DNA of 64,000 bases from Thiemannella venezuelensis (GTDB lineage: Bacteria > Actinomycetota > Actinomycetes > Streptosporangiales > Streptosporangiaceae): contig NZ_JACHJJ010000006.1 in assembly GCF_014203605.1 (NCBI RefSeq), positions 62,001 through 126,000 of the forward strand. The letters run 5' to 3'. Shown here in pieces: positions 1 through 64,000 of the stretch. Positions within the stretch are counted from its first letter, which is position 1. Every line of letters begins with the position of its first letter. The notes below the pieces were generated by a model. The model was not told where the DNA came from and ran no database searches. It saw only the letters and a program-made list of their open reading frames with translations. The translations under genes were made by a program, and so were the position numbers.

Positions 1-3288
<3,288 letters not shown>

Positions 3289-3507
3289 CCGCGGCGCCGG
3301 ACGGGGAGCCGTTCCCGGGGCGGGACGGTGGGAGCGGGAGCGGCCGCCCTTCCCCGAATGGGGTGTTGTGTGGATCTTTGGGGCATTGTCGGAGCGCTCG
3401 GGGTGGACGACTCAACGTGGACAGTGACGGAACGTGCCCAACCGGTTTCGCGAAGTGGTTCGCAGGCCGTACTCTCCCATAGTGAACTAATGGGGGTTTT
3501 GTTACTC

Positions 3508-5613
3508 ATGGCTGACCCGACTGATACCCGCGACACCGGGCCGCGCGCCGGCTCGCCCCTGTGGACCTACCTGACGGCGGTCACCGTCGTCGGCACCGCC
3601 GTGCTGGTGGCGGCCCAGTGGTGGACCGACGTCGGGGAACTGGTGGACCTCGCGCACTCGCCGCTGTTCTGGACGCTGGCCGTCCTGGTCGTGCTGGGGG
3701 AGCTCCGGCCGGTGATGCTCTCCTCGTCGATGGCGGTGGGCGGCACCTACCCCTCGACGATGTTCACCTTCGCCGCGCTCCTGCACTACGGGCTCCCGGT
3801 CGCCCTGCTGGTCCAGGCGGTCGCCATCCTGGTCAACGGGGCCGTCACCCGCAGGGCCCGGCACCGGGTGCTGTTCAACGTCGCGCAGGTGACGCTGGCC
3901 TACACGGCGGCGGGGGCCGTGCTGGGGGCGTTCGGGCACCGGGCGGTCCCCGCGGCGGGCCGGGTGCCGGCCGGGAACGACCTGCTCGCCATCGGGCTGG
4001 CCGGGCTCGCCTACTTCGTGGTCAGGGCGCTGCTGGTCTCCGGCGCGGTCGCACTGCACGAGCGCCGCTCGATCCACCGGGTGATCCGCACCACGATCGG
4101 CCACCAGAGCCTGGTGTACGCCGGGCTGCTGGGCCTGGCCCCGCTGGTCGTGGTGGTGATGAACCACTCCCCGGCGCTGGTCCCCCTGTTCGTCGCGCCG
4201 ATGGCGGCGGTCTACTTCACCGCCACCCTCTCGGTCCGCCGCGACCACCAGGCGATGCACGACGGGCTCACCGGACTGCCCAACCGCAAGATGCTCGTGC
4301 TCCGGACCGAGGAGGCGCTCGCCGAGGCGAGGGCCCGCGAGGGCGAGCGGGTCGGCCTGCTCCTGCTGGACCTCGACCGGTTCAAGGAGGTCAACGACAC
4401 CCTCGGCCACCCGGTGGGCGACCGGCTGCTGCAGATGGTGGCGCACCGGCTCACCCACAGCGTGCGGCCCGGCGACGTGGTGGCCCGGCTCGGCGGCGAC
4501 GAGTTCGCGGTGCTGCTCCCCTCGGTCCGGGACGCCGCCGCGGCCCGGGAGGTGGCCGCCCGGCTCCGGGTGGCGCTCACCGAGCCCGCCCGGCTGGAGG
4601 GCATGACCTTCGACCTGGACGCCTCGGTCGGCATCGCGCTCTATCCCGACCACGCGCCGGACTTCGAGCTGCTGATGCAGCGCTCCGACGTGGCCATGTA
4701 CCTGGCGAAGGAGGGCAGGAGCGGCGTCGAGCTCTACCTCGCCGACAAGGACCGCAACAGCCCCGAGCGGCTCAGCCTCCTGGGCGACCTGCGCCGGGCC
4801 ATCGACCGCTCGGAGCTGCGGCTGCACTACCAGCCCAAGCTCGACCTGGCCGCCGGGCAGGTGCGGGGGGTGGAGGCTCTGCTGCGCTGGCGGCACCCGG
4901 TCCGGGGGATGGTCTCCCCGGGTGACTTCGTCCCGCTGGCCGAGCAGTCCTACCTGATGCGCCAGCTCACCGAGTACGTCATCGACGCGGCGCTGGAGCA
5001 GGCGGCCCACTGGTGGCATACCGGCCTGCACGAGCAGATCTCCGTCAACGTCTCGGCCCGCGACCTGCTCGACTCCGCCCTCCCCGACCGGCTGGAGGCG
5101 GGGCTGGCGCGCTACCGGCTGCCCCCGAAGGCGATCCAGCTGGAGGTGACCGAGCGCATCCTGATGACCGACCAGGCCTACACCGCCGACGCCGTCCGGG
5201 CGCTGGCCTCGCTGGGCGTGCCGCTCGCGCTGGACGACTTCGGCACCGGCTACTCGTCGCTGGTCCGGCTGCAGCGGCTCCCGGTCTCCGAGGTCAAGAT
5301 CGATGCCTCGTTCGTGCGCCGGATCTGCGACTCCAGGGACGACGAGCGGATCGTCCGCTCCATCGTCGACCTGGTCCGCTCGCTGGGCCTGCGCTCGGTC
5401 GCCGAGGGCGTCGAGTCGGCCGAGGTGGCCGCGCGCCTGGCCGAGATGGGCTGCGACCTCGGCCAGGGCTGGTGGTTCGCCGAGGCGATGTCCGCGGTCG
5501 ACGCCACCGCCTGGCTCCGCGAGCACCGCGAGCGGAACGGGTACGCCCAGGGCCAGCTGAAGCCGGACTTCTCCTTCCGTCCCGCCGAGGTCCTCGATCC
5601 CCAGACGGCTTAG
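3508..5613 (+). CDS. Membrane-bound cyclic-di-GMP signalling protein with GGDEF and EAL domains
   Basis: About 701 residues. The N-terminal ~270 residues form a multi-helix membrane region (about eight hydrophobic segments, MASE-like, with WTYLTAVTVVGTAVLVAAQW near the start). A GGDEF domain follows (GGDEF at 329-333, with DLDRFKEVNDTLGH upstream) and then an EAL domain (EAL at 456-458, DDFGTG at 576-581). Both signature motifs are intact, so diguanylate cyclase and phosphodiesterase activities are both possible; which dominates cannot be read from sequence. ATG 3508 lies 11 nt after a GGGGG run; ATG 3490 in the same frame is an alternative with no visible ribosome site. It is monocistronic, and the structured region 5740-5930 follows it. 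Confidence 0.93.
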   Translation: MADPTDTRDTGPRAGSPLWTYLTAVTVVGTAVLVAAQWWTDVGELVDLAHSPLFWTLAVLVVLGELRPVMLSSSMAVGGTYPSTMFTFAALLHYGLPVALLVQAVAILVNGAVTRRARHRVLFNVAQVTLAYTAAGAVLGAFGHRAVPAAGRVPAGNDLLAIGLAGLAYFVVRALLVSGAVALHERRSIHRVIRTTIGHQSLVYAGLLGLAPLVVVVMNHSPALVPLFVAPMAAVYFTATLSVRRDHQAMHDGLTGLPNRKMLVLRTEEALAEARAREGERVGLLLLDLDRFKEVNDTLGHPVGDRLLQMVAHRLTHSVRPGDVVARLGGDEFAVLLPSVRDAAAAREVAARLRVALTEPARLEGMTFDLDASVGIALYPDHAPDFELLMQRSDVAMYLAKEGRSGVELYLADKDRNSPERLSLLGDLRRAIDRSELRLHYQPKLDLAAGQVRGVEALLRWRHPVRGMVSPGDFVPLAEQSYLMRQLTEYVIDAALEQAAHWWHTGLHEQISVNVSARDLLDSALPDRLEAGLARYRLPPKAIQLEVTERILMTDQAYTADAVRALASLGVPLALDDFGTGYSSLVRLQRLPVSEVKIDASFVRRICDSRDDERIVRSIVDLVRSLGLRSVAEGVESAEVAARLAEMGCDLGQGWWFAEAMSAVDATAWLREHRERNGYAQGQLKPDFSFRPAEVLDPQTA

Positions 5614-5739
5614 GGGCGGTCCTGCGAGGACGCGACCGTGCGCGGTGCACACGAGGCGCGGTGCACACGAGGCGCTCGGCGCAGGCTGCGGCGGGTCGCG
5701 TACGGATTCATGAATGAACCACGTATGGGGTTTACGTAA

Positions 5740-5930
5740 TCAAAGGAGAGGAATCATTGTTGTAGTAACGCCTGTGTAGTAACCGCCGCAAGGAGTCGCC
5801 GCAATCCAGCCGCCTGATGCCCAAGCGGCGGACCGCTTCGCAGGTGGACCCCCAGAACGCCGGAAAGGGACGGCCGGCGTTCAAAAACCGAATCGTATTT
5901 TCAGTGCTATTCGGTTAATTTGTCGTTGAT
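5740..5930 (+). promoter_or_regulatory. Structured intergenic region, candidate RNA leader upstream of the small membrane protein gene
   Basis: The 374-nt gap 5614-5987 has no credible gene but holds dense structure. TGTAGTAAC occurs twice, 14 nt apart (5761-5769, 5775-5783). GCCGC...GCGGC forms a stem around 5809-5830. AACGCCGG/CCGGCGTT form a perfect 8-bp stem (5856-5863 with 5874-5881). AACCGAAT/ATTCGGTT form another perfect 8-bp stem (about 5886-5893 with 5909-5916), followed by AATTT. The run GCCGCAATCC...GCGGACCGCTTCGC...GGACCCC loosely recalls conserved blocks of the cyclic-di-AMP (ydaO/yuaA) riboswitch, but I cannot fold it confidently to that model. Region 5614-5740 shows nothing distinctive beyond a short direct repeat GAGGCGCGGTGCACAC near 5640-5670. 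Confidence 0.4.
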
Positions 5931-5987
5931 GGCAATTTCCGGGGGGTTCGCCGCGCGCTGGAGCCTCCGGAAACCGGGAGGTCCTCT

Positions 5988-6293
5988 ATGCACTCCTCGT
6001 TCACCGTTGACCCCGCCGCCGCTCCCGCCCTCTGGGTCGTCATCGCCGTGCTGCTGGGCGTCATCGCCGCGCTCGTCGCGGGCATCCTGTCGCAGTGGGC
6101 CGGCGGCACCCGCCCCACGGTGCTCACGTGGGGAGCCGGCGCGTTCACCGGAACGGTCACGCTCGCTCTGGCGATCATCACGCTGCTGCACGCGCTCTCG
6201 TCGGCCGGTGCGCAGGCCTCGCAGGGCGGGACCGCCGTTCTGGGGTACCCGCAGCCGGGCCTGCGGCCGAGCGCCGGCGCTCTCCAGCCGTAG
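5988..6293 (+). CDS. Small membrane protein with two transmembrane helices
   Basis: 101 residues from ATG 5988, preceded by GGGAGG (about 5976-5981). Two hydrophobic helices are visible: residues about 13-35 (LWVVIAVLLGVIAALVAGIL) and about 50-70 (AGAFTGTVTLALAIITLLHAL). A Gly/Ser/Gln-rich tail follows, ending in GYPQPGLRPSAGALQP. No catalytic motif is visible. I do not recognise a named family; similar two-helix proteins of unknown function are common in actinomycetes. The gene follows the structured intergenic region 5740-5930, so it would be the target if that region is a cis-acting RNA. Good ribosome site and codon usage support it as a real gene. Confidence 0.7.
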   Translation: MHSSFTVDPAAAPALWVVIAVLLGVIAALVAGILSQWAGGTRPTVLTWGAGAFTGTVTLALAIITLLHALSSAGAQASQGGTAVLGYPQPGLRPSAGALQP

Positions 6294-6445
6294 GGGCCCT
6301 TCCCCCGCCGCGGCCGACCGGCCCGTCCGGCGGCAGGTGAGCACCGGTTCCACGGCTTCCAGGTGTGGATGAGTCGGGCGTGCCGGGTCATGCGCCCTAG
6401 GATGACAGTGTCCAATTGCCATTCACGAAACGGGTTCAACGACTC

Positions 6446-6745
6446 ATGTCCGCCATAACCCGCGACGAGGTCGCTCACCTCGCCCGGCTGTCCCGGCTGG
6501 CGCTGGCCGACGAGGAGCTCGACCACTTCGCCGCCCAGCTCGATGTGATCATCGGTGCGGTCGCCCGCGTCGCCGAGGTGGCGGCCGACGACATCCCGCC
6601 GTCCTCGCACGCGCTCCCGCTCACCAACGTCTACCGTCCCGACGAGGTACGGCCCTGCCTGACGCCCGAGGCGGCGCTGTCCGGCGCCCCCGCCGTCGAG
6701 GAGAACCGCTTCCGCGTCCCGCAGATCCTCGGGGAGGAGGCATGA
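6446..6745 (+). CDS. gatC: Aspartyl/glutamyl-tRNA amidotransferase subunit C
   Basis: 99 residues, usual GatC length. It stabilises the GatA-GatB interface of the heterotrimer that converts Glu-tRNA(Gln) and/or Asp-tRNA(Asn) to the amidated forms. The start [20 protein letters not shown] is the conserved GatC N-terminus, so ATG 6446 is preferred to ATG 6416. [15 protein letters not shown] and the C-terminal [10 protein letters not shown] are also typical. A TAGGAT -10-like box sits at 6398-6403. The stop overlaps the gatA start (ATGA, 6742-6745), so the two are translationally coupled. This opens the unit gatC-gatA-ATPase-TOPRIM-like-gatB. Confidence 0.95.
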
Positions 6746-8232
6746 GCCTGATCCACAAGTCGGCCGCCGATCTCGGCGCGCTCGTCGCGCGCGGCGAGGC
6801 CTCCGCCGTCGAGGTCGCCCAGGCCCACCTCGACCGGATCGCCGCCGTCGAGCCGAAGGTCAACGCCTTCCTGCACGTCGACGCCGAGACGACCCTCGCC
6901 CAGGCGCGCCGGGTCGACGAGCGCCGGGCCGCCGGCGAGGAGCTCGGCCCGCTCGCCGGCGTGCCGATCGCGCACAAGGACGTCTTCACCACCGCCGACA
7001 TGCCGACCACCGCGGGATCCAAGATCCTTGAGGGCTGGCGGCCGCCGTACGACGCGACCGTGACCCGGCGGCTGCGCGAGGCCGGGCTGGTGATCCTCGG
7101 CAAGACCAACCTGGACGAGTTCGCGATGGGCTCCTCCACCGAGAACTCGGCCTACGGCCCCACCCGCAACCCGTGGGACCTGTCCCGGATCCCGGGCGGC
7201 TCCTCCGGCGGCTCGTCCGCCGCGGTCGCGGCCTACCAGGCGCCGCTGTCCACCGGCACCGACACGGGCGGCTCGATCCGGCAGCCCGCCGCGGTCACCG
7301 GCATCGTCGGCATGAAGCCCACCTACGGCGGCTCCTCCCGCTACGGCCTGATCGCCTTCGCCAGCTCGCTGGACACACCGGGCCCGTTCGCCCGCGACGT
7401 GATGGACGCGGCCCTGCTGCACGAGGCGTTCTCCGGGCACGACGCCATGGACTCCACCTCCATCGACGCCCCCGTGCCGAGCGTCGTCGAGGCGGCCCGC
7501 CAGGGCGACGTGGCGGGGCTGCGCATCGGCGTCGTCAAGGAGTTCGGCGGCGAGGGCTACCAGGCGGGCGTGCTCGCCCGCTTCCACGAGACCGTGGAAC
7601 TACTGGAGAACCTGGGCGCCAAGGTGGTCGAGGTCTCCTGCCCGTCGTTCACCACGGCGCTGCCGGCCTACTACCTGATCGCCCCGTCGGAGTGCTCGTC
7701 CAACCTGGCCCGCTTCGACGCGATGCGGTACGGCCTGCGCGTCGGCGACGACGGCACCCGCTCGGCCGAGGAGGTCATGGCGCTCACCCGGGCCGCGGGC
7801 TTCGGCCCCGAGGTCAAGCGCCGCATCATCCTGGGCACCTACGCGTTGTCCAGCGGCTACTACGACGCCTACTACGGGCAGGCGCAGAAGGTCCGCACGC
7901 TGATCGCCCGCGACTTCCAGGCGGCGTTCCAGCAGGTGGACGTGCTCGTCTCGCCCACCACGCCGACCACCGCGTTCCCGATCGGCGAGCGCGCCGACGA
8001 CCCCATGGCGATGTACCTCGCCGACCTGTGCACGATCCCGAGCAACCTCGCGGGCAACGCCGCGATCTCGGTCCCGTGCGGCCTGGCCGACGAGGACGGC
8101 CTCCCGGTCGGCCTGCAGATCATGGCCCCGGTGCTCGGCGACGACCGCTGCTACCGGGTCGGCGCCGCCGTGGAGCGGGCCCTGACGGACCGCTGGGGCG
8201 GCGGCCTGCTCGCCAAGGCCCCGGCGCTGTAG
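6742..8232 (+). CDS. gatA: Aspartyl/glutamyl-tRNA amidotransferase subunit A (amidase)
   Basis: 496 residues, full length. It is the glutaminase subunit that releases ammonia from Gln for transamidation of misacylated tRNA. The amidase-signature Ser-cisSer-Lys triad is complete: Lys79 (in AHKDVF), Ser154 (in [10 protein letters not shown]) and Ser178 (in GTDTGGSIR), at the positions known from characterised GatA proteins. [27 protein letters not shown] shows the conserved core in pieces. It overlaps gatC by 4 nt. Downstream, gatB is not adjacent: two unrelated genes lie between (8287-9974), which is unusual for gatCAB. Confidence 0.97.
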
Positions 8233-8286
8233 GGCGCGTCCGAGGCACGTTCCGGGTACGGCGAGGCGGAGAGGAGGCACGGTGGC

Positions 8287-9375
8287 GTGATCACGAGAAT
8301 CGAGATCGACGGGTTCAAGTCGTTCCTGGACTTCGAGCTCGACGTGCCGCCGTTCCTCGCGCTGGTCGGCCCCAACTCCAGCGGCAAGTCGAACCTGCTG
8401 GACGCCCTCGGGTTCGTCGCGGACGAGGTCGGCGGTCCCGGCGGGCTGCTCGGCGCGCGCCGGGGAGCCCCGCACGAGCAGTTCCACCGGGGCGCGGAGG
8501 GCGATCCGCTCCCCGCGTTCACCGTCGCGGTGGAGACGCTGGTCGCCCCGGAGCCCGGCGCGCTGCTGCCGGTCCGCTTCGACACGGGCGCGGAGATGGT
8601 GCTGCGGATCCCGCGCTCCACCGGGCCGGTCGTCAGCCACGTGGCCCGGGGGCTCCCCGAGGAACTGCTGGGGCTCATGGTCGTCGACCCGGAGCCGCAC
8701 GCCACGCCCCGCCGCACGGTCGCGGCCTGGCGCAGGTACGCCCCCGTGCCGCACGTCATGCGCGGGCGGTGCTCCCCGGCCGACCGGGGACCGCTCGCGG
8801 CCGACGGCGGGAACCTCGCCGCGGTGCTCGGGCGGATGGCGGGGACGGGGGCCATGGCCGACCTGGTGGCCGACCTCGCCGCGCTGGTCCCCGACGCCGC
8901 CGCGCTGGCGCCCCGGTTCGACCGGGGGCAGTGCTCCTTCGACCTGGTCCTGGACGGCCAGGGGGCGGTCCCGGCCGCGCTGCTGTCGGACGGGACCCTG
9001 AAGGTGCTCGGACTGCTGGCCGCGCTGCACGACCCGGACCACCCGGTCACCCTCCTGGTGGAGGAGATCGAGAACGGCGTGCACCCGGGCCGCCTGGGCG
9101 AGCTGCTCCGGCGGATCCGGCGGCTGGTCGCCGCGCCCGGCGGGGCGGGGCCGTACCGGCAGGTGATCCTGACCAGCCACTCGCCGGTGGTGGTCGCCGA
9201 GCTCTACCGGACCGATCCGGACGCCCTGACCTTCCTGGACGCCGTGGTCCGCGTGGACCCCGGCGGCGACCGGATGTCGCGGGTGACGGTGGCCAAGCCG
9301 GTCCAGCCGGACGGCGAGCCGGGCACGTTCGTCTCGCCCCGGCAGGTCCGCCGCTACCTGGGCGCGGCGGCATGA
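8287..9375 (+). CDS. AAA ATPase of the RecF/OLD-like (AAA_15/AAA_21) type, embedded in the gatCAB operon
   Basis: 362 residues from GTG 8287, with AGGAGG about 10 nt upstream. The N-terminus ITRIEIDGFKSFLDFEL and Walker A GPNSSGKS (residues 28-35) are typical of SMC/RecF-type ABC ATPases. Near the C-terminus are a Walker B-like LLVEEIENGVHPG (Glu259/Glu260) and the switch histidine in LTSHSPVVV (His298), as in OLD-family and anti-phage ATPases. An ABC signature is not obvious, which is common in this group. It lies 54 nt after gatA, and its stop overlaps the next gene start (ATGA). Such ATPases paired with a TOPRIM or DUF4276 partner occur in defence systems. That role is inference; the ATPase fold is clear. 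Confidence 0.88.
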   Translation: MITRIEIDGFKSFLDFELDVPPFLALVGPNSSGKSNLLDALGFVADEVGGPGGLLGARRGAPHEQFHRGAEGDPLPAFTVAVETLVAPEPGALLPVRFDTGAEMVLRIPRSTGPVVSHVARGLPEELLGLMVVDPEPHATPRRTVAAWRRYAPVPHVMRGRCSPADRGPLAADGGNLAAVLGRMAGTGAMADLVADLAALVPDAAALAPRFDRGQCSFDLVLDGQGAVPAALLSDGTLKVLGLLAALHDPDHPVTLLVEEIENGVHPGRLGELLRRIRRLVAAPGGAGPYRQVILTSHSPVVVAELYRTDPDALTFLDAVVRVDPGGDRMSRVTVAKPVQPDGEPGTFVSPRQVRRYLGAAA

Positions 9376-9974
9376 ACCGCCCGCTGGTCCCGGGACTGGT
9401 CGCCGAGGGGGAGGCCGACGAGGGGTTCCTCGGCGTGCTGATCTCCCGGCAGCTCCGCGAGCTGGTGCGGGCCTCCCCGTACGTGGTGGACGTGGGGGCC
9501 ACGAGGACCGTCACCTGCGACCGCGACCAGATCGTCACGGCGCTGGAGGAGCTCGCCGCCGACTGCCACCTGATCTTCGCGCGAGACCACGGCAGAGCGC
9601 ACACCAGGGAGCACGGCCGGGGGCACGCCCGGGAACGCGGCCGGGCGGACGGCGTGCGGTACCACTCGCACTACCTGGTGCCGGTGGTCGGCCTGGGTGA
9701 CACCGAGGCCTGGCCGCTGGCCGACCCGGCGGTGTGGGCCGGGCTGGCGGGCAGCGACCTCACCGGGCTGCCGGCGGAGCCGGGCGGCGTCGAGCGGGTC
9801 GCCTACCCCCGCGAGGTCCTGGCCGCGACCGCCCCCCGGCGGGGCAGGCCGGTCGGCGACTACTTCGAATACATCGCACGTAACATCGACCTCGCCGCTC
9901 TGGCCCAGGTTCCCGGCTACGCCGACTGGGTCGCCGAGACGAGGACCGCACTGAAGGGACTTGGTTACCTGTGA
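9372..9974 (+). CDS. DUF4276/TOPRIM-like partner of the AAA ATPase
   Basis: 200 residues. ATG 9372 overlaps the ATPase stop by 4 nt, and its own stop overlaps the GTG of gatB (GTGA, 9971-9974), so it is coupled on both sides. The N-terminal segment [16 protein letters not shown] carries an E-G-x-x-D-E motif (Glu12, Asp16, Glu17) as in DUF4276 and TOPRIM-like nuclease partners of RecF/OLD-type ATPases. A second acidic strand may be LIFARDHG. It is followed by an unusual Arg/His-rich stretch (repeats of the kind HGRxHxREHGR, about residues 74-95) that may contact nucleic acid. The C-terminus [20 protein letters not shown] is helical. Family assignment is moderate; nuclease activity is inference. 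Confidence 0.7.
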
Positions 9975-11476
9975 GCACCCACACGCTCATGCCGTACGAC
10001 GAGGCGCTGGAGCGTTTCGAGCCGGTGCTGGGCCTGGAGACGCACGTCGAGCTGGGTACGGCCTCGAAGATGTTCTGCGGCTGCCCGACCACGTTCGGCG
10101 CCGCGCCGAACACCCAGGTCTGCCCGGTCTGCCTGGCGCTGCCCGGCTCGCTGCCGACGGCCAACGCCGCCGCGATCGAGTCCACCATCAGGATCGGCCT
10201 GGCGCTGAACTGCTCGATCGCCGAGTGGTGCCGCTTCGCCCGGAAGAACTACTTCTATCCGGACATGCCGAAGAACTACCAGATCAGCCAGTACGACGAG
10301 CCGCTCTGCTCCGACGGCTACCTCGACGTCGAGGTGGACGGGAAGACCGTGCGGATCGAGATCGAGCGGGTGCACCTGGAGGAGGACACCGGCAAGTCCA
10401 CCCACATGGGCGGCGCCACCGGCCGCATCCACGGCGCCGACTACTCGATCGTCGACTACAACCGCGCGGGCATCCCGCTGGTGGAGATCGTCACCAAGCC
10501 GATCCCCGGCACCGACCGCCTCGCCCCCGAGGTCGCCCGCGCCTACGCCACCGAGCTGCGCGAGGTCATGCGCGCCCTGGGCGTCTCCGACGTGCGTATG
10601 GAGGAGGGCTCCATGCGGTGCGACGTCAACGTCTCCCTCATGCCGCGCGGCTCCTCCGAGTGGGGCACCCGGACCGAGACCAAGAACGTCAACTCGCTGC
10701 GCAGCGTCGAGCGGGCGGTCCGCAGCGAGATCGAGCGGCAGGCCGCGATCCTCGCCGACGGCGGCCGGATCGTCCAGGAGACCCGGCACTTCCACGAGGA
10801 CACCGGCTCCACCACCTCGGGCCGGTCCAAGGAGGAGGCGCAGGACTACCGCTACTTCCCCGAGCCCGACCTGGTGCCGATCGCGCCGGACCCGGCCTGG
10901 GTGGCCTCGCTGAAGGCGGCCCTGCCCGAGCTGCCGCGCGTGAAGCGCAAGCGGCTGCAGCAGGAGTGGGGCGTCTCCGACCTGGACATGGAGGCCATGC
11001 ACAACGCCGACGCCATCGACCTGGTCGAGGCGACGGTGGCCGCGGGCGCGCCGCCCGCGGACGCCCGCAAGTGGTGGATGGGCGAGCTGGCCCGCCGGGC
11101 CAACGAGGCCGGGGTCCCGCTGAGCGCCCTGGAGATCACCCCCGACCAGATCGCCCGGGTGTGCGCGATGGTCGCCGGAGGCGCGCTCAACGACAAGCTG
11201 GCCCGCCAGGTGCTGGAGGGCGTGCTGAACGGCGAGGGCTCCCCGGACCAGGTGGTCTCCGCCCGCGGACTGCAGATCGTCAACGACGAGGGCGAGCTCT
11301 CGACGATCATCGACCAGGTGCTGGCCGACAACGCCGACGCCGCCGAGAAGGTGCGCGGCGGGAAGATCGCCGCGGTGGGCGCGCTGGTCGGCGGCGTCAT
11401 GAAGGCCAGCCGGGGCAAGGCCGACGCGGGCCGGGCCCGCGAGCTGATCCTGGAGAAGCTCGGCGTCTCCGAGTAG
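9971..11476 (+). CDS. gatB: Aspartyl/glutamyl-tRNA amidotransferase subunit B
   Basis: 501 residues, full length. It is the kinase/transamidase subunit that phosphorylates the misacylated aminoacyl end and transfers ammonia. The conserved GLETHVEL start, the zinc-site pattern [19 protein letters not shown], the [18 protein letters not shown] core and RCDVNVS are all present. The C-terminal YqeY-like tail domain ends with [23 protein letters not shown] 9971 overlaps the stop of the TOPRIM-like gene by 4 nt. Its translation may therefore depend on the two inserted genes. A GC-rich terminator follows at 11508-11548. Confidence 0.97.
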
Positions 11477-11507
11477 CCCTCCGCGATCGTCCCCGGAGCG
11501 GCGCGCA

Positions 11508-11548
11508 CGCGGGCCCACCGGTCACCCGACCGGCGGGCCCGCGCTCTT
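11508..11548 (+). terminator. Terminator after gatB
   Basis: A GC-rich hairpin with outer arms GCGGGCCC (11509-11516) and GGGCCCGC (11535-11542) and an inner CCGGTC/GACCGG stem, followed by GCTCTTCC. It ends the gatCAB unit 30 nt after the gatB stop. The U-tract is weak, as is usual in this GC range. Confidence 0.7.
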
Positions 11549-11645
11549 CCGGTACTCCGTTTTCTACGGTGTTCCGTACTTCCACCCACCGGGAGCCGTG
11601 TGATCGCGCACCGGGCCACCCGGCCGGTGCGGTCCGGCCGGACCT

Positions 11646-12215
11646 CTAGGCGTCGCCCTCGCAGAGGCTCTCCGTCTCCGCGGTGCAGAGGTCGGTGCCC
11701 GCGTCGCCGACGGCCCGGTCGGAGATCCCCGCGTCACCGATGAGGATGTCGTCGCCGCCGTTGCCGTCGAGCAGGTCGCTGCCCCCGTCGCCGTTGACGA
11801 AGTCCCGGGCCGAGCCGCCTGCGAAGACGTCGCCGCCGGGGCCGAGGAACACCCTGGACTGCAGCGCGGTGTTGTTGGTCACCGTGTCGGCGCCGCCCTG
11901 CGCGTTCACCAGGATGTTGGTGATCCCGGCGCTGTTGCACCGGACGGTCCTGGCGTCCACGTTGGTGCAGGTGAAGCTGCCCGCAATGATGGTGTCGTTG
12001 AAGTTCCGCACCACCAGGGCGCCGTTCTCCACGTTGATGGTGATGTTGTCGCCGACGTCGCCGGCGTTGACGGACAACTTCCCGCCGATCGCCGTCACGT
12101 TGGTGAGCGCCTGCGCCTGCGCGGGCGCGGCGGTGGTCGCCACCGCCGAGACGACCAGCAGCGCCCCCGTGGCGAGAGCGCGGAAACCGGTCCTGCGCGA
12201 GATGCCGAGATTCAT
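11646..12215 (-). CDS. Secreted protein with RTX-like calcium-binding repeats
   Basis: 189 residues starting at ATG 12213-12215, with GAGGAG just upstream on the minus strand. The signal peptide MNLGISRRTGFRALATGALL... ends at an AQA cleavage site near residue 35. The middle part is rich in N, V and T, as in beta-solenoid proteins. Near the C-terminus, GGDVFAGGSARDFVNGDGGS and DLLDGNGGDDILIGD show the glycine/aspartate nonapeptide rhythm of RTX (haemolysin-type) calcium-binding repeats. Only about three repeats are present, so this is a small member. Two Cys near the end (DLCTAETESLC) may form a disulfide. It diverges from the MOSC gene. No partner exporter is nearby; function unknown. Confidence 0.78.
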   Translation of the reverse strand: MNLGISRRTGFRALATGALLVVSAVATTAAPAQAQALTNVTAIGGKLSVNAGDVGDNITINVENGALVVRNFNDTIIAGSFTCTNVDARTVRCNSAGITNILVNAQGGADTVTNNTALQSRVFLGPGGDVFAGGSARDFVNGDGGSDLLDGNGGDDILIGDAGISDRAVGDAGTDLCTAETESLCEGDA

Positions 12216-12404
12216 GTGTCTCCTCGTGTGTCGTGGCCCCCTGACCTGCGATGCAGTACATCGGACCCGGCGCACGGAGAACACGTCCAATTACCCCCTC
12301 GTTCACAGGCGATGTCAGTGGACACCCGAGCCGGCCTCCGCGGTGCCGGGAACGGCCGGGAAACGGGTCGCTCCGGCCTGCGGCGGAGCCGTACCGTCAT
12401 CCGC

Positions 12405-13055
12405 ATGAAGCTGCTCTCCGTCAACGTCGGCAGGCCCCGGCCCAACCCCTGGAAGAACCTCGGCGCGACGGGCATCGACAAGCGGCCCGTCGACGGCCCG
12501 GTCGCCGTGCGCGATCCCGGCCCCAAGGGCACCGGCGCGGTCGGTCTGGCGGGGGACCGCGTCTACGACGTCAAGCACCACGGCGGATCCCACCAGGCCG
12601 TCTACGCCTACGCCCGGGAGGACCTCGACGCGTGGGAGGGGGAACTGGGCAGGCCGCTCCCGAACGGCGCCTTCGGCGAGAACCTCACGACCTGCGGCCT
12701 CGACGTCAACGGCGCTCTGATCGGCGAGCGCTGGCGCGTCGGGGACGAGGTGGTCCTGGAGGTGTCGTGCCCGAGGATCCCCTGCGGGACCTTCCAGGGC
12801 TGGCTGGAGACCGAGGGGTGGATCAAGAGGTTCACCGGGGCGGTGCTGCCGGGCGCGTACCTGCGCGTGATCGAGCCGGGGGACATCCGGGCCGGCGACC
12901 CTGTCGCGGTGGCGCACCGGCCCGGTCACGACGTGACCGTCGCGCTCGCCTTCCGCGCCCTGACCCGCGAGCCGGACCTGCTGCCGCGGCTGCTCGCCGC
13001 CGACGCGCTGCCGGAGGAGGACAGGGAACTGGTCCGCAGGCGCACCGGCGGGTGA
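12405..13055 (+). CDS. MOSC domain protein (YiiM-like)
   Basis: 216 residues from ATG 12405. The segment HHGGSHQAVYAYAREDLD (about 62-79), GAFGENLTTCGLDVNGALIGERWRVG in pieces, and the Cys in VSCPRIPCGTFQ are hallmarks of MOSC (Moco sulfurase C-terminal) proteins of the YiiM type. These bind molybdenum cofactor and can reduce N-hydroxylated compounds; the conserved Cys in PRIPC is a likely ligand. Length agrees with the family. It is transcribed away from the RTX-like gene across a 189-nt shared upstream region and converges on tctA. Substrate cannot be read from sequence. Confidence 0.88.
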   Translation: MKLLSVNVGRPRPNPWKNLGATGIDKRPVDGPVAVRDPGPKGTGAVGLAGDRVYDVKHHGGSHQAVYAYAREDLDAWEGELGRPLPNGAFGENLTTCGLDVNGALIGERWRVGDEVVLEVSCPRIPCGTFQGWLETEGWIKRFTGAVLPGAYLRVIEPGDIRAGDPVAVAHRPGHDVTVALAFRALTREPDLLPRLLAADALPEEDRELVRRRTGG

Positions 13056-13136
13056 CCGCCGCCGGGCGCCGGTCCCGGTCCGCCGGGACCGCCCGCGCGG
13101 AGGGGCGGCCCCGTCGTCACCCGTCGTCGCTCGGCG

Positions 13137-14660
13137 TCACCCGTCGTCGGACCGGCGTACGGCCGGCCCCCCGAACCGGCGCGCCACGGCCTTCCCGGCA
13201 GGCGGCGCGAGCAGGGCCAGGGCCGCCAGACCCAGGAAGGCCAGCGCCACCGGGCTGCGCACCAGGACCGCCGGGTCCCCCGCGCCGATGGCCAGGGCCC
13301 GGCGGAGCTGGATCTCCGCCATCGGGCCCAGGATCATGCCGATCACCGCGGGCGCGACCGGCAGGCCGAAGCGGCGCATCGCGAAGCCGAGCAGGCCCAG
13401 GACGTAGAGCACGACCAGGTCGATCCAGGAGGCGTTCAGCGCGTAGACGCCCAGCGCGGCGAAGAGCACGATCCCGGCGTAGAGGTAGGGCCGGGGGACG
13501 TGCAGCACCCGCGCCCAGAGCGGGGCCAGCGGCAGGTTGAGCACCAGCAGCATGGCGTTGCCCAGGAACAGCGAGGCGATCATGCCCCAGACCAGGGCCG
13601 GGTTGTGGTCGAAGAGCTGGGGGCCGGGCTGCAGGCCGTACTGCTGGAAGGCGGCCAGCAGGATCGCGGCCGTGGCCGAGGTGGGCAGACCCAGGGTGAG
13701 CAGCGGGACCAGGGTGCCCGCGGCCGAGGCGTTGTTGGCCGCCTCGGGGCCCGCGACGCCCTCGATCGCGCCTCTGCCGTACTCCTCGCGGGCGGTCCCG
13801 CGCGCCAGGCGCTTCTCGATCGAGTAGGACAGGAAGGTCGGGATCTCCGCGCCGCCGCCGGGCAGCGCGCCGAACGGGAAGCCCAGCGCGGTCCCGCGCA
13901 GCCACGGCCGCCAGGACCGGGACCAGTCGGACCGGCCGAGGAACGCCCGGCCGACCGGGATGATCTCGGGCTCACCGTGCCGGAGGCGGGAGGCGACGTA
14001 GAGCGCCTCGCCCAGCGCGAACAGGCCGACCGCGACGACCACCACCTCGATGCCGCCGAGCAGCTGGGGGACGCCCAGGGTCAGCCGGGCCTGCCCGGTC
14101 TGCTCGTCGATGCCGACCAGGCCGATGGCCAGGCCGAACCCGAGCGAGGCCAGGCCGCGCACCACCGAGCGGGACAGCACCGAGGAGACCGCGGTGAACG
14201 CCAGCACGGCCAGCGCGAAGTAGTCCTCCGGCCCGAAGGAGATCGCGAACTCCACGACCAGCGGCGCCGCGACCACCAGCAGGCCGGTGGCGACCGTGCC
14301 CGCGACGAACGACCCGATCGCCGCCGTGGCCAGGGCCTGGGCGGCCCGGCCGCGCCTGGCCATCTTGTTGCCCTCCAGCGCGGTGATCATCGAGGAGCTC
14401 TCACCGGGCGTGTTGAGCAGGATCGAGGTCGTGGACCCGCCGTACATGCCGCCGTAGTAGATCCCGGCGAACATGATGAACGCACTGGCCGGCGGGACGC
14501 TGAAGGTGACCGGGAGCAGCAGGGCGACGGTCATGGCCGGGCCGATGCCGGGCAGCACCCCCACCAGCGTGCCGAGGGTGACCCCGGCCAGCGCGTAGAG
14601 CAGGTTGACCGGGGTGAGCGCGGTGGCGAACCCGTCCAGCAGCAGCCGCAGCGACTCCAC
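13137..14660 (-). CDS. tctA: Tripartite tricarboxylate transporter, large membrane subunit TctA
   Basis: 507 residues from GTG 14658-14660, immediately after the tctB stop. It is highly hydrophobic, with about 11-12 helices. TctA hallmarks are [17 protein letters not shown] near residues 37-53, [25 protein letters not shown] in pieces near 63-88, and [18 protein letters not shown] in the second half, which is the internal duplicate of the PGIG motif. It forms the permease with TctB, fed by the periplasmic binding protein TctC. The gene order tctC-tctB-tctA is standard. A direct repeat GTCACCCGTCGTCG lies just downstream near 13116-13150. Confidence 0.95.
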
Positions 14661-15278
14661 CTAGATCACCCCCGAGAGCAGCCCGGTCGGCAGCGTCACG
14701 CCCAGCCCCTTGACGAAGGCCAGGTACGACAGCGTCGACAGGACGATCGCGACGGCGCCCGCCCGGAGCCGATGGGCGGCCCCGAGCGTCACCGAGAGGC
14801 CGAAGAAGAGCAGCGCGCCCGCGATGATCCAGCCGAGCAGGTCGACCAGGCCCGCGAAGGCCAGGAAGATGACGCTGACCAGGGCCACGGTCTTCCAGTC
14901 CGCGCCGGCGCCGGCGTCGACGTCCTCGCTCTCCTCCGGGTCGCCGTGACCGCCCCGCAGGACGTCGGCCACGTAGAACGCCCCGATCAGCAGCAGCGCC
15001 GAGCCGACGATGACGGGGAAGAAGCGGGGGCCGAGGCCGATCCCGGAGCCCGCGGCGGCGACGTCGGCGGTGCCGGCGATCACGAACACGCCCAGGCCCA
15101 GGACGACCAGGGCCAGCGCCAGCTCGGGCCGGCGCCACCCCCGCCCGGCGGGCCCGCCCGCGTCCGGTGCGGGTGCACCCGGCCCGCCCGAAGGCGCGTG
15201 CGCTGCGGCGGGCCCGTCCGAGGCGCCCTCCGGCGCCCCCGGATCGCGGCCCGCCTGCGGTTCCTCGTGAGCGGACAT
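14661..15278 (-). CDS. tctB: Tripartite tricarboxylate transporter, small membrane subunit TctB
   Basis: 205 residues from ATG 15276-15278, overlapping the tctC stop (ATGA). The N-terminal ~45 residues are Ala/Pro/Gly-rich and cytosolic. Four hydrophobic helices follow: LALALVVLGLGVFVIAG (about 50-67), FFPVIVGSALLLIGAFYV, VALVSVIFLAFAGLVDLLG and LRAGAVAIVLSTLSYLAF. The motif IGLGPRFFPVIVGSAL is typical of TctB. It abuts tctA without spacing, so translation is probably coupled. The long disordered N-terminus is typical of actinobacterial versions. Confidence 0.92.
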   Translation of the reverse strand: MSAHEEPQAGRDPGAPEGASDGPAAAHAPSGGPGAPAPDAGGPAGRGWRRPELALALVVLGLGVFVIAGTADVAAAGSGIGLGPRFFPVIVGSALLLIGAFYVADVLRGGHGDPEESEDVDAGAGADWKTVALVSVIFLAFAGLVDLLGWIIAGALLFFGLSVTLGAAHRLRAGAVAIVLSTLSYLAFVKGLGVTLPTGLLSGVI

Positions 15279-16243
15279 CAGGAGACGAGGCCCATTTCCG
15301 CGATGATCGCCTTGACCCTGGTCTGCTCGGCCGCCAGGAAGTCGGCGAACGGCTGCCCGGTCTGGAAGACGTCGGTCCAGCCGTTCTTGCTCACCGCGTC
15401 CTTCCACGCCTGCGAGGCGTGCATCTTCGTCACCGCCTCGGTCAGCTTCTTCTTCGCCTCCTCGTCCAGCCCGCCGGGCGCGACGAACCCGCGCCAGTTG
15501 GCCAGCTCGACGTCCAGGCCGCCCTCCCTCAGCGTGGGCGCGTCCACCGCGGGCAGCCGCGCCGGGGAGGAGACGCCCAGGGCGCGCAGCTTGCCGGACT
15601 TCACGTGCTCGGCGAACTCGCCGATGCCGGAGATGCCCATCGCGACCTTGTTGCCGAGCAGCGCGTTGAGCGCCTCGCCGCCGCCGGAGTGCGCGACGTA
15701 GTTGACCTGCTCGGGGTCGATCCCGGCGGCCTTGGCCATCAGCCCGGCCACGATGTGGTCGGTGCCGCCGGCCGAGCCGCCCGCGATGGCGATCTTCGCG
15801 GGGTCGGCCTTCCAGGCCGCCACCAGGTCGGCCAGGGTCGCGTACGGCGACTCCGCCGGGACCACGACGATCTCGTACTCCTCGGTCAGCTTCGCGATGG
15901 GCGTGGTGTCGGCCAGGGTGACCTGCGACCTGTTCTGCTCCACCGCGCCCACCATGACCAGGCCCATGGTCATCAGCAGGTCGCCGTTGCCCTTCTCGCC
16001 CGCGAGCTGGGCCAGGCCGATGGTGCCGCCCGCGCCGGGGACGTTGTAGACCTCGACCCTGCGGGACGGGTCGGCGGACGTGAACGCCTGCTCCGCCGTG
16101 CGGGCCGTCTGGTCCCAGCCGCCGCCGGGCGAGGCGGGGGCCATGATCTTCAGCGCGCTGGTTCCGGACTCCGCGCCCGAGCCGCATGCGGAGAGGGCGG
16201 CGAGGGACAGGGCCGCCAGGGCGGCGAGTCTCCGAAGACCCAT
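15278..16243 (-). CDS. tctC: Tripartite tricarboxylate transporter substrate-binding lipoprotein TctC
   Basis: 321 residues. Of two ATGs, the one at 16241-16243 is best spaced from AGGAG on the minus strand; the other at 16247-16249 is too close. A lipoprotein signal with lipobox LSAC (near residue 20) anchors it outside the membrane. The TctC/BugT fold is shown by MAPASPGGGWDQTARTAEQAF, NVPGAGGTIGLAQLAG and AGGSAGGTDHIVAGLM. These proteins bind citrate or other carboxylates. It is the first gene of tctCBA and is divergent from the sensor kinase gene, which very likely controls it. Confidence 0.94.
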   Translation of the reverse strand: MGLRRLAALAALSLAALSACGSGAESGTSALKIMAPASPGGGWDQTARTAEQAFTSADPSRRVEVYNVPGAGGTIGLAQLAGEKGNGDLLMTMGLVMVGAVEQNRSQVTLADTTPIAKLTEEYEIVVVPAESPYATLADLVAAWKADPAKIAIAGGSAGGTDHIVAGLMAKAAGIDPEQVNYVAHSGGGEALNALLGNKVAMGISGIGEFAEHVKSGKLRALGVSSPARLPAVDAPTLREGGLDVELANWRGFVAPGGLDEEAKKKLTEAVTKMHASQAWKDAVSKNGWTDVFQTGQPFADFLAAEQTRVKAIIAEMGLVS

Positions 16244-16331
16244 GGTCATTCTCCTGACAACGTGAGGAAAAGCGTGGTGAGGATGGTGGGCGCCGCGGGC
16301 CGCGGTGTCGATGCTTTGCGTGCTTGCCGTC

Positions 16332-16349
16332 GTATCGGTCGTATTGGTC
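16332..16349. promoter_or_regulatory. Direct repeat in the tctC/sensor-kinase divergent promoter region
   Basis: GTATCGGTC and GTATTGGTC stand directly next to each other (one mismatch) in the 178-nt region between tctC and the two-component genes. Tandem direct repeats of about this size are usual for response-regulator dimers of the CitB/DcuR type. The assignment as a binding site for the neighbouring regulator is inference from position. Confidence 0.4.
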
Positions 16350-16427
16350 ACGCGCGGACGTGGCCGCGCCGCGACCCCGCTGTTATCTCCGGCTGCTTTC
16401 ATGAAGCCCTGACCAGGGGGTTCACTC

Positions 16428-18014
16428 GTGCGCCGTCTCCTCAACGCCTCCCTCGGCACCCAGCTGCTCCTGCTCCAGATGGTGATCGTCTTTCTCTCCG
16501 CGGGCGGTACGGCGAGCGTCTGGGCCGAGCACACCCGCGACCAGCTCGACCGGCAGCACCAGCAGCGGGCCCTGGCCATCGCCGAGGCGGTGGCCGGGCT
16601 GCCCGAGGTCCGCGAGGCGTTCGCGCTCCCCCGGCCGGAGTACGTCCTGCAGCCGATCGCGGCCGGGGTGCAGGCCGCCACCGGCGCCGACTACGTGGTG
16701 ATCGCCAACCGGGACCAGGTCCGCTACGCCCACCCCAACCCGGCGATGATCGGCCGGCGGCTCTCCACCGACGGTTCGGGGGTCCTCACCACGGGCCGTC
16801 CCTGGACCGGCACCCAGACCGGCACCCTCGGCCGCTCGGTGCGCGGCAAGGCCCCGGTCCTCGACTCCGCGGGCAACGTCGTCGGCCTGACCTCGGTCGG
16901 GGTGCTGGAGGAGACCGTGGCCGGCCAGCTCGACACCGCGCTGCCGCCGCTGCTCTGGACCGTGCTGGCCGTGCTCGTCGCCGGCTCGGCCGGGGCCGCT
17001 CTGATCGCCCGGCGGGTCCGCAGGCAGACCTTCGGCCTCGAACCCCGGGAGATCGCCGCCCTGCTCGAACAGCGCGAGGGCGTGCTGCACGGCGTGAAGG
17101 AGGGCGTGCTCGCCCTGGATCTGCAGGGCCGGGTGACGCTGGTCAACGACGCCGCCCGGGACCTGCTCGGCCTGTCCCCGCACGACGTCGGGCGGGGGAT
17201 CGCCGAGATGCCGCTCTCGGACCGGATGCGGGACGTGCTGGCCGGGGAGGACCCGGGCGACGACAGGGTCGTCCTCCACCGCGACCGGGTGCTGGTGCTC
17301 AACCGCATGCCGGTGGCCGTCCGCGAGCAGCGCAGCGGCTGGGTGGTCACCCTGCGCGACCGGACCGAGCTGGTACGGCTGGCGCACGCGCTCGACCAGG
17401 CCAGCAGCACCACCGACGCGCTGCGCGCCCAGGCCCACGAGTTCGCCAACCGCATGCACACCGTGGTCGGCCTGCTGGAGCTCGGCGAGCACGAGACGGC
17501 GATCGGCTACATCACCCGGACCACCGAGGCCTACGGCCGCCACTCGGCGGGGATCCGGGAGAAGGTCGCCGATCCGACGCTGGCCGCGCTGCTGCTGGCC
17601 AAGTCCGCGGAGGCGGCCGAACGGGGCGCGTCCCTGGTGCTGGCCGGCGACTCCCGGGTCGAGGAGGGCATGCTCGGCGACCCGCGGGACGCCGTGCTGG
17701 TCGTCGGCAACCTGGTGGCCAACGCCCTGGACGCGCTGGCGGAGACGGGAGGCACGGTGGAGGTCTCGGTCCGCACCGAGAAGGACGGCCTGCACGTCCG
17801 GGTCGGCGACTCCGGTCCCGGGATCAGCCCCGGACTGGCCGACGAGGTGTTCCGCGAGGGCTTCACCACCAAGGCCGCCCGCTCGGGCCCCCGCGGCCTC
17901 GGCCTGGCGCTGACCCGCCAGGCGTGCCTGCGCCGCGGCGGCTGGGTGCGCGTGCACAACGCGGGCGGCGCCGTCTTCACCGCCCTGCTGCCCCGCCGCG
18001 AGGAGGAATCGTGA
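16428..18014 (+). CDS. Sensor histidine kinase of the CitA/DcuS type
   Basis: 528 residues from GTG 16428. Order: TM helix about 10-32, extracytoplasmic PAS-like sensor domain about 33-175 (with DYVVIANRDQVRYAHPNP and GRSVRGKAPVLDSAGNVVG in pieces, as in the CitA/DcuS citrate/C4-dicarboxylate sensors), second TM about 176-197, cytosolic PAS about 215-310, and a SPOB/DHp-type helix with phospho-acceptor His337 in QAHEFANRMHT. The ATPase domain has an N box (GNLVANALDAL) and G box (GDSGPGI). Its stop overlaps the regulator start (GTGA). Divergence from tctCBA suggests it senses the carboxylate carried by that transporter. Confidence 0.93.
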   Translation: MRRLLNASLGTQLLLLQMVIVFLSAGGTASVWAEHTRDQLDRQHQQRALAIAEAVAGLPEVREAFALPRPEYVLQPIAAGVQAATGADYVVIANRDQVRYAHPNPAMIGRRLSTDGSGVLTTGRPWTGTQTGTLGRSVRGKAPVLDSAGNVVGLTSVGVLEETVAGQLDTALPPLLWTVLAVLVAGSAGAALIARRVRRQTFGLEPREIAALLEQREGVLHGVKEGVLALDLQGRVTLVNDAARDLLGLSPHDVGRGIAEMPLSDRMRDVLAGEDPGDDRVVLHRDRVLVLNRMPVAVREQRSGWVVTLRDRTELVRLAHALDQASSTTDALRAQAHEFANRMHTVVGLLELGEHETAIGYITRTTEAYGRHSAGIREKVADPTLAALLLAKSAEAAERGASLVLAGDSRVEEGMLGDPRDAVLVVGNLVANALDALAETGGTVEVSVRTEKDGLHVRVGDSGPGISPGLADEVFREGFTTKAARSGPRGLGLALTRQACLRRGGWVRVHNAGGAVFTALLPRREEES

Positions 18015-18679
18015 TCAAGGTTCTCGTGGTGGACGACGACTTCATGGTGGCCAGGATCCACGGTGGCTACGTGGCGCGGGTGCCGGGCTTCACGGTGGTC
18101 GGCGCCGTGCACACCGGGGAAGCCGCGGTGGCCGGGGCGGCGCGGCACCGGCCGGACCTGGTGCTGCTCGACATCTACCTGCCGGACATGTCAGGACTCG
18201 ACGTGCTCAGGACGCTGCGCGGGGCCCGCAACCCCGCCGACGTGCTGGTCATCACCGCCGCCCGCGACGCGGCCACGGTCCGCGCGGCCATGCACGGCGG
18301 GGCGGTGAACTACCTGATCAAGCCGTTCACGGCCGGTGCGCTCACCGAGCGCCTGGAGCAGTACGCCGCCACCCGCAGGCGGCTCGCCGCCATCGGCGCC
18401 GAGGCCTGCCAGGAGGAGGTGGACCGGCTGTTCGGCGCCGCGGGCGGCGGCCCGCCGCTGCCCAAGGGGCTCTCCACCACCACCTGCGCGCTGGTCGCCG
18501 AGGTGCTCAGGGAGGCGGGCGGCGACCTGTCGGCGGCAGAGGCGGCGGCACTCACCGGGCTGTCCCGGGTCAGCGCCCGGCGCTATCTGGAGTACCTGTG
18601 CGCGGCCGGGCAGACGGAGCTCCGCCCCAGGTACGGCACCGCAGGCCGGCCGGAACACCGGTATCGGTGGACAGGCTGA
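18011..18679 (+). CDS. Response regulator of the CitB/DcuR type
   Basis: 222 residues from GTG 18011, overlapping the kinase stop. The receiver domain has acidic residues Asp8-Asp10, phospho-acceptor Asp54 in LVLLDIYLPDMSG and a conserved Lys in YLIKPF. The C-terminal part LSAAEAAALTGLSRVSARRYLEYL is the helix-turn-helix of CitB/DcuR-type regulators. The protein ends in PEHRYRW, typical of the family. With the kinase it forms a two-component system; the likely target is the divergent tctCBA operon, with the direct repeat 16332-16349 as a candidate site. Confidence 0.93.
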   Translation: MIKVLVVDDDFMVARIHGGYVARVPGFTVVGAVHTGEAAVAGAARHRPDLVLLDIYLPDMSGLDVLRTLRGARNPADVLVITAARDAATVRAAMHGGAVNYLIKPFTAGALTERLEQYAATRRRLAAIGAEACQEEVDRLFGAAGGGPPLPKGLSTTTCALVAEVLREAGGDLSAAEAAALTGLSRVSARRYLEYLCAAGQTELRPRYGTAGRPEHRYRWTG

Positions 18680-18766
18680 TTTGTTACCCCTTTTAGGACA
18701 CCTGTTCACCGTTGTGGTTTATGGTGGCCGAGGACGGAAGCTGCAACGCAGGAGGAGACGGGGGCC

Positions 18767-20878
18767 GTGCGGAACGCCGGAAGGTCCATAGACCCGCCGA
18801 CGGATCCGTTCGCCGCGGTCCCCCTGCCGTCGCGCCCGGTCCGCCCCGGGGCCGCCGCCGGAAGCCGCGGCCCGCAGGACCCGCAGACCCCGCCGGGCAA
18901 CGGCGGCTCGCGGCTGCCTCCGGGCGTCTCGCCCGACATCTTCGGCTCCTCCGGCGCCCCCGGGTTCGGCAGGCCTCCCGCGGGTCCCGCCCCCGGACCC
19001 GGCGGGCCCTCCGCGGGTCCCGTCCCCGGCGGGCCGGTGCTGCCTCCCACGGCGCCGCCGCCCCAGCCCTGGCGGATGCCCGCCCCGCCGCCCGAGCCCT
19101 CCTTCGCGCAGCGTCCCCTGCCCGGCGGTCCCGGACAGGCGCCCGGTGACGGCCCGCCGCCCCCGGGTCCCCCGCGGGAGGAGGGGCGCCCCCCTCGCCG
19201 CCGGGGCCGTACGGTCCTCGTCGTCGTCGCGGTCCTGCTGGTGCTCGCCGCTCTCGCCTACGCGGTCCCCGCGGTCGCCATGTCCGGCAAGATCCTTCCC
19301 GGTTCGCAGGTCCGGGGCGTCGACATCGGCGGGCTGACCGCGACCGAGGCGGCCGACCGGCTCAGGGAGCGTCTCGCCGACCGGGCCGGCAAGGAGATGT
19401 CCCTCGAGGCCCTCGGCAAGGAGTACCCGCTGGACCCGGCCAAGGCCGGCCTCGAACTCGACGTCGTCGCCACCATCGGCCAGGCGCGTGGCGGCTTCCC
19501 CGCTCCCGCGGACGTCTGGCGCGCGCTCACCGGCACCACCGAGCTGGCCCCCAAGGTCTCGGTCGACCGCGAGCGGCTCCGGGAGAGCGTCGAGGAGCTG
19601 GCCGGGAAGATCGACCGGAAGGTGGTCGAGGGGTCGGTCGGCTTCGAGGGCCTCAAGCCCGTGGCGGTGAAGCCCCGGGACGGCCGCGAGCTGGAGCGGG
19701 AAGCGGCCGCCGACACCATCGAGAAGGCGTTCCTCAACACGGACGGCCCGGTCGGGCTGCCGGTCACCGTGATCAAGCCGAAGGTCACGGCCGCCGTGGT
19801 CGCCAAGACCGCCGCCGCGGCGGAGGAGGCGCTGTCCGGCCCGATCACCCTGACCTACGACGGTAAGCAGGCGCAGATCCCGGTCGAGACCATCGCCGCC
19901 CACCTGTCCTTCGAGCCCGACGGCTCCGGCGGCATGCGTCCGGTGTTCGACGCCAGGAGCGCCCTCGCCTCCGTCGAGAAGGACCTCGTCGACCCGGCGC
20001 AGGCGCCCCGGGAGCCGACCTTCCAGATCGTCGGGAACAAGCCCAGGCTGGTCCCCGGCCGCAGAGGCAAGGGCGTGGACGACGAGAAGCTCGCCGAGGA
20101 CGTGGCCGAGCTGATCGCCGGGGGCGGCGACCGCACGATCCCGGTCACCCTCGCGACCGTCAAGCCGCGCACCTCCCTGACCGAGATGCGCAAACTCGGC
20201 ATCAAGGAGAAGATCAGCGAGTTCACCACGATGTACCCCTGCTGCGTGCCCCGGGCGACCAACATCCAGACGATCGTCAAGCTCCTGGACGGCCACCTGG
20301 TCAAGCCCGGCGAGACCTTCTCGCTCAACGGCGTGGTCGGCCAGCGCGACAAGGCCCGCGGCTTCGTCGAGGCGCCCATGATCCAGGGCGGGAGGCTGGT
20401 CCCCTCGGTCGGCGGCGGGATCTCCCAGTTCGTGACGACCATGTACAACGCCGTGTTCTTCGGCGGCCTCCAGGACGTCCAGCACATGGCGCACGAGTTC
20501 TACATCTCGCGCTACCCCGCGGGCCGCGAGTCCACGGTCTCCTGGCCCCAGCCGGACTTCCGCTGGAAGAACGACTCCGAGTACGGCGTGCTGGTGAAGT
20601 CCTCGGCGACGAGCACCTCGGTCACGGTCGCCTTCTGGAGCACCAAGCGCTACGACATCGAGTCCGTCTCCTCCGAGCGCTACAACCCCACCCAGTTCGA
20701 GCGCAAGACCGACAGCGGCCCCGGCTGCATCCCGATGACCGGCCAGCCGGGGTTCACGATCGACGTGACCCGGATCTTCAAGCAGGACGGCAGGGAGGTC
20801 AAGCGGGAGAAGAAGACGACCGTCTACAAGCCCGAGCTCGACCTCAAGTGCGTCGCCGAGCCCACCGAGGACGAGTAA
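18767..20878 (+). CDS. VanW family membrane-anchored cell-wall protein
   Basis: 703 residues from GTG 18767 behind GGAGGAGA. Residues 1-145 are Pro/Gly-rich and cytosolic, followed by a single TM helix (TVLVVVAVLLVLAALAYAVPAVA, about 148-170). The extracellular part has two YoaR-type putative peptidoglycan-binding domains (GVDIGGLTATEAADRLRERL; ITLTYDGKQAQIPVETIAAHLSF in pieces) and then the VanW domain from FTTMYPCCVPRATNIQ through KPGETFSLNGVVG and VGGGISQFVTTMYNAVFFGG. VanW proteins accompany some vancomycin-resistance clusters, but most are housekeeping proteins of unknown enzymology. No van genes are nearby. The promoter region 18680-18766 is AT-richer than its surroundings. Confidence 0.92.
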   Translation: MRNAGRSIDPPTDPFAAVPLPSRPVRPGAAAGSRGPQDPQTPPGNGGSRLPPGVSPDIFGSSGAPGFGRPPAGPAPGPGGPSAGPVPGGPVLPPTAPPPQPWRMPAPPPEPSFAQRPLPGGPGQAPGDGPPPPGPPREEGRPPRRRGRTVLVVVAVLLVLAALAYAVPAVAMSGKILPGSQVRGVDIGGLTATEAADRLRERLADRAGKEMSLEALGKEYPLDPAKAGLELDVVATIGQARGGFPAPADVWRALTGTTELAPKVSVDRERLRESVEELAGKIDRKVVEGSVGFEGLKPVAVKPRDGRELEREAAADTIEKAFLNTDGPVGLPVTVIKPKVTAAVVAKTAAAAEEALSGPITLTYDGKQAQIPVETIAAHLSFEPDGSGGMRPVFDARSALASVEKDLVDPAQAPREPTFQIVGNKPRLVPGRRGKGVDDEKLAEDVAELIAGGGDRTIPVTLATVKPRTSLTEMRKLGIKEKISEFTTMYPCCVPRATNIQTIVKLLDGHLVKPGETFSLNGVVGQRDKARGFVEAPMIQGGRLVPSVGGGISQFVTTMYNAVFFGGLQDVQHMAHEFYISRYPAGRESTVSWPQPDFRWKNDSEYGVLVKSSATSTSVTVAFWSTKRYDIESVSSERYNPTQFERKTDSGPGCIPMTGQPGFTIDVTRIFKQDGREVKREKKTTVYKPELDLKCVAEPTEDE

Positions 20879-20904
20879 CCGCGACTTTCCGCATCGGGTG
20901 TCGC

Positions 20905-21269
20905 CGTGGCTTCGGTGCGGGTTTGTTCTTGGGGATCGTGCTTCGGTGGGGGCTGCTGTTTTGTTCATGGTCGCGCTCCGCGGGCGGGTACTCCGGCCGG
21001 CTCGTCGCAGCGGGTCTCTCGTTCGCGGGGGCGGCGGCCTGCCGGGCGCGCGGGGTTGCGCCTTTGACGCCGGCCGGAGTACCCGCCCGCTCCGCACTCC
21101 TCATGCTCGGCCGTACCGGGTGCGGGCCGTATGGATGCGGGCCTTTCCCGGACGACCGGTGTTCCCGCCGTCGCTGAAGCAATCCGCGCGGGTCCGGTAC
21201 GGGTGATTCGCCGTTGCCTTGCGGCCATGCTGTCGGGAAGGAGCTCACGGCGGACCGCCGCAGGGTGTT
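20905..21269 (+). repeat. Inverted-repeat element, copy 1, with 22-bp perfect hairpin
   Basis: This fills most of the 544-nt gap 20879-21422. It matches 23047-23460 in reverse orientation over roughly 360 bp, with the inner ~330 bp highly similar, ending at GCCGCAGGGTGTTG. It contains a perfect 22-bp inverted repeat (20980-21001 with 21069-21090) around a 67-nt loop. The other copy has the same hairpin with five paired base changes. The outer end (20905-20965) has degenerate ~30-nt repeats of the type TTCGGTG-GGG-TTGTT. No gene is credible here; open frames are GC-driven. The remainder 21270-21422 is lower in GC and precedes the next gene. Confidence 0.85.
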
Positions 21270-21422
21270 GCGATTTCTCCGAGCGTTTCTCTGAGCCCCG
21301 AAGTCGATCAGCCAGCTGTAGATGGGGATGCAATAGCCGGTGAACGCAACAGCCGGATGACGAGCGCTAGGCAAGGGACTTGCCGTGATGAGATATAGAT
21401 CATCGTTTGCAATGATCGGCGC

Positions 21423-22226
21423 ATGAAACGTATGAGCGTCACGCTGGTAGTGGCCGGCCTGCTGAGCGTCATGATTCCCGGCGGCGCCGTGCACGCGGCT
21501 CCCGAATCGGAGTCCCTCGACTCCGTCGTTAAAGCGATCAAGAAGCAGTTCGCGAAGAAGAGCAGCGTGCGCTTCTCTGTCAAGCGACGTGGTGGGCCTC
21601 CAGCCACCTGGGACATGAAGGCGTCCGGTGCGTACCGCTTCAGGGCTTCAGGCGTGTACGCCGCCGACACCACGGAGATCTACCAGGTGCCAGGAGGGAC
21701 AGGCCGGTCCCGGGGAATCAGCATCGGTCGGGAGTTCTACTCACAGGCCTACGTGCGTTCCAAGGACGGCAAGTACATCTGGAAGTCGCCGCCGACGGTG
21801 GGGGAATGGACCTACGGGCGGAACTTCGCCGGGGTCATCTGGGGAGAGGACCTGATCAACGGGATCAACCCGGGCTTCCTCAAGCTGGGCGCCTCTCACG
21901 GTGCGACCAGCGCTGACGGTGGAACATTCGAGGGAGTGAAGACGACCCTCCACAGCGGCACGGTGACGGTTCCCAAGCTGGGTGAACGGCAGGCCGGGAT
22001 GACCTTCGGGACCGAGGAGGAGCCTTTCACGTGGGGCGGGCCGATCACCTGGAAACTCTGGGTGGGTCCGGACAACCTGCCGAGACGTTTCCACGCCATC
22101 ATAAGGTTCACCCGGCCGGAGGGCGGTGAGGCCGACACTATGACGATGAACATCATCTATCGAGGATGGGGAACCCCCGTCAAGATCACGGCTCCGCCCA
22201 AGCACCTCATCAGCGACGACTGGTGA
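21423..22226 (+). CDS. Secreted protein, possibly LppX/LprG-like fold
   Basis: 267 residues from ATG 21423. The signal peptide MKRMSVTLVVAGLLSVMIPG ends near VHAAPES with no lipobox. The mature part begins with a helix rich in Lys (VVKAIKKQFAKKSSVRFSVK), then antiparallel-strand-like segments with SGAYRFRASGVYAADTTEIY and GREFYSQAYVRSKDGKYIW, and ends GTPVKITAPPKHLISDDW. Such proteins in Streptosporangiaceae resemble the LppX/LprAFG or LolA-like lipid-binding fold, but I only see overall character, not diagnostic residues. Its codon use is less GC-biased than neighbours. It lies between the two inverted repeat copies, together with the LOG-family gene. Confidence 0.8.
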   Translation: MKRMSVTLVVAGLLSVMIPGGAVHAAPESESLDSVVKAIKKQFAKKSSVRFSVKRRGGPPATWDMKASGAYRFRASGVYAADTTEIYQVPGGTGRSRGISIGREFYSQAYVRSKDGKYIWKSPPTVGEWTYGRNFAGVIWGEDLINGINPGFLKLGASHGATSADGGTFEGVKTTLHSGTVTVPKLGERQAGMTFGTEEEPFTWGGPITWKLWVGPDNLPRRFHAIIRFTRPEGGEADTMTMNIIYRGWGTPVKITAPPKHLISDDW

Positions 22227-22485
22227 TCGACGACCTGCGGAACAACCTGCTCAACGTCAACACCAAAATTGTGCATGGTTGTCGCGGAAATCAACGGCAG
22301 GAGCGACGCAGGCGGCAACGCCGTCTACACGGATTCATGCGGCTTGGGCTGTAACCGTCCGCCTGCCCGCCCATGACCGAAGCGGAGTTGACCCGGCACA
22401 CCACCGTCTCCACCGAATGGATCATCACCTGCAGGACCGCGGCCGCCCCCGGAGGTTCCCGACCGGTAGCTGGGAGGATCACATC

Positions 22486-22965
22486 GTGGCGATCCAGGTG
22501 GCGGTCTGCGGGCCGCGCGACTGCACGAGCGAAGACGAGTCCAACGCCCGCGAGGTCGGCAGGCTGCTGGCGGAGCGCGGCGCGGTGGTGATCTGCGGCG
22601 GGTACACGGGGGTCATGGCCGCGGTGGCGGCCGGTGCCCGGTCGGCGGGCGGAACGGTGGTGGGCATCCTGTCCCGGGCCGACAGGGAGAACGCCAACCC
22701 TGACCTGTCCATCGTGATCCCGACCGGCGTCGGGGAAGCTCGGAACAACATCATCGTCAACTCGGGTGACGCCGTGATCGTCATCGGCGGATCGTGGGGA
22801 ACTCTGTCGGAGCTGGCGCTCGCCATGCGCCGGGGCCGTACCCCCGTGGTCCAGCTCGGCGGCTGGCGACTCCTCGACGAGGAAGGGCACCCACTTGCCG
22901 GTGTCAGGCACGCTTCGTCACCGGAGGAGGCACTGACGGCCACCGGGCTCTGGTCCGGTCACTGA
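22486..22965 (+). CDS. LOG-family-like protein (TIGR00725/YvdD-type Rossmann fold)
   Basis: 159 residues from GTG 22486, with GGGAGG about 10 nt upstream. VAVCGPRDCTSEDESNAREV starts a Rossmann-like fold; VVICGGYTGVMAAVAAGARS, GEARNNIIVNSGDAVIVIGG and the segment GGSWGTLSELALAM (GGxxGT-x-x-E) are the nucleotide-monophosphate-binding motifs of the LOG/lysine-decarboxylase-like family. Related proteins release cytokinin-type bases from nucleotide monophosphates, while the short TIGR00725 group is uncharacterised. The gap 22227-22485 before it has only a doubtful 33-codon frame (22276-22377) with a CGLGC motif. It lies inside the inverted-repeat-bounded segment. Confidence 0.85.
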   Translation: MAIQVAVCGPRDCTSEDESNAREVGRLLAERGAVVICGGYTGVMAAVAAGARSAGGTVVGILSRADRENANPDLSIVIPTGVGEARNNIIVNSGDAVIVIGGSWGTLSELALAMRRGRTPVVQLGGWRLLDEEGHPLAGVRHASSPEEALTATGLWSGH

Positions 22966-23046
22966 CCCGCCGGCCATGGATCCCGCGCCTTTTCCCGCTT
23001 TCTCGGCCACACCATCGTCCACATGACAGGATCAGTCCTGGTCGGC

Positions 23047-23460
23047 ACACCCTGCGGCGGCCCGCCGTGAGCTCCTTCCCGACAGCATGGCCGCAAGGCA
23101 ACGGCGAGCCACCCCGCACCAGGCCCGCGCGGGTTGCTTCAGCGACGGCGGGAACACCGGTCGTCCGGGACAGGCCCGCATCCATGCGGCCCGCACCCGG
23201 TGCGGCGGCGGGCGAGGAGTGCGGAGCGGGTGGTTGTTCCGGCCGGTGTCAAAGGCGCAACCCCGCGCGCCCGGCAGGCCGCCGCCCTGTGCGACCAGAG
23301 GCCCGCTGCGACGAACCGGCCGGAACAACCACCCGCGGAGCGCGACCATGAACCAGACAGAAGCCCTCACCGAAACACGACGACAACCAAGGCCCCACCG
23401 GAACACGACGACAACCAAGGCCCCACCGGAACACGGCGAAACCGGGAAGCCACGGCCACT
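23047..23460 (-). repeat. Inverted-repeat element, copy 2, with 22-bp perfect hairpin
   Basis: This is the reverse-orientation partner of 20905-21269 and fills most of the 541-nt gap 22966-23506. Its perfect 22-bp inverted repeat (23226-23247 with 23315-23336) encloses a 67-nt loop, the same length as in copy 1. The strongly conserved flank 23047-23225 corresponds to 21091-21269. The outer end contains the 28-bp tandem repeat at 23375-23430. The two copies bracket the secreted-protein and LOG genes. I see no gene in it. Confidence 0.85.
23375..23440. repeat. 28-bp tandem repeat, two full units and a partial third
   Basis: A unit beginning ACACGACGACAACCAAGGCC and ending CCACCGGA occurs at 23375-23402 and 23403-23430 without mismatch and starts a third time (ACACGGCGAAACC) at 23431. 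It lies at the outer end of repeat copy 2; copy 1 has degenerate counterparts near 20905-20965. Confidence 0.9.
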
Positions 23461-23506
23461 ACCATGCACCCGGAGACGCTCGGGAGCGGCCTTGGATAAT
23501 GCGGGC

Positions 23507-24415
23507 ATGAAGATCTGGGTCCCTTCCGAGGCCGCCGTCGATGTCCTGAGTGATCTGCCCGACGTGGAGTGCGCCGTCTACGACGGCACCGGACCGGTTC
23601 CCGAGGGGGTGGAGGAGGTCGAGGTCTGGGTCCCGCCGCTGGTGACGGTGCCCGACATCCCGGGGCTGCTCGGCCGGATGCCCCGGCTGAGGCTGCTGCA
23701 GACCGTGACGGCGGGCGTGGAGCCGTACCGGCCGCACCTGCCGGAGGGGGTCGTGCTCTGCAACGCGCGCGGAGTGCACGACGCGGGCACCGCGGAGTGG
23801 GCGGTGGGGGCGATGATCGCGATGCTCCGGGAGTTCCCGGGGTTCGTCAGGGCCCAGGAGCGGGCGGAGTGGACCTACCACCACACCGGGGCGCTGGCCG
23901 ACTCGACCGTGCTGATCGTCGGATACGGCTCGATCGGCGAGGCGCTGGAGCGGCGGCTGGCCGGGTTCGAGGTGGACGTGGTCCGGGTGGCCAGGACCGC
24001 GCGGGGGAACGTGCACGGCCAGGACGAACTGCCCGCGCTGCTGCCCCGGGCGGACGTGGTGGTGCTGCTGGTCCCGGCCACGCCCGACACCGCCGGGCTG
24101 GCGGGAGCGGACTTCCTGGCCGCGATGAAGGACGGCGCCCTGCTGGTGAACGCCGCGCGGGGAGGGGTGGTGGACACCGGAGCGCTCCTCGCCGAGCTGG
24201 AGAAGGGCCGGATCATGGCGGCGCTCGACGTGACCGACCCGGAGCCGCTGCCCCCGGACCACCCGCTCTGGACGGCGCCGGGGGTGTTCGTCACCCCGCA
24301 CGTGGCGGGCAGCACTCCGGCCTCGGGACGGCGCACGCTGCGGCTGCTCCGCTCGCAGCTCCTGCGCTACCTCGCAGGTGAACCGCTCAAGAACATGATT
24401 ACAGGCTCATATTGA
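23507..24415 (+). CDS. D-isomer-specific 2-hydroxyacid dehydrogenase
   Basis: 302 residues from ATG 23507; the frame is open upstream only through the repeat element. The C-terminal NAD-binding half has the glycine motif VGYGSIGEALERR (G-x-G-x-x-G) and the catalytic set Arg in NAARGGVVDTGALL, Glu in DPEPLPPDHPLW and His in TPHVAGST. The N-terminal half is short, as in the compact phosphoglycerate dehydrogenase-like members. It reduces a 2-keto acid or oxidises a 2-hydroxy acid; substrate is not evident, and serA at 45861 is clearly the serine-pathway enzyme. It is monocistronic. Confidence 0.9.
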   Translation: MKIWVPSEAAVDVLSDLPDVECAVYDGTGPVPEGVEEVEVWVPPLVTVPDIPGLLGRMPRLRLLQTVTAGVEPYRPHLPEGVVLCNARGVHDAGTAEWAVGAMIAMLREFPGFVRAQERAEWTYHHTGALADSTVLIVGYGSIGEALERRLAGFEVDVVRVARTARGNVHGQDELPALLPRADVVVLLVPATPDTAGLAGADFLAAMKDGALLVNAARGGVVDTGALLAELEKGRIMAALDVTDPEPLPPDHPLWTAPGVFVTPHVAGSTPASGRRTLRLLRSQLLRYLAGEPLKNMITGSY

Positions 24416-24466
24416 CGGAGAAAGACGACCGGGAAAGGAATCCGGACCGTGGCTGGCCCGTGACCT

Positions 24467-24476
24467 TACGTACGTA
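24467..24476. promoter_or_regulatory. Short palindrome TACGTACGTA upstream of the PAS-GGDEF-EAL gene
   Basis: A perfect 10-bp palindrome in the 273-nt gap 24416-24688. It could be a regulator half-site pair for the downstream gene. The rest of the gap shows no gene or clear terminator. Confidence 0.3.
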
Positions 24477-24688
24477 TCGTTGTCTCCTGCGACCCTGATC
24501 GCTCGCATGGTTATCAGAACGGTGACGACTGCGCTGTTGTCACCCCCCGTGCCGTCCGGAGAGTCCACACTGGCCGTGTGCTCTCCGGGGCGCGAGAACG
24601 AGGAGGTGCACCGCGACGGCGTCGCGGGCGCGGCGGAGTGAAGGAACGCCGCGGAGGCGAGACGGACCTAACACTGGATGGGCAAGAG

Positions 24689-27430
24689 ATGATCCGCTGG
24701 CGTGACCCACGGGTACCGCTGACCGCCGCCGCCGGGATCGGCGCGGCAGGGCTCGTCGCCGCGCTCGCCGGCGGCGTCCCGGCGGGGGTCGCCGGAGCGG
24801 TGGCGGGCGTCGCGGCCGCCGCGGCCGCCGCGCTCTCCCTGTTCGTCGCGGCCTCCCGGGCGACCGGCCGCCGCCGGGCGCCGGCCTGGCGCTGGCTGGC
24901 GGCGGGATCGATCACCTGGACGGCCGGGACCGGCGCCCGGCCGATCGCGGACGGCACGCCGTTCGTGGTGAACTTCGCCGACCTGGTGCTGCTCGTCGGC
25001 ACGGCGATGCTCGCCGTCGGCACCGGCCTGTCCGCCGCCCGGCCCGCCCAGGGGCCTGCGTTCCTGCGCGGTCTCGCCGACGCCTACGTCTGCGCGGCCT
25101 CGCTCTTCGCGATCGCCTGGGTCCTCGTGCTGGGCCCCCTCTACGGCGAGGCCGGAGGGGCGGGCGGCTTCGCCGTCACCTTCTCCGCCCCGCTGCTCTG
25201 CCTGGTCCTCGCCTGCGCGGTGGCGCCCTCGGTGGTGCCGATCCGGCGCTCGGCGTGGCCGGTGGGCCTGGCGGCGCTCGCCGTGCTCGCCGCCATCACC
25301 GTCAGCGAGACGGTCACCGCGGTGGCGAGGCTGGCGGGAGACGCCCCGCCGGCGGCCGGGATCTGGCCGGCCCCGATGGCGTTCCTGCTGCTCGCCGCGG
25401 TCCCCTGGACCGGCCGCGCGGCCCGCGAGGCGCAGGCGGCCCGCGAGGCGCAGGCGGCCCGCGAGGCGCAGGCGGCCCGGGAGGGAGATGCGGCTTCCGA
25501 GGCGGAGCCGGCGCCCGATGCCCGGGAGGAGCCCGCGGACGGGCCGGTCTTCCCGCTGCTCGCCGCGGTGCCGCCGGTCCTCGTCGCCGCGGCCACCGCC
25601 GTGGTGCTCCTGCGGGTGCTCGGCGGCGGCGTGAAGGGTCCCGGCGGGGTCCTGGCCGTCGTCTCGGCCTCGGTCGTGGGGGTCCTGGTGGTGCGGCTGT
25701 TCACGGTCCTGACGGAGGCGGGCCGCCTGCGGCGCCTGCTGGACCTCGGCGAGCGGCAGCTCCAGGACCTGGCCGAGAGCACCGGCGACGTGGTCCTGCT
25801 CTGCGACCACGACGGCCTGGTGCACCGGATCGGCGAGGGCGTCGAGATCACGTACGGCTACCGCCCCGAGGAACTGGTCGGCGGATCGATCTTCGACTAC
25901 ATCCACCCGGAGGACGTGCCCGGCATCCGGCAGGCGCTGCACGCGATGAGCCCCGACGAGGAGCCGGCCGAGGGCACCGGGGCCTGCATGATCGCCTGCC
26001 GGATCCGCGCGGCCGACGGCACCTGGCGGCCGACCGAGTCGGTGGCCACCCGGCACGTGCGCGGGGAGGGACTGCTCCTGGTCACCACGCGCGACGTCAG
26101 CGACGAGGAGGCCCTGCGCAACCAGCTCACCCACCTGACCTTCCACGACGGCATCACCGGCCTGCCCAACCGGGCCTACTTCGAGGAGCGCACCAGGGAG
26201 GTGCTGGCCAGGCCCGGCGGGAGCCGTACGGCTGTGATCTTCCTCGACCTCGACGGCTTCACCTCGGTCAACGACTCGGTCGGCCACGCCAGCGGCGACT
26301 ACCTGCTCGGCCAGGCCGCCCGCAGGCTCCGCGCCGCCGTACGGACCGACGACACCCTGGCCCGCTGGGGCGGCGACGAGTTCGCGGTGCTGCTGGAGTC
26401 GGGGGCGGACGCGCAGACGGCGGTGGACCTGGCCGAGCTGCTGATCCACACGGTCTCCTCGGAGCCGTTCCGGGTGGCCGACCGGGACATCGCGCTGACC
26501 GCGAGCGTCGGGGTGGCCTTCGCCGACGACGAGGTGTCCTCGGCGGACCTGATCCGCAACGCCGACGTGGCGATGGCCCGGGCCAAGGAACTCGGCGGAC
26601 GCCGGGTCGAGGTGTTCGCCGCCCACATGCACGCCGACGTGGTGCGCCGCCTGGAGCTCGCCGCGGACCTGCAGCGGGCGCTGCTGGAGAACCAGTTCGC
26701 GATCGAGTACCAGCCGGTGGTGGACCTGGCCACCTCGCGCGTCACCGCGGTGGAGGCGTTGGTGCGCTGGTGGAAGGGGGGCGTGTTCGTGCCCCCGGAG
26801 CAGTTCCTCGGCCCGGCCGAGGACACCGGCCTGATCGTGCCGCTGAGCGAGTGGATCCTGCGGGAGGCCTGCCAGGAGGTGGCGGCGTGGCGGGCGTCGG
26901 GGTGGGACATCGGCCTCTCGCTCAACCTCTCGGCCCGGCAGATCACCGCGCCGCGCTTCGTGGAGACCGTCGAGTCGGCGCTGGCCGAGAGCGGCCTGCC
27001 GCCCAGCGCGCTGACCCTCGAGGTGATCGAGGAGATGCTGGTCGAGGACGCCGAGGAGGTCGTCACCCGCCTGTCCGAGCTGCGCGGGCTCGGGGTGCGG
27101 CTGGCCATCGACGACTTCGGCACCGGCTACGCCTCGCTGGCGTTCCTCCGCCAGCTCCCGGTGGACATGATCAAGATCGATCCGTCGTTCGTCTCCGGCC
27201 TGGGCCGCGACGAGACGCTGACGCTGCTGACCCGCACGATCGTTCGGCTCGGTCACGACCTCGGACTGATCGTGGTGGCCGAGGGCATCGAGCGTCCCGA
27301 GCAGCTGGACCTGCTGCGGGAGATGGGCTGCACGCGCGGCCAGGGCTACCTGGTGGCGCGGCCGATGGCCCCCCGCGGTGTCGACTCCCTGATGCCCGCC
27401 ACGGCCGCCGGCCTGCGGGAAAGCGTCTGA
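24689..27430 (+). CDS. Membrane protein with PAS, GGDEF and EAL domains
   Basis: About 913 residues from ATG 24689 (MIRWRDPRVP); the ribosome site is weak and GTG starts near 24578-24638 are possible. The N-terminus has about eight hydrophobic segments. In one loop lies a Glu-rich AAREAQ hexapeptide repeated three times (18-bp DNA repeat near 25430-25480). A PAS domain follows (LAESTGDVVLLCDHDGLVHR, about 365-480), then GGDEF (motif 561-565) and EAL (motif 689-691, later DDFGTGYASL). Both active motifs are intact, so it may make and break cyclic-di-GMP. It is the second dual-domain protein in the window. The PAS domain suggests ligand or redox gating. Confidence 0.92.
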   Translation: MIRWRDPRVPLTAAAGIGAAGLVAALAGGVPAGVAGAVAGVAAAAAAALSLFVAASRATGRRRAPAWRWLAAGSITWTAGTGARPIADGTPFVVNFADLVLLVGTAMLAVGTGLSAARPAQGPAFLRGLADAYVCAASLFAIAWVLVLGPLYGEAGGAGGFAVTFSAPLLCLVLACAVAPSVVPIRRSAWPVGLAALAVLAAITVSETVTAVARLAGDAPPAAGIWPAPMAFLLLAAVPWTGRAAREAQAAREAQAAREAQAAREGDAASEAEPAPDAREEPADGPVFPLLAAVPPVLVAAATAVVLLRVLGGGVKGPGGVLAVVSASVVGVLVVRLFTVLTEAGRLRRLLDLGERQLQDLAESTGDVVLLCDHDGLVHRIGEGVEITYGYRPEELVGGSIFDYIHPEDVPGIRQALHAMSPDEEPAEGTGACMIACRIRAADGTWRPTESVATRHVRGEGLLLVTTRDVSDEEALRNQLTHLTFHDGITGLPNRAYFEERTREVLARPGGSRTAVIFLDLDGFTSVNDSVGHASGDYLLGQAARRLRAAVRTDDTLARWGGDEFAVLLESGADAQTAVDLAELLIHTVSSEPFRVADRDIALTASVGVAFADDEVSSADLIRNADVAMARAKELGGRRVEVFAAHMHADVVRRLELAADLQRALLENQFAIEYQPVVDLATSRVTAVEALVRWWKGGVFVPPEQFLGPAEDTGLIVPLSEWILREACQEVAAWRASGWDIGLSLNLSARQITAPRFVETVESALAESGLPPSALTLEVIEEMLVEDAEEVVTRLSELRGLGVRLAIDDFGTGYASLAFLRQLPVDMIKIDPSFVSGLGRDETLTLLTRTIVRLGHDLGLIVVAEGIERPEQLDLLREMGCTRGQGYLVARPMAPRGVDSLMPATAAGLRESV

Positions 27431-27499
27431 CGTCTCGGACATTGAGACATGTGTCCCATGAATTTGACGCAGGAGCACTTCATCGGCCATCGTGGAGCC

Positions 27500-27550
27500 A
27501 TGCATCACCGTGGGATTCGCGTAGTACTTCGCCGGCGCGCAGGCCGCTAG
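27500..27550 (+). CDS. Leader peptide of the ilvBNC operon, MHHRGIRVVLRRRAGR
   Basis: A 16-residue ORF with GGAG just ahead of its ATG. It contains Ile, Val, Val and Leu codons at 27515-27529, the end products of the operon it precedes. The hairpin 27533-27543/27564-27574 starts three codons later and the attenuator terminator follows. This is the layout of ribosome-mediated attenuation known for ilvBNC in Corynebacterium. Ribosome stalling at the Ile/Val/Leu codons under starvation would change folding downstream. It is too short to be caught by length cut-offs. Confidence 0.85.
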   Translation: MHHRGIRVVLRRRAGR

Positions 27551-27614
27551 CGAAGCACTCCGACCTGCGCGCCGCCCCAGCCCCGCCATGATCAGGTGGG
27601 ATGGGGCGTTTTTT
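27533..27614 (+). terminator. Attenuator of ilvBNC: leader hairpin plus intrinsic terminator
   Basis: CGGCGCGCAGG (27533-27543) pairs perfectly with CCTGCGCGCCG (27564-27574). The next hairpin, CGCCCCA (27573-27579) with TGGGGCG (27602-27608) plus an inner CCC-GCC/GGTGGG stem, is followed by six T (27609-27614): a strong intrinsic terminator 54 nt before ilvB. The two structures overlap by two nucleotides, so they can compete. Read with the leader peptide, this is a transcription attenuator responding to branched-chain aminoacyl-tRNA levels. The exact switching order is inferred. Confidence 0.85.
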
Positions 27615-27667
27615 ATGCCAGCACGTCCCATGCCAGCGAGCAGCTCAGCCACACAAGGAACGAGCCG

Positions 27668-29404
27668 ATGACCGAACAGATGACAGGAGCCCAGGCCCTG
27701 GTGCGGGCCCTGGAGCACGTCGGGGTTGACACCGTGTTCGGGATTCCGGGCGGCGCGATTCTCCCCGCCTACGATCCCCTCTACGACTCGACCAAGGTCC
27801 GGCACGTGCTCGTACGGCACGAGCAGGGCGCCGGCCACGCGGCCCAGGGATACGCGCAGGCCACCGGCAGGGTCGGGGTGTGCATGGCCACCAGCGGCCC
27901 GGGCGCGACCAACCTGGTCACCCCGATCGCCGACGCCTACATGGACTCGGTCCCGCTGGTCGCGATCACCGGCCAGGTGGCGAGCGCCGCGATCGGCACC
28001 GACGCCTTCCAGGAAGCCGACATCTCCGGCATCACCATGCCGATCACGAAGCACAACTTCCTGGTCACCAACCCGGCCGACATCCCCAGGACGATCGTCG
28101 AGGCCTTCCACATCGCCTCCACCGGGCGCCCCGGGCCGGTCCTGGTCGACATCGCCAAGGACGCGCTGCAGGCCACCACGACCTTCCAGTGGCCGGTGAC
28201 CATGCAGCTGCCCGGCTACCGCCCGGTGACCCGGCCGCACTCCAAGCAGATCCGCGAGGCGGCCAAGCTGATCGCCGAGGCGAAGCGGCCGGTGCTGTAC
28301 GTCGGCGGCGGCGTGCACCGCGCGGGCGCCTCGGCGCTGCTGCTGGAGTTCGCCGAGCTGACCGGCATCCCGGTCGTCACCACGCTGATGGCCCGGGGCA
28401 CGTTCCCCGACAGCCACCCGCAGCACATGGGCATGCCCGGCATGCACGGCTCGGTCTCGGCGGTCGGCGCGCTGCAGAAGTCCGACCTGATCATCGGCCT
28501 CGGCGTGCGCTTCGACGACCGCGTCACCGGTGACCTGTCCAGCTTCGCGCCGTACGCCAAGGTCGTCCACGCCGACATCGACCCGGCGGAGATCTCCAAG
28601 AACCGGCACGCCGACGTCCCGATCGTGGGCGACTGCAAGGAGGTCCTGGCCGACCTGATCGCGGCGGTGCGCGCCGAGGACCGCAAGGGCGACTACGCCG
28701 ACTGGTGGACGCTGCTCAACGGCTACCGGGCGACCTACCCGCTGGGCTACGAGCAGTTCGAGGACGGCTCCCTGGCCCCGCAGTACGTCATGGAGCGGCT
28801 GGGCGCGATCGTCGGCCCCGACGCGCTCTACACCGCGGGCGTCGGCCAGCACCAGATGTGGGCGGCCCAGTTCATCGGCTACGAGAAGCCCGGCACGTTC
28901 ATCAACTCCGGCGGCGCCGGCACGATGGGCTTCGCGGTCCCGGCCGCGATGGGCGCCAAGATGGGCCGGCCCGAGAGCACGGTCTGGGCCATCGACGGCG
29001 ACGGCTGCTTCCAGATGACCAACCAGGAACTGGCCACCTGCGCCATCGAGGGCGTGCCGATCAAGGTCGCGGTCATCAACAACGGCAACCTCGGCATGGT
29101 CCGCCAGTGGCAGACGCTCTTCTACAACGAGCGCTACTCCAACACCGACCTGCAGACGGTCCGCCGGATTCCCGACTTCGTGAAGCTCGCCGAGGCGTAC
29201 GGTTGTGTGGGCCTGAGATGCGAGCGGCCGGAGGACGTGGACGCGACCATCAAGAAGGCGATGGAGATCAACGACGTTCCGGTCGTGATCGACTTCGTCG
29301 TGCACCAGGACGCGATGGTCTGGCCGATGGTCGCGGCCGGCACCAGCAACGACGACATCAAGTTCGCGCGCGACATGGCGCCGGTCTGGGACAACGAGGA
29401 GTAG
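27668..29404 (+). CDS. ilvB: Acetolactate synthase, large (catalytic) subunit
   Basis: 578 residues from ATG 27668. It joins two pyruvates, or pyruvate and 2-oxobutyrate, with thiamine diphosphate, the first common step of Val/Leu/Ile synthesis. Catalytic Glu52 lies in [13 protein letters not shown]. The FAD-binding middle domain is clear. The ThDP/Mg motif runs from [18 protein letters not shown] to [10 protein letters not shown]. Length is normal. It is first in ilvB-ilvN-ilvC, behind a leader peptide and attenuator, so expression should rise on branched-chain amino acid starvation. Confidence 0.98.
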
Positions 29405-29477
29405 GCGTGAGCGAGCGGACCAGTAGACACAGCGGGCTCGCCGATGCGCCGACGAGCCGCCAGGCGAGGAGGAACGC

Positions 29478-30002
29478 ATGAGCAGGCACACGCTCTCGGT
29501 GCTGGTGGAGAACAAGCCCGGCGTGCTCGCGCGCGTCGCCTCGCTGTTCAGCCGCCGGGGGTTCAACATCGACTCCCTGGCGGTCGGGCCGACCGAGCAC
29601 GAGGACATCTCCCGGATGACCATCGTGGTCAACGTCGAGGACCTCCCGCTGGAGCAGGTCACCAAGCAGCTCAACAAGCTGGTGAACGTGCTGAAGATCG
29701 TGGAGCTCGACCCGGCCCAGTCGGTCCAGCGCGAACTCACCCTGATCAAGGTGCGGGCCGACGCGGAGAACCGCTCCAGCGTGCTGGAGCTGGTCAACCT
29801 GTTCCGCGCGCGCTGCGTCGACGTCGCCTCCGACGCGGTGACCATCGAGGTCACCGGGACGCCGGACAAGCTGGAGGCCTTCATCAAGGTCCTGGAGCCG
29901 TTCGGCATCAAGGAACTCGTCCAGTCGGGCATGGTGGCCATCGGCCGCGGCGCCCGTTCCATCACCGACCGCTCTCTCCGGGCCCTGGACCGGACCGCGT
30001 AG
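29478..30002 (+). CDS. ilvN: Acetolactate synthase, regulatory small subunit
   Basis: 174 residues from ATG 29478, with AGGAGG 6 nt upstream. The N-terminal ACT domain starts with HTLSVLVENKPGVLARVASL and FSRRGFNIDSLAVGPTEH. The C-terminal domain carries VTKQLNKLVNVLKI and ELTLIKVRAD. It confers valine feedback inhibition on IlvB and stimulates its activity. It lies 73 nt after ilvB and 48 nt before ilvC, in the same transcript. Confidence 0.97.
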   Translation: MSRHTLSVLVENKPGVLARVASLFSRRGFNIDSLAVGPTEHEDISRMTIVVNVEDLPLEQVTKQLNKLVNVLKIVELDPAQSVQRELTLIKVRADAENRSSVLELVNLFRARCVDVASDAVTIEVTGTPDKLEAFIKVLEPFGIKELVQSGMVAIGRGARSITDRSLRALDRTA

Positions 30003-31040
<1,038 letters not shown>

Positions 31041-31056
31041 GGGTTCCGCACGCGGT

Positions 31057-31098
31057 ACGGCGCCGCCCGGGAGGTCCCGGGCGGCGCCGTTCTTTTTT
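31057..31098 (+). terminator. Terminator after ilvC
   Basis: A perfect inverted repeat with 16-nt arms (31057-31072 with 31075-31090) is followed by TTCTTTTTT. It is the most canonical intrinsic terminator in the window. Confidence 0.95.
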
Positions 31099-31141
31099 CG
31101 GACGCGTGCTCTTCCGGACGCGGGCGCGGATCCGCGGGCCG

Positions 31142-33049
31142 CTACCGGCGGGCGAACACCTGGGTCCAGTAGGGGACGCCGCCGGAGTTCTTGGCGTAGG
31201 CCACGGCGATGTGGGTGAGCTTGCAGTTCAGGATGTTGGCCCGGTGGCCGCGGCTCCTCATCCAGACGTCCGTGACGGACTCGGCGCTGCGCTGGCCCCA
31301 GGCGATGTTCTCGGCCCAGGCGCGGAGCGGGGAGAACCCCGCCTCCCGGATCCGGTCGGCGGGGGTGCGTCCGTCCTTCGACGTGTGGCTGAAGTAGCGG
31401 TTCCCGGCCATGTCGGTGGAGTGGCCCAGGGCCGCGGTGTACAGCCTGGCGTCGAAGACGACCGGGGCGCAGCCGTAGTCGGCGCGTGCCTGGTTGACGA
31501 GGTCGATCACCCGCTTCTCGGCGGGCCGCTGCCCCGGCGCGGTCGGCGTGGGGGTGGGGGCCGGGGTGGCCGTGCCGGTCGGCGCCGGGGTGGGGGCCGC
31601 CGTCGGGGTGGCGGTCGGGGTGGGCGCGGGGCTCGCGCCGCCGGTCGGCGTCGGGGTCGGCGTCGGGGTTCCCTTGGGCAGGGAGGCCAGGAGGTCCATC
31701 CGCGGGGTGGTGACGCCGCTCCCGCCGCTGCTGTAGGCGACGGCCTTGCCGGTGCTCCGGAACGCCGCCAGGATCTCGGCCACGGTCGCCTCCGGCATGG
31801 CCTGCCGCATCACCGCGAAGGCGCCGGCCACGTGCGGGGCGGCCATGGAGGTGCCGCTGTAGCGGGCCCAGGCGTCGTCCGGGACGCTGGACATGATCTG
31901 CACGCCGGGGGCGAAGACGTCGAGCAGCGCGCCCCGGTTGGAGAAGGCCGCGATCGCGTCGCCGTTGTCGGTGGCGCCCACCGTCACGGCGGTGGAGATG
32001 CACCCGGGCGAGCTGACCGCGGCGCCGTACCCGGAGTTGCCGGCGGCGATCACGGTGGCGACGCCGCGGCCCAGCAGCGCGTCGATCTCGGGCTTGACGC
32101 CGTTGCCCTGGGGGTCGGCGTCGCAGGAGGAGGAGAACCGGCCGCCGCCGAGGCTCATGTTGGCCGCGGCGATCTTACGGCTCTTGCTCAGTTCCGCGAC
32201 GTGCGCGAGCGCGCGCTTCTGGTCGGAGGTGTAGGACATGACGCACGGGGCCTGCCCGCCGCAGGCGTCGGCGCTGTCGAACCGGGAGAACACCTGGATG
32301 GCGATGATGCCCGAATCGGGGGCCACGCCGCTGCCGCCGGCGCCGGCGGTCTGCTTGCCCGAGGCGATGCCGGCCACGTGGCTGCCGTGCGTGCAGAGGC
32401 TTCCGCCGCTGCCGCACTTGGCGGTCTCGGCGTCGGCGGCGCCGGCGCCGGTCTGCGCGTTCGCGCCGTTGGGGCAGAGGGACGCCGACCTCTGGCCGCT
32501 GTCGGTGGTGGAGAAGCACGCCTCGGCGACGATGCGGCCGGCGAAGAACGGGTGGTCGCGGTCGATGCCGGTGTCCAGGATCGCGACGTCCCAGCCGGCG
32601 CCGGTGCGCCCGGACGCGTGGGCCTTGTCGGCACCGATGACCTTGAGGCTGGTCCCCAGCGTGGGCGGGCTGAGCCGGTCCTCGTAGATCGACTCGATGC
32701 GCTCGTCGTCGTCGAGCTTGGTCAGCGTCGCCTTGTCGACCTCCATGACGAAGAAGTCGCGGGCGGGCGGCTGCTTCGGCACGTCGGTGGTCGCCGACAG
32801 GGCCTCGGCGCTCTTGGCGACGGGCGCGACCTGCTGACCGCGGTCGACTTCGACGATGGCGCGGACCGTCTCGCCCTTCTGGACCTCGGCCTTGAGGGCC
32901 GGGTCGACGACGGGGGCGTCGCCCGCGGCGGGTGCGGCGTGGGCCGCGGGTGCGGCGGCCAGGGTCGCGACGGTGGCGGTGAGCACGGTGGTGGTGAGCA
33001 CGGTGGTGGTGAGCACGGTGGCGCTCGCCAGGAGAGACCGCAGCCTCAA
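31142..33049 (-). CDS. Secreted subtilisin-like (S8) protease fused to a C-terminal CAP/SCP domain
   Basis: 635 residues from TTG 33047-33049, with GGAGG five nt upstream. The signal sequence contains an expanded VLTTT repeat (15-bp DNA repeat near 32980-33025) and ends near AHA-AP. A propeptide-like inhibitor domain (about 60-130) is followed by the S8 catalytic domain: Asp159 (ILDTGID), His221 (THGSHVAG), Asn337 (AAGNSG) and Ser401 (SGTSMAAPH). A Pro/Thr linker (about 460-508) joins it to a CAP domain (about 512-635: VNQARADYGCAPV, HSTDMAGNRYFSHTSKDG, AENIAWG, MRSRGHRANILNC). Both domains look complete. The tail PYWTQVFARR matches that of the neighbouring CAP protein. Confidence 0.93.
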   Translation of the reverse strand: MRLRSLLASATVLTTTVLTTTVLTATVATLAAAPAAHAAPAAGDAPVVDPALKAEVQKGETVRAIVEVDRGQQVAPVAKSAEALSATTDVPKQPPARDFFVMEVDKATLTKLDDDERIESIYEDRLSPPTLGTSLKVIGADKAHASGRTGAGWDVAILDTGIDRDHPFFAGRIVAEACFSTTDSGQRSASLCPNGANAQTGAGAADAETAKCGSGGSLCTHGSHVAGIASGKQTAGAGGSGVAPDSGIIAIQVFSRFDSADACGGQAPCVMSYTSDQKRALAHVAELSKSRKIAAANMSLGGGRFSSSCDADPQGNGVKPEIDALLGRGVATVIAAGNSGYGAAVSSPGCISTAVTVGATDNGDAIAAFSNRGALLDVFAPGVQIMSSVPDDAWARYSGTSMAAPHVAGAFAVMRQAMPEATVAEILAAFRSTGKAVAYSSGGSGVTTPRMDLLASLPKGTPTPTPTPTGGASPAPTPTATPTAAPTPAPTGTATPAPTPTPTAPGQRPAEKRVIDLVNQARADYGCAPVVFDARLYTAALGHSTDMAGNRYFSHTSKDGRTPADRIREAGFSPLRAWAENIAWGQRSAESVTDVWMRSRGHRANILNCKLTHIAVAYAKNSGGVPYWTQVFARR

Positions 33050-33569
33050 TGTTCCTCCGGGGGTGAAAGAGGTCCGGCGAGCATGCCCAGGTGATGCCGC
33101 TCGGCCGGTCGTCGGGGGGCGGGTCCCGCGGGAACACGCGGGAGGGGCGCGTCAGGGGGGCCGGCGGGAGCGTGCGCTCGGCCGTCGGGTGGTCCCTGAG
33201 GGTCGTCCGCTTTCCGGAGATCAACTGGAAAGCGGGAACCATGGTACTTATGAGACTTCAGTTAAGAAACTTAAACTTTGCGGCTCAAACGGTAAATTTC
33301 GCACTATCTTTCACTTGAGGTCCTGAACTGGTGAAAGATCTCGCATCCCGTGCGATGCGGACGGGGCCGCAGGGCGGCTTCCCGGAGCCCGTGTACGGCG
33401 ACGCCCCCGCGACGATCCGTCCGTCGCGGGGGCGTCCGCGTCTCCCGGTGCGGCCCGGGAGCGACCCCTCCCTGCCCGCCGGGCTCGCCCGGACAGCGGC
33501 GCGGCGGGCGGGAGGTTCACCGGAGGCGGCGGAGGAACGCGTGGGGGGTGCTCCGCCGCCTCCGGGTGC
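33050..33569. promoter_or_regulatory. 520-nt gene-free region between the two CAP-domain genes
   Basis: It holds an AT-rich patch (33235-33310) with AGTTAAGAAACTTAAACT-like repeats, the arms TCTTTCAC (33307-33314) and GTGAAAGA (33331-33338) forming an 8-bp inverted repeat, and a perfect 15-bp hairpin GACGCCCCCGCGACG (33400-33414) with its complement at 33422-33436. The GC hairpin lies 134 nt after the stop of the second CAP gene and could terminate it. The AT-rich part is the probable promoter and operator of the protease gene. Confidence 0.5.
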
Positions 33570-34433
33570 TCACTTGGCGACGAAGACCTGGGTCCAGTAC
33601 GGCGTGCCGCCGGAGCTCTTGACCATGCCCGCGCCGATGAGGTTGTACTTGCAGTTCATGATGTTCTTGCGGTGGCCGTCGCTCTTCATCCAGCCGGCGA
33701 CCACGGAGGCCGGGGTCCCGTAGCCCGCGGCGACGTTCTCCGCGAACGCCGATCCTCCGGTGAAGCCCGCCGCGCGGATGCGCGCCACGAAGTCGGGGCC
33801 GCCCGGGAACTGGTGCGTCATCTGGTTGCGGGAGGCCTGGGTGGCCGAGTGGTCGTGGGCGGCCTTGTTGAGCTGCGGGTCGTGCTGGAGCGGGCCGCAC
33901 CCGCCCTTCTGCCGCTCGATGTTGGTCAGGCGCACGACCTCGTTCTCCTCGGCCGTTCCCGTGCCGTTCCCCGGGGTCGTGGGGGTCGTGGTGGGCGTGG
34001 CCGTGGGGCTCGCCGTCGGAGTGGCCGAGGGGGCGGGGGCCGGCGTGCCCGTGGAGGAGCAGGAGAGCCGGACCGCCTGCGACTTGGCCGCGTTGCCGCG
34101 GTAGTCCAGGACCACCGCGTAGTAGGTGCGCGGGGTGGCGCCGCAGCGCAGCTTGACGGTCAGGGTGCCGTTGACCCCCCGCCTGGCGCCGCTGGCGAGG
34201 GTGCGGTCGGGGCCGCGGTTGGCCTGCTTGATCCGGATGCGGAGCAGGGCCCGGTCGTCACAGCCGGCTCGGGTGCCGGTCACCTGGATCTTCCCGGCGG
34301 GAGTGACGGTGGGGGCGGACACCTGCACCCGGCAGGTGTCCCGGGGGGCCGCAGCGGCGTGGGCCGCGGCGACCGGGGTGCTCAGTGCCGCCAGACTCCC
34401 GAGGCACACCAGTGCCCCCAGCGGTCTGCGCAT
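33570..34433 (-). CDS. Secreted CAP/SCP (PR-1) domain protein
   Basis: 287 residues from ATG 34431-34433 behind GGAGGAACC. The signal peptide ends near AHAAAAP. An N-terminal beta domain (about 35-130) has three Cys (DTCRVQV, AGCDDRA, LRCGATP). A Pro/Thr/Ser linker (about 130-155) precedes the CAP domain: LTNIERQKGGCGPL, HDHSATQASRNQMTHQF, AFAENVAAGYG, WMKSDGHRKNIMNCKYN. His and Glu of the CAP cavity are present. Its CAP domain is closely related to the C-terminal domain of the adjacent protease, suggesting local duplication or domain capture. CAP proteins can bind lipids or act on the envelope; function here is unknown. Confidence 0.9.
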   Translation of the reverse strand: MRRPLGALVCLGSLAALSTPVAAAHAAAAPRDTCRVQVSAPTVTPAGKIQVTGTRAGCDDRALLRIRIKQANRGPDRTLASGARRGVNGTLTVKLRCGATPRTYYAVVLDYRGNAAKSQAVRLSCSSTGTPAPAPSATPTASPTATPTTTPTTPGNGTGTAEENEVVRLTNIERQKGGCGPLQHDPQLNKAAHDHSATQASRNQMTHQFPGGPDFVARIRAAGFTGGSAFAENVAAGYGTPASVVAGWMKSDGHRKNIMNCKYNLIGAGMVKSSGGTPYWTQVFVAK

Positions 34434-34564
34434 ATCGGTTCCTCCAGAGGGTTAGACGCTGGATGGAACCCGCATTCTGTCGGGGGTAGATCCCTCTTGT
34501 CACGAAATTTAAGGAATTCATAAGGCGCGCGAGTAAACCTGAGTGATCGTTGGGGCGTCTGCGA

Positions 34565-36127
34565 TCAACACCGCACGGGCTTCGACCAGGAGCATTCGAG
34601 CTCTGGAACGTTCGAGGCCGTCTCACGGAGCGGGATGGAGGAGATCCCGGCCGGAGCGGTCCGGCTGAACCGGGCCAGCCGGACGGCGATCTTGTCCTCG
34701 ATGTCCCTCGGGGGGCCGGACAGGTACTGGTTGAGCATGATCGAGAAGACCAGGGGTTCGCCGTCGGCTCCCGTCACGTAACCCGACAGGGAGGTGACCC
34801 CGGTCAGCGAACCGGTCTTGGCGCGGACGTTCCCGGCCGCCGGGGTGCCGCGCATCCGGCTGCGCAGGGTCCCCCCGGTCATCCGGTCCGCCTCGCCCGC
34901 GACCGGCAGCGAGCCGTACCAGGCGGGGAACCAGGGCCTGGCGCGCAGCGCCAGCAGCAGCCCGGTGACCCCGCCGGGTGTCAGGCCGTCCACCCGGGAC
35001 AGGCCGGAACCGTCCCGCATGCGCAGCGTGGGCATGCCGTTGGCCTGCGCGAAGGAGGTGATCGCGGACAGTCCGGCGCTCCAGGTCCCGGCGCCGGAGA
35101 CCTTCCGCCCGATCGACTTGACGAGGATCTCGGCATGCATGTTGTTGCTGAGTTTCATGAACGGCACGAGCAGCTCGCCCAGCGGCATCGACCGGCGCTC
35201 GGCCACGGCCGCCGCGCCGGACGGGGCCGCCCCGCGTGCCGTACGGCCCAGCACCCGCACCCCGTGCCTGCTCAGGGCCGTGCGGAAGAGCGAGGCCGCG
35301 TAGCCGGTGGGGTCGTCCACCGTGACCCACTCGTCGTAGCCGTCCGCCACGGTCCCGGTGACCACGACGGTGTTGGTGCCGTGCCGCCGCTCGACCAGCA
35401 CGTCGGTCCCGCTTCCGGTCACCGCCCGGTTCTCGATCTTCAGGTAGTCCGTCTCCGGGGTGGTGGAGACCTTGGCGGGCCGCCCGGCGGCGTCGCCGGG
35501 GGCGACCGAGACGATGACCGAGCCGGCGTCGTAGTCGGTGTCGGGGGAGGCGGTCAGCGCCGAGATCTGCCCGGCGTAGTAGTACGGCTCGTCGTCCCAC
35601 GCCCAGTCCGCGCCGAGCCGCACCGCGTCGAACCAGGTGTCGTCGGCGACCAGCCTGCCGGTGACCGTCCTGATCCCCGCGGCGGCCACCCGGGCGGCCA
35701 GGGCGTCGTAGTCGGCGGCGAGCATGGTGGGATCGCCCGTGCCCCGCAGGTAGAGGTCGCCGGTGAGGACGGGTCCGGTCCGGCGGCCGGCGGACAGCAC
35801 GCTCGTGGTGAAGCGGAAGTCCGGGCCGAGGTGCTCGACCGCGGCGGCGGAGGTGACCAGCTTGGCGTTGGAGGCGGGAGTGAGGATCTTCCCGCCGTCC
35901 CGGGCGTAGAGCTCCTCGCCCGTGGCGGCGCTGCGCACCGCCACCCCGGCCCGCGCGGGGACGAGGCGCGCGTCGGAGAGGATCTGGTCGAGGTCGGCGA
36001 CCAGGTCCGCGACGCCGGGGGCGGGCTGCAGGGCGACGGCGGGCGCCGGGGCGAGGGCGGGGGCCGAGGCGCAGGTGAGGCCCGCCAGCAGGAGGAGGGA
36101 GAGGACGGTCCGTCGTGATGGCCGCAT
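34565..36127 (-). CDS. dacB: D-alanyl-D-alanine carboxypeptidase/endopeptidase, PBP4 (DacB, S13) family
   Basis: 520 residues from ATG 36125-36127. The signal peptide MRPSRRTVLSLLLLAGLTCA leads to an exported serine peptidase that trims peptidoglycan stems. All three penicillin-binding motifs are present: Ser86-x-x-Lys89 in TPASNAKLVTS, SxN in FMKLSNNMHAE and KTG in VRAKTGSLTGV. The large insert between the first two motifs (about residues 105-340) is characteristic of the S13 class. Length fits. It diverges from the MFS gene. Loss of function would alter cross-linking; substrate preference is not visible. Confidence 0.94.
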   Translation of the reverse strand: MRPSRRTVLSLLLLAGLTCASAPALAPAPAVALQPAPGVADLVADLDQILSDARLVPARAGVAVRSAATGEELYARDGGKILTPASNAKLVTSAAAVEHLGPDFRFTTSVLSAGRRTGPVLTGDLYLRGTGDPTMLAADYDALAARVAAAGIRTVTGRLVADDTWFDAVRLGADWAWDDEPYYYAGQISALTASPDTDYDAGSVIVSVAPGDAAGRPAKVSTTPETDYLKIENRAVTGSGTDVLVERRHGTNTVVVTGTVADGYDEWVTVDDPTGYAASLFRTALSRHGVRVLGRTARGAAPSGAAAVAERRSMPLGELLVPFMKLSNNMHAEILVKSIGRKVSGAGTWSAGLSAITSFAQANGMPTLRMRDGSGLSRVDGLTPGGVTGLLLALRARPWFPAWYGSLPVAGEADRMTGGTLRSRMRGTPAAGNVRAKTGSLTGVTSLSGYVTGADGEPLVFSIMLNQYLSGPPRDIEDKIAVRLARFSRTAPAGISSIPLRETASNVPELECSWSKPVRC

Positions 36128-36249
36128 GGCTGCTCCAGGGACACTAGGCCTATGTCGTGATCGTGCGGAACGGCGGGCCGGGTGACAATACGGAATTTTC
36201 GTATTTTCTAGCCCTACCGAGCGTTCACTTGGTGCGGTTCAATGTGCGG

Positions 36250-37647
36250 ATGGTGACACCGGCGTCCGTCCCCGCCCCAGATCCCGTCCCTGAGCCTGCC
36301 CCCGCCCCCGCCACCGTCCCCGTCCCGCGCGGCGTGCGCGTCGGCTACGGCGTCGGCTCGGTCTCCACCGCGACCTTCTCCACGGTCCCCGGCCTGCTGC
36401 TGCTGTTCTACATGACGAACGTGCTGGCCGTCCCGGCGTGGATCGCGGGCCTGGTCGCCTTCCTGCCGAAGGTCTGGGACGTCGTCATCAACCCCTGGGT
36501 CGGCCAGCGCTCCGACCGCACGGTCTCCCGGCTCGGCGCCCGCCGTCCCTGGATGCTGGTCGGCGCGATCACCCTGCCGCTGGCGTTCGCCGCCACGTTC
36601 GCGGGCCCGCCGCTCACCGGCCTGCCCGCCGCCGCCTACGTCGCGGTCTGCTACTTCCTCACCGCGACGGCCTACGCCTTCTACGAGGTCCCGTACAAGG
36701 CCATGGCGGCCGAGATGACCACCGACTACCACGAGCGCTCGGCGATCCTGCAGTGGAAGATGGTCTTCGTCGGCCTGGCGATCCTGCTCTCCGGCGCCGC
36801 CGCACCGGCGATCGCGGGCAGTACGGTCTCCGGCTACCGGCTCATGGGCCTGGTCGTCGCGGCGGCGCTGTTCGCCTCGATGATCGCCTCCTTCCTCGGT
36901 ACGGCCCGCGCCCCGGTGGTCACCCGGGCCGAGGCGGAGGCGTCGGTCCGGGCCCAGTTCGCCGCGGCCCGCACGAACCGGCCCTTCATGACGCTGCTCG
37001 GCCTGAGCTGCGCCCAGATGTTCGCCGCGGGGACGCTGCTGGCCGGTGCGCCGTACATGGCCACCTACACGCTGCGCGACCCCGGGGCCACGACCACCCT
37101 GCTGCTGTGCATCGTCGGGCCGCTGCTGGTCACGATGCCGGGCTGGGTCTGGCTCTCGCGCCGCTACGACAAGCGCGGGGCGATGGTCCTGGCCTCGGCG
37201 CTGTTCCTGGCCGGCACGGTCGGGCTGGCGCTGTCCGGGCAGCTCGGCGCGGTCTACGCGCACGCGTGCGTGCTCGTCGTGGGGATCGGCTACTCCGGGC
37301 TCCAGCTGCTGCAGTTCTCGATGCTGTCCGACGTGATCGTCTACGACGAGGCGGTCACCGGCAGGCGCCGGGCCGGGGTCTTCACCGGGCTCTGGACGGC
37401 CGCCGAGACGGTGGTCTTCGCCTTCGGCGCGCTCGTGTACGGCTGGCTGCTGGGCGCGGCGGGCTTCGTGGAGTCGGACCCGAAGACGCCGGTGGAGCAG
37501 CCCGAGGCGGCGGTCCAGGCCGCGCTGTACGGCGGCACGCTGATCCCGGCGCTCCTCGTCGCCGTCGCCATCTGGCTGACCACGCGCTACGGCCTCACCG
37601 CGGAGCGGCTCGCCTCGGCCGGGGAGCTCAGATCAGCTGAGGCGTGA
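36250..37647 (+). CDS. MFS transporter of the GPH (MelB-like sugar:cation symporter) type
   Basis: About 465 residues from ATG 36250, the first Met after an AT-rich promoter-like stretch (36190-36220). No ribosome site is evident, so the transcript may be leaderless; an upstream Met at 36157 is less likely. Twelve hydrophobic helices are visible. DVVINPWVGQRSDRTVSRLGARRPWMLVG in pieces matches the MelB/GPH loop 2-3 signature (D-P-x-x-G-x-x-S-D-R and GRRRP-like). A Pro-rich N-terminal tail precedes helix 1. Its last 20 nt overlap the convergent FHA gene. Substrate unknown, probably a glycoside or related compound. Confidence 0.88.
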   Translation: MVTPASVPAPDPVPEPAPAPATVPVPRGVRVGYGVGSVSTATFSTVPGLLLLFYMTNVLAVPAWIAGLVAFLPKVWDVVINPWVGQRSDRTVSRLGARRPWMLVGAITLPLAFAATFAGPPLTGLPAAAYVAVCYFLTATAYAFYEVPYKAMAAEMTTDYHERSAILQWKMVFVGLAILLSGAAAPAIAGSTVSGYRLMGLVVAAALFASMIASFLGTARAPVVTRAEAEASVRAQFAAARTNRPFMTLLGLSCAQMFAAGTLLAGAPYMATYTLRDPGATTTLLLCIVGPLLVTMPGWVWLSRRYDKRGAMVLASALFLAGTVGLALSGQLGAVYAHACVLVVGIGYSGLQLLQFSMLSDVIVYDEAVTGRRRAGVFTGLWTAAETVVFAFGALVYGWLLGAAGFVESDPKTPVEQPEAAVQAALYGGTLIPALLVAVAIWLTTRYGLTAERLASAGELRSAEA

Positions 37648-38173
37648 TCACCACGAACGCGCAGTCGCCGAAGGAGACGACGTCGCCCGGCCGGACCCTC
37701 GCCGGTCCGACCAGGCGCCAGTCGTTCAGCCGGGTGCCGTTGAGCGAGCCGAGGTCGACGAGGACCCAGTCGTCCTCGTCGCGGCGGAGCTCGGCGTGCA
37801 CGCGGGAGACGGTCAGGTCGGCCAGGACCAGGTCGCAGGCCGAGCCCCGGCCCACCACGTAGCGGGTCCTGGCGTCGCCGGGCAGCGCCAGCTTGGGCAG
37901 CCGGGGGCGGCGCCAGGCCGACTCCACGCGGGTGGTGAAGTCGGAGACCGAGGAGACGACCCCGGTCACCAGGCGGCGCAGCCGGCCGCGCTGCGGCAGA
38001 TCGGCGACCAGTTCGTCCAGTTCGCCCTGGTTGCGGGCGCGGAGCGCCATGTCGACGCGCCCGAGGAACGTGTCGTGCGAAAGTCGCCCCTCGACGGCGC
38101 GGTCACGGAGCTCGTTGATCGCACGATCGCGGTCCCCGTCGGATGCGCGTGCCGGGGGATGCGTCGAGCTCAT
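37628..38173 (-). CDS. DUF1707 and FHA domain protein
   Basis: 181 residues from ATG 38171-38173. The N-terminal part AINELRDRAVEGRLSHDTFLGRVDMALRARNQGELDELVADLP (in pieces) is the DUF1707/SHOCT-like module of actinobacteria. The C-terminal FHA domain has the phosphothreonine-binding pattern YVVGRGSACDLVL, SRVHAEL and DLGSLNGTRLNDWRL. FHA domains read Ser/Thr kinase signalling. It overlaps the MFS gene by 20 nt tail to tail, through a near-palindrome CTCAGATCAGCTGAG. Partner kinase not in the window. Confidence 0.9.
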   Translation of the reverse strand: MSSTHPPARASDGDRDRAINELRDRAVEGRLSHDTFLGRVDMALRARNQGELDELVADLPQRGRLRRLVTGVVSSVSDFTTRVESAWRRPRLPKLALPGDARTRYVVGRGSACDLVLADLTVSRVHAELRRDEDDWVLVDLGSLNGTRLNDWRLVGPARVRPGDVVSFGDCAFVVITPQLI

Positions 38174-38245
38174 CCCTCGAGTATCGGTCCCCGCGCCGAC
38201 GTCTGTCCACAATATGCGGATCTCTCGTCCCCGCTTGCCGTGACC

Positions 38246-38269
38246 ATACTGAGTATGCATACTCAGTAT
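38246..38269. promoter_or_regulatory. 24-bp perfect palindrome, probable PadR operator
   Basis: ATACTGAGTATG followed directly by CATACTCAGTAT is a perfect palindrome ending two bases before the padR ATG. PadR-family repressors bind such palindromes and often control their own operon. Because it abuts the start codon it must overlap the core promoter of a leaderless or near-leaderless transcript, so binding would block transcription. The link to this PadR is by position. Confidence 0.8.
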
Positions 38270-38271
38270 TC

Positions 38272-38799
38272 ATGGCGATCCGACAAGGGCTGCTCGCCCT
38301 GCTGAGCCAGGGGCCCCGCTACGGCTACCAGCTGCGCGCCGAGTTCGAGGCGTCGACGGGGGCGACCTGGCCGCTCAACATCGGCCAGGTCTACACGACG
38401 CTCTCGCGCCTGGAACGCGACGGCCTGGTCGCCCCCGGGGAGCAGGACGACCAGGGCCGGGTCGTCTACTCGATCACCGAGGCCGGTCGGACCGAGATGG
38501 AGCGATGGCTCAGCACCCCCGTCGCCCAGTCCGACCGGCCCCGGGACGAGCTGGTCATCAAGCTCGCGATGGCGGTCACCGCGGGCGCGGACGTGCGCCC
38601 GGTGATCCAGGTCCAGCGCACCGCGACGATGCGCACACTCCAGCGGCTCACCCGGGCCAAGCTGGCGAGCACCGCCGGCCCGGCCCAGCGGCTGGTGCTC
38701 GACTCCATGATCTTTCAAGCCGAGGCCGAGCAGCGCTGGCTCGACCACTGCGAGGCCGTGCTCACGGCCTCCCCCCAGACGCAGGAGACGCAAGCTTGA
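38272..38799 (+). CDS. PadR family transcriptional regulator
   Basis: 175 residues from ATG 38272. The winged helix is clear: LLALLSQGPRYGYQLRAEFE, WPLNIGQVYTTLSRLERDGLV, then the wing GRVVYSITEAGR. The C-terminal helices (PADR1_C-type) mediate dimerisation. Such genes usually sit directly before an ABC-ATPase/FtsX-permease pair; here that pair starts at 40145, after a tnpB insertion. The stop TGA (38797-38799) is read in sequence that joins the insertion end, so the true C-terminus may have been changed by the insertion. The palindrome 38246-38269 suggests autoregulation. Confidence 0.92.
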   Translation: MAIRQGLLALLSQGPRYGYQLRAEFEASTGATWPLNIGQVYTTLSRLERDGLVAPGEQDDQGRVVYSITEAGRTEMERWLSTPVAQSDRPRDELVIKLAMAVTAGADVRPVIQVQRTATMRTLQRLTRAKLASTAGPAQRLVLDSMIFQAEAEQRWLDHCEAVLTASPQTQETQA

Positions 38800-38918
38800 C
38801 TTCCTCTCCACGGCTGAAGCCGGGGGATTCCGACCCTCACGGGTCGGGTTTCCTGCTTCACCGCCGACTGCCCGCCGGGCGTGCGCCCTTGAGGTCTTAC
38901 ACCGGCTCCACAGGCGTT
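38800..38918 (-). ncRNA. Candidate omega RNA (TnpB guide RNA) at the right end of the tnpB element
   Basis: In characterised IS200/IS605 elements the guide RNA overlaps the tnpB 3' end and ends at the element right end, with the guide read from flanking DNA. Here the sequence after the tnpB stop contains two stable hairpins (38830-38847 and 38811-38822) and ends in GAGAGGAAGTCAAG on the minus strand. The guide would then be copied from the padR 3' end (about 38780-38797). The RNA itself is inferred from family architecture. Confidence 0.55.
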
Positions 38919-40025
38919 TCACCTCTCCGCCAGCCCGGCGGCGAGGACGTTCTTGGCGGCGTTGACGTCGCGGTCGTGAACCGCGCCGCAGGCGCACTCC
39001 CAGCTCCGCACGTCCAGCGGCATTGTGCCTTGCAGGGCGCCGCAGGACGAGCACAGTTTGGAGGAGGGGAACCAGCGGTCGATCACGATCAGTTCCCGGC
39101 CGTACCAGACGGTCTTGTACTCCAGCATCGCCCGCAGCTCCCGCCAGGAGGCGTCGGAGACGGCGCGCGCCAGCGCATGGTTCTTGACCAGGTTGCGGAC
39201 GGTCAGGTCCTCCACGGCGATCACTTGGTTCTCGCGAACGAGCCGGGTGGTGAGCTGGTGCAGGAAGTCGCGGCGCCGGTCGGTGATCCGCGCGTACACG
39301 CGGGCCACCTTCCGCTTCGCCTTGGCCCGGTTGGCCGAGCCTGTCGCTTTGCGGGCGAGGTTGCGCTGGGCCTTGGCCAGGCGGCGGCGGTCGGCCCGTT
39401 CATGCCGGGGGTTGGTGATCTTCTCGCCGGTCGACAGGGTGAGCAGGGAGGTGATCCCGGCGTCCAGGCCGACCGCGGCGTCCACCGGATCGAGGGGCCG
39501 GATGGACTCCTCCACCAGGAGGGACACGAACCAGCGGCCCGCGCTGTCGCGCGACACCGTCACCATGGACGGCTGCGCGCCCTCCGGCAGCGGCCGCGAC
39601 CACACGATGTCCAGGGGCGCGTCCATCTTCGCCAGGGTGAGCGTGCCGTCGCGCCAGCGGAACGCCGAGCGGGTGTACTCCGCCGACGCGCGGGACTTCT
39701 TGCGGGACTTGAACGTCGGGTACTTCGCCCGTTTGGCGAAGAAGTTCGCGAACGCCGCCTGCAGGTGGCGCAGCGCCTGCTGCAGCGGCACGGAGGAGAC
39801 CTCCGACAGGAACTCCAGCCCCTGCTCGCGTTTCCATGCCGTGAGCATCGCCGAGGACTCCACGTAGGAGACGCGGCGGCCCTCGGCCGTGTAGGCGCGC
39901 GAGCGCATGGCCAGGGCCTTGTTGTAGACGTAGCGGGCGCAGCCGAACGTCCGGGCCAGCTCGGAGGCCTGTTCGGGGGTCGGGTGGAAGCGGTATCTGT
40001 AGGCCCGCTTCACGATCTGCGCCAT
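38919..40025 (-). CDS. tnpB: TnpB RNA-guided endonuclease of an IS200/IS605-type element
   Basis: 368 residues from ATG 40023-40025, compact but complete. The N-terminal part (KRAYRYRFHPTPEQASELAR and CARYVYNKALAMR) is the helix-turn-helix/WED start. RuvC residues: Asp188 in VGLDAGI, Glu272 in IAVEDL, Asp351/Asp353 in HDRDVNAAKN. The zinc ribbon is C325-SSC328 and C344-AC346. All catalytic residues are intact, so it should be an active omega-RNA-guided nuclease that cuts sites lacking the element. It is inserted between padR and the ABC transporter, on the opposite strand. Confidence 0.95.
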   Translation of the reverse strand: MAQIVKRAYRYRFHPTPEQASELARTFGCARYVYNKALAMRSRAYTAEGRRVSYVESSAMLTAWKREQGLEFLSEVSSVPLQQALRHLQAAFANFFAKRAKYPTFKSRKKSRASAEYTRSAFRWRDGTLTLAKMDAPLDIVWSRPLPEGAQPSMVTVSRDSAGRWFVSLLVEESIRPLDPVDAAVGLDAGITSLLTLSTGEKITNPRHERADRRRLAKAQRNLARKATGSANRAKAKRKVARVYARITDRRRDFLHQLTTRLVRENQVIAVEDLTVRNLVKNHALARAVSDASWRELRAMLEYKTVWYGRELIVIDRWFPSSKLCSSCGALQGTMPLDVRSWECACGAVHDRDVNAAKNVLAAGLAER

Positions 40026-40144
40026 ACCTCACACGATACCGAGAGATCAGCTAAGAATCTGGCGAATGCTCACATCCAGGCGGCACCATGCCGCCTTTCC
40101 TTCCCACGCCTGAAGGCGGGGGTCTCCATGCTCAAGGAGTTTCG

Positions 40145-40849
40145 ATGAGTTTCGATCCGGTCGTACGGCTCGCGGACGTGACCCGCGTCCACGGCGACGG
40201 CCCGCAGGCCGTACCCGCCCTGAGGGGGGTGAGCATGGAGGTCGCCGCGGGGGAGCTGGTCGCGGTCATGGGACCGTCGGGGTCCGGCAAGTCGACCCTG
40301 CTCAACCTGGCCGGGGGCCTCGACCTGCCCACCTCGGGCGCGGTCGTCGTGGAGGGCACGCCGCTGACCAGCCTCTCGGCGAAGGAACTCGCCGCCCTGC
40401 GCCGCAGGCACGTCGGCTACGTCTTCCAGGACCTCAACCTGATCCCGTCGCTGACCGCCGTGGAGAACGTGATGCTCCCGCGGGAGCTGGACGGGGTCCG
40501 GGCGAGGACGGCCCGGAGCGAGGCCCTGGAGATCCTCGCAGAGGTGGGCCTGGCCGAGCCCGGCCGCTTCCCCGACGAGCTCTCCGGCGGCCAGCGCCAG
40601 CGGGTCGCGATCGCCCGCGCGCTGGCCGGCGAGCGGCGGCTGATCCTGGCCGACGAGCCCACCGGCGCGCTGGACACTCCCACCGGCGACGACATCCTCC
40701 GGCTGCTGCGCGCCCGCTGCGACGCCGGAGCGGCCGTCCTGCTGGTCACCCACGAACCCCGTTACGCCGCCTGGGCCGACCGGGTGGTCTTCCTGCGCGA
40801 CGGTGAGATCACCGACTCCACCGAGGCCGCCCTGGAGAGTGCCCGATGA
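40145..40849 (+). CDS. ABC transporter ATPase (MacB/LolD type)
   Basis: 234 residues from ATG 40145, with AAGGAG six nt upstream. Walker A GPSGSGKS, Q-loop VFQDLNLIPSLTAVENV, signature LSGGQRQRVAIARAL, Walker B LILADEPTGALD and the H-loop TH are complete. It pairs with the FtsX-like permease, whose start overlaps its stop (ATGA). In actinobacteria this pair usually follows a padR repressor directly and acts in export or stress response to peptides or antibiotics. Here a tnpB element separates them, so the pair may now have its own promoter or lie silent. Confidence 0.95.
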   Translation: MSFDPVVRLADVTRVHGDGPQAVPALRGVSMEVAAGELVAVMGPSGSGKSTLLNLAGGLDLPTSGAVVVEGTPLTSLSAKELAALRRRHVGYVFQDLNLIPSLTAVENVMLPRELDGVRARTARSEALEILAEVGLAEPGRFPDELSGGQRQRVAIARALAGERRLILADEPTGALDTPTGDDILRLLRARCDAGAAVLLVTHEPRYAAWADRVVFLRDGEITDSTEAALESAR

Positions 40850-43572
40850 GCGCCGGTGAGGGAGGCCGCCCGACGGACTCGGCGGGGGACCGCCCGGCGG
40901 GTGCGGGGAAGGGTGAGCGTCCGCTCGCAGCCGGGCGATCCCCGCTCGCCGCGCTCCTGGCCGCCCTGCGGATCTCCCGCCGGGACGCCTGGCGGGCCAG
41001 GGGGCGCAGTGCGCTGATCATCGTGATGGTCGCCCTGCCGGTCATGTTCTTCTCCGGCGCCGCGACCTGGACCGCCACCGAGGACGTCGACTCCCGCGAG
41101 GCCCTTCCCTGGAATCTCGGCGCGGCCGACGCGAAGGTGCTCGGGCCGGTGCTCAGCGATCCGGTGCGGCAGAGCGCGGACGGCGCCGTGTGGTTCGACG
41201 AGGACGGCAAAGGCGCGGGCGGGGACTCCGGGGTCACCGGCGGGGGCAGGGAGCCCTCCCGCGAGGAGGTCGCCTCGTTCTTCGCGCCGGGCAGCCGGGC
41301 GGTGCCGGTGCGCGGCGGCTGGAGCGGCTACCGGGACTCCCGCGGCTACCGGGAGGCCGAGGTCAGGGAGATCGACCTGCGCGACCCGATCACCACGGGC
41401 ATGTACCGGCTGGTCTCCGGACGCCTGCCCCGGTCGGCCGGAGAGGTCGCGGCGGCCCCGGGCCTGGATGTGGGCGTGGGCACCAGGCTCACGCTGGACG
41501 GGGTGGGCGCCCCCGTCACCGTGGTGGGCGTCGTCGAGCCGCAGAGCGGTCCCCGGCACGTGCAGATCGTGGCGATGCCCGGCACCGTGCCGGACGGCGC
41601 CCGGCAGCACGGCCACACCGAGTGGCTCGTCGACACCCCCGCACCGGTCTCCTGGCCGCAGGTGCGCGAGCTCAACCGCAAGGGCGTGCTCGTCGCCTCC
41701 CGGGCGGTGATCGACGATCCGCCGCCGCCCGGGGGCATGGAGGACCCGGCCCCCGGCGATCGGCAGGATCCCCGGACGGCGGCGGTGGCCGCGCTCGGCG
41801 TGGCGATGGTCGTGCTGGAGGTCGCGCTGCTGGCCGGTCCGGCGTTCGCGGTCGGCATCCGCCGCCGCCGCAGGGAGCTCGCGCTGCTCGCGGCGCAGGG
41901 CGCCGCCGCCCGGCACCTGCGCTGGATCGTGCTCGCCGACGGGCTCACCCTCGGGTCGGCCGCCTCCGTGCTCGGCTCCCTCCTCGGGGTGGGGATCATG
42001 GCGGTGATCGCCCCCTTCTTCCACCGCGGTCCGTTCGACCTGCCGCTGGGCCAGGTGGCGCTGGTGGCGCTCCTCGGCGTGGTGAGCAGCCTGCTCGCCG
42101 CGCTCGTCCCCGCCGTGCAGGCGGCCAGGACGGACTCGGTCGCCGTGCTGGCCGGCCGGGCCGGCCGGGTCAGGGACCGCAGGGGCCGGCCGGTCGCGGG
42201 CCTGGTGCTGCTGCTGGCCGGCTGCGCGGTGGCCGGCGGCTCGGCGCGGTTCGCCGATGTGCGGGACCCGTCCCCGGACAGGCTCGGACTGCTCGCCGGC
42301 GCCGTCCTGGGCCAGCTCGGCCTGGTCCTCCTGGCGCCGTGGCTGGTCCGCGCCGCGGCCGGCCTCGCCGTACGGCTCCCGCTGCCCTTCCGGCTCGCCG
42401 CCCGCGACGCCGCGCGCAACCGGGGGCGCACGGCCCCCGCGGTGGCCGCCGTCCTGGTGGCCACGGCCGCGTTCACCGCGCTGGGGGTCATCACCTCCAG
42501 TGAGCTGGCCCGGAACAGGGAGCAGTATCTGCCCTCGTACGTCCACGGCACCACGGCCGTGTTCTCGATGTCCTCCGACGTCCGGACCTGGGCCGAGATC
42601 AAACGGGTCGCGGCCGCGGCGCTGCCGGGCGTGCCGCTGGTCGAGGCGGGCAGGCTCGCCGAGCCCGGAGGCCACTCCGTCGACGTGGTGCCCACGACCT
42701 TCGAATGCGCGGAGTACTGCGTGCGGTCCGGCGGCACCCTCGGCGAGTTGCCGGTCGGCGGGGTGGACCTGCTCCGCCACCTCCTGCGCCGCGCCGACCC
42801 GGCGGCCGAGGCCGCGCTCGCCGAGGGCAAGGCGGTGGTCTTCGATCCGGCGGCGGTCCGGGGCGGCACGCTCGCCTTCCGGGACTTCTACGCGGGGAAG
42901 GAGAAGACCCGCACCCTGCCCGCCGTCGTCGTGTCCGGGCGGACGCCGGTGCCGGTGACCGGGGTGCTGCCGGTCGGCTCGGCGGCCGCGCTCGGCCTGG
43001 AGGTCCGCTACGACCACCTGCTCGCCGATCCGGCGGTGTTCCGCGCCTCCCAGGAGGACACCGACCGCCTGCGCGCCGCGGTGGAGGCGGTCTCCTCCTC
43101 GGCCGGCGCGCGGACCGAGAACGGCTTCAACCATGACGAGACCGTCACCCTGCTGGTCTTCGCCGCCATCGCGGGAGTGCTGGCCCTCGGCGGCACGTTC
43201 GCCGCGACCGGCCTGGCCGCCGCCGAGGCCAGGCCGGACCGGGCCACGCTGGCCGCGGTGGGCGCGTCCGCCGGCGTCCAGCGGCTCGTGGTGGCGGGGC
43301 AGGCGGCGTTCATCGCCGGGCTCGGGGTGGCCGCGGGCATCGCGGCCGGGCTGGTCCCCGGCGTCGCCGACGCCCTCGCCGCGTCGGCCCGCGCCGCCTC
43401 CGGCTGGAGGATCGAGATAGGTCCCGGAGGGCACCGGCCCGACGTGAGCGGCGTGGTCGACGTGCCGTGGGCCGCGCTCGGGCTGATGCTGGTGGGCCTG
43501 CCGCTGGTGGCCGCGCTGGTGGCGGCGCTGTTCACCCGGACACGCCTGGTGCTGACCCGCCGGATGACCTGA
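40846..43572 (+). CDS. FtsX-like ABC transporter permease
   Basis: 908 residues, starting in the overlap ATGA with the ATPase gene. The cytosolic N-terminus is followed by TM1 (ALIIVMVALPVMFFSGAAT), a large extracellular domain, then groups of helices around residues 310-420 and 490-540, a second extracellular domain and three C-terminal helices. DAARNRGRTAPAVAAVLVATAAFTAL is the typical start of the second FtsX repeat. It is the permease half of the PadR-linked exporter. Length is typical of two-module permeases. A strong hairpin follows at 43573-43618. Confidence 0.93.
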   Translation: MSAGEGGRPTDSAGDRPAGAGKGERPLAAGRSPLAALLAALRISRRDAWRARGRSALIIVMVALPVMFFSGAATWTATEDVDSREALPWNLGAADAKVLGPVLSDPVRQSADGAVWFDEDGKGAGGDSGVTGGGREPSREEVASFFAPGSRAVPVRGGWSGYRDSRGYREAEVREIDLRDPITTGMYRLVSGRLPRSAGEVAAAPGLDVGVGTRLTLDGVGAPVTVVGVVEPQSGPRHVQIVAMPGTVPDGARQHGHTEWLVDTPAPVSWPQVRELNRKGVLVASRAVIDDPPPPGGMEDPAPGDRQDPRTAAVAALGVAMVVLEVALLAGPAFAVGIRRRRRELALLAAQGAAARHLRWIVLADGLTLGSAASVLGSLLGVGIMAVIAPFFHRGPFDLPLGQVALVALLGVVSSLLAALVPAVQAARTDSVAVLAGRAGRVRDRRGRPVAGLVLLLAGCAVAGGSARFADVRDPSPDRLGLLAGAVLGQLGLVLLAPWLVRAAAGLAVRLPLPFRLAARDAARNRGRTAPAVAAVLVATAAFTALGVITSSELARNREQYLPSYVHGTTAVFSMSSDVRTWAEIKRVAAAALPGVPLVEAGRLAEPGGHSVDVVPTTFECAEYCVRSGGTLGELPVGGVDLLRHLLRRADPAAEAALAEGKAVVFDPAAVRGGTLAFRDFYAGKEKTRTLPAVVVSGRTPVPVTGVLPVGSAAALGLEVRYDHLLADPAVFRASQEDTDRLRAAVEAVSSSAGARTENGFNHDETVTLLVFAAIAGVLALGGTFAATGLAAAEARPDRATLAAVGASAGVQRLVVAGQAAFIAGLGVAAGIAAGLVPGVADALAASARAASGWRIEIGPGGHRPDVSGVVDVPWAALGLMLVGLPLVAALVAALFTRTRLVLTRRMT

Positions 43573-43618
43573 CCGCCGCCCGCGGCCCCCTCCGCGGGAG
43601 GGGGCCGCGGGCGGCGGG
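43573..43618. terminator. Bidirectional GC-rich terminator between the permease and methyltransferase genes
   Basis: A long inverted repeat: CCGCCGCCCGCGGCCCCCTC and its complement GGAGGGGGCCGC-GGGCGGCGG fill the gap between two convergent genes. There is no U-tract on either side. Confidence 0.8.
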
Positions 43619-43636
43619 ACCGCTCCGCGACCGGGG

Positions 43637-44389
43637 CTACGGCAGCGTGATGCGGATCTTGGACTGCTTGTGCGGGAGCTTCTCCCAGTCGTCCATGAAC
43701 CTGGCCGCCAGGCCGTGCCTGGCGGCCAGGTCCAGCAGCGTCTCGGTGCGGTAGTAGAAGTCCTCGCGCAGGACCTGGTGCTCGCGGCCCTCGGTCCGGT
43801 CGAAGGTGAAGTCGAACCAGCCGCCGGGCTTCATGACCCGGCCCACGTGGGCGAAGCACTCGTCGATCACGTGCAGCGGGGAGTGCGAGAAGACGCTGTG
43901 CGCGTGGACCACGTCGAAGTGCCGGTCGGGCAGGAACGCGAAGCGCAGGTCCCGGACCGGGGTCAGGTGGGGGAGCTTCTCGCGCAGGCCGTACTCGGCC
44001 AGGGTGTGCTGGGCGGCGACCAGGATGTCGGGGGAGATGTCCAGGCCGTAGTAGCCGCTCCCGTGGAGATAGTCGATGAACAGCCGGCCGGCGCGCAGGT
44101 TGCCGCAGCCGATCTCCAGCATCCGGTGCTCGGGCCGCAGGCCGTGTCCGACGAGGTAGTCGAACTGCATCTGGCCGAGGGCGAGCCAGCGGGCGTGCGA
44201 CTTGCTGCCGACCGCCGCCTCGGGGCTGCGCGCGGTGTCGGACTTCATCACCGCCCGGTAGTAGCTGACGTGGTCGTCGGTGCGCAGCCGGATCCAGGTG
44301 TCCCTGGCCAGCCGCCGCAGATGGGGGACGATCCGGCCGGGATGCCGTACGGCATAGCGGATCTGGTGGATCGGGTCCGAACGGGTCAT
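43637..44389 (-). CDS. Class I SAM-dependent methyltransferase
   Basis: 250 residues from ATG 44387-44389, preceded by AGGTGA; longer frames upstream lack similarity. The SAM-binding motif I is HRMLEIGCGNLRAGRLFIDYL, then YGLDISPDIL as motif II and HFDVVHAHSVFSHSPLHVIDECF as post-motif, with KPGGWFDFTFDR later. The N-terminal ~60 residues are helical and basic, perhaps for substrate or membrane contact. The substrate is not evident. It converges with the ABC permease and is followed upstream by the SseB-like gene on the same strand (192 nt gap). Confidence 0.87.
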   Translation of the reverse strand: MTRSDPIHQIRYAVRHPGRIVPHLRRLARDTWIRLRTDDHVSYYRAVMKSDTARSPEAAVGSKSHARWLALGQMQFDYLVGHGLRPEHRMLEIGCGNLRAGRLFIDYLHGSGYYGLDISPDILVAAQHTLAEYGLREKLPHLTPVRDLRFAFLPDRHFDVVHAHSVFSHSPLHVIDECFAHVGRVMKPGGWFDFTFDRTEGREHQVLREDFYYRTETLLDLAARHGLAARFMDDWEKLPHKQSKIRITLP

Positions 44390-44581
44390 GTCACCTGGTC
44401 CTCCGTGAGCAGGTACGCCGGGCCCCCGGCGCCGCGGCGAAGACGGCCACCCCGGCGCCGGGCGGGCCCACATCAGGCATGCTCACCCGGATCGGGCCGT
44501 TCCACGGGGGGAACGACCCGATCCAGACCCGCGGATTACCCGGACCATACGTTGCGCCCGGCGGGAGGCCGGACGCCCCGC

Positions 44582-45505
44582 CTAGTCCCGGACGTCCGCG
44601 CAGACCACGTGGGCCCCTATCTCGACCATGCGCTGCTCGCTGCGGGCGTCCGCCACCCGGGCCATGAGGATCGGCGCCTCGCTCGCGGCCAGCTGCGGCA
44701 GCCGGGCGCGCACCCCGCGATGCAGGTCCCGCACCACGTCCTCGGCGGCCGACATGTGCACCTTCACGTGCAGCATGATCCCGGGGGCGCCGGAGGCGGT
44801 CCGGGCCTCGGAGATCCACACGTGGTGGACGAGCGGGAAGTCGGAGAGGAGGTAGCCGATCGCCACGCGGAGCGCGGGCAGGATCGGATGGGTGCACCGC
44901 CGGTAGCCGGGATCGACCATCTGCATCGGCCCCGACAGGTGGGGGCGCGGCGCGGGGATCCACGGCTGGTCGGCGGCCGGGGGCGCCGGGACCCGCAGCG
45001 GAGCCGAGAGCGGGTCCGCGGGAGCCTGCCGGCTCGGTGGGGCCGCGCTCACCGCCCCCGGCGGAGCCGTGCTCATCGCCGAGGTCCGCGAGACGGTGGC
45101 CATCGCCCCGGTCGCGTACGCGGTCGGTGCCGTGCCCGACAGGACCGGCGTGGGGCCGGTCCGGGTCGCGCGCAGGTACCGCTGGAGATCCTCGATCGGC
45201 ACGGCCGCCGCGGCGGGTCCGGCGGCATCGATGACGATCTCCCGAACGCCGGTGACGCGCTGGATGTCGAGGATGGTGTCGGCGTCGCACTCCGACAATG
45301 AATGGCTGCCACGGTGCCGTGCGTAGGTACTGGCCGAGGTGTATCCGAGCAGCACACGCTCACCGGCCTGCGTCGTCCCCAGGACGACGGAGCGGTCCGG
45401 CCGCACGGCGACCAGGAGTCCCCAGTCGGCAAGCGCCGCCAGCAGCCGGTGCGGACCGCCGTGCTGCGCGAGCACGTCGCCGAGAGCGGGGTTCCCGATG
45501 CTCAT
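44582..45505 (-). CDS. SseB-like domain protein with unknown C-terminal domain
   Basis: 307 residues from ATG 45503-45505. The first ~110 residues (LLAALADWGLLVAVRPDRSV, VLLGYTSASTYARHRG, VREIVIDAAGP) resemble the SseB N-terminal domain found in several actinobacterial proteins. A Pro/Ala-rich linker (about 125-190) joins a C-terminal alpha/beta domain (about 195-307: YRRCTHPILPALRVAIGYLL, VKVHMSAAEDVVRDLHRGVR, VEIGAHVVCADVRD). No catalytic residues are recognised. It is divergent from serA. The SseB relation is moderate. Confidence 0.72.
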   Translation of the reverse strand: MSIGNPALGDVLAQHGGPHRLLAALADWGLLVAVRPDRSVVLGTTQAGERVLLGYTSASTYARHRGSHSLSECDADTILDIQRVTGVREIVIDAAGPAAAAVPIEDLQRYLRATRTGPTPVLSGTAPTAYATGAMATVSRTSAMSTAPPGAVSAAPPSRQAPADPLSAPLRVPAPPAADQPWIPAPRPHLSGPMQMVDPGYRRCTHPILPALRVAIGYLLSDFPLVHHVWISEARTASGAPGIMLHVKVHMSAAEDVVRDLHRGVRARLPQLAASEAPILMARVADARSEQRMVEIGAHVVCADVRD

Positions 45506-45860
45506 ATGACGAACGATAGGTAGAGGACCACGGCTTATGAGAGTAATCGCGAAGATTTATGGCTAGCAATACCAAGTTGAAGTTCTGTGCATGAGATTCG
45601 CCGGGAAGGGTACTCCGCAGGGCCGTGACGGGGGCCGGGTTCCCGCCGGATCCACGCGGTGGCGCGGAGGTCTCCGCCGCCGATGGCCGGGCCGGAGGAA
45701 GGCCGCAGGTCACCGGGGTGGTCCGAGTGCGCCGTCTCAGATCATGAGGCGGTGCGGGGAGTTCCCGTCTCGGATCGCGGGACACTCGTGAACGCGTTCA
45801 CAAGCGCCGATAGACTGCGTGAGGTCCGTGCAGCCCTTCCCGTCTCATAAGGAACCACCA
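45506..45860. promoter_or_regulatory. serA upstream region with palindrome GTGAACGCGTTCAC
   Basis: A 355-nt gap without a convincing gene. A perfect 14-bp palindrome GTGAACGCGTTCAC (45788-45801) lies about 60 nt before the serA start, with a TAGACT -10-like box shortly after (near 45812), so a regulator bound here would affect the serA promoter. The SseB-like side (45506-45600) is AT-richer, with TATGAGAGTAATCGCGAAGATTTATGG, consistent with its promoter. Confidence 0.5.
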
Positions 45861-47450
45861 GTGAACAAGCCCGTCGTACTGGTCGCAGAGGAACTCTCCG
45901 AGGCCGGTCTCGCGGTCCTGGGCGCGGACTTCGAGGTCCGCCACACCGACGGCGCCGACCGCGCCCAGTTCCTGCCCGCCCTCGCCGAGGTGGACGCGCT
46001 CATCGTGCGCAGCGCCACCCAGGTCGACGCCGAGGCCATCGCCCACGCGCCCAAGCTCCGCGTCGTCGCCCGCGCCGGCGTCGGCCTGGACAACGTGGAC
46101 GTGGAGGCCGCCACCAAGGCGGGCGTCATGGTCGTCAACGCGCCCACCTCCAACATCACCAGCGCCGCCGAGCACACCGTCGCGCTGATCCTCGCCTCCG
46201 CCCGCAACGTCGCCCAGGCGCACACCGCGCTCAAGGGCGGCGAGTGGAAGCGCTCGAAGTACACCGGCGTGGAGCTCGACGAGAAGGTCGTGGCCATCCT
46301 CGGTCTCGGCAAGATCGGCCAGCTGGTGGCCCAGCGCCTGCAGCCGTTCGGCGTCGAGCTGATCGCCTACGACCCCTACCTGCAGCCGGCCCGCGCCGCG
46401 CAGATGGGCGTGCGCCTGGTCTCGCTGGAGGAGGCCCTGCGCGAGGCCGACTTCATCACCGTGCACCTGCCCAAGTCGAAGGAGACCATCGGTCTCATCG
46501 GCGAGAAGGAACTGCAGATCGTCAAGCCGTCGGTCCGCCTGATCAACGTCGCCCGCGGCGGCATCATCGACGAGAACGCCCTCTACTCCGCGATCAAGGA
46601 GGGCCGGGTCGCCGGAGCCGGCATCGACGTGTTCCCCAAGGAGCCCGTCACCGACAGCCCGCTGTTCGAGCTGGACCAGGTCGTCGTCACCCCGCACCTG
46701 GGCGCCTCCACCCACGAGGCCCAGGAGAAGGCCGGCACCCAGGTCGCGCGGAGCGTGAAGCTCGCACTCGCCGGGGAGTTCGTGCCGGACGCGGTCAACG
46801 TCCAGGGCGGCGCGGTCGCCGAGGACGTCAAGCCGGGCCTGCCGCTGGCCGAGAAGCTCGGCCGGCTGTTCACCGCGCTGGCGGGCGAGGTCGCCACCAA
46901 GCTCGACGTCGAGGTCCGCGGCGAGATCGCCGCCCAGGACGTCCGGGTGCTGGAGCTGGCCGCGCTCAAGGGCGTCTTCACCGACGTGGTCGAGGACTCC
47001 GTCACCTACGTCAACGCCCCGCTCCTGGCCAAGGACCGCGGTGTGACCGTGGAGCTGGTCACCAGCTCCGAGAGCCCCGACTGGCGCAACGTGGTGACCG
47101 TCCGCGGCGTTCTGGCCGACGGCCGCACGGTCTCGGTCTCCGGCACGCTCTCCGGCCCGCGCCAGATCACGAAGATCGTCGAGGTCAACGGCTACGAGAT
47201 GGAGATCGAGCCGACCGACCACCTGTCCTTCTTCACCTACTCCGACCGCCCCGGCATCGTCGGCGTGGTCGGCCGCATCCTCGGCGACCACGGCATCAAC
47301 ATCGCCTCGATGCAGGTGGCCCGGGACGTCAAGGGCGGCAAGGCGCTCATCGCGCTGACCGTCGACACCGCCATCCCGGCGGAGGTCATCGACCAGATCT
47401 CCTCCGAGATCGGCGCCGAGAGCGGCCGCTCGGCGGATCTGGCCGAGTAG
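45861..47450 (+). CDS. serA: D-3-phosphoglycerate dehydrogenase
   Basis: 529 residues from GTG 45861, with AAGGA about nine nt upstream; an in-frame ATG at 45819 is less likely. It makes 3-phosphohydroxypyruvate, first step of serine synthesis. NAD motif ILGLGKIGQLVAQRL, catalytic Arg in NVARGGIIDENAL, Glu in KEPVTDSPLF and His in TPHLGASTHEAQEK. The intervening domain and C-terminal ACT domain (HLSFFTYSDRPGIVGVVGRIL) give the long form typical of actinobacteria, serine-regulated in Mycobacterium. A hairpin terminator follows. Confidence 0.97.
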   Translation: MNKPVVLVAEELSEAGLAVLGADFEVRHTDGADRAQFLPALAEVDALIVRSATQVDAEAIAHAPKLRVVARAGVGLDNVDVEAATKAGVMVVNAPTSNITSAAEHTVALILASARNVAQAHTALKGGEWKRSKYTGVELDEKVVAILGLGKIGQLVAQRLQPFGVELIAYDPYLQPARAAQMGVRLVSLEEALREADFITVHLPKSKETIGLIGEKELQIVKPSVRLINVARGGIIDENALYSAIKEGRVAGAGIDVFPKEPVTDSPLFELDQVVVTPHLGASTHEAQEKAGTQVARSVKLALAGEFVPDAVNVQGGAVAEDVKPGLPLAEKLGRLFTALAGEVATKLDVEVRGEIAAQDVRVLELAALKGVFTDVVEDSVTYVNAPLLAKDRGVTVELVTSSESPDWRNVVTVRGVLADGRTVSVSGTLSGPRQITKIVEVNGYEMEIEPTDHLSFFTYSDRPGIVGVVGRILGDHGINIASMQVARDVKGGKALIALTVDTAIPAEVIDQISSEIGAESGRSADLAE

Positions 47451-47493
47451 CCGGGCGGCCCGGCCGCAGGCCGGGCGCCCCCCGCACCGCACG

Positions 47494-47524
47494 GCCGCCG
47501 CCCCCGCACGGGGGCGGCGGCTGT
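47494..47524 (+). terminator. Terminator after serA
   Basis: GCCGCCGCCCCCG (47494-47506) pairs perfectly with CGGGGGCGGCGGC (47509-47521), followed by TGTCTCATT. It separates serA from the leuB leader region. Confidence 0.8.
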
Positions 47525-47590
47525 CTCATTATGTGGGATGCCGGTACGGCGGGCGAGACGGCACTCCGGAGACGGGGTAACCTGAAGCAA

Positions 47591-47635
47591 ATGCGCCAGG
47601 TTCTCGTACTCATTACCTGCCGCGGCGGGGCCTGA
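47591..47635 (+). CDS. Leader peptide of the leuB region, MRQVLVLITCRGGA
   Basis: A 14-residue ORF 367 nt before leuB. Codons 4-8 read Val-Leu-Val-Leu-Ile, a dense run of branched-chain residues, then the stop leads into hairpins at 47642-47701 and 47729-47758. A TAACCT box ends 10 nt upstream of the ATG. The layout parallels the ilvB and cimA leaders in this window, so it is read as an attenuation leader peptide. The ribosome site is weak, and it may be translated from a leaderless or near-leaderless transcript. Confidence 0.7.
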   Translation: MRQVLVLITCRGGA

Positions 47636-47641
47636 CAGGGC

Positions 47642-47758
47642 AGGCCGGCGACCCGCCGCGGTGCGGTGGCGCGTCGGCCGGTAAGCCCCCGTCGCCGGCC
47701 TGTGACCCGGGCCCGCGACACCAGGTCCGGTCCGGATCCGTCACCGGAGATCCGGACC
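47642..47758 (+). promoter_or_regulatory. Leader hairpins between the leader peptide and leuB, probable attenuator
   Basis: AGGCCGGCGAC (47642-47652) pairs perfectly with GTCGCCGGCCT (47691-47701). Further down GGTCCGGATC (47729-47738) pairs with GATCCGGACC (47749-47758), followed by a C-rich run ACCTCCCCCCCC rather than a U-tract. Position after a Val/Leu/Ile-rich leader ORF suggests control by ribosome position. The absence of U residues makes the terminator step uncertain. Confidence 0.55.
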
Positions 47759-47801
47759 ACCTCCCCCCCCTGCTTCCGTGCGACACGAGACGAGATTCGC
47801 C

Positions 47802-47912
47802 ATGTACGACATGTATCCCTGGAACCGGTCCGAGGACGCCGAGGACGAGGCCGCCGCCGCCCTGCAGATGGCGCTGGACCGCCGCGACAACGGCGGCGCC
47901 CCTGCCCGGTAA
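47802..47912 (+). CDS. Small 36-residue acidic ORF before leuB
   Basis: The ORF reads MYDMYPWNRSEDAEDEAAAA followed by LQMALDRRDNGGAPAR. The acidic Ala-rich middle would form a helix, and the DRRDNGG segment has no known motif. The ribosome site is weak (GACGAG). It sits between the leader hairpins and leuB, 65 nt before leuB. I do not recognise it. The third-position GC pattern is coding-like, but the frame is short, so conservation in relatives would be needed. Confidence 0.45.
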   Translation: MYDMYPWNRSEDAEDEAAAALQMALDRRDNGGAPAR

Positions 47913-47977
47913 AGGCGGCTTGTCCACTAGATGAGATTAGGTATCCGACAGTCGAGACAGGGCGGTAGGGTGCCTGC

Positions 47978-49024
47978 ATGGATTCGCGCAACATTCGTCT
48001 GGCAGTCATCCCCGGCGACGGGATCGGGACCGAGGTCGTCGCCGAGGGCCTGAAGGTCCTCGACGCGGTCGGCGCCAAGGTGGAGGGCACCCACTACGAC
48101 CTCGGCGCCGAGCGCTACCACCGGACCGGGGAGACCCTTCCCGACGCGGTCCTGGACGAGCTGCGCGGATACGACGCCATCCTGCTCGGCGCGGTCGGCG
48201 ACCCCAGCGTCCCCCCGGGCGTGCTCGAGCGCGACCTGCTGCTGAGGCTCCGCTTCGAGCTCGACCACTACGTGAACCTCCGCCCGGTCAAGCTCTTCCC
48301 GGGTGTCGAGACCCCGCTGGGCAAGGCCCGCCCCGAGGACATCGACATGATCGTCGTCCGTGAGGGCACCGAGAGCCTGTACGCCGGGGCCGGCGGTGTG
48401 CTGCGCCGCGGCACGCCGCACGAGGTCGCCACCCAGGAGTCGCTCAACACGGCCTTCGGCGTCGAGCGCGTCGTCCGCTACGCCTTCGACCAGGCGCTGG
48501 CCCGTCCCCGCAAGAAGCTGACGCTGGTGCACAAGACCAACGTGCTGACCTACGCCGGCGACCTGTGGGCCCGCACCGTCGACCGCGTCGGACTGGAGTA
48601 CCCCGACGTGCGGACCGACTACTGCCACATCGACGCGGCCTCGATGTTCTTCGTCAACCAGCCGGAGCGGTTCGACGTGATCGTCACCGACAACCTCTTC
48701 GGCGACATCATCACCGACATCGGCGCCGCCGTCGCCGGCGGCATCGGCCTGGCCGCCAGCGGCAACGTCAACCCCGACCGCACCGCGCCCAGCATGTTCG
48801 AGCCGGTCCACGGCAGCGCCCCCGACATCGCGGGCCAGGGCAAGGCCGACCCGACCGCGACGATCCTCTCGGTCGCCATGCTCCTGAGCCACCTGGGCCT
48901 GGCCGACGAGGCCGCCCGGGTCGAGCGGGCCGTCGCCGACGACCTGCTGGAGCGGCAGGCCGGCCGCGCCGCGCGGAGCACCCGCGAGATCGGCGACGCC
49001 ATCACCGCCCGAGTAGCCGGCTGA
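47978..49024 (+). CDS. leuB: 3-isopropylmalate dehydrogenase
   Basis: 348 residues from ATG 47978. It oxidatively decarboxylates 3-isopropylmalate in leucine synthesis, and in citramalate pathways also methylmalate. Beta-decarboxylating dehydrogenase features: [19 protein letters not shown] start, [20 protein letters not shown] with the substrate Arg residues, Lys in [14 protein letters not shown], and the NAD/Mg region [17 protein letters not shown] followed by [26 protein letters not shown] box at 47966-47971 suggests an additional leaderless transcript starting at the ATG. A strong terminator follows. Confidence 0.97.
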
Positions 49025-49048
49025 CGAGCCGCCACTCACCGACCCGAC

Positions 49049-49089
49049 AGACGCGCCCGGCGGCTCCCAGCGAGCCGCCGGGCGCGTCT
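49049..49089 (+). terminator. Terminator after leuB
   Basis: A perfect 18-bp inverted repeat (49049-49066 with 49072-49089) around CCAGC, followed by TCGTATAT. Confidence 0.9.
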
Positions 49090-49136
49090 TCGTATATCCG
49101 GGCCCGTCCCGGGCTCGCCCGGGACCCGTCCGTGGG

Positions 49137-49172
49137 CCCGTTCGAGGCCCCGTTCGAGGCCCCGTTCGAGGC
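49137..49172. repeat. 12-bp tandem repeat CCCGTTCGAGGC, three units
   Basis: Three perfect, adjacent copies lie about 100 nt before the ilvE start, between the leuB terminator and the ilvE promoter region. Each unit contains GTTCGAG. It may be a multi-site regulator target or simple expansion. Confidence 0.85.
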
Positions 49173-49272
49173 CACTGCCGGGCACCCGTCCGGATGCAGT
49201 AGTTTCCCGTTACCCGGTCCAACGCAGAATGGACTAAAGGGTAGACCCGTCACGAAGAGAAGGATCTCCGTC

Positions 49273-50367
49273 ATGACCACCGCTCAGAAGCTCAGCTTCG
49301 ACGTGCAGCTCTCCGACCACGCTCGCACCGCGGCCGAGCGCGAGCGGGTACTGGCGAGCCCCGGGTTCGGGCAGGTCTTCACCGACCACATGATCTCGAT
49401 CGACTACACCGAGGGGCAGGGCTGGCACGACGCCCGGCTCATGCCGTACGGCCCGCTCAGCCTCGACCCGGCCACCTCGGTCTTCCACTACGCCCAGGAA
49501 CTCTTCGAGGGGCTCAAGGCCTACCGGCAGGAGGGCGGCGCGATCGTCTCGTTCCGGCCGCACGCCAACGCCGCCCGCTTCAACACCTCCGCGCGGCGCA
49601 TGGCCATGCCCGAGCTGCCCGAGGAGGCGTTCGTCGAGTCGCTGGAGCTGCTCGTCCAGACCGACCGCGACTGGGTGCCCACGACCGCGGGCCACAGCCT
49701 CTACCTGCGCCCCTTCATGATCGCGACGCAGGCCGCACTCGGCGTCAACTACCCGTCGAAGAACTACAAGTACATGGTCATCGCCTCCCCGGCCGCCGCC
49801 TACTTCGGCGCGGGCAAGGCGGTCTCGGTCTGGCTCTCCACCGAGTACACCCGGGCGGCCCCCGGCGGCACCGGCTTCGCCAAGTGCGGCGGCAACTACG
49901 CGGCGGCCTTCGTGGCCCAGCGCCAGGCCGTCGAGCAGGGCTGCGACCAGGTCGTCTGGCTCGACGCCAACGAGCACCGGTACGTCGAGGAGATGGGCGG
50001 CATGAACCTCTTCTTCGTCTACGGCGACCGCCTGCTCACCCCGGCCCTCACCGGCACCCTGCTGCCCGGCATCACCCGCGACTCGATCCTCACCCTCGCC
50101 TCCGACCTCGGGCTCAAGGCCGAGGAGGGCCGCCTGTCCATCGAGGAGTGGCAGGCCGGCTGCGAGTCCGGCGAGCTCACCGAGGTCTTCGCCTGCGGCA
50201 CCGCCGCGGTCGTCACTCCGGTCGGCGCGGTCAAGGGCGCCGACCGCGCCTGGACGGTCGGCGACGGCACCCAGGGCCCGGTCACGCAGCGCATCCGCGA
50301 GGAGCTGACCGGTATCCAGTACGGCACCCGCCCCGACGCCCACAGCTGGGTCCACAAGATCTGCTGA
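49273..50367 (+). CDS. ilvE: Branched-chain amino acid aminotransferase
   Basis: 364 residues from ATG 49273, with AAGGA about nine nt upstream. It performs the final transamination to Val, Leu and Ile with pyridoxal phosphate. Fold-type IV features: FHYAQELFEGLKAYR near 71-85, Lys204 in GTGFAKCGGNYAAAF as the PLP Schiff-base residue, MGGMNLFFV, TLLPGITRDSILTLA and the phosphate loop GTAAVVTPVG. Length matches. It is monocistronic, after the tandem repeat 49137-49172 and before a terminator at 50396-50430. Confidence 0.97.
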   Translation: MTTAQKLSFDVQLSDHARTAAERERVLASPGFGQVFTDHMISIDYTEGQGWHDARLMPYGPLSLDPATSVFHYAQELFEGLKAYRQEGGAIVSFRPHANAARFNTSARRMAMPELPEEAFVESLELLVQTDRDWVPTTAGHSLYLRPFMIATQAALGVNYPSKNYKYMVIASPAAAYFGAGKAVSVWLSTEYTRAAPGGTGFAKCGGNYAAAFVAQRQAVEQGCDQVVWLDANEHRYVEEMGGMNLFFVYGDRLLTPALTGTLLPGITRDSILTLASDLGLKAEEGRLSIEEWQAGCESGELTEVFACGTAAVVTPVGAVKGADRAWTVGDGTQGPVTQRIREELTGIQYGTRPDAHSWVHKIC

Positions 50368-50395
50368 CCCGCCTGTCGTCGATCCGTATGCGGGG

Positions 50396-50430
50396 AGAGC
50401 CCGATCCCATCCACCCGCCCGGGCTCTTTC
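50396..50430 (+). terminator. Terminator after ilvE
   Basis: AGAGCCCG (50396-50403) pairs with CGGGCTCT (50420-50427), followed by TTTCC. Found 29 nt after the ilvE stop. Confidence 0.75.
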
Positions 50431-50544
50431 CGCGTACGGCTTACTCCTCGATCAGCGGATCAGCTTTCCGGTGTCGATGGTCAGGTTCCACGGGGCCGGA
50501 GGCGTGGGCTTCTCGCCCATGAGGGGGTTCGCGGGACCTCTCGA

Positions 50545-51198
50545 TCACTGCTTCCGGACCATGGTCAGTCCGTCGGCGATCGGGAGCATGATCGAGGTGA
50601 CCCGGGGGTCGGCGGCGACCATGTCGTTGAACTCGCGGATCGCCACCGTGGTCTCGTCGTGCTCGGCCGGGTGGGCCACCCTCCCGCCCCACAGCGTGTT
50701 GTCCACCAGGATCAGGCCGCCCGGGGTCAGGTGCGTCAGGAGGATCTCGTAGTAGAGCCCGTAGTTCTCCTTGTCGGCGTCGATGAAGGCCAGGTCGACG
50801 GCGGGGACGGCGGGCAGGTCCTTCAGGCGCTCGGCGGCCGGGCCGAGCTTCAGCGTGATGTGGCGGGAGAGCCCGGCCCTCTCCCAGTAGCGCCGGGCGA
50901 CGGAGGTCCACTCCTCGCTGATGTCGAAGCAGGTGAGCCTGCCCCGCAGGGACAGTCCCCGGGCCAGGCAGATGGAGGAGTAACCGGTGAAGGTGCCCAC
51001 CTCCACGATGTTCTTCGCCCGGGTGAGCTGGACCATCATGGTGAGGAACCTGCCCTGGTCGGGGGTGATCTGCATGCCCGCCCGGTCCCCGGTGAGCTCG
51101 CGGGTCTCCACGGCCAGCTCGTCGAGCAGCTCGTCGGGCCAGGTGGAGTGCGCGAGCAGGTACTGCCCGACGGCCGCTTCCAGGTAAGTCGCCTTCAT
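50545..51198 (-). CDS. O-methyltransferase, caffeoyl-CoA/catechol type (Methyltransf_3)
   Basis: 217 residues from ATG 51196-51198; upstream in-frame Met codons lack family similarity. SAM motif IVEVGTFTGYSSICLARGL, the second-strand acid in LTCFDISEEW, metal-ligand DLAFIDADKENYGLYYE, the IDADK hallmark of cation-dependent O-methyltransferases, and LILVDNTLWGGRVAHP. The enzyme methylates catechol-like hydroxyl groups with a divalent cation. Substrate unknown. It is transcribed away from the cimA leader region and stands alone. Confidence 0.92.
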   Translation of the reverse strand: MKATYLEAAVGQYLLAHSTWPDELLDELAVETRELTGDRAGMQITPDQGRFLTMMVQLTRAKNIVEVGTFTGYSSICLARGLSLRGRLTCFDISEEWTSVARRYWERAGLSRHITLKLGPAAERLKDLPAVPAVDLAFIDADKENYGLYYEILLTHLTPGGLILVDNTLWGGRVAHPAEHDETTVAIREFNDMVAADPRVTSIMLPIADGLTMVRKQ

Positions 51199-51326
51199 AT
51201 CACCATTCTTGCTGGTGAGTGATACCGGCCTGCGCGGGGGGTAGCCGGTCCGCAACACGCCGTACATCTCGTATCCTGAGACCGATGTGTCAGATGGTGT
51301 CACCGTGTGGCAGACTCCGGAGCATC

Positions 51327-51368
51327 ATGTTCTACGGTCTGCTCATTATCGGCAGGCGCGCCGGCTGA
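51327..51368 (+). CDS. Leader peptide of cimA, MFYGLLIIGRRAG
   Basis: A 13-residue ORF ending 109 nt before cimA. Codons 5-8 are Leu-Leu-Ile-Ile. The tail GRRAG resembles the ilvB leader tail RRRAGR; in both, the GC-rich codons at the end form the first arm of the leader hairpin. An AGCATC stretch precedes the ATG without a clear ribosome site; a TATCCT box is at 51272-51277. The terminator at 51391-51420 follows. Confidence 0.8.
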   Translation: MFYGLLIIGRRAG

Positions 51369-51420
51369 CAAGGGACACCGCCGGCGCGCAGACCTCTCAC
51401 GTCCGTGAGGGGTCTTTCTT
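51356..51420 (+). terminator. Attenuator of cimA: leader hairpin plus intrinsic terminator
   Basis: GCGCGCCGGC (51356-51365) pairs perfectly with GCCGGCGCGC (51380-51389). Directly after, GACCTCTCAC (51391-51400) pairs with GTGAGGGGTC (51405-51414, one G-T wobble), followed by TTTCTT. The intrinsic terminator stands before cimA and after a Leu/Ile-codon leader ORF, the arrangement of ribosome-mediated attenuation. Confidence 0.85.
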
Positions 51421-51477
51421 GTTTCTCGGGCCGAGAACGGGCGCGCGGCGAGGCACCGACCGCGAAGGAGACAACCG

Positions 51478-53055
51478 ATGACCGACGACCGCTTCCACGT
51501 GTACGACACGACGCTCCGTGACGGCGCCCAGCAGGAGGGGCTCAACCTCACGGTGGCCGACAAGCTCGCCGTCGCGCGGCACCTGGACGGCCTGGGCGTC
51601 GGCTTCATCGAAGGCGGCTGGCCCGGCGCCAACCCCAAGGACACAGAGTTCTTCCGGCGGGCTCGAACAGAGCTCGACCTGAAGCACGCGCAGCTCGCCG
51701 CGTTCGGCGCGACCCGCCGGGCCGGTGTGAAGGCAGCCGACGACCCACTGGTGGCCGCACTGCGCGAATCCGGCGCGCCGGTCGTGACCCTTGTCGCCAA
51801 GAGCCACGACCGGCACGTGGAGCTGGCCCTCCGCACGACTCTCCAGGAGAACCTCGCGATGATCCGCGACACGGTCTCCCACCTCCGTGCGGAGGGCCAG
51901 CGGGTCTTCCTCGACGCCGAGCACTTCTTCGACGGCTACGCGTCCAACCCGGACTACGCGCTGGAGGTGCTGCGCACCGCCGCCGAGGCGGGCGCCTCGG
52001 TGATCGCGCTCTGCGACACCAACGGGGGCATGCTCCCCGACGAACTGGCCGAGGTCGTCCACGAGGCGGTCGGCACCGGGGCCAGGGTCGGCATCCACTG
52101 CCACGACGACACCGGCTGCGCGGTGGCCAACACCCTGGCCGCGGTCAAGGCGGGCGCCACCCACGTGCAGGGCTGCGCCAACGGGTACGGCGAGCGCTCC
52201 GGCAACGCCAATCTCTTCACCGTCGTGGCCAACCTCCAGCTCAAGCGGGGCTTCGACCTCGTCCCCCCGGAGGCGCTGGCCGACATGACCCGCATCGCGC
52301 ACGCGATCACCGAGGTCACCAACGTCACCCCGAACTCCCACGCCCCCTATGTCGGCGTCTCCGCCTTCGCGCACAAGGCCGGGCTGCACGCCAGCGCCAT
52401 CAAGGTGGACCCCAACCTCTACCAGCACATCGACCCGGCGCAGGTCGGCAACGACATGCGCATGCTCGTCTCCGACATGGCCGGACGCGCCTCGGTCGAG
52501 CTGAAGGGCCGCGAGCTGGGCTACGAGCTGCAGCCGGAGACCTCCCGCGAGCTGGTGGACCGGGTCAAGGACCTGGAGTCGCGGGGCTACACCTTCGAGG
52601 CCGCCGACGCCTCCTTCGAACTGCTGCTGCGCGACACCGTGGCGGGCGAGCGCAGGCGGCACTTCTCGGTGGAGTCCTGGCGGGTGATCGTCGAGCGGAC
52701 CCGCGGCGGGGAGCTGGTCAGCGAGGCCACGGTCAAGCTGCACGCCAAGGGCGAGCGGATCGTCGCCACCGGCGAGGGCAACGGCCCGGTCAACGCCCTG
52801 GACCGGGCGGTCCGGGCCGGACTGGAGAAGCTCTACCCCGAGCTGGCGGGAGTCGAGCTGATCGACTTCAAGGTCCGGATCCTGGAGGGCGCCCACGGCA
52901 CCGACGCGATCACGCGAGTGCTGATCACCTCCAGCGACGCGACCGGGGAGTGGGCCACCGTGGGCGTCGACGAGAACATCATCGAGGCCTCCTGGCAGGC
53001 CCTGGAGCAGGCCGTCACCTACGGCCTGCTCCGCGCCGGGCACCAGGCGGACTGA
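51478..53055 (+). CDS. cimA: Citramalate synthase (CimA-type, LeuA superfamily)
   Basis: 525 residues from ATG 51478, after GAAGGAGA. It condenses pyruvate with acetyl-CoA to (R)-citramalate, feeding isoleucine synthesis without threonine. DRE-TIM features: [18 protein letters not shown] start, the [13 protein letters not shown] segment diagnostic of CimA over Leu[12 protein letters not shown], metal His pair in VGIHCHDD, and [15 protein letters not shown]. The C-terminal LeuA-dimer regulatory domain (about 400-520) fits feedback inhibition. Upstream leader peptide and attenuator predict induction by Leu/Ile shortage. Confidence 0.94.
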
Positions 53056-53111
53056 CCCGCGGGCCGCTCCGCGCCGGGCACCGGAGGACCGGGACGGCGG
53101 GAGAGGGGGGC

Positions 53112-53145
53112 GGAGGGGGCGGCGTGCCGCACGCCGTCCCCCTCC
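53112..53145. terminator. Bidirectional terminator between cimA and the heparinase-like gene
   Basis: GGAGGGGGCGGCGTGC pairs with GCACGCCGTCCCCCTCC in the 108-nt gap between two convergent genes. No U-tract. Confidence 0.7.
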
Positions 53146-53163
53146 CGCCGCCCGCGGAACGCG

Positions 53164-54855
53164 CTAGGAGAGGCCGGAGCCGCTCACCCGGAAGCCGGTC
53201 CTGCCCTGGGACGTCTCCACGGTGACCTTCCCGCCGGAGCAGGAGAGCGAGGGCTTGTCCGTGCCGGGCACCACGACGGTGAGCACCGGGCCCGCGGAGG
53301 CGGGGGAGACGACCGCGGGGGCGGCCTGCTTCTTCAGGTAGGCGGGGGAGACCCAGCCCTGGTACGGGCCGGTGGCGCCGCGGACGACCTTCGAGGCGAG
53401 CGGCCTGCAGGACGGCATGGAGACCTGGACCAGCGTCGCCTTCCAGCCGGTCCGGTCCTTGACCACGACGCGGCCGCCGCTGCTCGACACCGCCGAGAGC
53501 TCCGGCGCGAAGTGCCAGAGGGTGCGGACCTTCGAGCCCCCGGGGACGGTGTCCAGCACCGCCATCACGTCCTGCCCGTGGTTGACCAGGACCGAGCGGG
53601 TGCGCGGCACGCCGTACGCCCGGTCGGTCAGCCGGAAGCTCTGCCGGTCGTCCTTGATCGAGGACTTGGTCAGCGCGGTGGAGGTCCTCGGGCGGAACCC
53701 GGCCCCGGCCACCACCGGCACGTTGTGCGCCTCGGGGGACATCGTCCAGTGGCGGTAGCCGGTGTTCTCGTAGGAGTGGAAGCCCACGTCGACCAGGACG
53801 TCGCGGCCCTGGGCGTAGTAGGTCACGCCGAGGTGGTCCTCGTGGCCGTGGTACTTGGCGCCGGGGCCGAACCGGATGGAGTAGAACGCCGACTCCGGCT
53901 TGTTCCAGGCGGTCCGGCCGTAGACGTAGCCGTTGCCGAAGACCTTCACGGTCTTCTTCGGGTGGGCGTACCCGACCGGGCGCACGTCCGCGCCGCCGTC
54001 GCCGATCGGCACCATGAAGCCGTTGGGCTGGGTGGAGTGGGCGATGAAGCCCTCCAGGGACTTCCAGCGCTCGGTGATCGAGGCGGGCACCTTCCGGCCG
54101 CACGCCTCGATGTTGTTCATCGCGACCTTGAGCCGGTCGTGGACGTAGATCGCGTATCGGGGGGCCTGCTCGCGCAGGGCGCCCTGGGAGTCGACGTCGA
54201 GCCGGACCGTCTCGGTCAGCCTGCGGATCGCCAGGCTCGACCACTCCTCGCGGCCGTAGCGGCAGCCGATGCCGAGCAGCGCGATGTCCTGGTCGATGCC
54301 GTGGTTGTGGCCCTTCTCGTACAGCGCCGGGTTGGCGAGCATCCCGGCGTGCTCGGCGAGGCTCTTGACCAGCCAGGACTCGCTGACGTGCTTGCTGAGG
54401 CAGACCAGCGCCGGGGCGCGCAGCGCGATCGGGTGCTCCTGCCAGGCGTACGGGCTGCCGCCGCCGCGCGGGTTGTCCTTCACCCAGTCCCTGGCGATCG
54501 CGGTGGCACGCTCCAGGTAGGCCTTCTCGCCGTTGTTCTCGTAGTCGGCGACCAGCCGCCCCATCCAGCGCAGCGAGTGGAAGACCATACTCCAGGAGCG
54601 GTTGCGGTAGGGGTCGGTCCGCCAGTTGACGTCCTTGCCCACCTTCACCGGCGGAAGGTTGAGGAATCCGACCTCGCCGCTCATGATCTCCGCGGAGGTC
54701 GGGGTGGCGGGCAGCCAGTCGCCCTGGCACTCGGCCGTGCGTTTGGCCTTGTCCGTCGTCTCTGCGGTGCCGGTCGCCTCCGCCGTGCCGGTCGTGCCGC
54801 CGCTGGTGAGCAGGAGGGCGATGGAGAGTGCGAGTGCTTGTGTGCGGCGGCGCAC
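53164..54855 (-). CDS. Secreted heparinase II/III-like polysaccharide lyase family protein
   Basis: 563 residues from GTG 54853-54855, after GGAAGGAAC. Signal peptide near residues 1-27, then a Thr/Ala-rich linker. The first half is an (alpha/alpha) toroid with YRNRSWSMVFHSLRWMGRLV, RATAIARDWVKDNP and HNHGIDQDIALLGIG, where Asn-His-Gly is typical of heparinase/alginate lyase toroids. The second half matches heparinase II/III: KYHGHEDHLGVTYYAQGRDVLVDVGFHSY in pieces, with the HEDHL catalytic block. It likely cleaves uronic-acid polysaccharide outside the cell. Substrate cannot be told. It stands alone. Confidence 0.88.
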   Translation of the reverse strand: MRRRTQALALSIALLLTSGGTTGTAEATGTAETTDKAKRTAECQGDWLPATPTSAEIMSGEVGFLNLPPVKVGKDVNWRTDPYRNRSWSMVFHSLRWMGRLVADYENNGEKAYLERATAIARDWVKDNPRGGGSPYAWQEHPIALRAPALVCLSKHVSESWLVKSLAEHAGMLANPALYEKGHNHGIDQDIALLGIGCRYGREEWSSLAIRRLTETVRLDVDSQGALREQAPRYAIYVHDRLKVAMNNIEACGRKVPASITERWKSLEGFIAHSTQPNGFMVPIGDGGADVRPVGYAHPKKTVKVFGNGYVYGRTAWNKPESAFYSIRFGPGAKYHGHEDHLGVTYYAQGRDVLVDVGFHSYENTGYRHWTMSPEAHNVPVVAGAGFRPRTSTALTKSSIKDDRQSFRLTDRAYGVPRTRSVLVNHGQDVMAVLDTVPGGSKVRTLWHFAPELSAVSSSGGRVVVKDRTGWKATLVQVSMPSCRPLASKVVRGATGPYQGWVSPAYLKKQAAPAVVSPASAGPVLTVVVPGTDKPSLSCSGGKVTVETSQGRTGFRVSGSGLS

Positions 54856-55039
54856 GCCAGTTCCTTCCGGGGCAGGTGGGAGAGCTGATTATGCTGTCCG
54901 AATCCCACCAAACCGGTCAAGCCGAGGGGGGCCTTTCCCGGCGCATCGTTAGCAACTAGATGCGCGGACGCCGCCCGGGGCCGGGGCCGGGCCGTTCCGG
55001 CCCCGGCGGGCGCCGTTTCGCTGCCGGCCCGGCGGTCCC

Positions 55040-55660
55040 TCATCCGCGGGCGGCCACCGGCTCCTGCCGGGTGCTCGCCCAGATGTCCGGCCGGGGCAGC
55101 GGCTCCCCGGCCGCGACCGCGGCCGTCCACTCGGCGGTGGTCGCCACCGAGGCGAAGTTGGAGTCCATCACCACCAGCACGTTGCGGTGGACCTCCTCGG
55201 CGGTCAGGCGCCCCGCCCGGTTCGACAGGGCCACGGTGCCGGTCGCGTCCGACAGGAACTCCACGCGCAGCCCCCGGTGGTAGGCGTCGCGGGCGGTGGA
55301 CTCGTCGCAGTTCTGCGTCATGTACCCGGCGACCGCCACCGTGTCGATCCCGCGGGCGTCCAGCCACCCGCCGAGACCGGTCCCGGCGAAGGCGGAGGCC
55401 ATCGACTTGTCCGTCAGGAGGTCGTACGGCCTGCCCGCCACCTCCTCGCGCAGCTCCCAGCCGTGCCCGCCGCCGGCGAAGATCGGCGATCCGGCCGGGG
55501 CGGTGTGCCGGACCACGACCACCGGCACACCGTGCTCGCGGGCGGTGTCCATGGCCGCCAGGATGGCGGCCAGGCTCTCCTCGCGCGGCGGGTAGGCGAT
55601 CGGCAGGTTGCCGGTGAAGTACTCGTTCTGGACGTCGACGACGATGAGTGCTCGCTTCAT
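55040..55660 (-). CDS. Isochorismatase-family cysteine hydrolase
   Basis: 206 residues from ATG 55658-55660. The triad is visible: Asp9 in LIVVDVQNEY, Lys85 in LLTDKSMASAF, and Cys118 in GYMTQNCDESTARDA. The members hydrolyse isochorismate, nicotinamide or other amides; the residues around Cys do not resemble the Mg-dependent nicotinamidase type, so specificity is open. It lies 164 nt downstream of the GlxA-type regulator on the same strand, an often-seen pair, so it is probably in that regulon. Confidence 0.9.
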   Translation of the reverse strand: MKRALIVVDVQNEYFTGNLPIAYPPREESLAAILAAMDTAREHGVPVVVVRHTAPAGSPIFAGGGHGWELREEVAGRPYDLLTDKSMASAFAGTGLGGWLDARGIDTVAVAGYMTQNCDESTARDAYHRGLRVEFLSDATGTVALSNRAGRLTAEEVHRNVLVVMDSNFASVATTAEWTAAVAAGEPLPRPDIWASTRQEPVAARG

Positions 55661-55824
55661 GCGTCCCAGCCTGGCGCGGCGGGCGGCGCACGCGTGAGCG
55701 CCGCCTCGGCCACCGGCCGAGAGATTCACGCCATATCGTCGGCCGGGCCGTCGCGGCCGGGCCCGGCCGGGATCCGCGCCACCCGGGGATCCGCGCCATC
55801 CGCTCCGGCCTGGCCGCCTTCCTC

Positions 55825-56850
55825 CTACCGGGCCTGTCCGGCCATGCCGAAGGTCTCCCGGTAGGCCGTGGGGGAGACGCCCACCTGGCGGCGGAAGTGC
55901 GGGCGCAGCGCCACCGCCGAGGCGAATCCGGCGCTGCGGGCCACCCGCTCGACCGGCTCGTCCGTCGTCTCCAGCAGCCGCTGGGCGTGCAGGACCCTCT
56001 GGTGGAGCAGCCACTGCGCGGGAGTGGTCCCGGTGGCCTGGCGGAAGCGCCGGTCGAAGGTGCGGCGGCTCATCAGCGCGCGGGCGGCCAGGCCGTCCAC
56101 GGAGAGCTCGCGGTCCAGGTGCCGCAGGGCCCAGTCGAGGGTGTCGCCGAAGGGGTCGCCGGTGGCCGGGGCCTGGACCGGATGGTCGATGTACTGCGCC
56201 TGGCCCCCGGCCCGGTGCGGAGGAGTGACCAGCCCGCGGGCGATGCTGTTGGCCGCCTGCGCGCCGTGCGAGCGGCGCACGAGATGCAGGCAGAGGTCGA
56301 TGCCGCCGGTGCTGCCCGCGGAGGTGAGGATGTCCCCCTCGTCCACGTAGAGCACGTCGGGCCGGACCTCGATGCGCGGGTACATCGAGGCGAGCAGCCC
56401 GGCGTAGCGCCAGTGCGTCGTGGCCGGACGCCCGTCCAGCAGGCCGGTGGCGGCCAGCACGAACGTGCCCAGGCACAGGGAGACCACCGTCGCGCCCCCG
56501 GCGTGGGCCCGGCGCAGCGCCTCCAGCGCCTCGTCCGGGGGCGGGCCGCCGTCCGTCGGCCGCCGCCAGGTCGGCACGACGACCAGGTCGGCGCCGTCCA
56601 CGGCGTCCAGGTCGTACGGCGCGGCGAGGGTCATGCCCGCGTCGGTCCGGACCGGGCCGCCCTCGGCGGAGATCACGCGCACGTCGAAGTCCGGCCGGTC
56701 GTCCCGCCGCTCGCCGAAGACCGCGATCGGCACCGACGCCTCGAACAGGGGGATCCGGTCGAACATCAGCACCGCGACCGTCGAGAAGCCCGCCGCGGAG
56801 AGGTCCGGTGGGGAGAGGTCCGGCGGGGGGAGTGCTGCCGAGGAACCCAT
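55825..56850 (-). CDS. GlxA-type transcriptional regulator (DJ-1/PfpI plus AraC HTH)
   Basis: 341 residues from ATG 56848-56850. The N-terminal DJ-1/PfpI-like domain (about 22-190) has VAVLMFDRIPLFEASVPIAV and VVSLCLGTFVLAATGLLDGR with the nucleophile-elbow Cys in SLCLGTF. The C-terminal AraC domain (about 230-335) has SVDGLAARALMSRRTFDRRF and EPVERVARSAGFASAVALRPHF. It senses a small ligand and should control the isochorismatase-like gene behind it and the divergent HD gene 72 nt away. Confidence 0.92.
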   Translation of the reverse strand: MGSSAALPPPDLSPPDLSAAGFSTVAVLMFDRIPLFEASVPIAVFGERRDDRPDFDVRVISAEGGPVRTDAGMTLAAPYDLDAVDGADLVVVPTWRRPTDGGPPPDEALEALRRAHAGGATVVSLCLGTFVLAATGLLDGRPATTHWRYAGLLASMYPRIEVRPDVLYVDEGDILTSAGSTGGIDLCLHLVRRSHGAQAANSIARGLVTPPHRAGGQAQYIDHPVQAPATGDPFGDTLDWALRHLDRELSVDGLAARALMSRRTFDRRFRQATGTTPAQWLLHQRVLHAQRLLETTDEPVERVARSAGFASAVALRPHFRRQVGVSPTAYRETFGMAGQAR

Positions 56851-56922
56851 GGCGGGATCCTATCGGTGGATGACTTCCCGGCCGCTCACCCGGCGAGGCC
56901 GTGCCCCGGCATCGTGGACGGC

Positions 56923-57519
56923 ATGAAGCTCGCCGACATCGCGGTCCCCGAGACCCCCGCCGCCCGCGCCGCCCTGGAGGCGGCCACCGCCTACTGCTCG
57001 CCCGCCCTGCTCAACCACTCGGTCCGGTCCTACCTGTGGGCCGCCGCCTACGCCGACGCGCGCGGCATCGCCTTCGACGCCGAGCTGCTCTACGTCTCGG
57101 CGATGTTCCACGACATCGGGCTGGTCGCGGAGTTCGACAGCCACACGGTCCCGTTCGAGGAGGCCGGAGGCCACGTGGCCTGGGTCTTCTGCGCGGGCGC
57201 GGGCTGGCCGGTGGAGCGCCGGGTGCGCGCCTCGGAGGTGATCGTGCGCCACATGTGGGACAAGGTGGACGTGGCGGAGGACCCCGAGGGGCACCTGCTG
57301 GAGCTCTCCACCGGCCTGGACATCTCCGGCCGCAACCCGCAGGACTGGCCCGCGGACCTCAGGGCCGAGGTGCTGGAGCACTACCCCCGGGCCGGGATCG
57401 CCGAGGAGTTCGCCGCCTGCATCAAGGACCAGGAGGAGCGCAAGCCGGAGAGCCTGGCCGGCGGCTTCGTCCGCGGCGGCGTCGCCGGGCGCATCGCCGC
57501 CAACGCCCTGGACCGCTGA
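56923..57519 (+). CDS. HD-domain hydrolase (cyanamide hydratase-like)
   Basis: 198 residues from ATG 56923. Metal ligands are visible: His in LNHSVRSYLWA (about 26-36), the HD pair in YVSAMFHDIGL (about 58-68), and the later VIVRHMWDKVD. The spacing and NHSVRSY motif match the short HD family that includes cyanamide hydratase and many unassigned hydrolases. It lies 72 nt from the divergent GlxA-type regulator. That shared promoter suggests common control. Substrate unknown. Confidence 0.88.
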   Translation: MKLADIAVPETPAARAALEAATAYCSPALLNHSVRSYLWAAAYADARGIAFDAELLYVSAMFHDIGLVAEFDSHTVPFEEAGGHVAWVFCAGAGWPVERRVRASEVIVRHMWDKVDVAEDPEGHLLELSTGLDISGRNPQDWPADLRAEVLEHYPRAGIAEEFAACIKDQEERKPESLAGGFVRGGVAGRIAANALDR

Positions 57520-57619
57520 CTTCGATCCGCCGGGCCGCCGGCCGCCGTCCGCCGCGGTGCTCCCGGGCGGCGGTGCGGCGGGCGTCCACGCGGACCCGTC
57601 CGGCTCCGCCGTACGGTGC

Positions 57620-58000
57620 TCAGGCCTTGGGGCCCGTGCTCTGCACGACCTCGAACGACCAGAGCTCGGCTCCCGACGCGGCCGGGCCCTGCCCGTGACC
57701 GTGCCCCTGCCCGTGACCGTGACCGTGCCCCTGCCCGTGCCCCTGGGCGCCCGCCTCGGCGGCGGCCTGGGCGTGGCCCCGCTGGAAGGCCTGGCTCTCG
57801 GTCCAGCGGGCGAAGTCCTCCTCCGAACGCCAGCGGGTGTAGACCATGTAGCGGTCGGTGCCCTCGACCGGGCGGAGCAGCTCGAACCACTCGAACCCGT
57901 CGGCCGACTCCACGATCCCGGCCCGGTTGGAGAACCGCTTCTCCAGTTCCTCGCGCATCTCCGCGGACACGGTCAACACGTTGATCTTCACAACCGACAT
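57620..58000 (-). CDS. MhuD-like haem-degrading monooxygenase with His-rich insert
   Basis: 126 residues from ATG 57998-58000. The opening MSVVKINVLTVS, FSNRAGIVESADGFEWFELL and ELWSFEVVQ closely follow Mycobacterium MhuD (ABM fold, haem degradation to iron and mycobilin). Key residues are kept: Asn7, Trp66, and His76 as the likely proximal haem ligand (one position off MhuD His75). Unusually, residues about 86-106 are a GHGQGHGHGHGQ-type His/Gly/Gln repeat encoded by a degenerate 6-bp DNA repeat (57690-57750). This could bind metal released from haem. It is monocistronic. Confidence 0.88.
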   Translation of the reverse strand: MSVVKINVLTVSAEMREELEKRFSNRAGIVESADGFEWFELLRPVEGTDRYMVYTRWRSEEDFARWTESQAFQRGHAQAAAEAGAQGHGQGHGHGHGQGHGHGQGPAASGAELWSFEVVQSTGPKA

Positions 58001-58173
58001 GCGAGCTCCTCCCAGAACGTCTTTCCGATCACCCTACGATCCGCCTCCCGCCCGGCCCCACCGCCCCGCCGGTCGCAAAGGGCGGTACGGCCGGGCGCCG
58101 CGGGTCCCGGCCGGCGGCGCCGTACGGCGCGTGGTCCGGCGAACGCCCGCGGCCGCTCCACTAGCCTTGTGGG

Positions 58174-58950
58174 GTGCGTATCGCGAGGTTCTCCACAGGT
58201 GACGGTGTCGGGTTCGGGGTGGTCGAGGGCGGCCCCGGCGAGGAGTTCATCTCCGGGGTCTCCGGGCACCCGTTCGGCCCGATCCAGTTCACCGGCGAGC
58301 GCCACTCGCTCTCCCAGGTCAGGCTGCTCGCGCCCATGCTGCCCAGCAAGGTCGTCGCCATCGGCAAGAACTACGCCGAGCACGCCCGCGAGATGGGCGG
58401 GGAGGTCCCCGGCGAGCCGCTGATGTTCATCAAGCCGTCCACCTCGGTGATCGGCCCGGCCGAGGCCGTGGCCTACCCGACCGGGCTCTCGGAGCGGGTC
58501 GACTTCGAGGGCGAGCTGGCCGTGGTCATCGGCCGGCTCTGCCGGGAGGTCCCCGTCGAGCGCGCCCACGAGGTGATCTTCGGCTACACCTGCGCCAACG
58601 ACGTCACCGCGCGCGACCTGCAGAAGAAGGACGTGCAGTTCACCCGGGCCAAGGGCTTCGACACCTTCTGCCCGCTCGGCCCGTGGATCCAGACCGAGCT
58701 CGACCCCGCCGACCTGGGCATCACCACGACGGTGAACGGCGAGGTCAAGCAGAGCTCGCGCACCTCCAAGCTCATGTACGACATCCCGACGCTGATCGCC
58801 CACGTGAGCGCGGTCATGACCCTCATCCCCGGCGACGTCATCCTCACCGGGACGCCCGAAGGGGTCGGCCCGCTCCAGGTCGGGGACGAGGTCAGCGTCG
58901 CCATCGAAGGTATCGGCACTCTCAGCAACCGGGTGGTCTCCCGTGATTAG
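58174..58950 (+). CDS. Fumarylacetoacetate hydrolase (FAH) family protein
   Basis: 258 residues from GTG 58174. A TAGCCT box at 58161-58166 places the probable transcript start at or near the GTG, so it is likely leaderless. The metal site is visible: Glu in [12 protein letters not shown], the motif [17 protein letters not shown] and the C-terminal [16 protein letters not shown]. Family members act as decarboxylases, isomerases or acylpyruvases. In actinobacteria this gene often precedes gltX, and here the two overlap by 8 nt, suggesting one transcript. Substrate unknown. Confidence 0.92.
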
Positions 58951-60310
58951 GGTTCGTTTCGCTCCCTCGCCCACCGGCATGTTCCACGTCGGCGGCGCCC
59001 GCACCGCGCTGTTCAACTGGGCGCTGGCCCAGCAGGCCGGCGGCCGGTTCGTCCTGCGTATCGAGGACACCGACGCCACCCGCAACCGCCCGGAGTGGAC
59101 CGAGGGCATCCTCTCGGCCCTGGCCTGGATCGGGATCGGCGAGGAGAGCCCGGTCTTCGAGGGGCCCTTCTTCCAGTCGTCCTTCGAGCCGCAGCACCGC
59201 GAGGCCGTCGCCAGGCTGCTCGCCGACGGCCGCGCCTACTACTGCGACTGCACCCGCGAGAAGCTCCAGGAGCGCACCGGCTCCGAGCACAAGGGCTACG
59301 ACGGCTTCTGCCGCGACCGCGGCCTGGCGGAGGGCGCGGTCCGCTTCCGCACCCCCGACGAGGGCGTCACCGTGGTGGACGACCTGATCCGCGGCCGGGT
59401 GGAGTTCCCCAACGACGCGCAGGAGGACTTCGTCGTCGCGCGCAGCGACGGCTCCCCGCTGTACGTCCTGGCCAACGCCGTCGACGACATCACCCAGGGC
59501 GTCACCCACGTGGTCCGCGGCGAGGAGCACCTGGGCAACGCCCAGCGCCAGCAGCTGCTCTGGCCCGCCCTGGGCGCGAACCCGCCGGTCTGGGCGCACC
59601 TGCCGGTGATCGTCAACGAGCAGCGCAAGAAGCTCTCCAAGCGCCGCGACAAGGTCGCGCTGGAGTCCTACCGCGAGGAGGGCTACCTGGCCGAGGCGAT
59701 GGTCAACTACCTGATGCTGCTCGGCTGGGGTCCCGGCGAGGACCGGGAGATCATGCCCTGGTCGGAGATGATGCCGCTGTTCAAGCTGGAGAGCGTCAAC
59801 TCCGCCAGCGCCTTCTTCGACGAGAAGAAGCTGCGCGCCTTCAACGGCGAGTACATCCGGGCGCTCTCCCCCGACGAGTTCGTCCGGCGCTGCGAGCCCT
59901 GGCTCGACCCGAGCTGGGACCGCGCGACCTTCGTGAAGGTCGCCGGACTGGCGCAGACGCGCGTCGCCGTGCTCTCCGAGATCAGCGCGAACGTCGACTT
60001 CCTCTTCCTGGACGAGCCCTTCTTCGACCAGGCCGCGTGGGACAAGGCGATGAAGGGTCCGGCCGAGGAGATCCTCACCGGCTACCTCGCCCGCCTGGAG
60101 ACGGCGGACATGGACCCCGACTCCCTGAAGACCGCGCTGGAGGAGGTCGGCGCCGAGCACGGCCTCAAGCTCGGCAAGGCCCAGGCCCCGGTCCGGGTGG
60201 CGCTCACCGGCCGGACGGTCGGCCTGCCGCTGTTCGAGTCGATCGAGGCCCTCGGCCGCGAGCGCTCGGTGCAGCGCCTGCATGCCGCCCTCGCGCGGCT
60301 GCGAGGCTGA
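58943..60310 (+). CDS. gltX: Glutamyl-tRNA synthetase
   Basis: 455 residues from GTG 58943, overlapping the FAH gene. It charges tRNA-Glu; with no glutaminyl-tRNA synthetase visible and gatCAB in the same window, it presumably also charges tRNA-Gln (non-discriminating). Class I motifs: HIGH-type [19 protein letters not shown] near the start (HVGG) and KMSKS-type [21 protein letters not shown] is part of the zinc-like loop. It ends in a strong hairpin terminator. The tRNA-Gln and tRNA-Glu genes lie 2.2 kb downstream. Confidence 0.97.
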
Positions 60311-60330
60311 TCGCGGCTCTGATACGGCCG

Positions 60331-60373
60331 GTACGGTGCCCGCCCCGCCAAGGTGCGGGGCGGGCACCGTACG
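60331..60373. terminator. Bidirectional terminator between gltX and the M3 peptidase gene
   Basis: An 18-bp inverted repeat from GTACGGTGCCCGCCCCGC (60331-60348) to its complement at 60355-60372. It serves both convergent genes. The M3 gene stop lies right next to it. Confidence 0.85.
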
Positions 60374-60374
60374 G

Positions 60375-62354
60375 TCAGCCCAGCAGGCCCCGGCGCTCCA
60401 GCAGGGGCTCGATGCGGGGGTCGCGGCCCCGGAACTCGCGGAAGGCGGCCATCACGTCCTTGGAGCCGCCCACCGACAGCAGGGTGGAGCGGAAGTGGTC
60501 GCCGTTCTCCCGTGTGAGCCCGCCGTTCTCCTTGAACCAGTCGACGCTCTCCGCGTCCAGGACCTCGCTCCAGATGTAGGAGTAGTAGCCGGCGCTGTAG
60601 CCGCCCGTGCCGTCGAAGAAGATGTGCGCGAAGTAGTTCGTCCGGTAGCGGCTGCGGACCAGTTCGAAGGCGGCTCCGGCGCGCTCCAGGGCCGCGGCCT
60701 CGAACGCCTCGGCGTCCTGCACGGTCTCGCCCGGGGCGAGCTTGTGCCAGGCCCAGTCCAGCAGGGCCGCGGCGAGGTACTCCACCGTCGCGAAGCCCTG
60801 GTTGAACTTCTCGGCGGCCTTCATCTTCTCCAGCAGCTCCGCCGGGACCGGCTCGCCGGTCTCGTGGTGCCTGGCGAAGTTGGCCAGCACGGACGGCCAG
60901 GTCGCCCACATCTCGTTGACCTGCGAGGGGTACTCCACGAAGTCGCGCGGCACCTCGGTGCCGGAGACCCGGGGGAAGCGCACGTCGGAGAAGAGGCCGT
61001 GCAGGGCGTGGCCGAACTCGTGGAAGGCCGTGTTGACCTCGTCGAAGGTCAGCAGCGTCGGGCCCTCGGCGGGCTTGGTGATGTTGAGGTTGTTCATCAC
61101 CACCGGGGACTCGCCGAACAGGTGCGACTGGTCCACCAGGTTGTTCATCCACGCGCCGCCGCGCTTGGTGGGCCGCGCGTAGGGGTCGAACAGGAACAGG
61201 CCCAGCGCGGAGCCGTCGGCGTTGAACACCTCGTAGACCCGGACGTCGGGGTGGTAGCCGGCCAGGTCCGGACGGTCGGCGAAGGTGACGCCGTACAGCT
61301 CGGTGGCGGCGTGGAAGACGCCGTCCTTCAGCACCCGGTCCAGCTCGAAGTAGGGGCGCAGCTCGGAGCTGTCGAAGTCGTAGCGGGCCTTGCGCACCTT
61401 CTCGGCGTAGAACGACCAGTCCCACGGCTCGATGGCGAACCCGGCCTGCTCGCTCAGGGCCTCGGCCTCCCTGCGGGCGTTGGCCACCGCCGGGCCGACC
61501 AGTTTGCCGAGCATCTCCTCGACGGCCTCGGTGGTCTTGGCCGTCTGGTCGGCGACGGAGTAGGCGGCGTGGTTCGGGTAGCCGAGCAGCGCGGCCCGCT
61601 CGGCGCGGAGCCCGGCCATCCTGGCGGCCAGCTCGAAGTTCTCCGGGGCCCGGCCGGTGGAGAGCTCGTACAGCCTCCTGCGGGTCTCCCGGTCCGTCAG
61701 CTCGGCCAGGGCGGGCTGGCTGGTGAAGTTGAGGAGCGGCAGGACGTACTTGCCGTCCTTCTCGATCGCCTTGACGGCGCTCTCCGGGAGCCCGTCCAGT
61801 TCCTTGGCGTCCTCGACGACCAGCGCCGAGGCGGTGGAGGCCTTCAGCAGGTTCTGCGAGAAGGTCGTGGCGAGGGTGGACAGCTCCTCGTTGAGGGCCC
61901 TCAGCCGCTCCTGCTCGTCCTCGGACAGCTCGGCGCCGGCCCGGACGAAGTCCACCCGGTACTTCTCCAGCAGCCAGGCCTCCTCCGGGTCCTCCGTGGC
62001 GACCTGCCTGATCCGGGCGTACAGGGCGCGGTTCAGGTGGATGGCGTCGCGGTGCTTGGTCAGCCGGGGGGAGATCTCGGTCTCGATCTCCCGGATGCCG
62101 TCGGTCGCGTCGGAGGCGACGATGCTGAAGAAGACGGTCGCCGTCCGTTTGAGGACCATGCCGGAGCGTTCGAGTGCCTCGACGGTGTTGGCGAAGGTGG
62201 CGGGCTCGGGGTTGCCCGTGATCGCCTCCACCTCCTGCAGTTGCTCGGTCATGCCGCGCTCGAAGGCGGGCAGGTAGTGCTCCTCCCGGATCTGCGCGAA
62301 GGGCGGCAGCCGGTAGGGCAGGGTGCTGGGCGCGAAGAACGGGTTCTCAGCCAC
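60375..62354 (-). CDS. dcp: M3 family oligopeptidase (peptidyl-dipeptidase Dcp type)
   Basis: 659 residues from GTG 62352-62354, with GAGGAG about eight nt upstream. A cytosolic thimet-type zinc peptidase that degrades peptides. The zinc motif HExxH is HEFGH in FDEVNTAFHEFGHALHGLF, with the third ligand Glu in the following GTEVPRDFVEYPSQ segment. The C-terminal GTGGYSAGYYSYIWSEVLDAE is typical of Dcp/OpdA. Length near 660-680 is normal. It converges with gltX and is transcribed away from the tRNA genes. Confidence 0.95.
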   Translation of the reverse strand: MAENPFFAPSTLPYRLPPFAQIREEHYLPAFERGMTEQLQEVEAITGNPEPATFANTVEALERSGMVLKRTATVFFSIVASDATDGIREIETEISPRLTKHRDAIHLNRALYARIRQVATEDPEEAWLLEKYRVDFVRAGAELSEDEQERLRALNEELSTLATTFSQNLLKASTASALVVEDAKELDGLPESAVKAIEKDGKYVLPLLNFTSQPALAELTDRETRRRLYELSTGRAPENFELAARMAGLRAERAALLGYPNHAAYSVADQTAKTTEAVEEMLGKLVGPAVANARREAEALSEQAGFAIEPWDWSFYAEKVRKARYDFDSSELRPYFELDRVLKDGVFHAATELYGVTFADRPDLAGYHPDVRVYEVFNADGSALGLFLFDPYARPTKRGGAWMNNLVDQSHLFGESPVVMNNLNITKPAEGPTLLTFDEVNTAFHEFGHALHGLFSDVRFPRVSGTEVPRDFVEYPSQVNEMWATWPSVLANFARHHETGEPVPAELLEKMKAAEKFNQGFATVEYLAAALLDWAWHKLAPGETVQDAEAFEAAALERAGAAFELVRSRYRTNYFAHIFFDGTGGYSAGYYSYIWSEVLDAESVDWFKENGGLTRENGDHFRSTLLSVGGSKDVMAAFREFRGRDPRIEPLLERRGLLG

Positions 62355-62538
62355 GGGGCGGGCTCCTCAGACGCGGACGGATCTCCACAGCAGCGTTACA
62401 TAACGGGGCATGGATGGGCACTCCGACCTCGGGTGGTTCGCCGTGAGCCGACCGGAAGCAATCGTTTTGGTCTTGGCACTCAAGGTGGGCTATTCTTTCG
62501 GAGTCGCCAGGGAACACCGCAAGGGAAGCCCGAAGCGG

Positions 62539-62610
62539 TGGGGTATGGTGTAATTGGCAGCACGACTGATTCTGGTTCAGTTAGTCTAGGTTCGAGTCCT
62601 GGTACCCCAG
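62539..62610 (+). tRNA. tRNA-Gln(CUG)
   Basis: A 72-nt cloverleaf with acceptor TGGGGTA/TACCCCA, D arm GGTGTAATTGGCAGCAC, anticodon stem ACTGA/TCAGT with loop TTCTGGT (anticodon CTG), and T arm CTAGG-TTCGAGT-CCTGG. The 3' CCA is not encoded. In this organism it is presumably first charged with Glu by GltX and then amidated by GatCAB. Confidence 0.95.
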
Positions 62611-62672
62611 CTGCAGCTCTCCCCAGAGCTGCTGCGGATGAGGTTCTGCCGCATCCGATCCCAGTGTGCAGG

Positions 62673-62743
62673 GTCCCGTCGTCTAGTGGCCTAGGACGCC
62701 GCCCTCTCAAGGCGGTAACGCCGGTTCGAATCCGGTCGGGACT
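62673..62743 (+). tRNA. tRNA-Glu(CUC), copy 1
   Basis: Cloverleaf with acceptor GTCCCG/CGGGAC, anticodon stem CCGCC/GGCGG with loop CTCTCAA (anticodon CTC), and T arm CCGG-TTCGAAT-CCGG. Located 62 nt after tRNA-Gln. Confidence 0.95.
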
Positions 62744-62763
62744 ACCACTGTCACACGTGCAAG

Positions 62764-62834
62764 GCTCCGTCGTCTAGTGGCCTAGGACGCCGCCCTCTCA
62801 AGGCGGTAGCGCCGGTTCGAATCCGGTCGGGGCT
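62764..62834 (+). tRNA. tRNA-Glu(CUC), copy 2
   Basis: Nearly identical to copy 1, 20 nt after it. Differences at the acceptor (GCTCCG with CGGGGC, one T-G pair) and one A/G in the variable region (GGTAGC instead of GGTAAC). Same anticodon CTC. Confidence 0.95.
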
Positions 62835-62842
62835 ACATCGAG

Positions 62843-62880
62843 GAACCCCCGGAAGCAACGGCTTCCGGGGGTTCTCTGCT
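62843..62880 (+). terminator. Terminator after the tRNA cluster
   Basis: GAACCCCCGGAAGC (62843-62856), loop AACG, then GCTTCCGGGGGTTC (62861-62874) and TCTGCTTT. A perfect 14-bp stem ending the tRNA transcript. Confidence 0.92.
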
Positions 62881-62922
62881 TTCCGGATCACCTCTTGATA
62901 TGGATAACGATGCTATCTATCA

Positions 62923-62945
62923 TTTGGATAGTTCTACTATCCAAA
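62923..62945. promoter_or_regulatory. Inverted-repeat operator upstream of the redoxin-like gene
   Basis: TTTGGATAG (62923-62931), 5-nt spacer, CTATCCAAA (62937-62945): a perfect 9-bp inverted repeat in an AT-rich stretch 14 nt before the gene start. A related GATA...TATC pair lies just upstream (about 62901-62920). This is a strong candidate repressor site for the gene at 62960. Confidence 0.7.
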
Positions 62946-62959
62946 CGAAGGGGCAGAAA

Positions 62960-63925
62960 ATGATCACTTTGCTGGCGGACGGCGGCGCGACCGAGATCGA
63001 GGGACCGGTCGTGCCGCACGGCACGGAGGTCCTCGGCTGGACGCGCAAGCCGCACGGCTGGTGCCGGGACGAGATGTGCGTCCCGTCCTTCCGGGCCGCG
63101 GCGGCCGAGAGCGCCGAGGGCGTGGACCTGGCCGCCTTCGCCGGGCTGCTCGGCAGGGAGGTGGTCTCCGACGGGGACGAGGGCGTGATCGCGATCGGCG
63201 AGCCGGCGGAGACCGCGCCCGGCGAGGCGCCGCCGTTCGAGGAGCTGGAGAAGCTGCGCGGCACCAAGGTCGCGCTGGTCTTCTGGGCCTCCTGGTGCGG
63301 CTGCCGCTACGACCTCCCCGCCTGGGAGGCCCTCCACCGGGAGCTGGCCGGGCACGGCTTCAGCGTGCTCAGCGTCTCACTCGACCGCGATCCCGGGGAC
63401 GCGCGCGAGTGGCTGGACGGCGTCACCCACCCGGCGGTGATCGACGCCGACGGCAGGATCGCCGAGCTCTACAACGTGATCAACGTGCCCACGGTGGTCT
63501 GGGTCGACGAGGAGGGGCGCATCGCCCGCCCGCAGGACACCATGACCGCCACCGACACCTTCCGGTCGATGAACGGGCTCTCCTCGGAGCGGGCCACCGC
63601 GGCGCTGCGCCGATGGGTGGTCGACGGCGAGGCCGGGACGACCCTCCGCGAGCTGCGCGCCCCCACCGGGGACGAGCGCCGGGCCCGGCTGCACGCGCGG
63701 ATCGCGGCCTGGCTGCTGCGCTCCGGCCGTACGGCCGCCGCCGGACGGCACCTGGCGGAGGCCGCCGCGCTCGCCCCGCACGACCTGGCCGTCCGCCGGG
63801 GCCTGATGCCGCTGCAGGGCGTCGACCCGTTCGGCGAGGAGTACTTCAAGGTCCGCGAGGAGCTGGAAGCGGCCGGTATCGCGATCTACCGGCCGCTTCC
63901 CGACTGGCAGGAGGACGCCCGCTAG
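62960..63925 (+). CDS. Redoxin/thioredoxin-fold protein with CxC motif
   Basis: 321 residues from ATG 62960 with AAGGGG upstream; ATG 62900 would place the start inside the operator region. The thioredoxin fold is clear: VALVFWASWCGCRYDLPAWEALHREL, FSVLSVSLDRDPGDAREWLD and the cis-Pro in NVINVPTVVWVDEEGRI. Instead of CxxC the motif is Cys-Gly-Cys. An N-terminal domain (about 1-90) contains two further Cys (GWCRDEMCVPSF), and the C-terminal part after about 215 has TPR-like helices (ARLHARIAAWLLRSGRTAAA). No signal peptide, so cytosolic. Redox role is inference. Confidence 0.82.
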   Translation: MITLLADGGATEIEGPVVPHGTEVLGWTRKPHGWCRDEMCVPSFRAAAAESAEGVDLAAFAGLLGREVVSDGDEGVIAIGEPAETAPGEAPPFEELEKLRGTKVALVFWASWCGCRYDLPAWEALHRELAGHGFSVLSVSLDRDPGDAREWLDGVTHPAVIDADGRIAELYNVINVPTVVWVDEEGRIARPQDTMTATDTFRSMNGLSSERATAALRRWVVDGEAGTTLRELRAPTGDERRARLHARIAAWLLRSGRTAAAGRHLAEAAALAPHDLAVRRGLMPLQGVDPFGEEYFKVREELEAAGIAIYRPLPDWQEDAR

Positions 63926-64000
63926 TTGTGGTCGGAGCGGGCCTTGAACAGCGCCCGCTTGGCCGCCTTGCCGACCTGGCGGTCGGGATGGGCCTTGCCG
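63922..64000 (-). CDS. C-terminal end of an unknown gene, truncated at the window edge
   Basis: On the minus strand a frame enters from beyond base 64000 and ends at a TAG (CTA 63922-63924) with the basic tail HPDRQVGKAAKRALFKARSD and HN. Its stop shares CTAG with the stop of the convergent redoxin-like gene. Only about 25 residues are visible, so no family can be named. Confidence 0.5.
   Translation of the reverse strand, partial: GKAHPDRQVGKAAKRALFKARSDHN

Follow-up and report, generated by a model that had tools for sequence, protein, structure and literature searches.

The window analysed here, ie a stretch of 64,000 nucleotides of the Thiemannella venezuelensis genome, contains two long hairpins which differ from each other in sequence and yet are both perfectly paired. 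The question raised by this locus is what maintains the pairing, and whether it does so at the level of RNA or of DNA. Each hairpin has 22-nt arms which are 100% complementary, and the loop is 67 nt in both. Direct comparison of the arms bore out the sequence-only reading on these points, and also its observation that the left arms (GCGGGCGGGTACTCCGGCCGGC in copy 1 and GCGGGTGGTTGTTCCGGCCGGT in copy 2) are unequal at positions 6, 9, 11, 12 and 22, with all five differences matched by a complementary change on the opposite arm. If the changes in the right arm were independent, the chance of their falling at the same five positions and giving the complementary base would be approximately 1/(26334 x 243), or about 2e-7. 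The best explanation, to which we give about even chances, is that the hairpins belong to boundary repeats of exchangeable cargo bays, the contents of which would be exchanged by recombination through the borders.

The repeat in the window and its distribution

That the window holds two copies of a repeat had been recognised from the letters alone, and the copies are real, but their arrangement had been overlooked. They lie in opposite orientation, with similarity running over about 340 bp (87-93% complementary), and face each other at a distance of 1.8 kb with two accessory genes between them, ie they are the ends of one unit. The features of the locus are given in Table 1.

Table 1. Features of the bay in the window and of its neighbours (window coordinates).
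Feature	Position	Strand	Basis
Left core neighbour, VanW-domain protein	18767..20878	+	PF04294, E=2.6e-42; reads into copy 1
Outer flank of copy 1, G+T-rich	20879..20969	+	past its first 3 bases, unalignable with the empty site of the congener
Border repeat copy 1 (core)	20970..21263	+	profile match 2-297; alignment with copy 2; similarity runs 20936-21273
Covarying hairpin of copy 1	20980..21090	+	arms 20980-21001 and 21069-21090; 67-nt loop
Cargo gene 1, secreted or lipoprotein-like, 267 aa	21423..22226	+	weak match to SCO4651 lipoprotein family, below cutoff
Cargo gene 2, SLOG cluster 4 (LDcluster4) protein	22417..22965	+	Pfam PF18306, E=1.5e-42; start codon uncertain
Border repeat copy 2, facing copy 1	23052..23346	-	profile match 2-297 on - strand; similarity runs 23042-23380
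Covarying hairpin of copy 2	23226..23336	-	arms 23226-23247 and 23315-23336; 67-nt loop
Outer flank of copy 2	23347..23444	-	28-nt tandem repeats, three units, at 23361-23444
Right core neighbour, D-2-hydroxyacid dehydrogenase	23507..24415	+	PF02826

The interior of the bay has a G+C content of 0.647, compared with 0.724 in the flanks. Cargo gene 1 has a patchy distribution within the family Streptosporangiaceae; homologues of its 267-aa product, 77-87% identical over the matched part, occur in other genera (L159-L165), and no border repeat was found near those homologues. The homologous gene looks broken in genomes G045 and G100. Homologues of the window cargo at 79-87% identity, traced in looking for its origin, are likewise in other genera and away from the repeat. 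On its outer side each copy adjoins tandem repeats, now decayed, which are similar to the hairpin's 5' arm (for example 23361-23444 in the window, and L092-L097), and in the outer flanks of the copies the inward-reading strand is rich in G and T. Another tandem repeat, an in-frame one of 18 nt, was seen at 25418-25489 within a large GGDEF/EAL-like open reading frame (24578-27430).

The element is an intergenic repeat of about 295 bp, with a stem of 21-22 bp and a loop of 67-80 nt. Only the two copies had been described from the window, and more are present both in this genome and in its relatives. In the genome of T. venezuelensis the copies and fragments number about nine, and two of those on contig C1 form another inward-facing pair, 3.5 kb apart. 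The end of contig C26 (L018) and the start of contig C49 (L019) break at the same place inside a hairpin, so that assembly evidently stops at hairpins and copy counts from draft genomes are lower bounds. In a search of 299 genomes of the family, most of the element could be aligned at 68-79% identity in genus g16, Planobispora and Streptosporangium, with the match in genus g61 limited to the hairpin part. An iterated profile collected 96 distinct near-full-length copies. A covariance model of the hairpin alone had matches in 46 of the 251 family genomes sampled (13 of 68 genera), and in a sample of 198 genomes from the class all four genomes with matches belonged to the family, the hairpin not being found outside it. 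Rfam gave no match above threshold at 20000-24500, and no description of this repeat was found in literature searches. The repeat is scattered through one family of soil bacteria and seems to mark places of gene exchange.

Facing pairs and the proposed exchange of cargo

Among the regions inspected, 37 contained a + copy followed by a - copy (some of them incomplete) at a distance of 0.5-9 kb, orthologous bays of related species each being counted separately. By gene calls from a GC-position script, 30 of the 37 bays lie between convergent genes, compared with 9 of the 48 adjacent gene pairs in the window, and a median of 167 bp separates the stop codon from the element. Inward-facing pairs are present in the window genus (g1), Streptosporangium, Planobispora, g16, g61 and g4, and also in g65, there from hairpin-model matches only. 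Pairing is not obligatory: the complete genome G123 has 25 copies, and for about half of them there is no second copy within 10 kb; most of the copies which stand alone there are preceded by a gene reading in sense. Four bays (L095, L098, L113 and L119) have 0.46-0.92 kb between their borders with little or no recognisable gene, and have perhaps been emptied of cargo.

The commonest families among 75 cargo proteins scanned were alpha/beta hydrolases, MerR, TetR and MarR regulators, ketoacyl synthases, NAD-binding proteins, GNAT acetyltransferases and SnoaL-like proteins; single cases included a tandem ABC-ATPase protein resembling ABC-F, LysE and an epoxide hydrolase. No transposase, integrase or recombinase was among the matches listed for the most frequent families of the 75, and there were no mobility genes among 30 cargo proteins scanned individually. 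One cargo protein (L100:3000-5147, - strand) has matches to UvrD-like helicases and, judged by these, is possibly HelD/HelR-like.

A bay can keep its position across several genera, with accessory genes which differ from one to the next, are lost or are inverted. Next to the VanW gene there is a bay in Streptosporangium (G123, G170 and G006) and Planobispora (G088 and G112) as well as in the window genome; a bay also adjoins a VanW-sized gene in S. canum (G189) and S. minutum (G071), and in G158 and G045 a copy of the repeat directly follows the VanW gene. The cargo at this site is a lipoprotein-like and a SLOG protein in the window; alpha/beta-hydrolase-like, sigma-factor-like and GDPD proteins in G123; a GDPD with FAD-binding and TetR-like proteins in G006; and a LysE exporter in both Planobispora. 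The right neighbour in Streptosporangium and Planobispora is a convergent GSDH gene, located between the bay and the D-2-hydroxyacid dehydrogenase gene and absent from this site in both genomes of the window genus. In the congener G001 the VanW and dehydrogenase genes are adjacent, with neither repeat nor cargo. Two more sites with the repeat, one beside a response regulator/histidine kinase pair and the other beside an aldehyde dehydrogenase gene, are common to Streptosporangium and Planobispora and contain unrelated cargo. At all three sites, different whole-gene cassettes thus occupy the space between the same conserved genes, as in minimal mobile elements.

In the sister species represented by L096 and L100, the flanking proteins are about 95% identical and the cargo is unrelated, the similarity of the DNA ending at the inner ends of the borders. 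In L103 and L112 (G170 and G006) the flanks are collinear at 98% and 90% identity and the interior is 92% identical in the opposite direction, and the same pattern of inverted cargo between collinear flanks is found in two Planobispora (L126 and L129). Inversion between collinear flanks is the product expected of recombination between facing repeats. Bay and cargo are stable across species in L106 and L116. Mosaic borders were also considered as proof of exchange; where cargo is unlike, the inner parts of the borders tend to be less alike too, but the distance between the species is a confounder.

The two borders of one bay are nearly identical, and similar to all other borders of the same genome. 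Identity averages 93% between borders of one bay and about 86% with other sites of the genome, and drops to 51-67% for the same site in another genus. In a tree of the 96 copies the nearest relative was in the same genus in every case. For 72 copies it came from the same genome, and for none was it the copy at the corresponding site of a different genus. Copies therefore cluster by genome and not by site, ie they have been homogenised or repeatedly replaced within genomes.

These observations suggest a scheme in which two inward-facing borders of about 295 bp bound a cargo bay between core genes, usually convergent ones. The facing borders would recombine with each other, giving inversion and gene conversion, and ordinary homologous recombination may also join them with borders elsewhere in the genome or with those of incoming DNA. 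Cargo would in this way be swapped or flipped with the neighbouring genes left untouched. We infer homologous exchange from the inversions, the homogenisation and the breakpoints of homology, no event having been caught with both its donor and its recipient. A broader proposal is that in this actinobacterial family the bays, several to a genome and fixed in place, constitute a chromosome-wide system. The facing structured repeats at their edges would serve as substrate for a dedicated process by which cargo is installed, swapped and flipped between convergent core genes, ie a dispersed platform for gene cassettes with no resident integrase; this we put forward as a tentative idea at about one chance in four's worth of belief.

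The main rival, which we consider possible though rather unlikely, is that a non-autonomous transposon, of the MITE or mobile insertion cassette kind, has these repeats as its terminal inverted repeats and carries passenger genes, with its transposase encoded elsewhere and a preference for sites between convergent genes. A dispersed multicopy family with both solitary and paired copies, clustered by genome as after recent bursts, with variable cargo and sites which are sometimes empty, is what such an element would leave. Its ends would be short, however, whereas the borders are about 295 bp long and contain a covarying hairpin. On the outside they grade into tandem repeats in decay, and the sites recur across genera. 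Inverted repeats are present, but no target-site duplication was seen at the window site when it was compared with its empty counterpart in the congener. The one missing border that could be resolved is in a bay of G006 (L247, compared with L107), in which the left border is absent and the right one incomplete, and the last bases of the element remain. This loss is apparently a deletion, not a return to a clean empty site; a short repeat there, considered as a target-site duplication, fits a deletion leaving remnants of the element.

Maintenance of the stem

In 39 diverse copies, 95.1% of stem cells were paired in a 21-bp stem, and 9 of the 21 pairs had changed on both sides (68 cells). The covariation score was reached by none of 500 shuffles, and in controls with the partner slid pairing dropped to 32-46%. 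The earlier claim of a maintained paired structure is upheld by these results and extends to genera outside those used for discovery and for training the model, in which further positions are compensated, for example CG to GC at two adjacent pairs. Nor do the arms mismatch as often as the loop: identity is 86-87% in the arms, 70% in the loop and 64% in the downstream part. An inner 6-bp hairpin is also kept. One arm contains an invariant TCC, even where the partner arm no longer pairs, a hint that the sequence of that arm has a role in itself. Some lineages have 2-4 fixed mismatches in the stem, so its perfection is not strictly required.

The changes in the stem are nearly always complete Watson-Crick swaps, as expected of arm-to-arm conversion or of template switching, which yields such swaps (PMC8794818). 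Under the exchange of cargo through borders, the long hairpin would be kept palindromic at the DNA level by either process, and/or the palindrome may be retained since a cruciform or a symmetric DNA-binding protein starts recombination there. The covariation could instead be without function, template switching during replication repairing imperfect palindromes by the mechanism described in PMC8794818 and homogenisation spreading the outcome. The scarcity of wobble intermediates is in its favour, but the arms are more conserved than the loop or the downstream part and the palindrome persists in 13 genera, which suggests some constraint besides mutation bias, and we consider this explanation unlikely, at perhaps one part in five of our belief.

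A role as RNA had been among the first suggestions, the hairpin being put forward as a possible undescribed structured RNA, and this was not borne out. RNA from the sense strand should tolerate G-U, so that the lack of an excess of G-U leaves an RNA role unsupported: mismatches in the stem were G-T in 10 and A-C in 16 genome-level events, and in the new genera G-T in 0 and A-C in 14 cells. The whole element folded as RNA little better than shuffles (z = -1.65). Upkeep of the stem at the DNA level therefore fits better. A strand-specific mismatch test suggested an excess of A-C in subsets, but by genome the counts were not clearly unbalanced. A related proposal has the element as a structured RNA or a terminator belonging to the flanking genes, within their 3' untranslated regions; pairs would arise wherever two convergent genes both finish with such an element, and the stretch between them would be a neutral landing place for cargo. 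Both flanking genes do read into the element in 30 of the 37 bays, a gene in sense precedes most of the unpaired copies of G123 and the stem covaries strongly, but a 67-nt loop is unlike that of an intrinsic terminator, Rfam has no match, and neither the flipping of cargo nor the identity within pairs is explained. In the window, 8 terminator-like sites were counted against 1.2 expected, but over the outer flanks of 98 copies the mean was 0.29, against 0.31 in composition-matched shuffles. We judge this proposal improbable. Least probable is that a chromosomal integrase acts on the hairpin as a site for site-specific recombination, with a fold like that of an integron attC. In its favour are the paired arms around a structured loop, the invariant TCC on one arm only and a cargo of whole genes, but no integrase is among the cargo families listed, the paired sites are inverted and not direct, and no attC-like core consensus was noticed (without a dedicated search).

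Significance and relation to known systems

If boundary repeats of exchangeable bays are the correct explanation, they show where Streptosporangiaceae chromosomes park accessory genes such as regulators, hydrolases, exporters, an ABC-F-like protein and acetyltransferases, and the border repeat is a sequence tag by which every bay could be located. As the repeat is detectable in public genomes, exchange rates and the flow of cargo become directly measurable. The locus is also a natural case in which compensated changes in a DNA stem probably do not mean RNA, and hence a warning for the discovery of RNA genes by covariation.

REP and BIME sequences are multicopy intergenic palindromes, often at the 3' ends of genes, with units of about 20-40 bp. 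Membership of a REP-like family, which had also been suggested, is an inadequate description of an element of about 295 bp with a stem of 21-22 bp and a loop of 67-80 nt, usually present as two copies which face inward from either side of exchangeable cargo. Mobile insertion cassettes and MITEs carry passenger genes between inverted repeats and have no transposase of their own, their repeats being short transposon ends with target duplications; the borders described here are long, no duplication was seen and the sites are conserved between genera. From integron cassette arrays the bays differ in the inverted orientation of paired sites, and no integrase is among the listed cargo families.

Two further parallels are in Neisseria. 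It has been suggested that the intergenic dRS3 repeats of NIME arrays favour the recombination of nearby loci with imported DNA (PMC3898611); these are 20-bp repeats in arrays, and neither a covarying long hairpin nor regular facing pairs around cargo is described in the sections of that work dealing with them. Minimal mobile elements are variable whole-gene cassettes between conserved genes (PMC3898611), and the bays follow the same logic of different cassettes between the same two genes. Such elements are incorporated solely by homologous recombination; in the bays, inversions between the repeats were seen, and no mobility enzyme was among the family matches listed for cargo. Minimal mobile elements are defined by the conserved genes alone, whereas the bays, in a different phylum, have dedicated inverted and structured borders of about 295 bp, which occur at many sites per genome, are homogenised and surround cargo that can invert.
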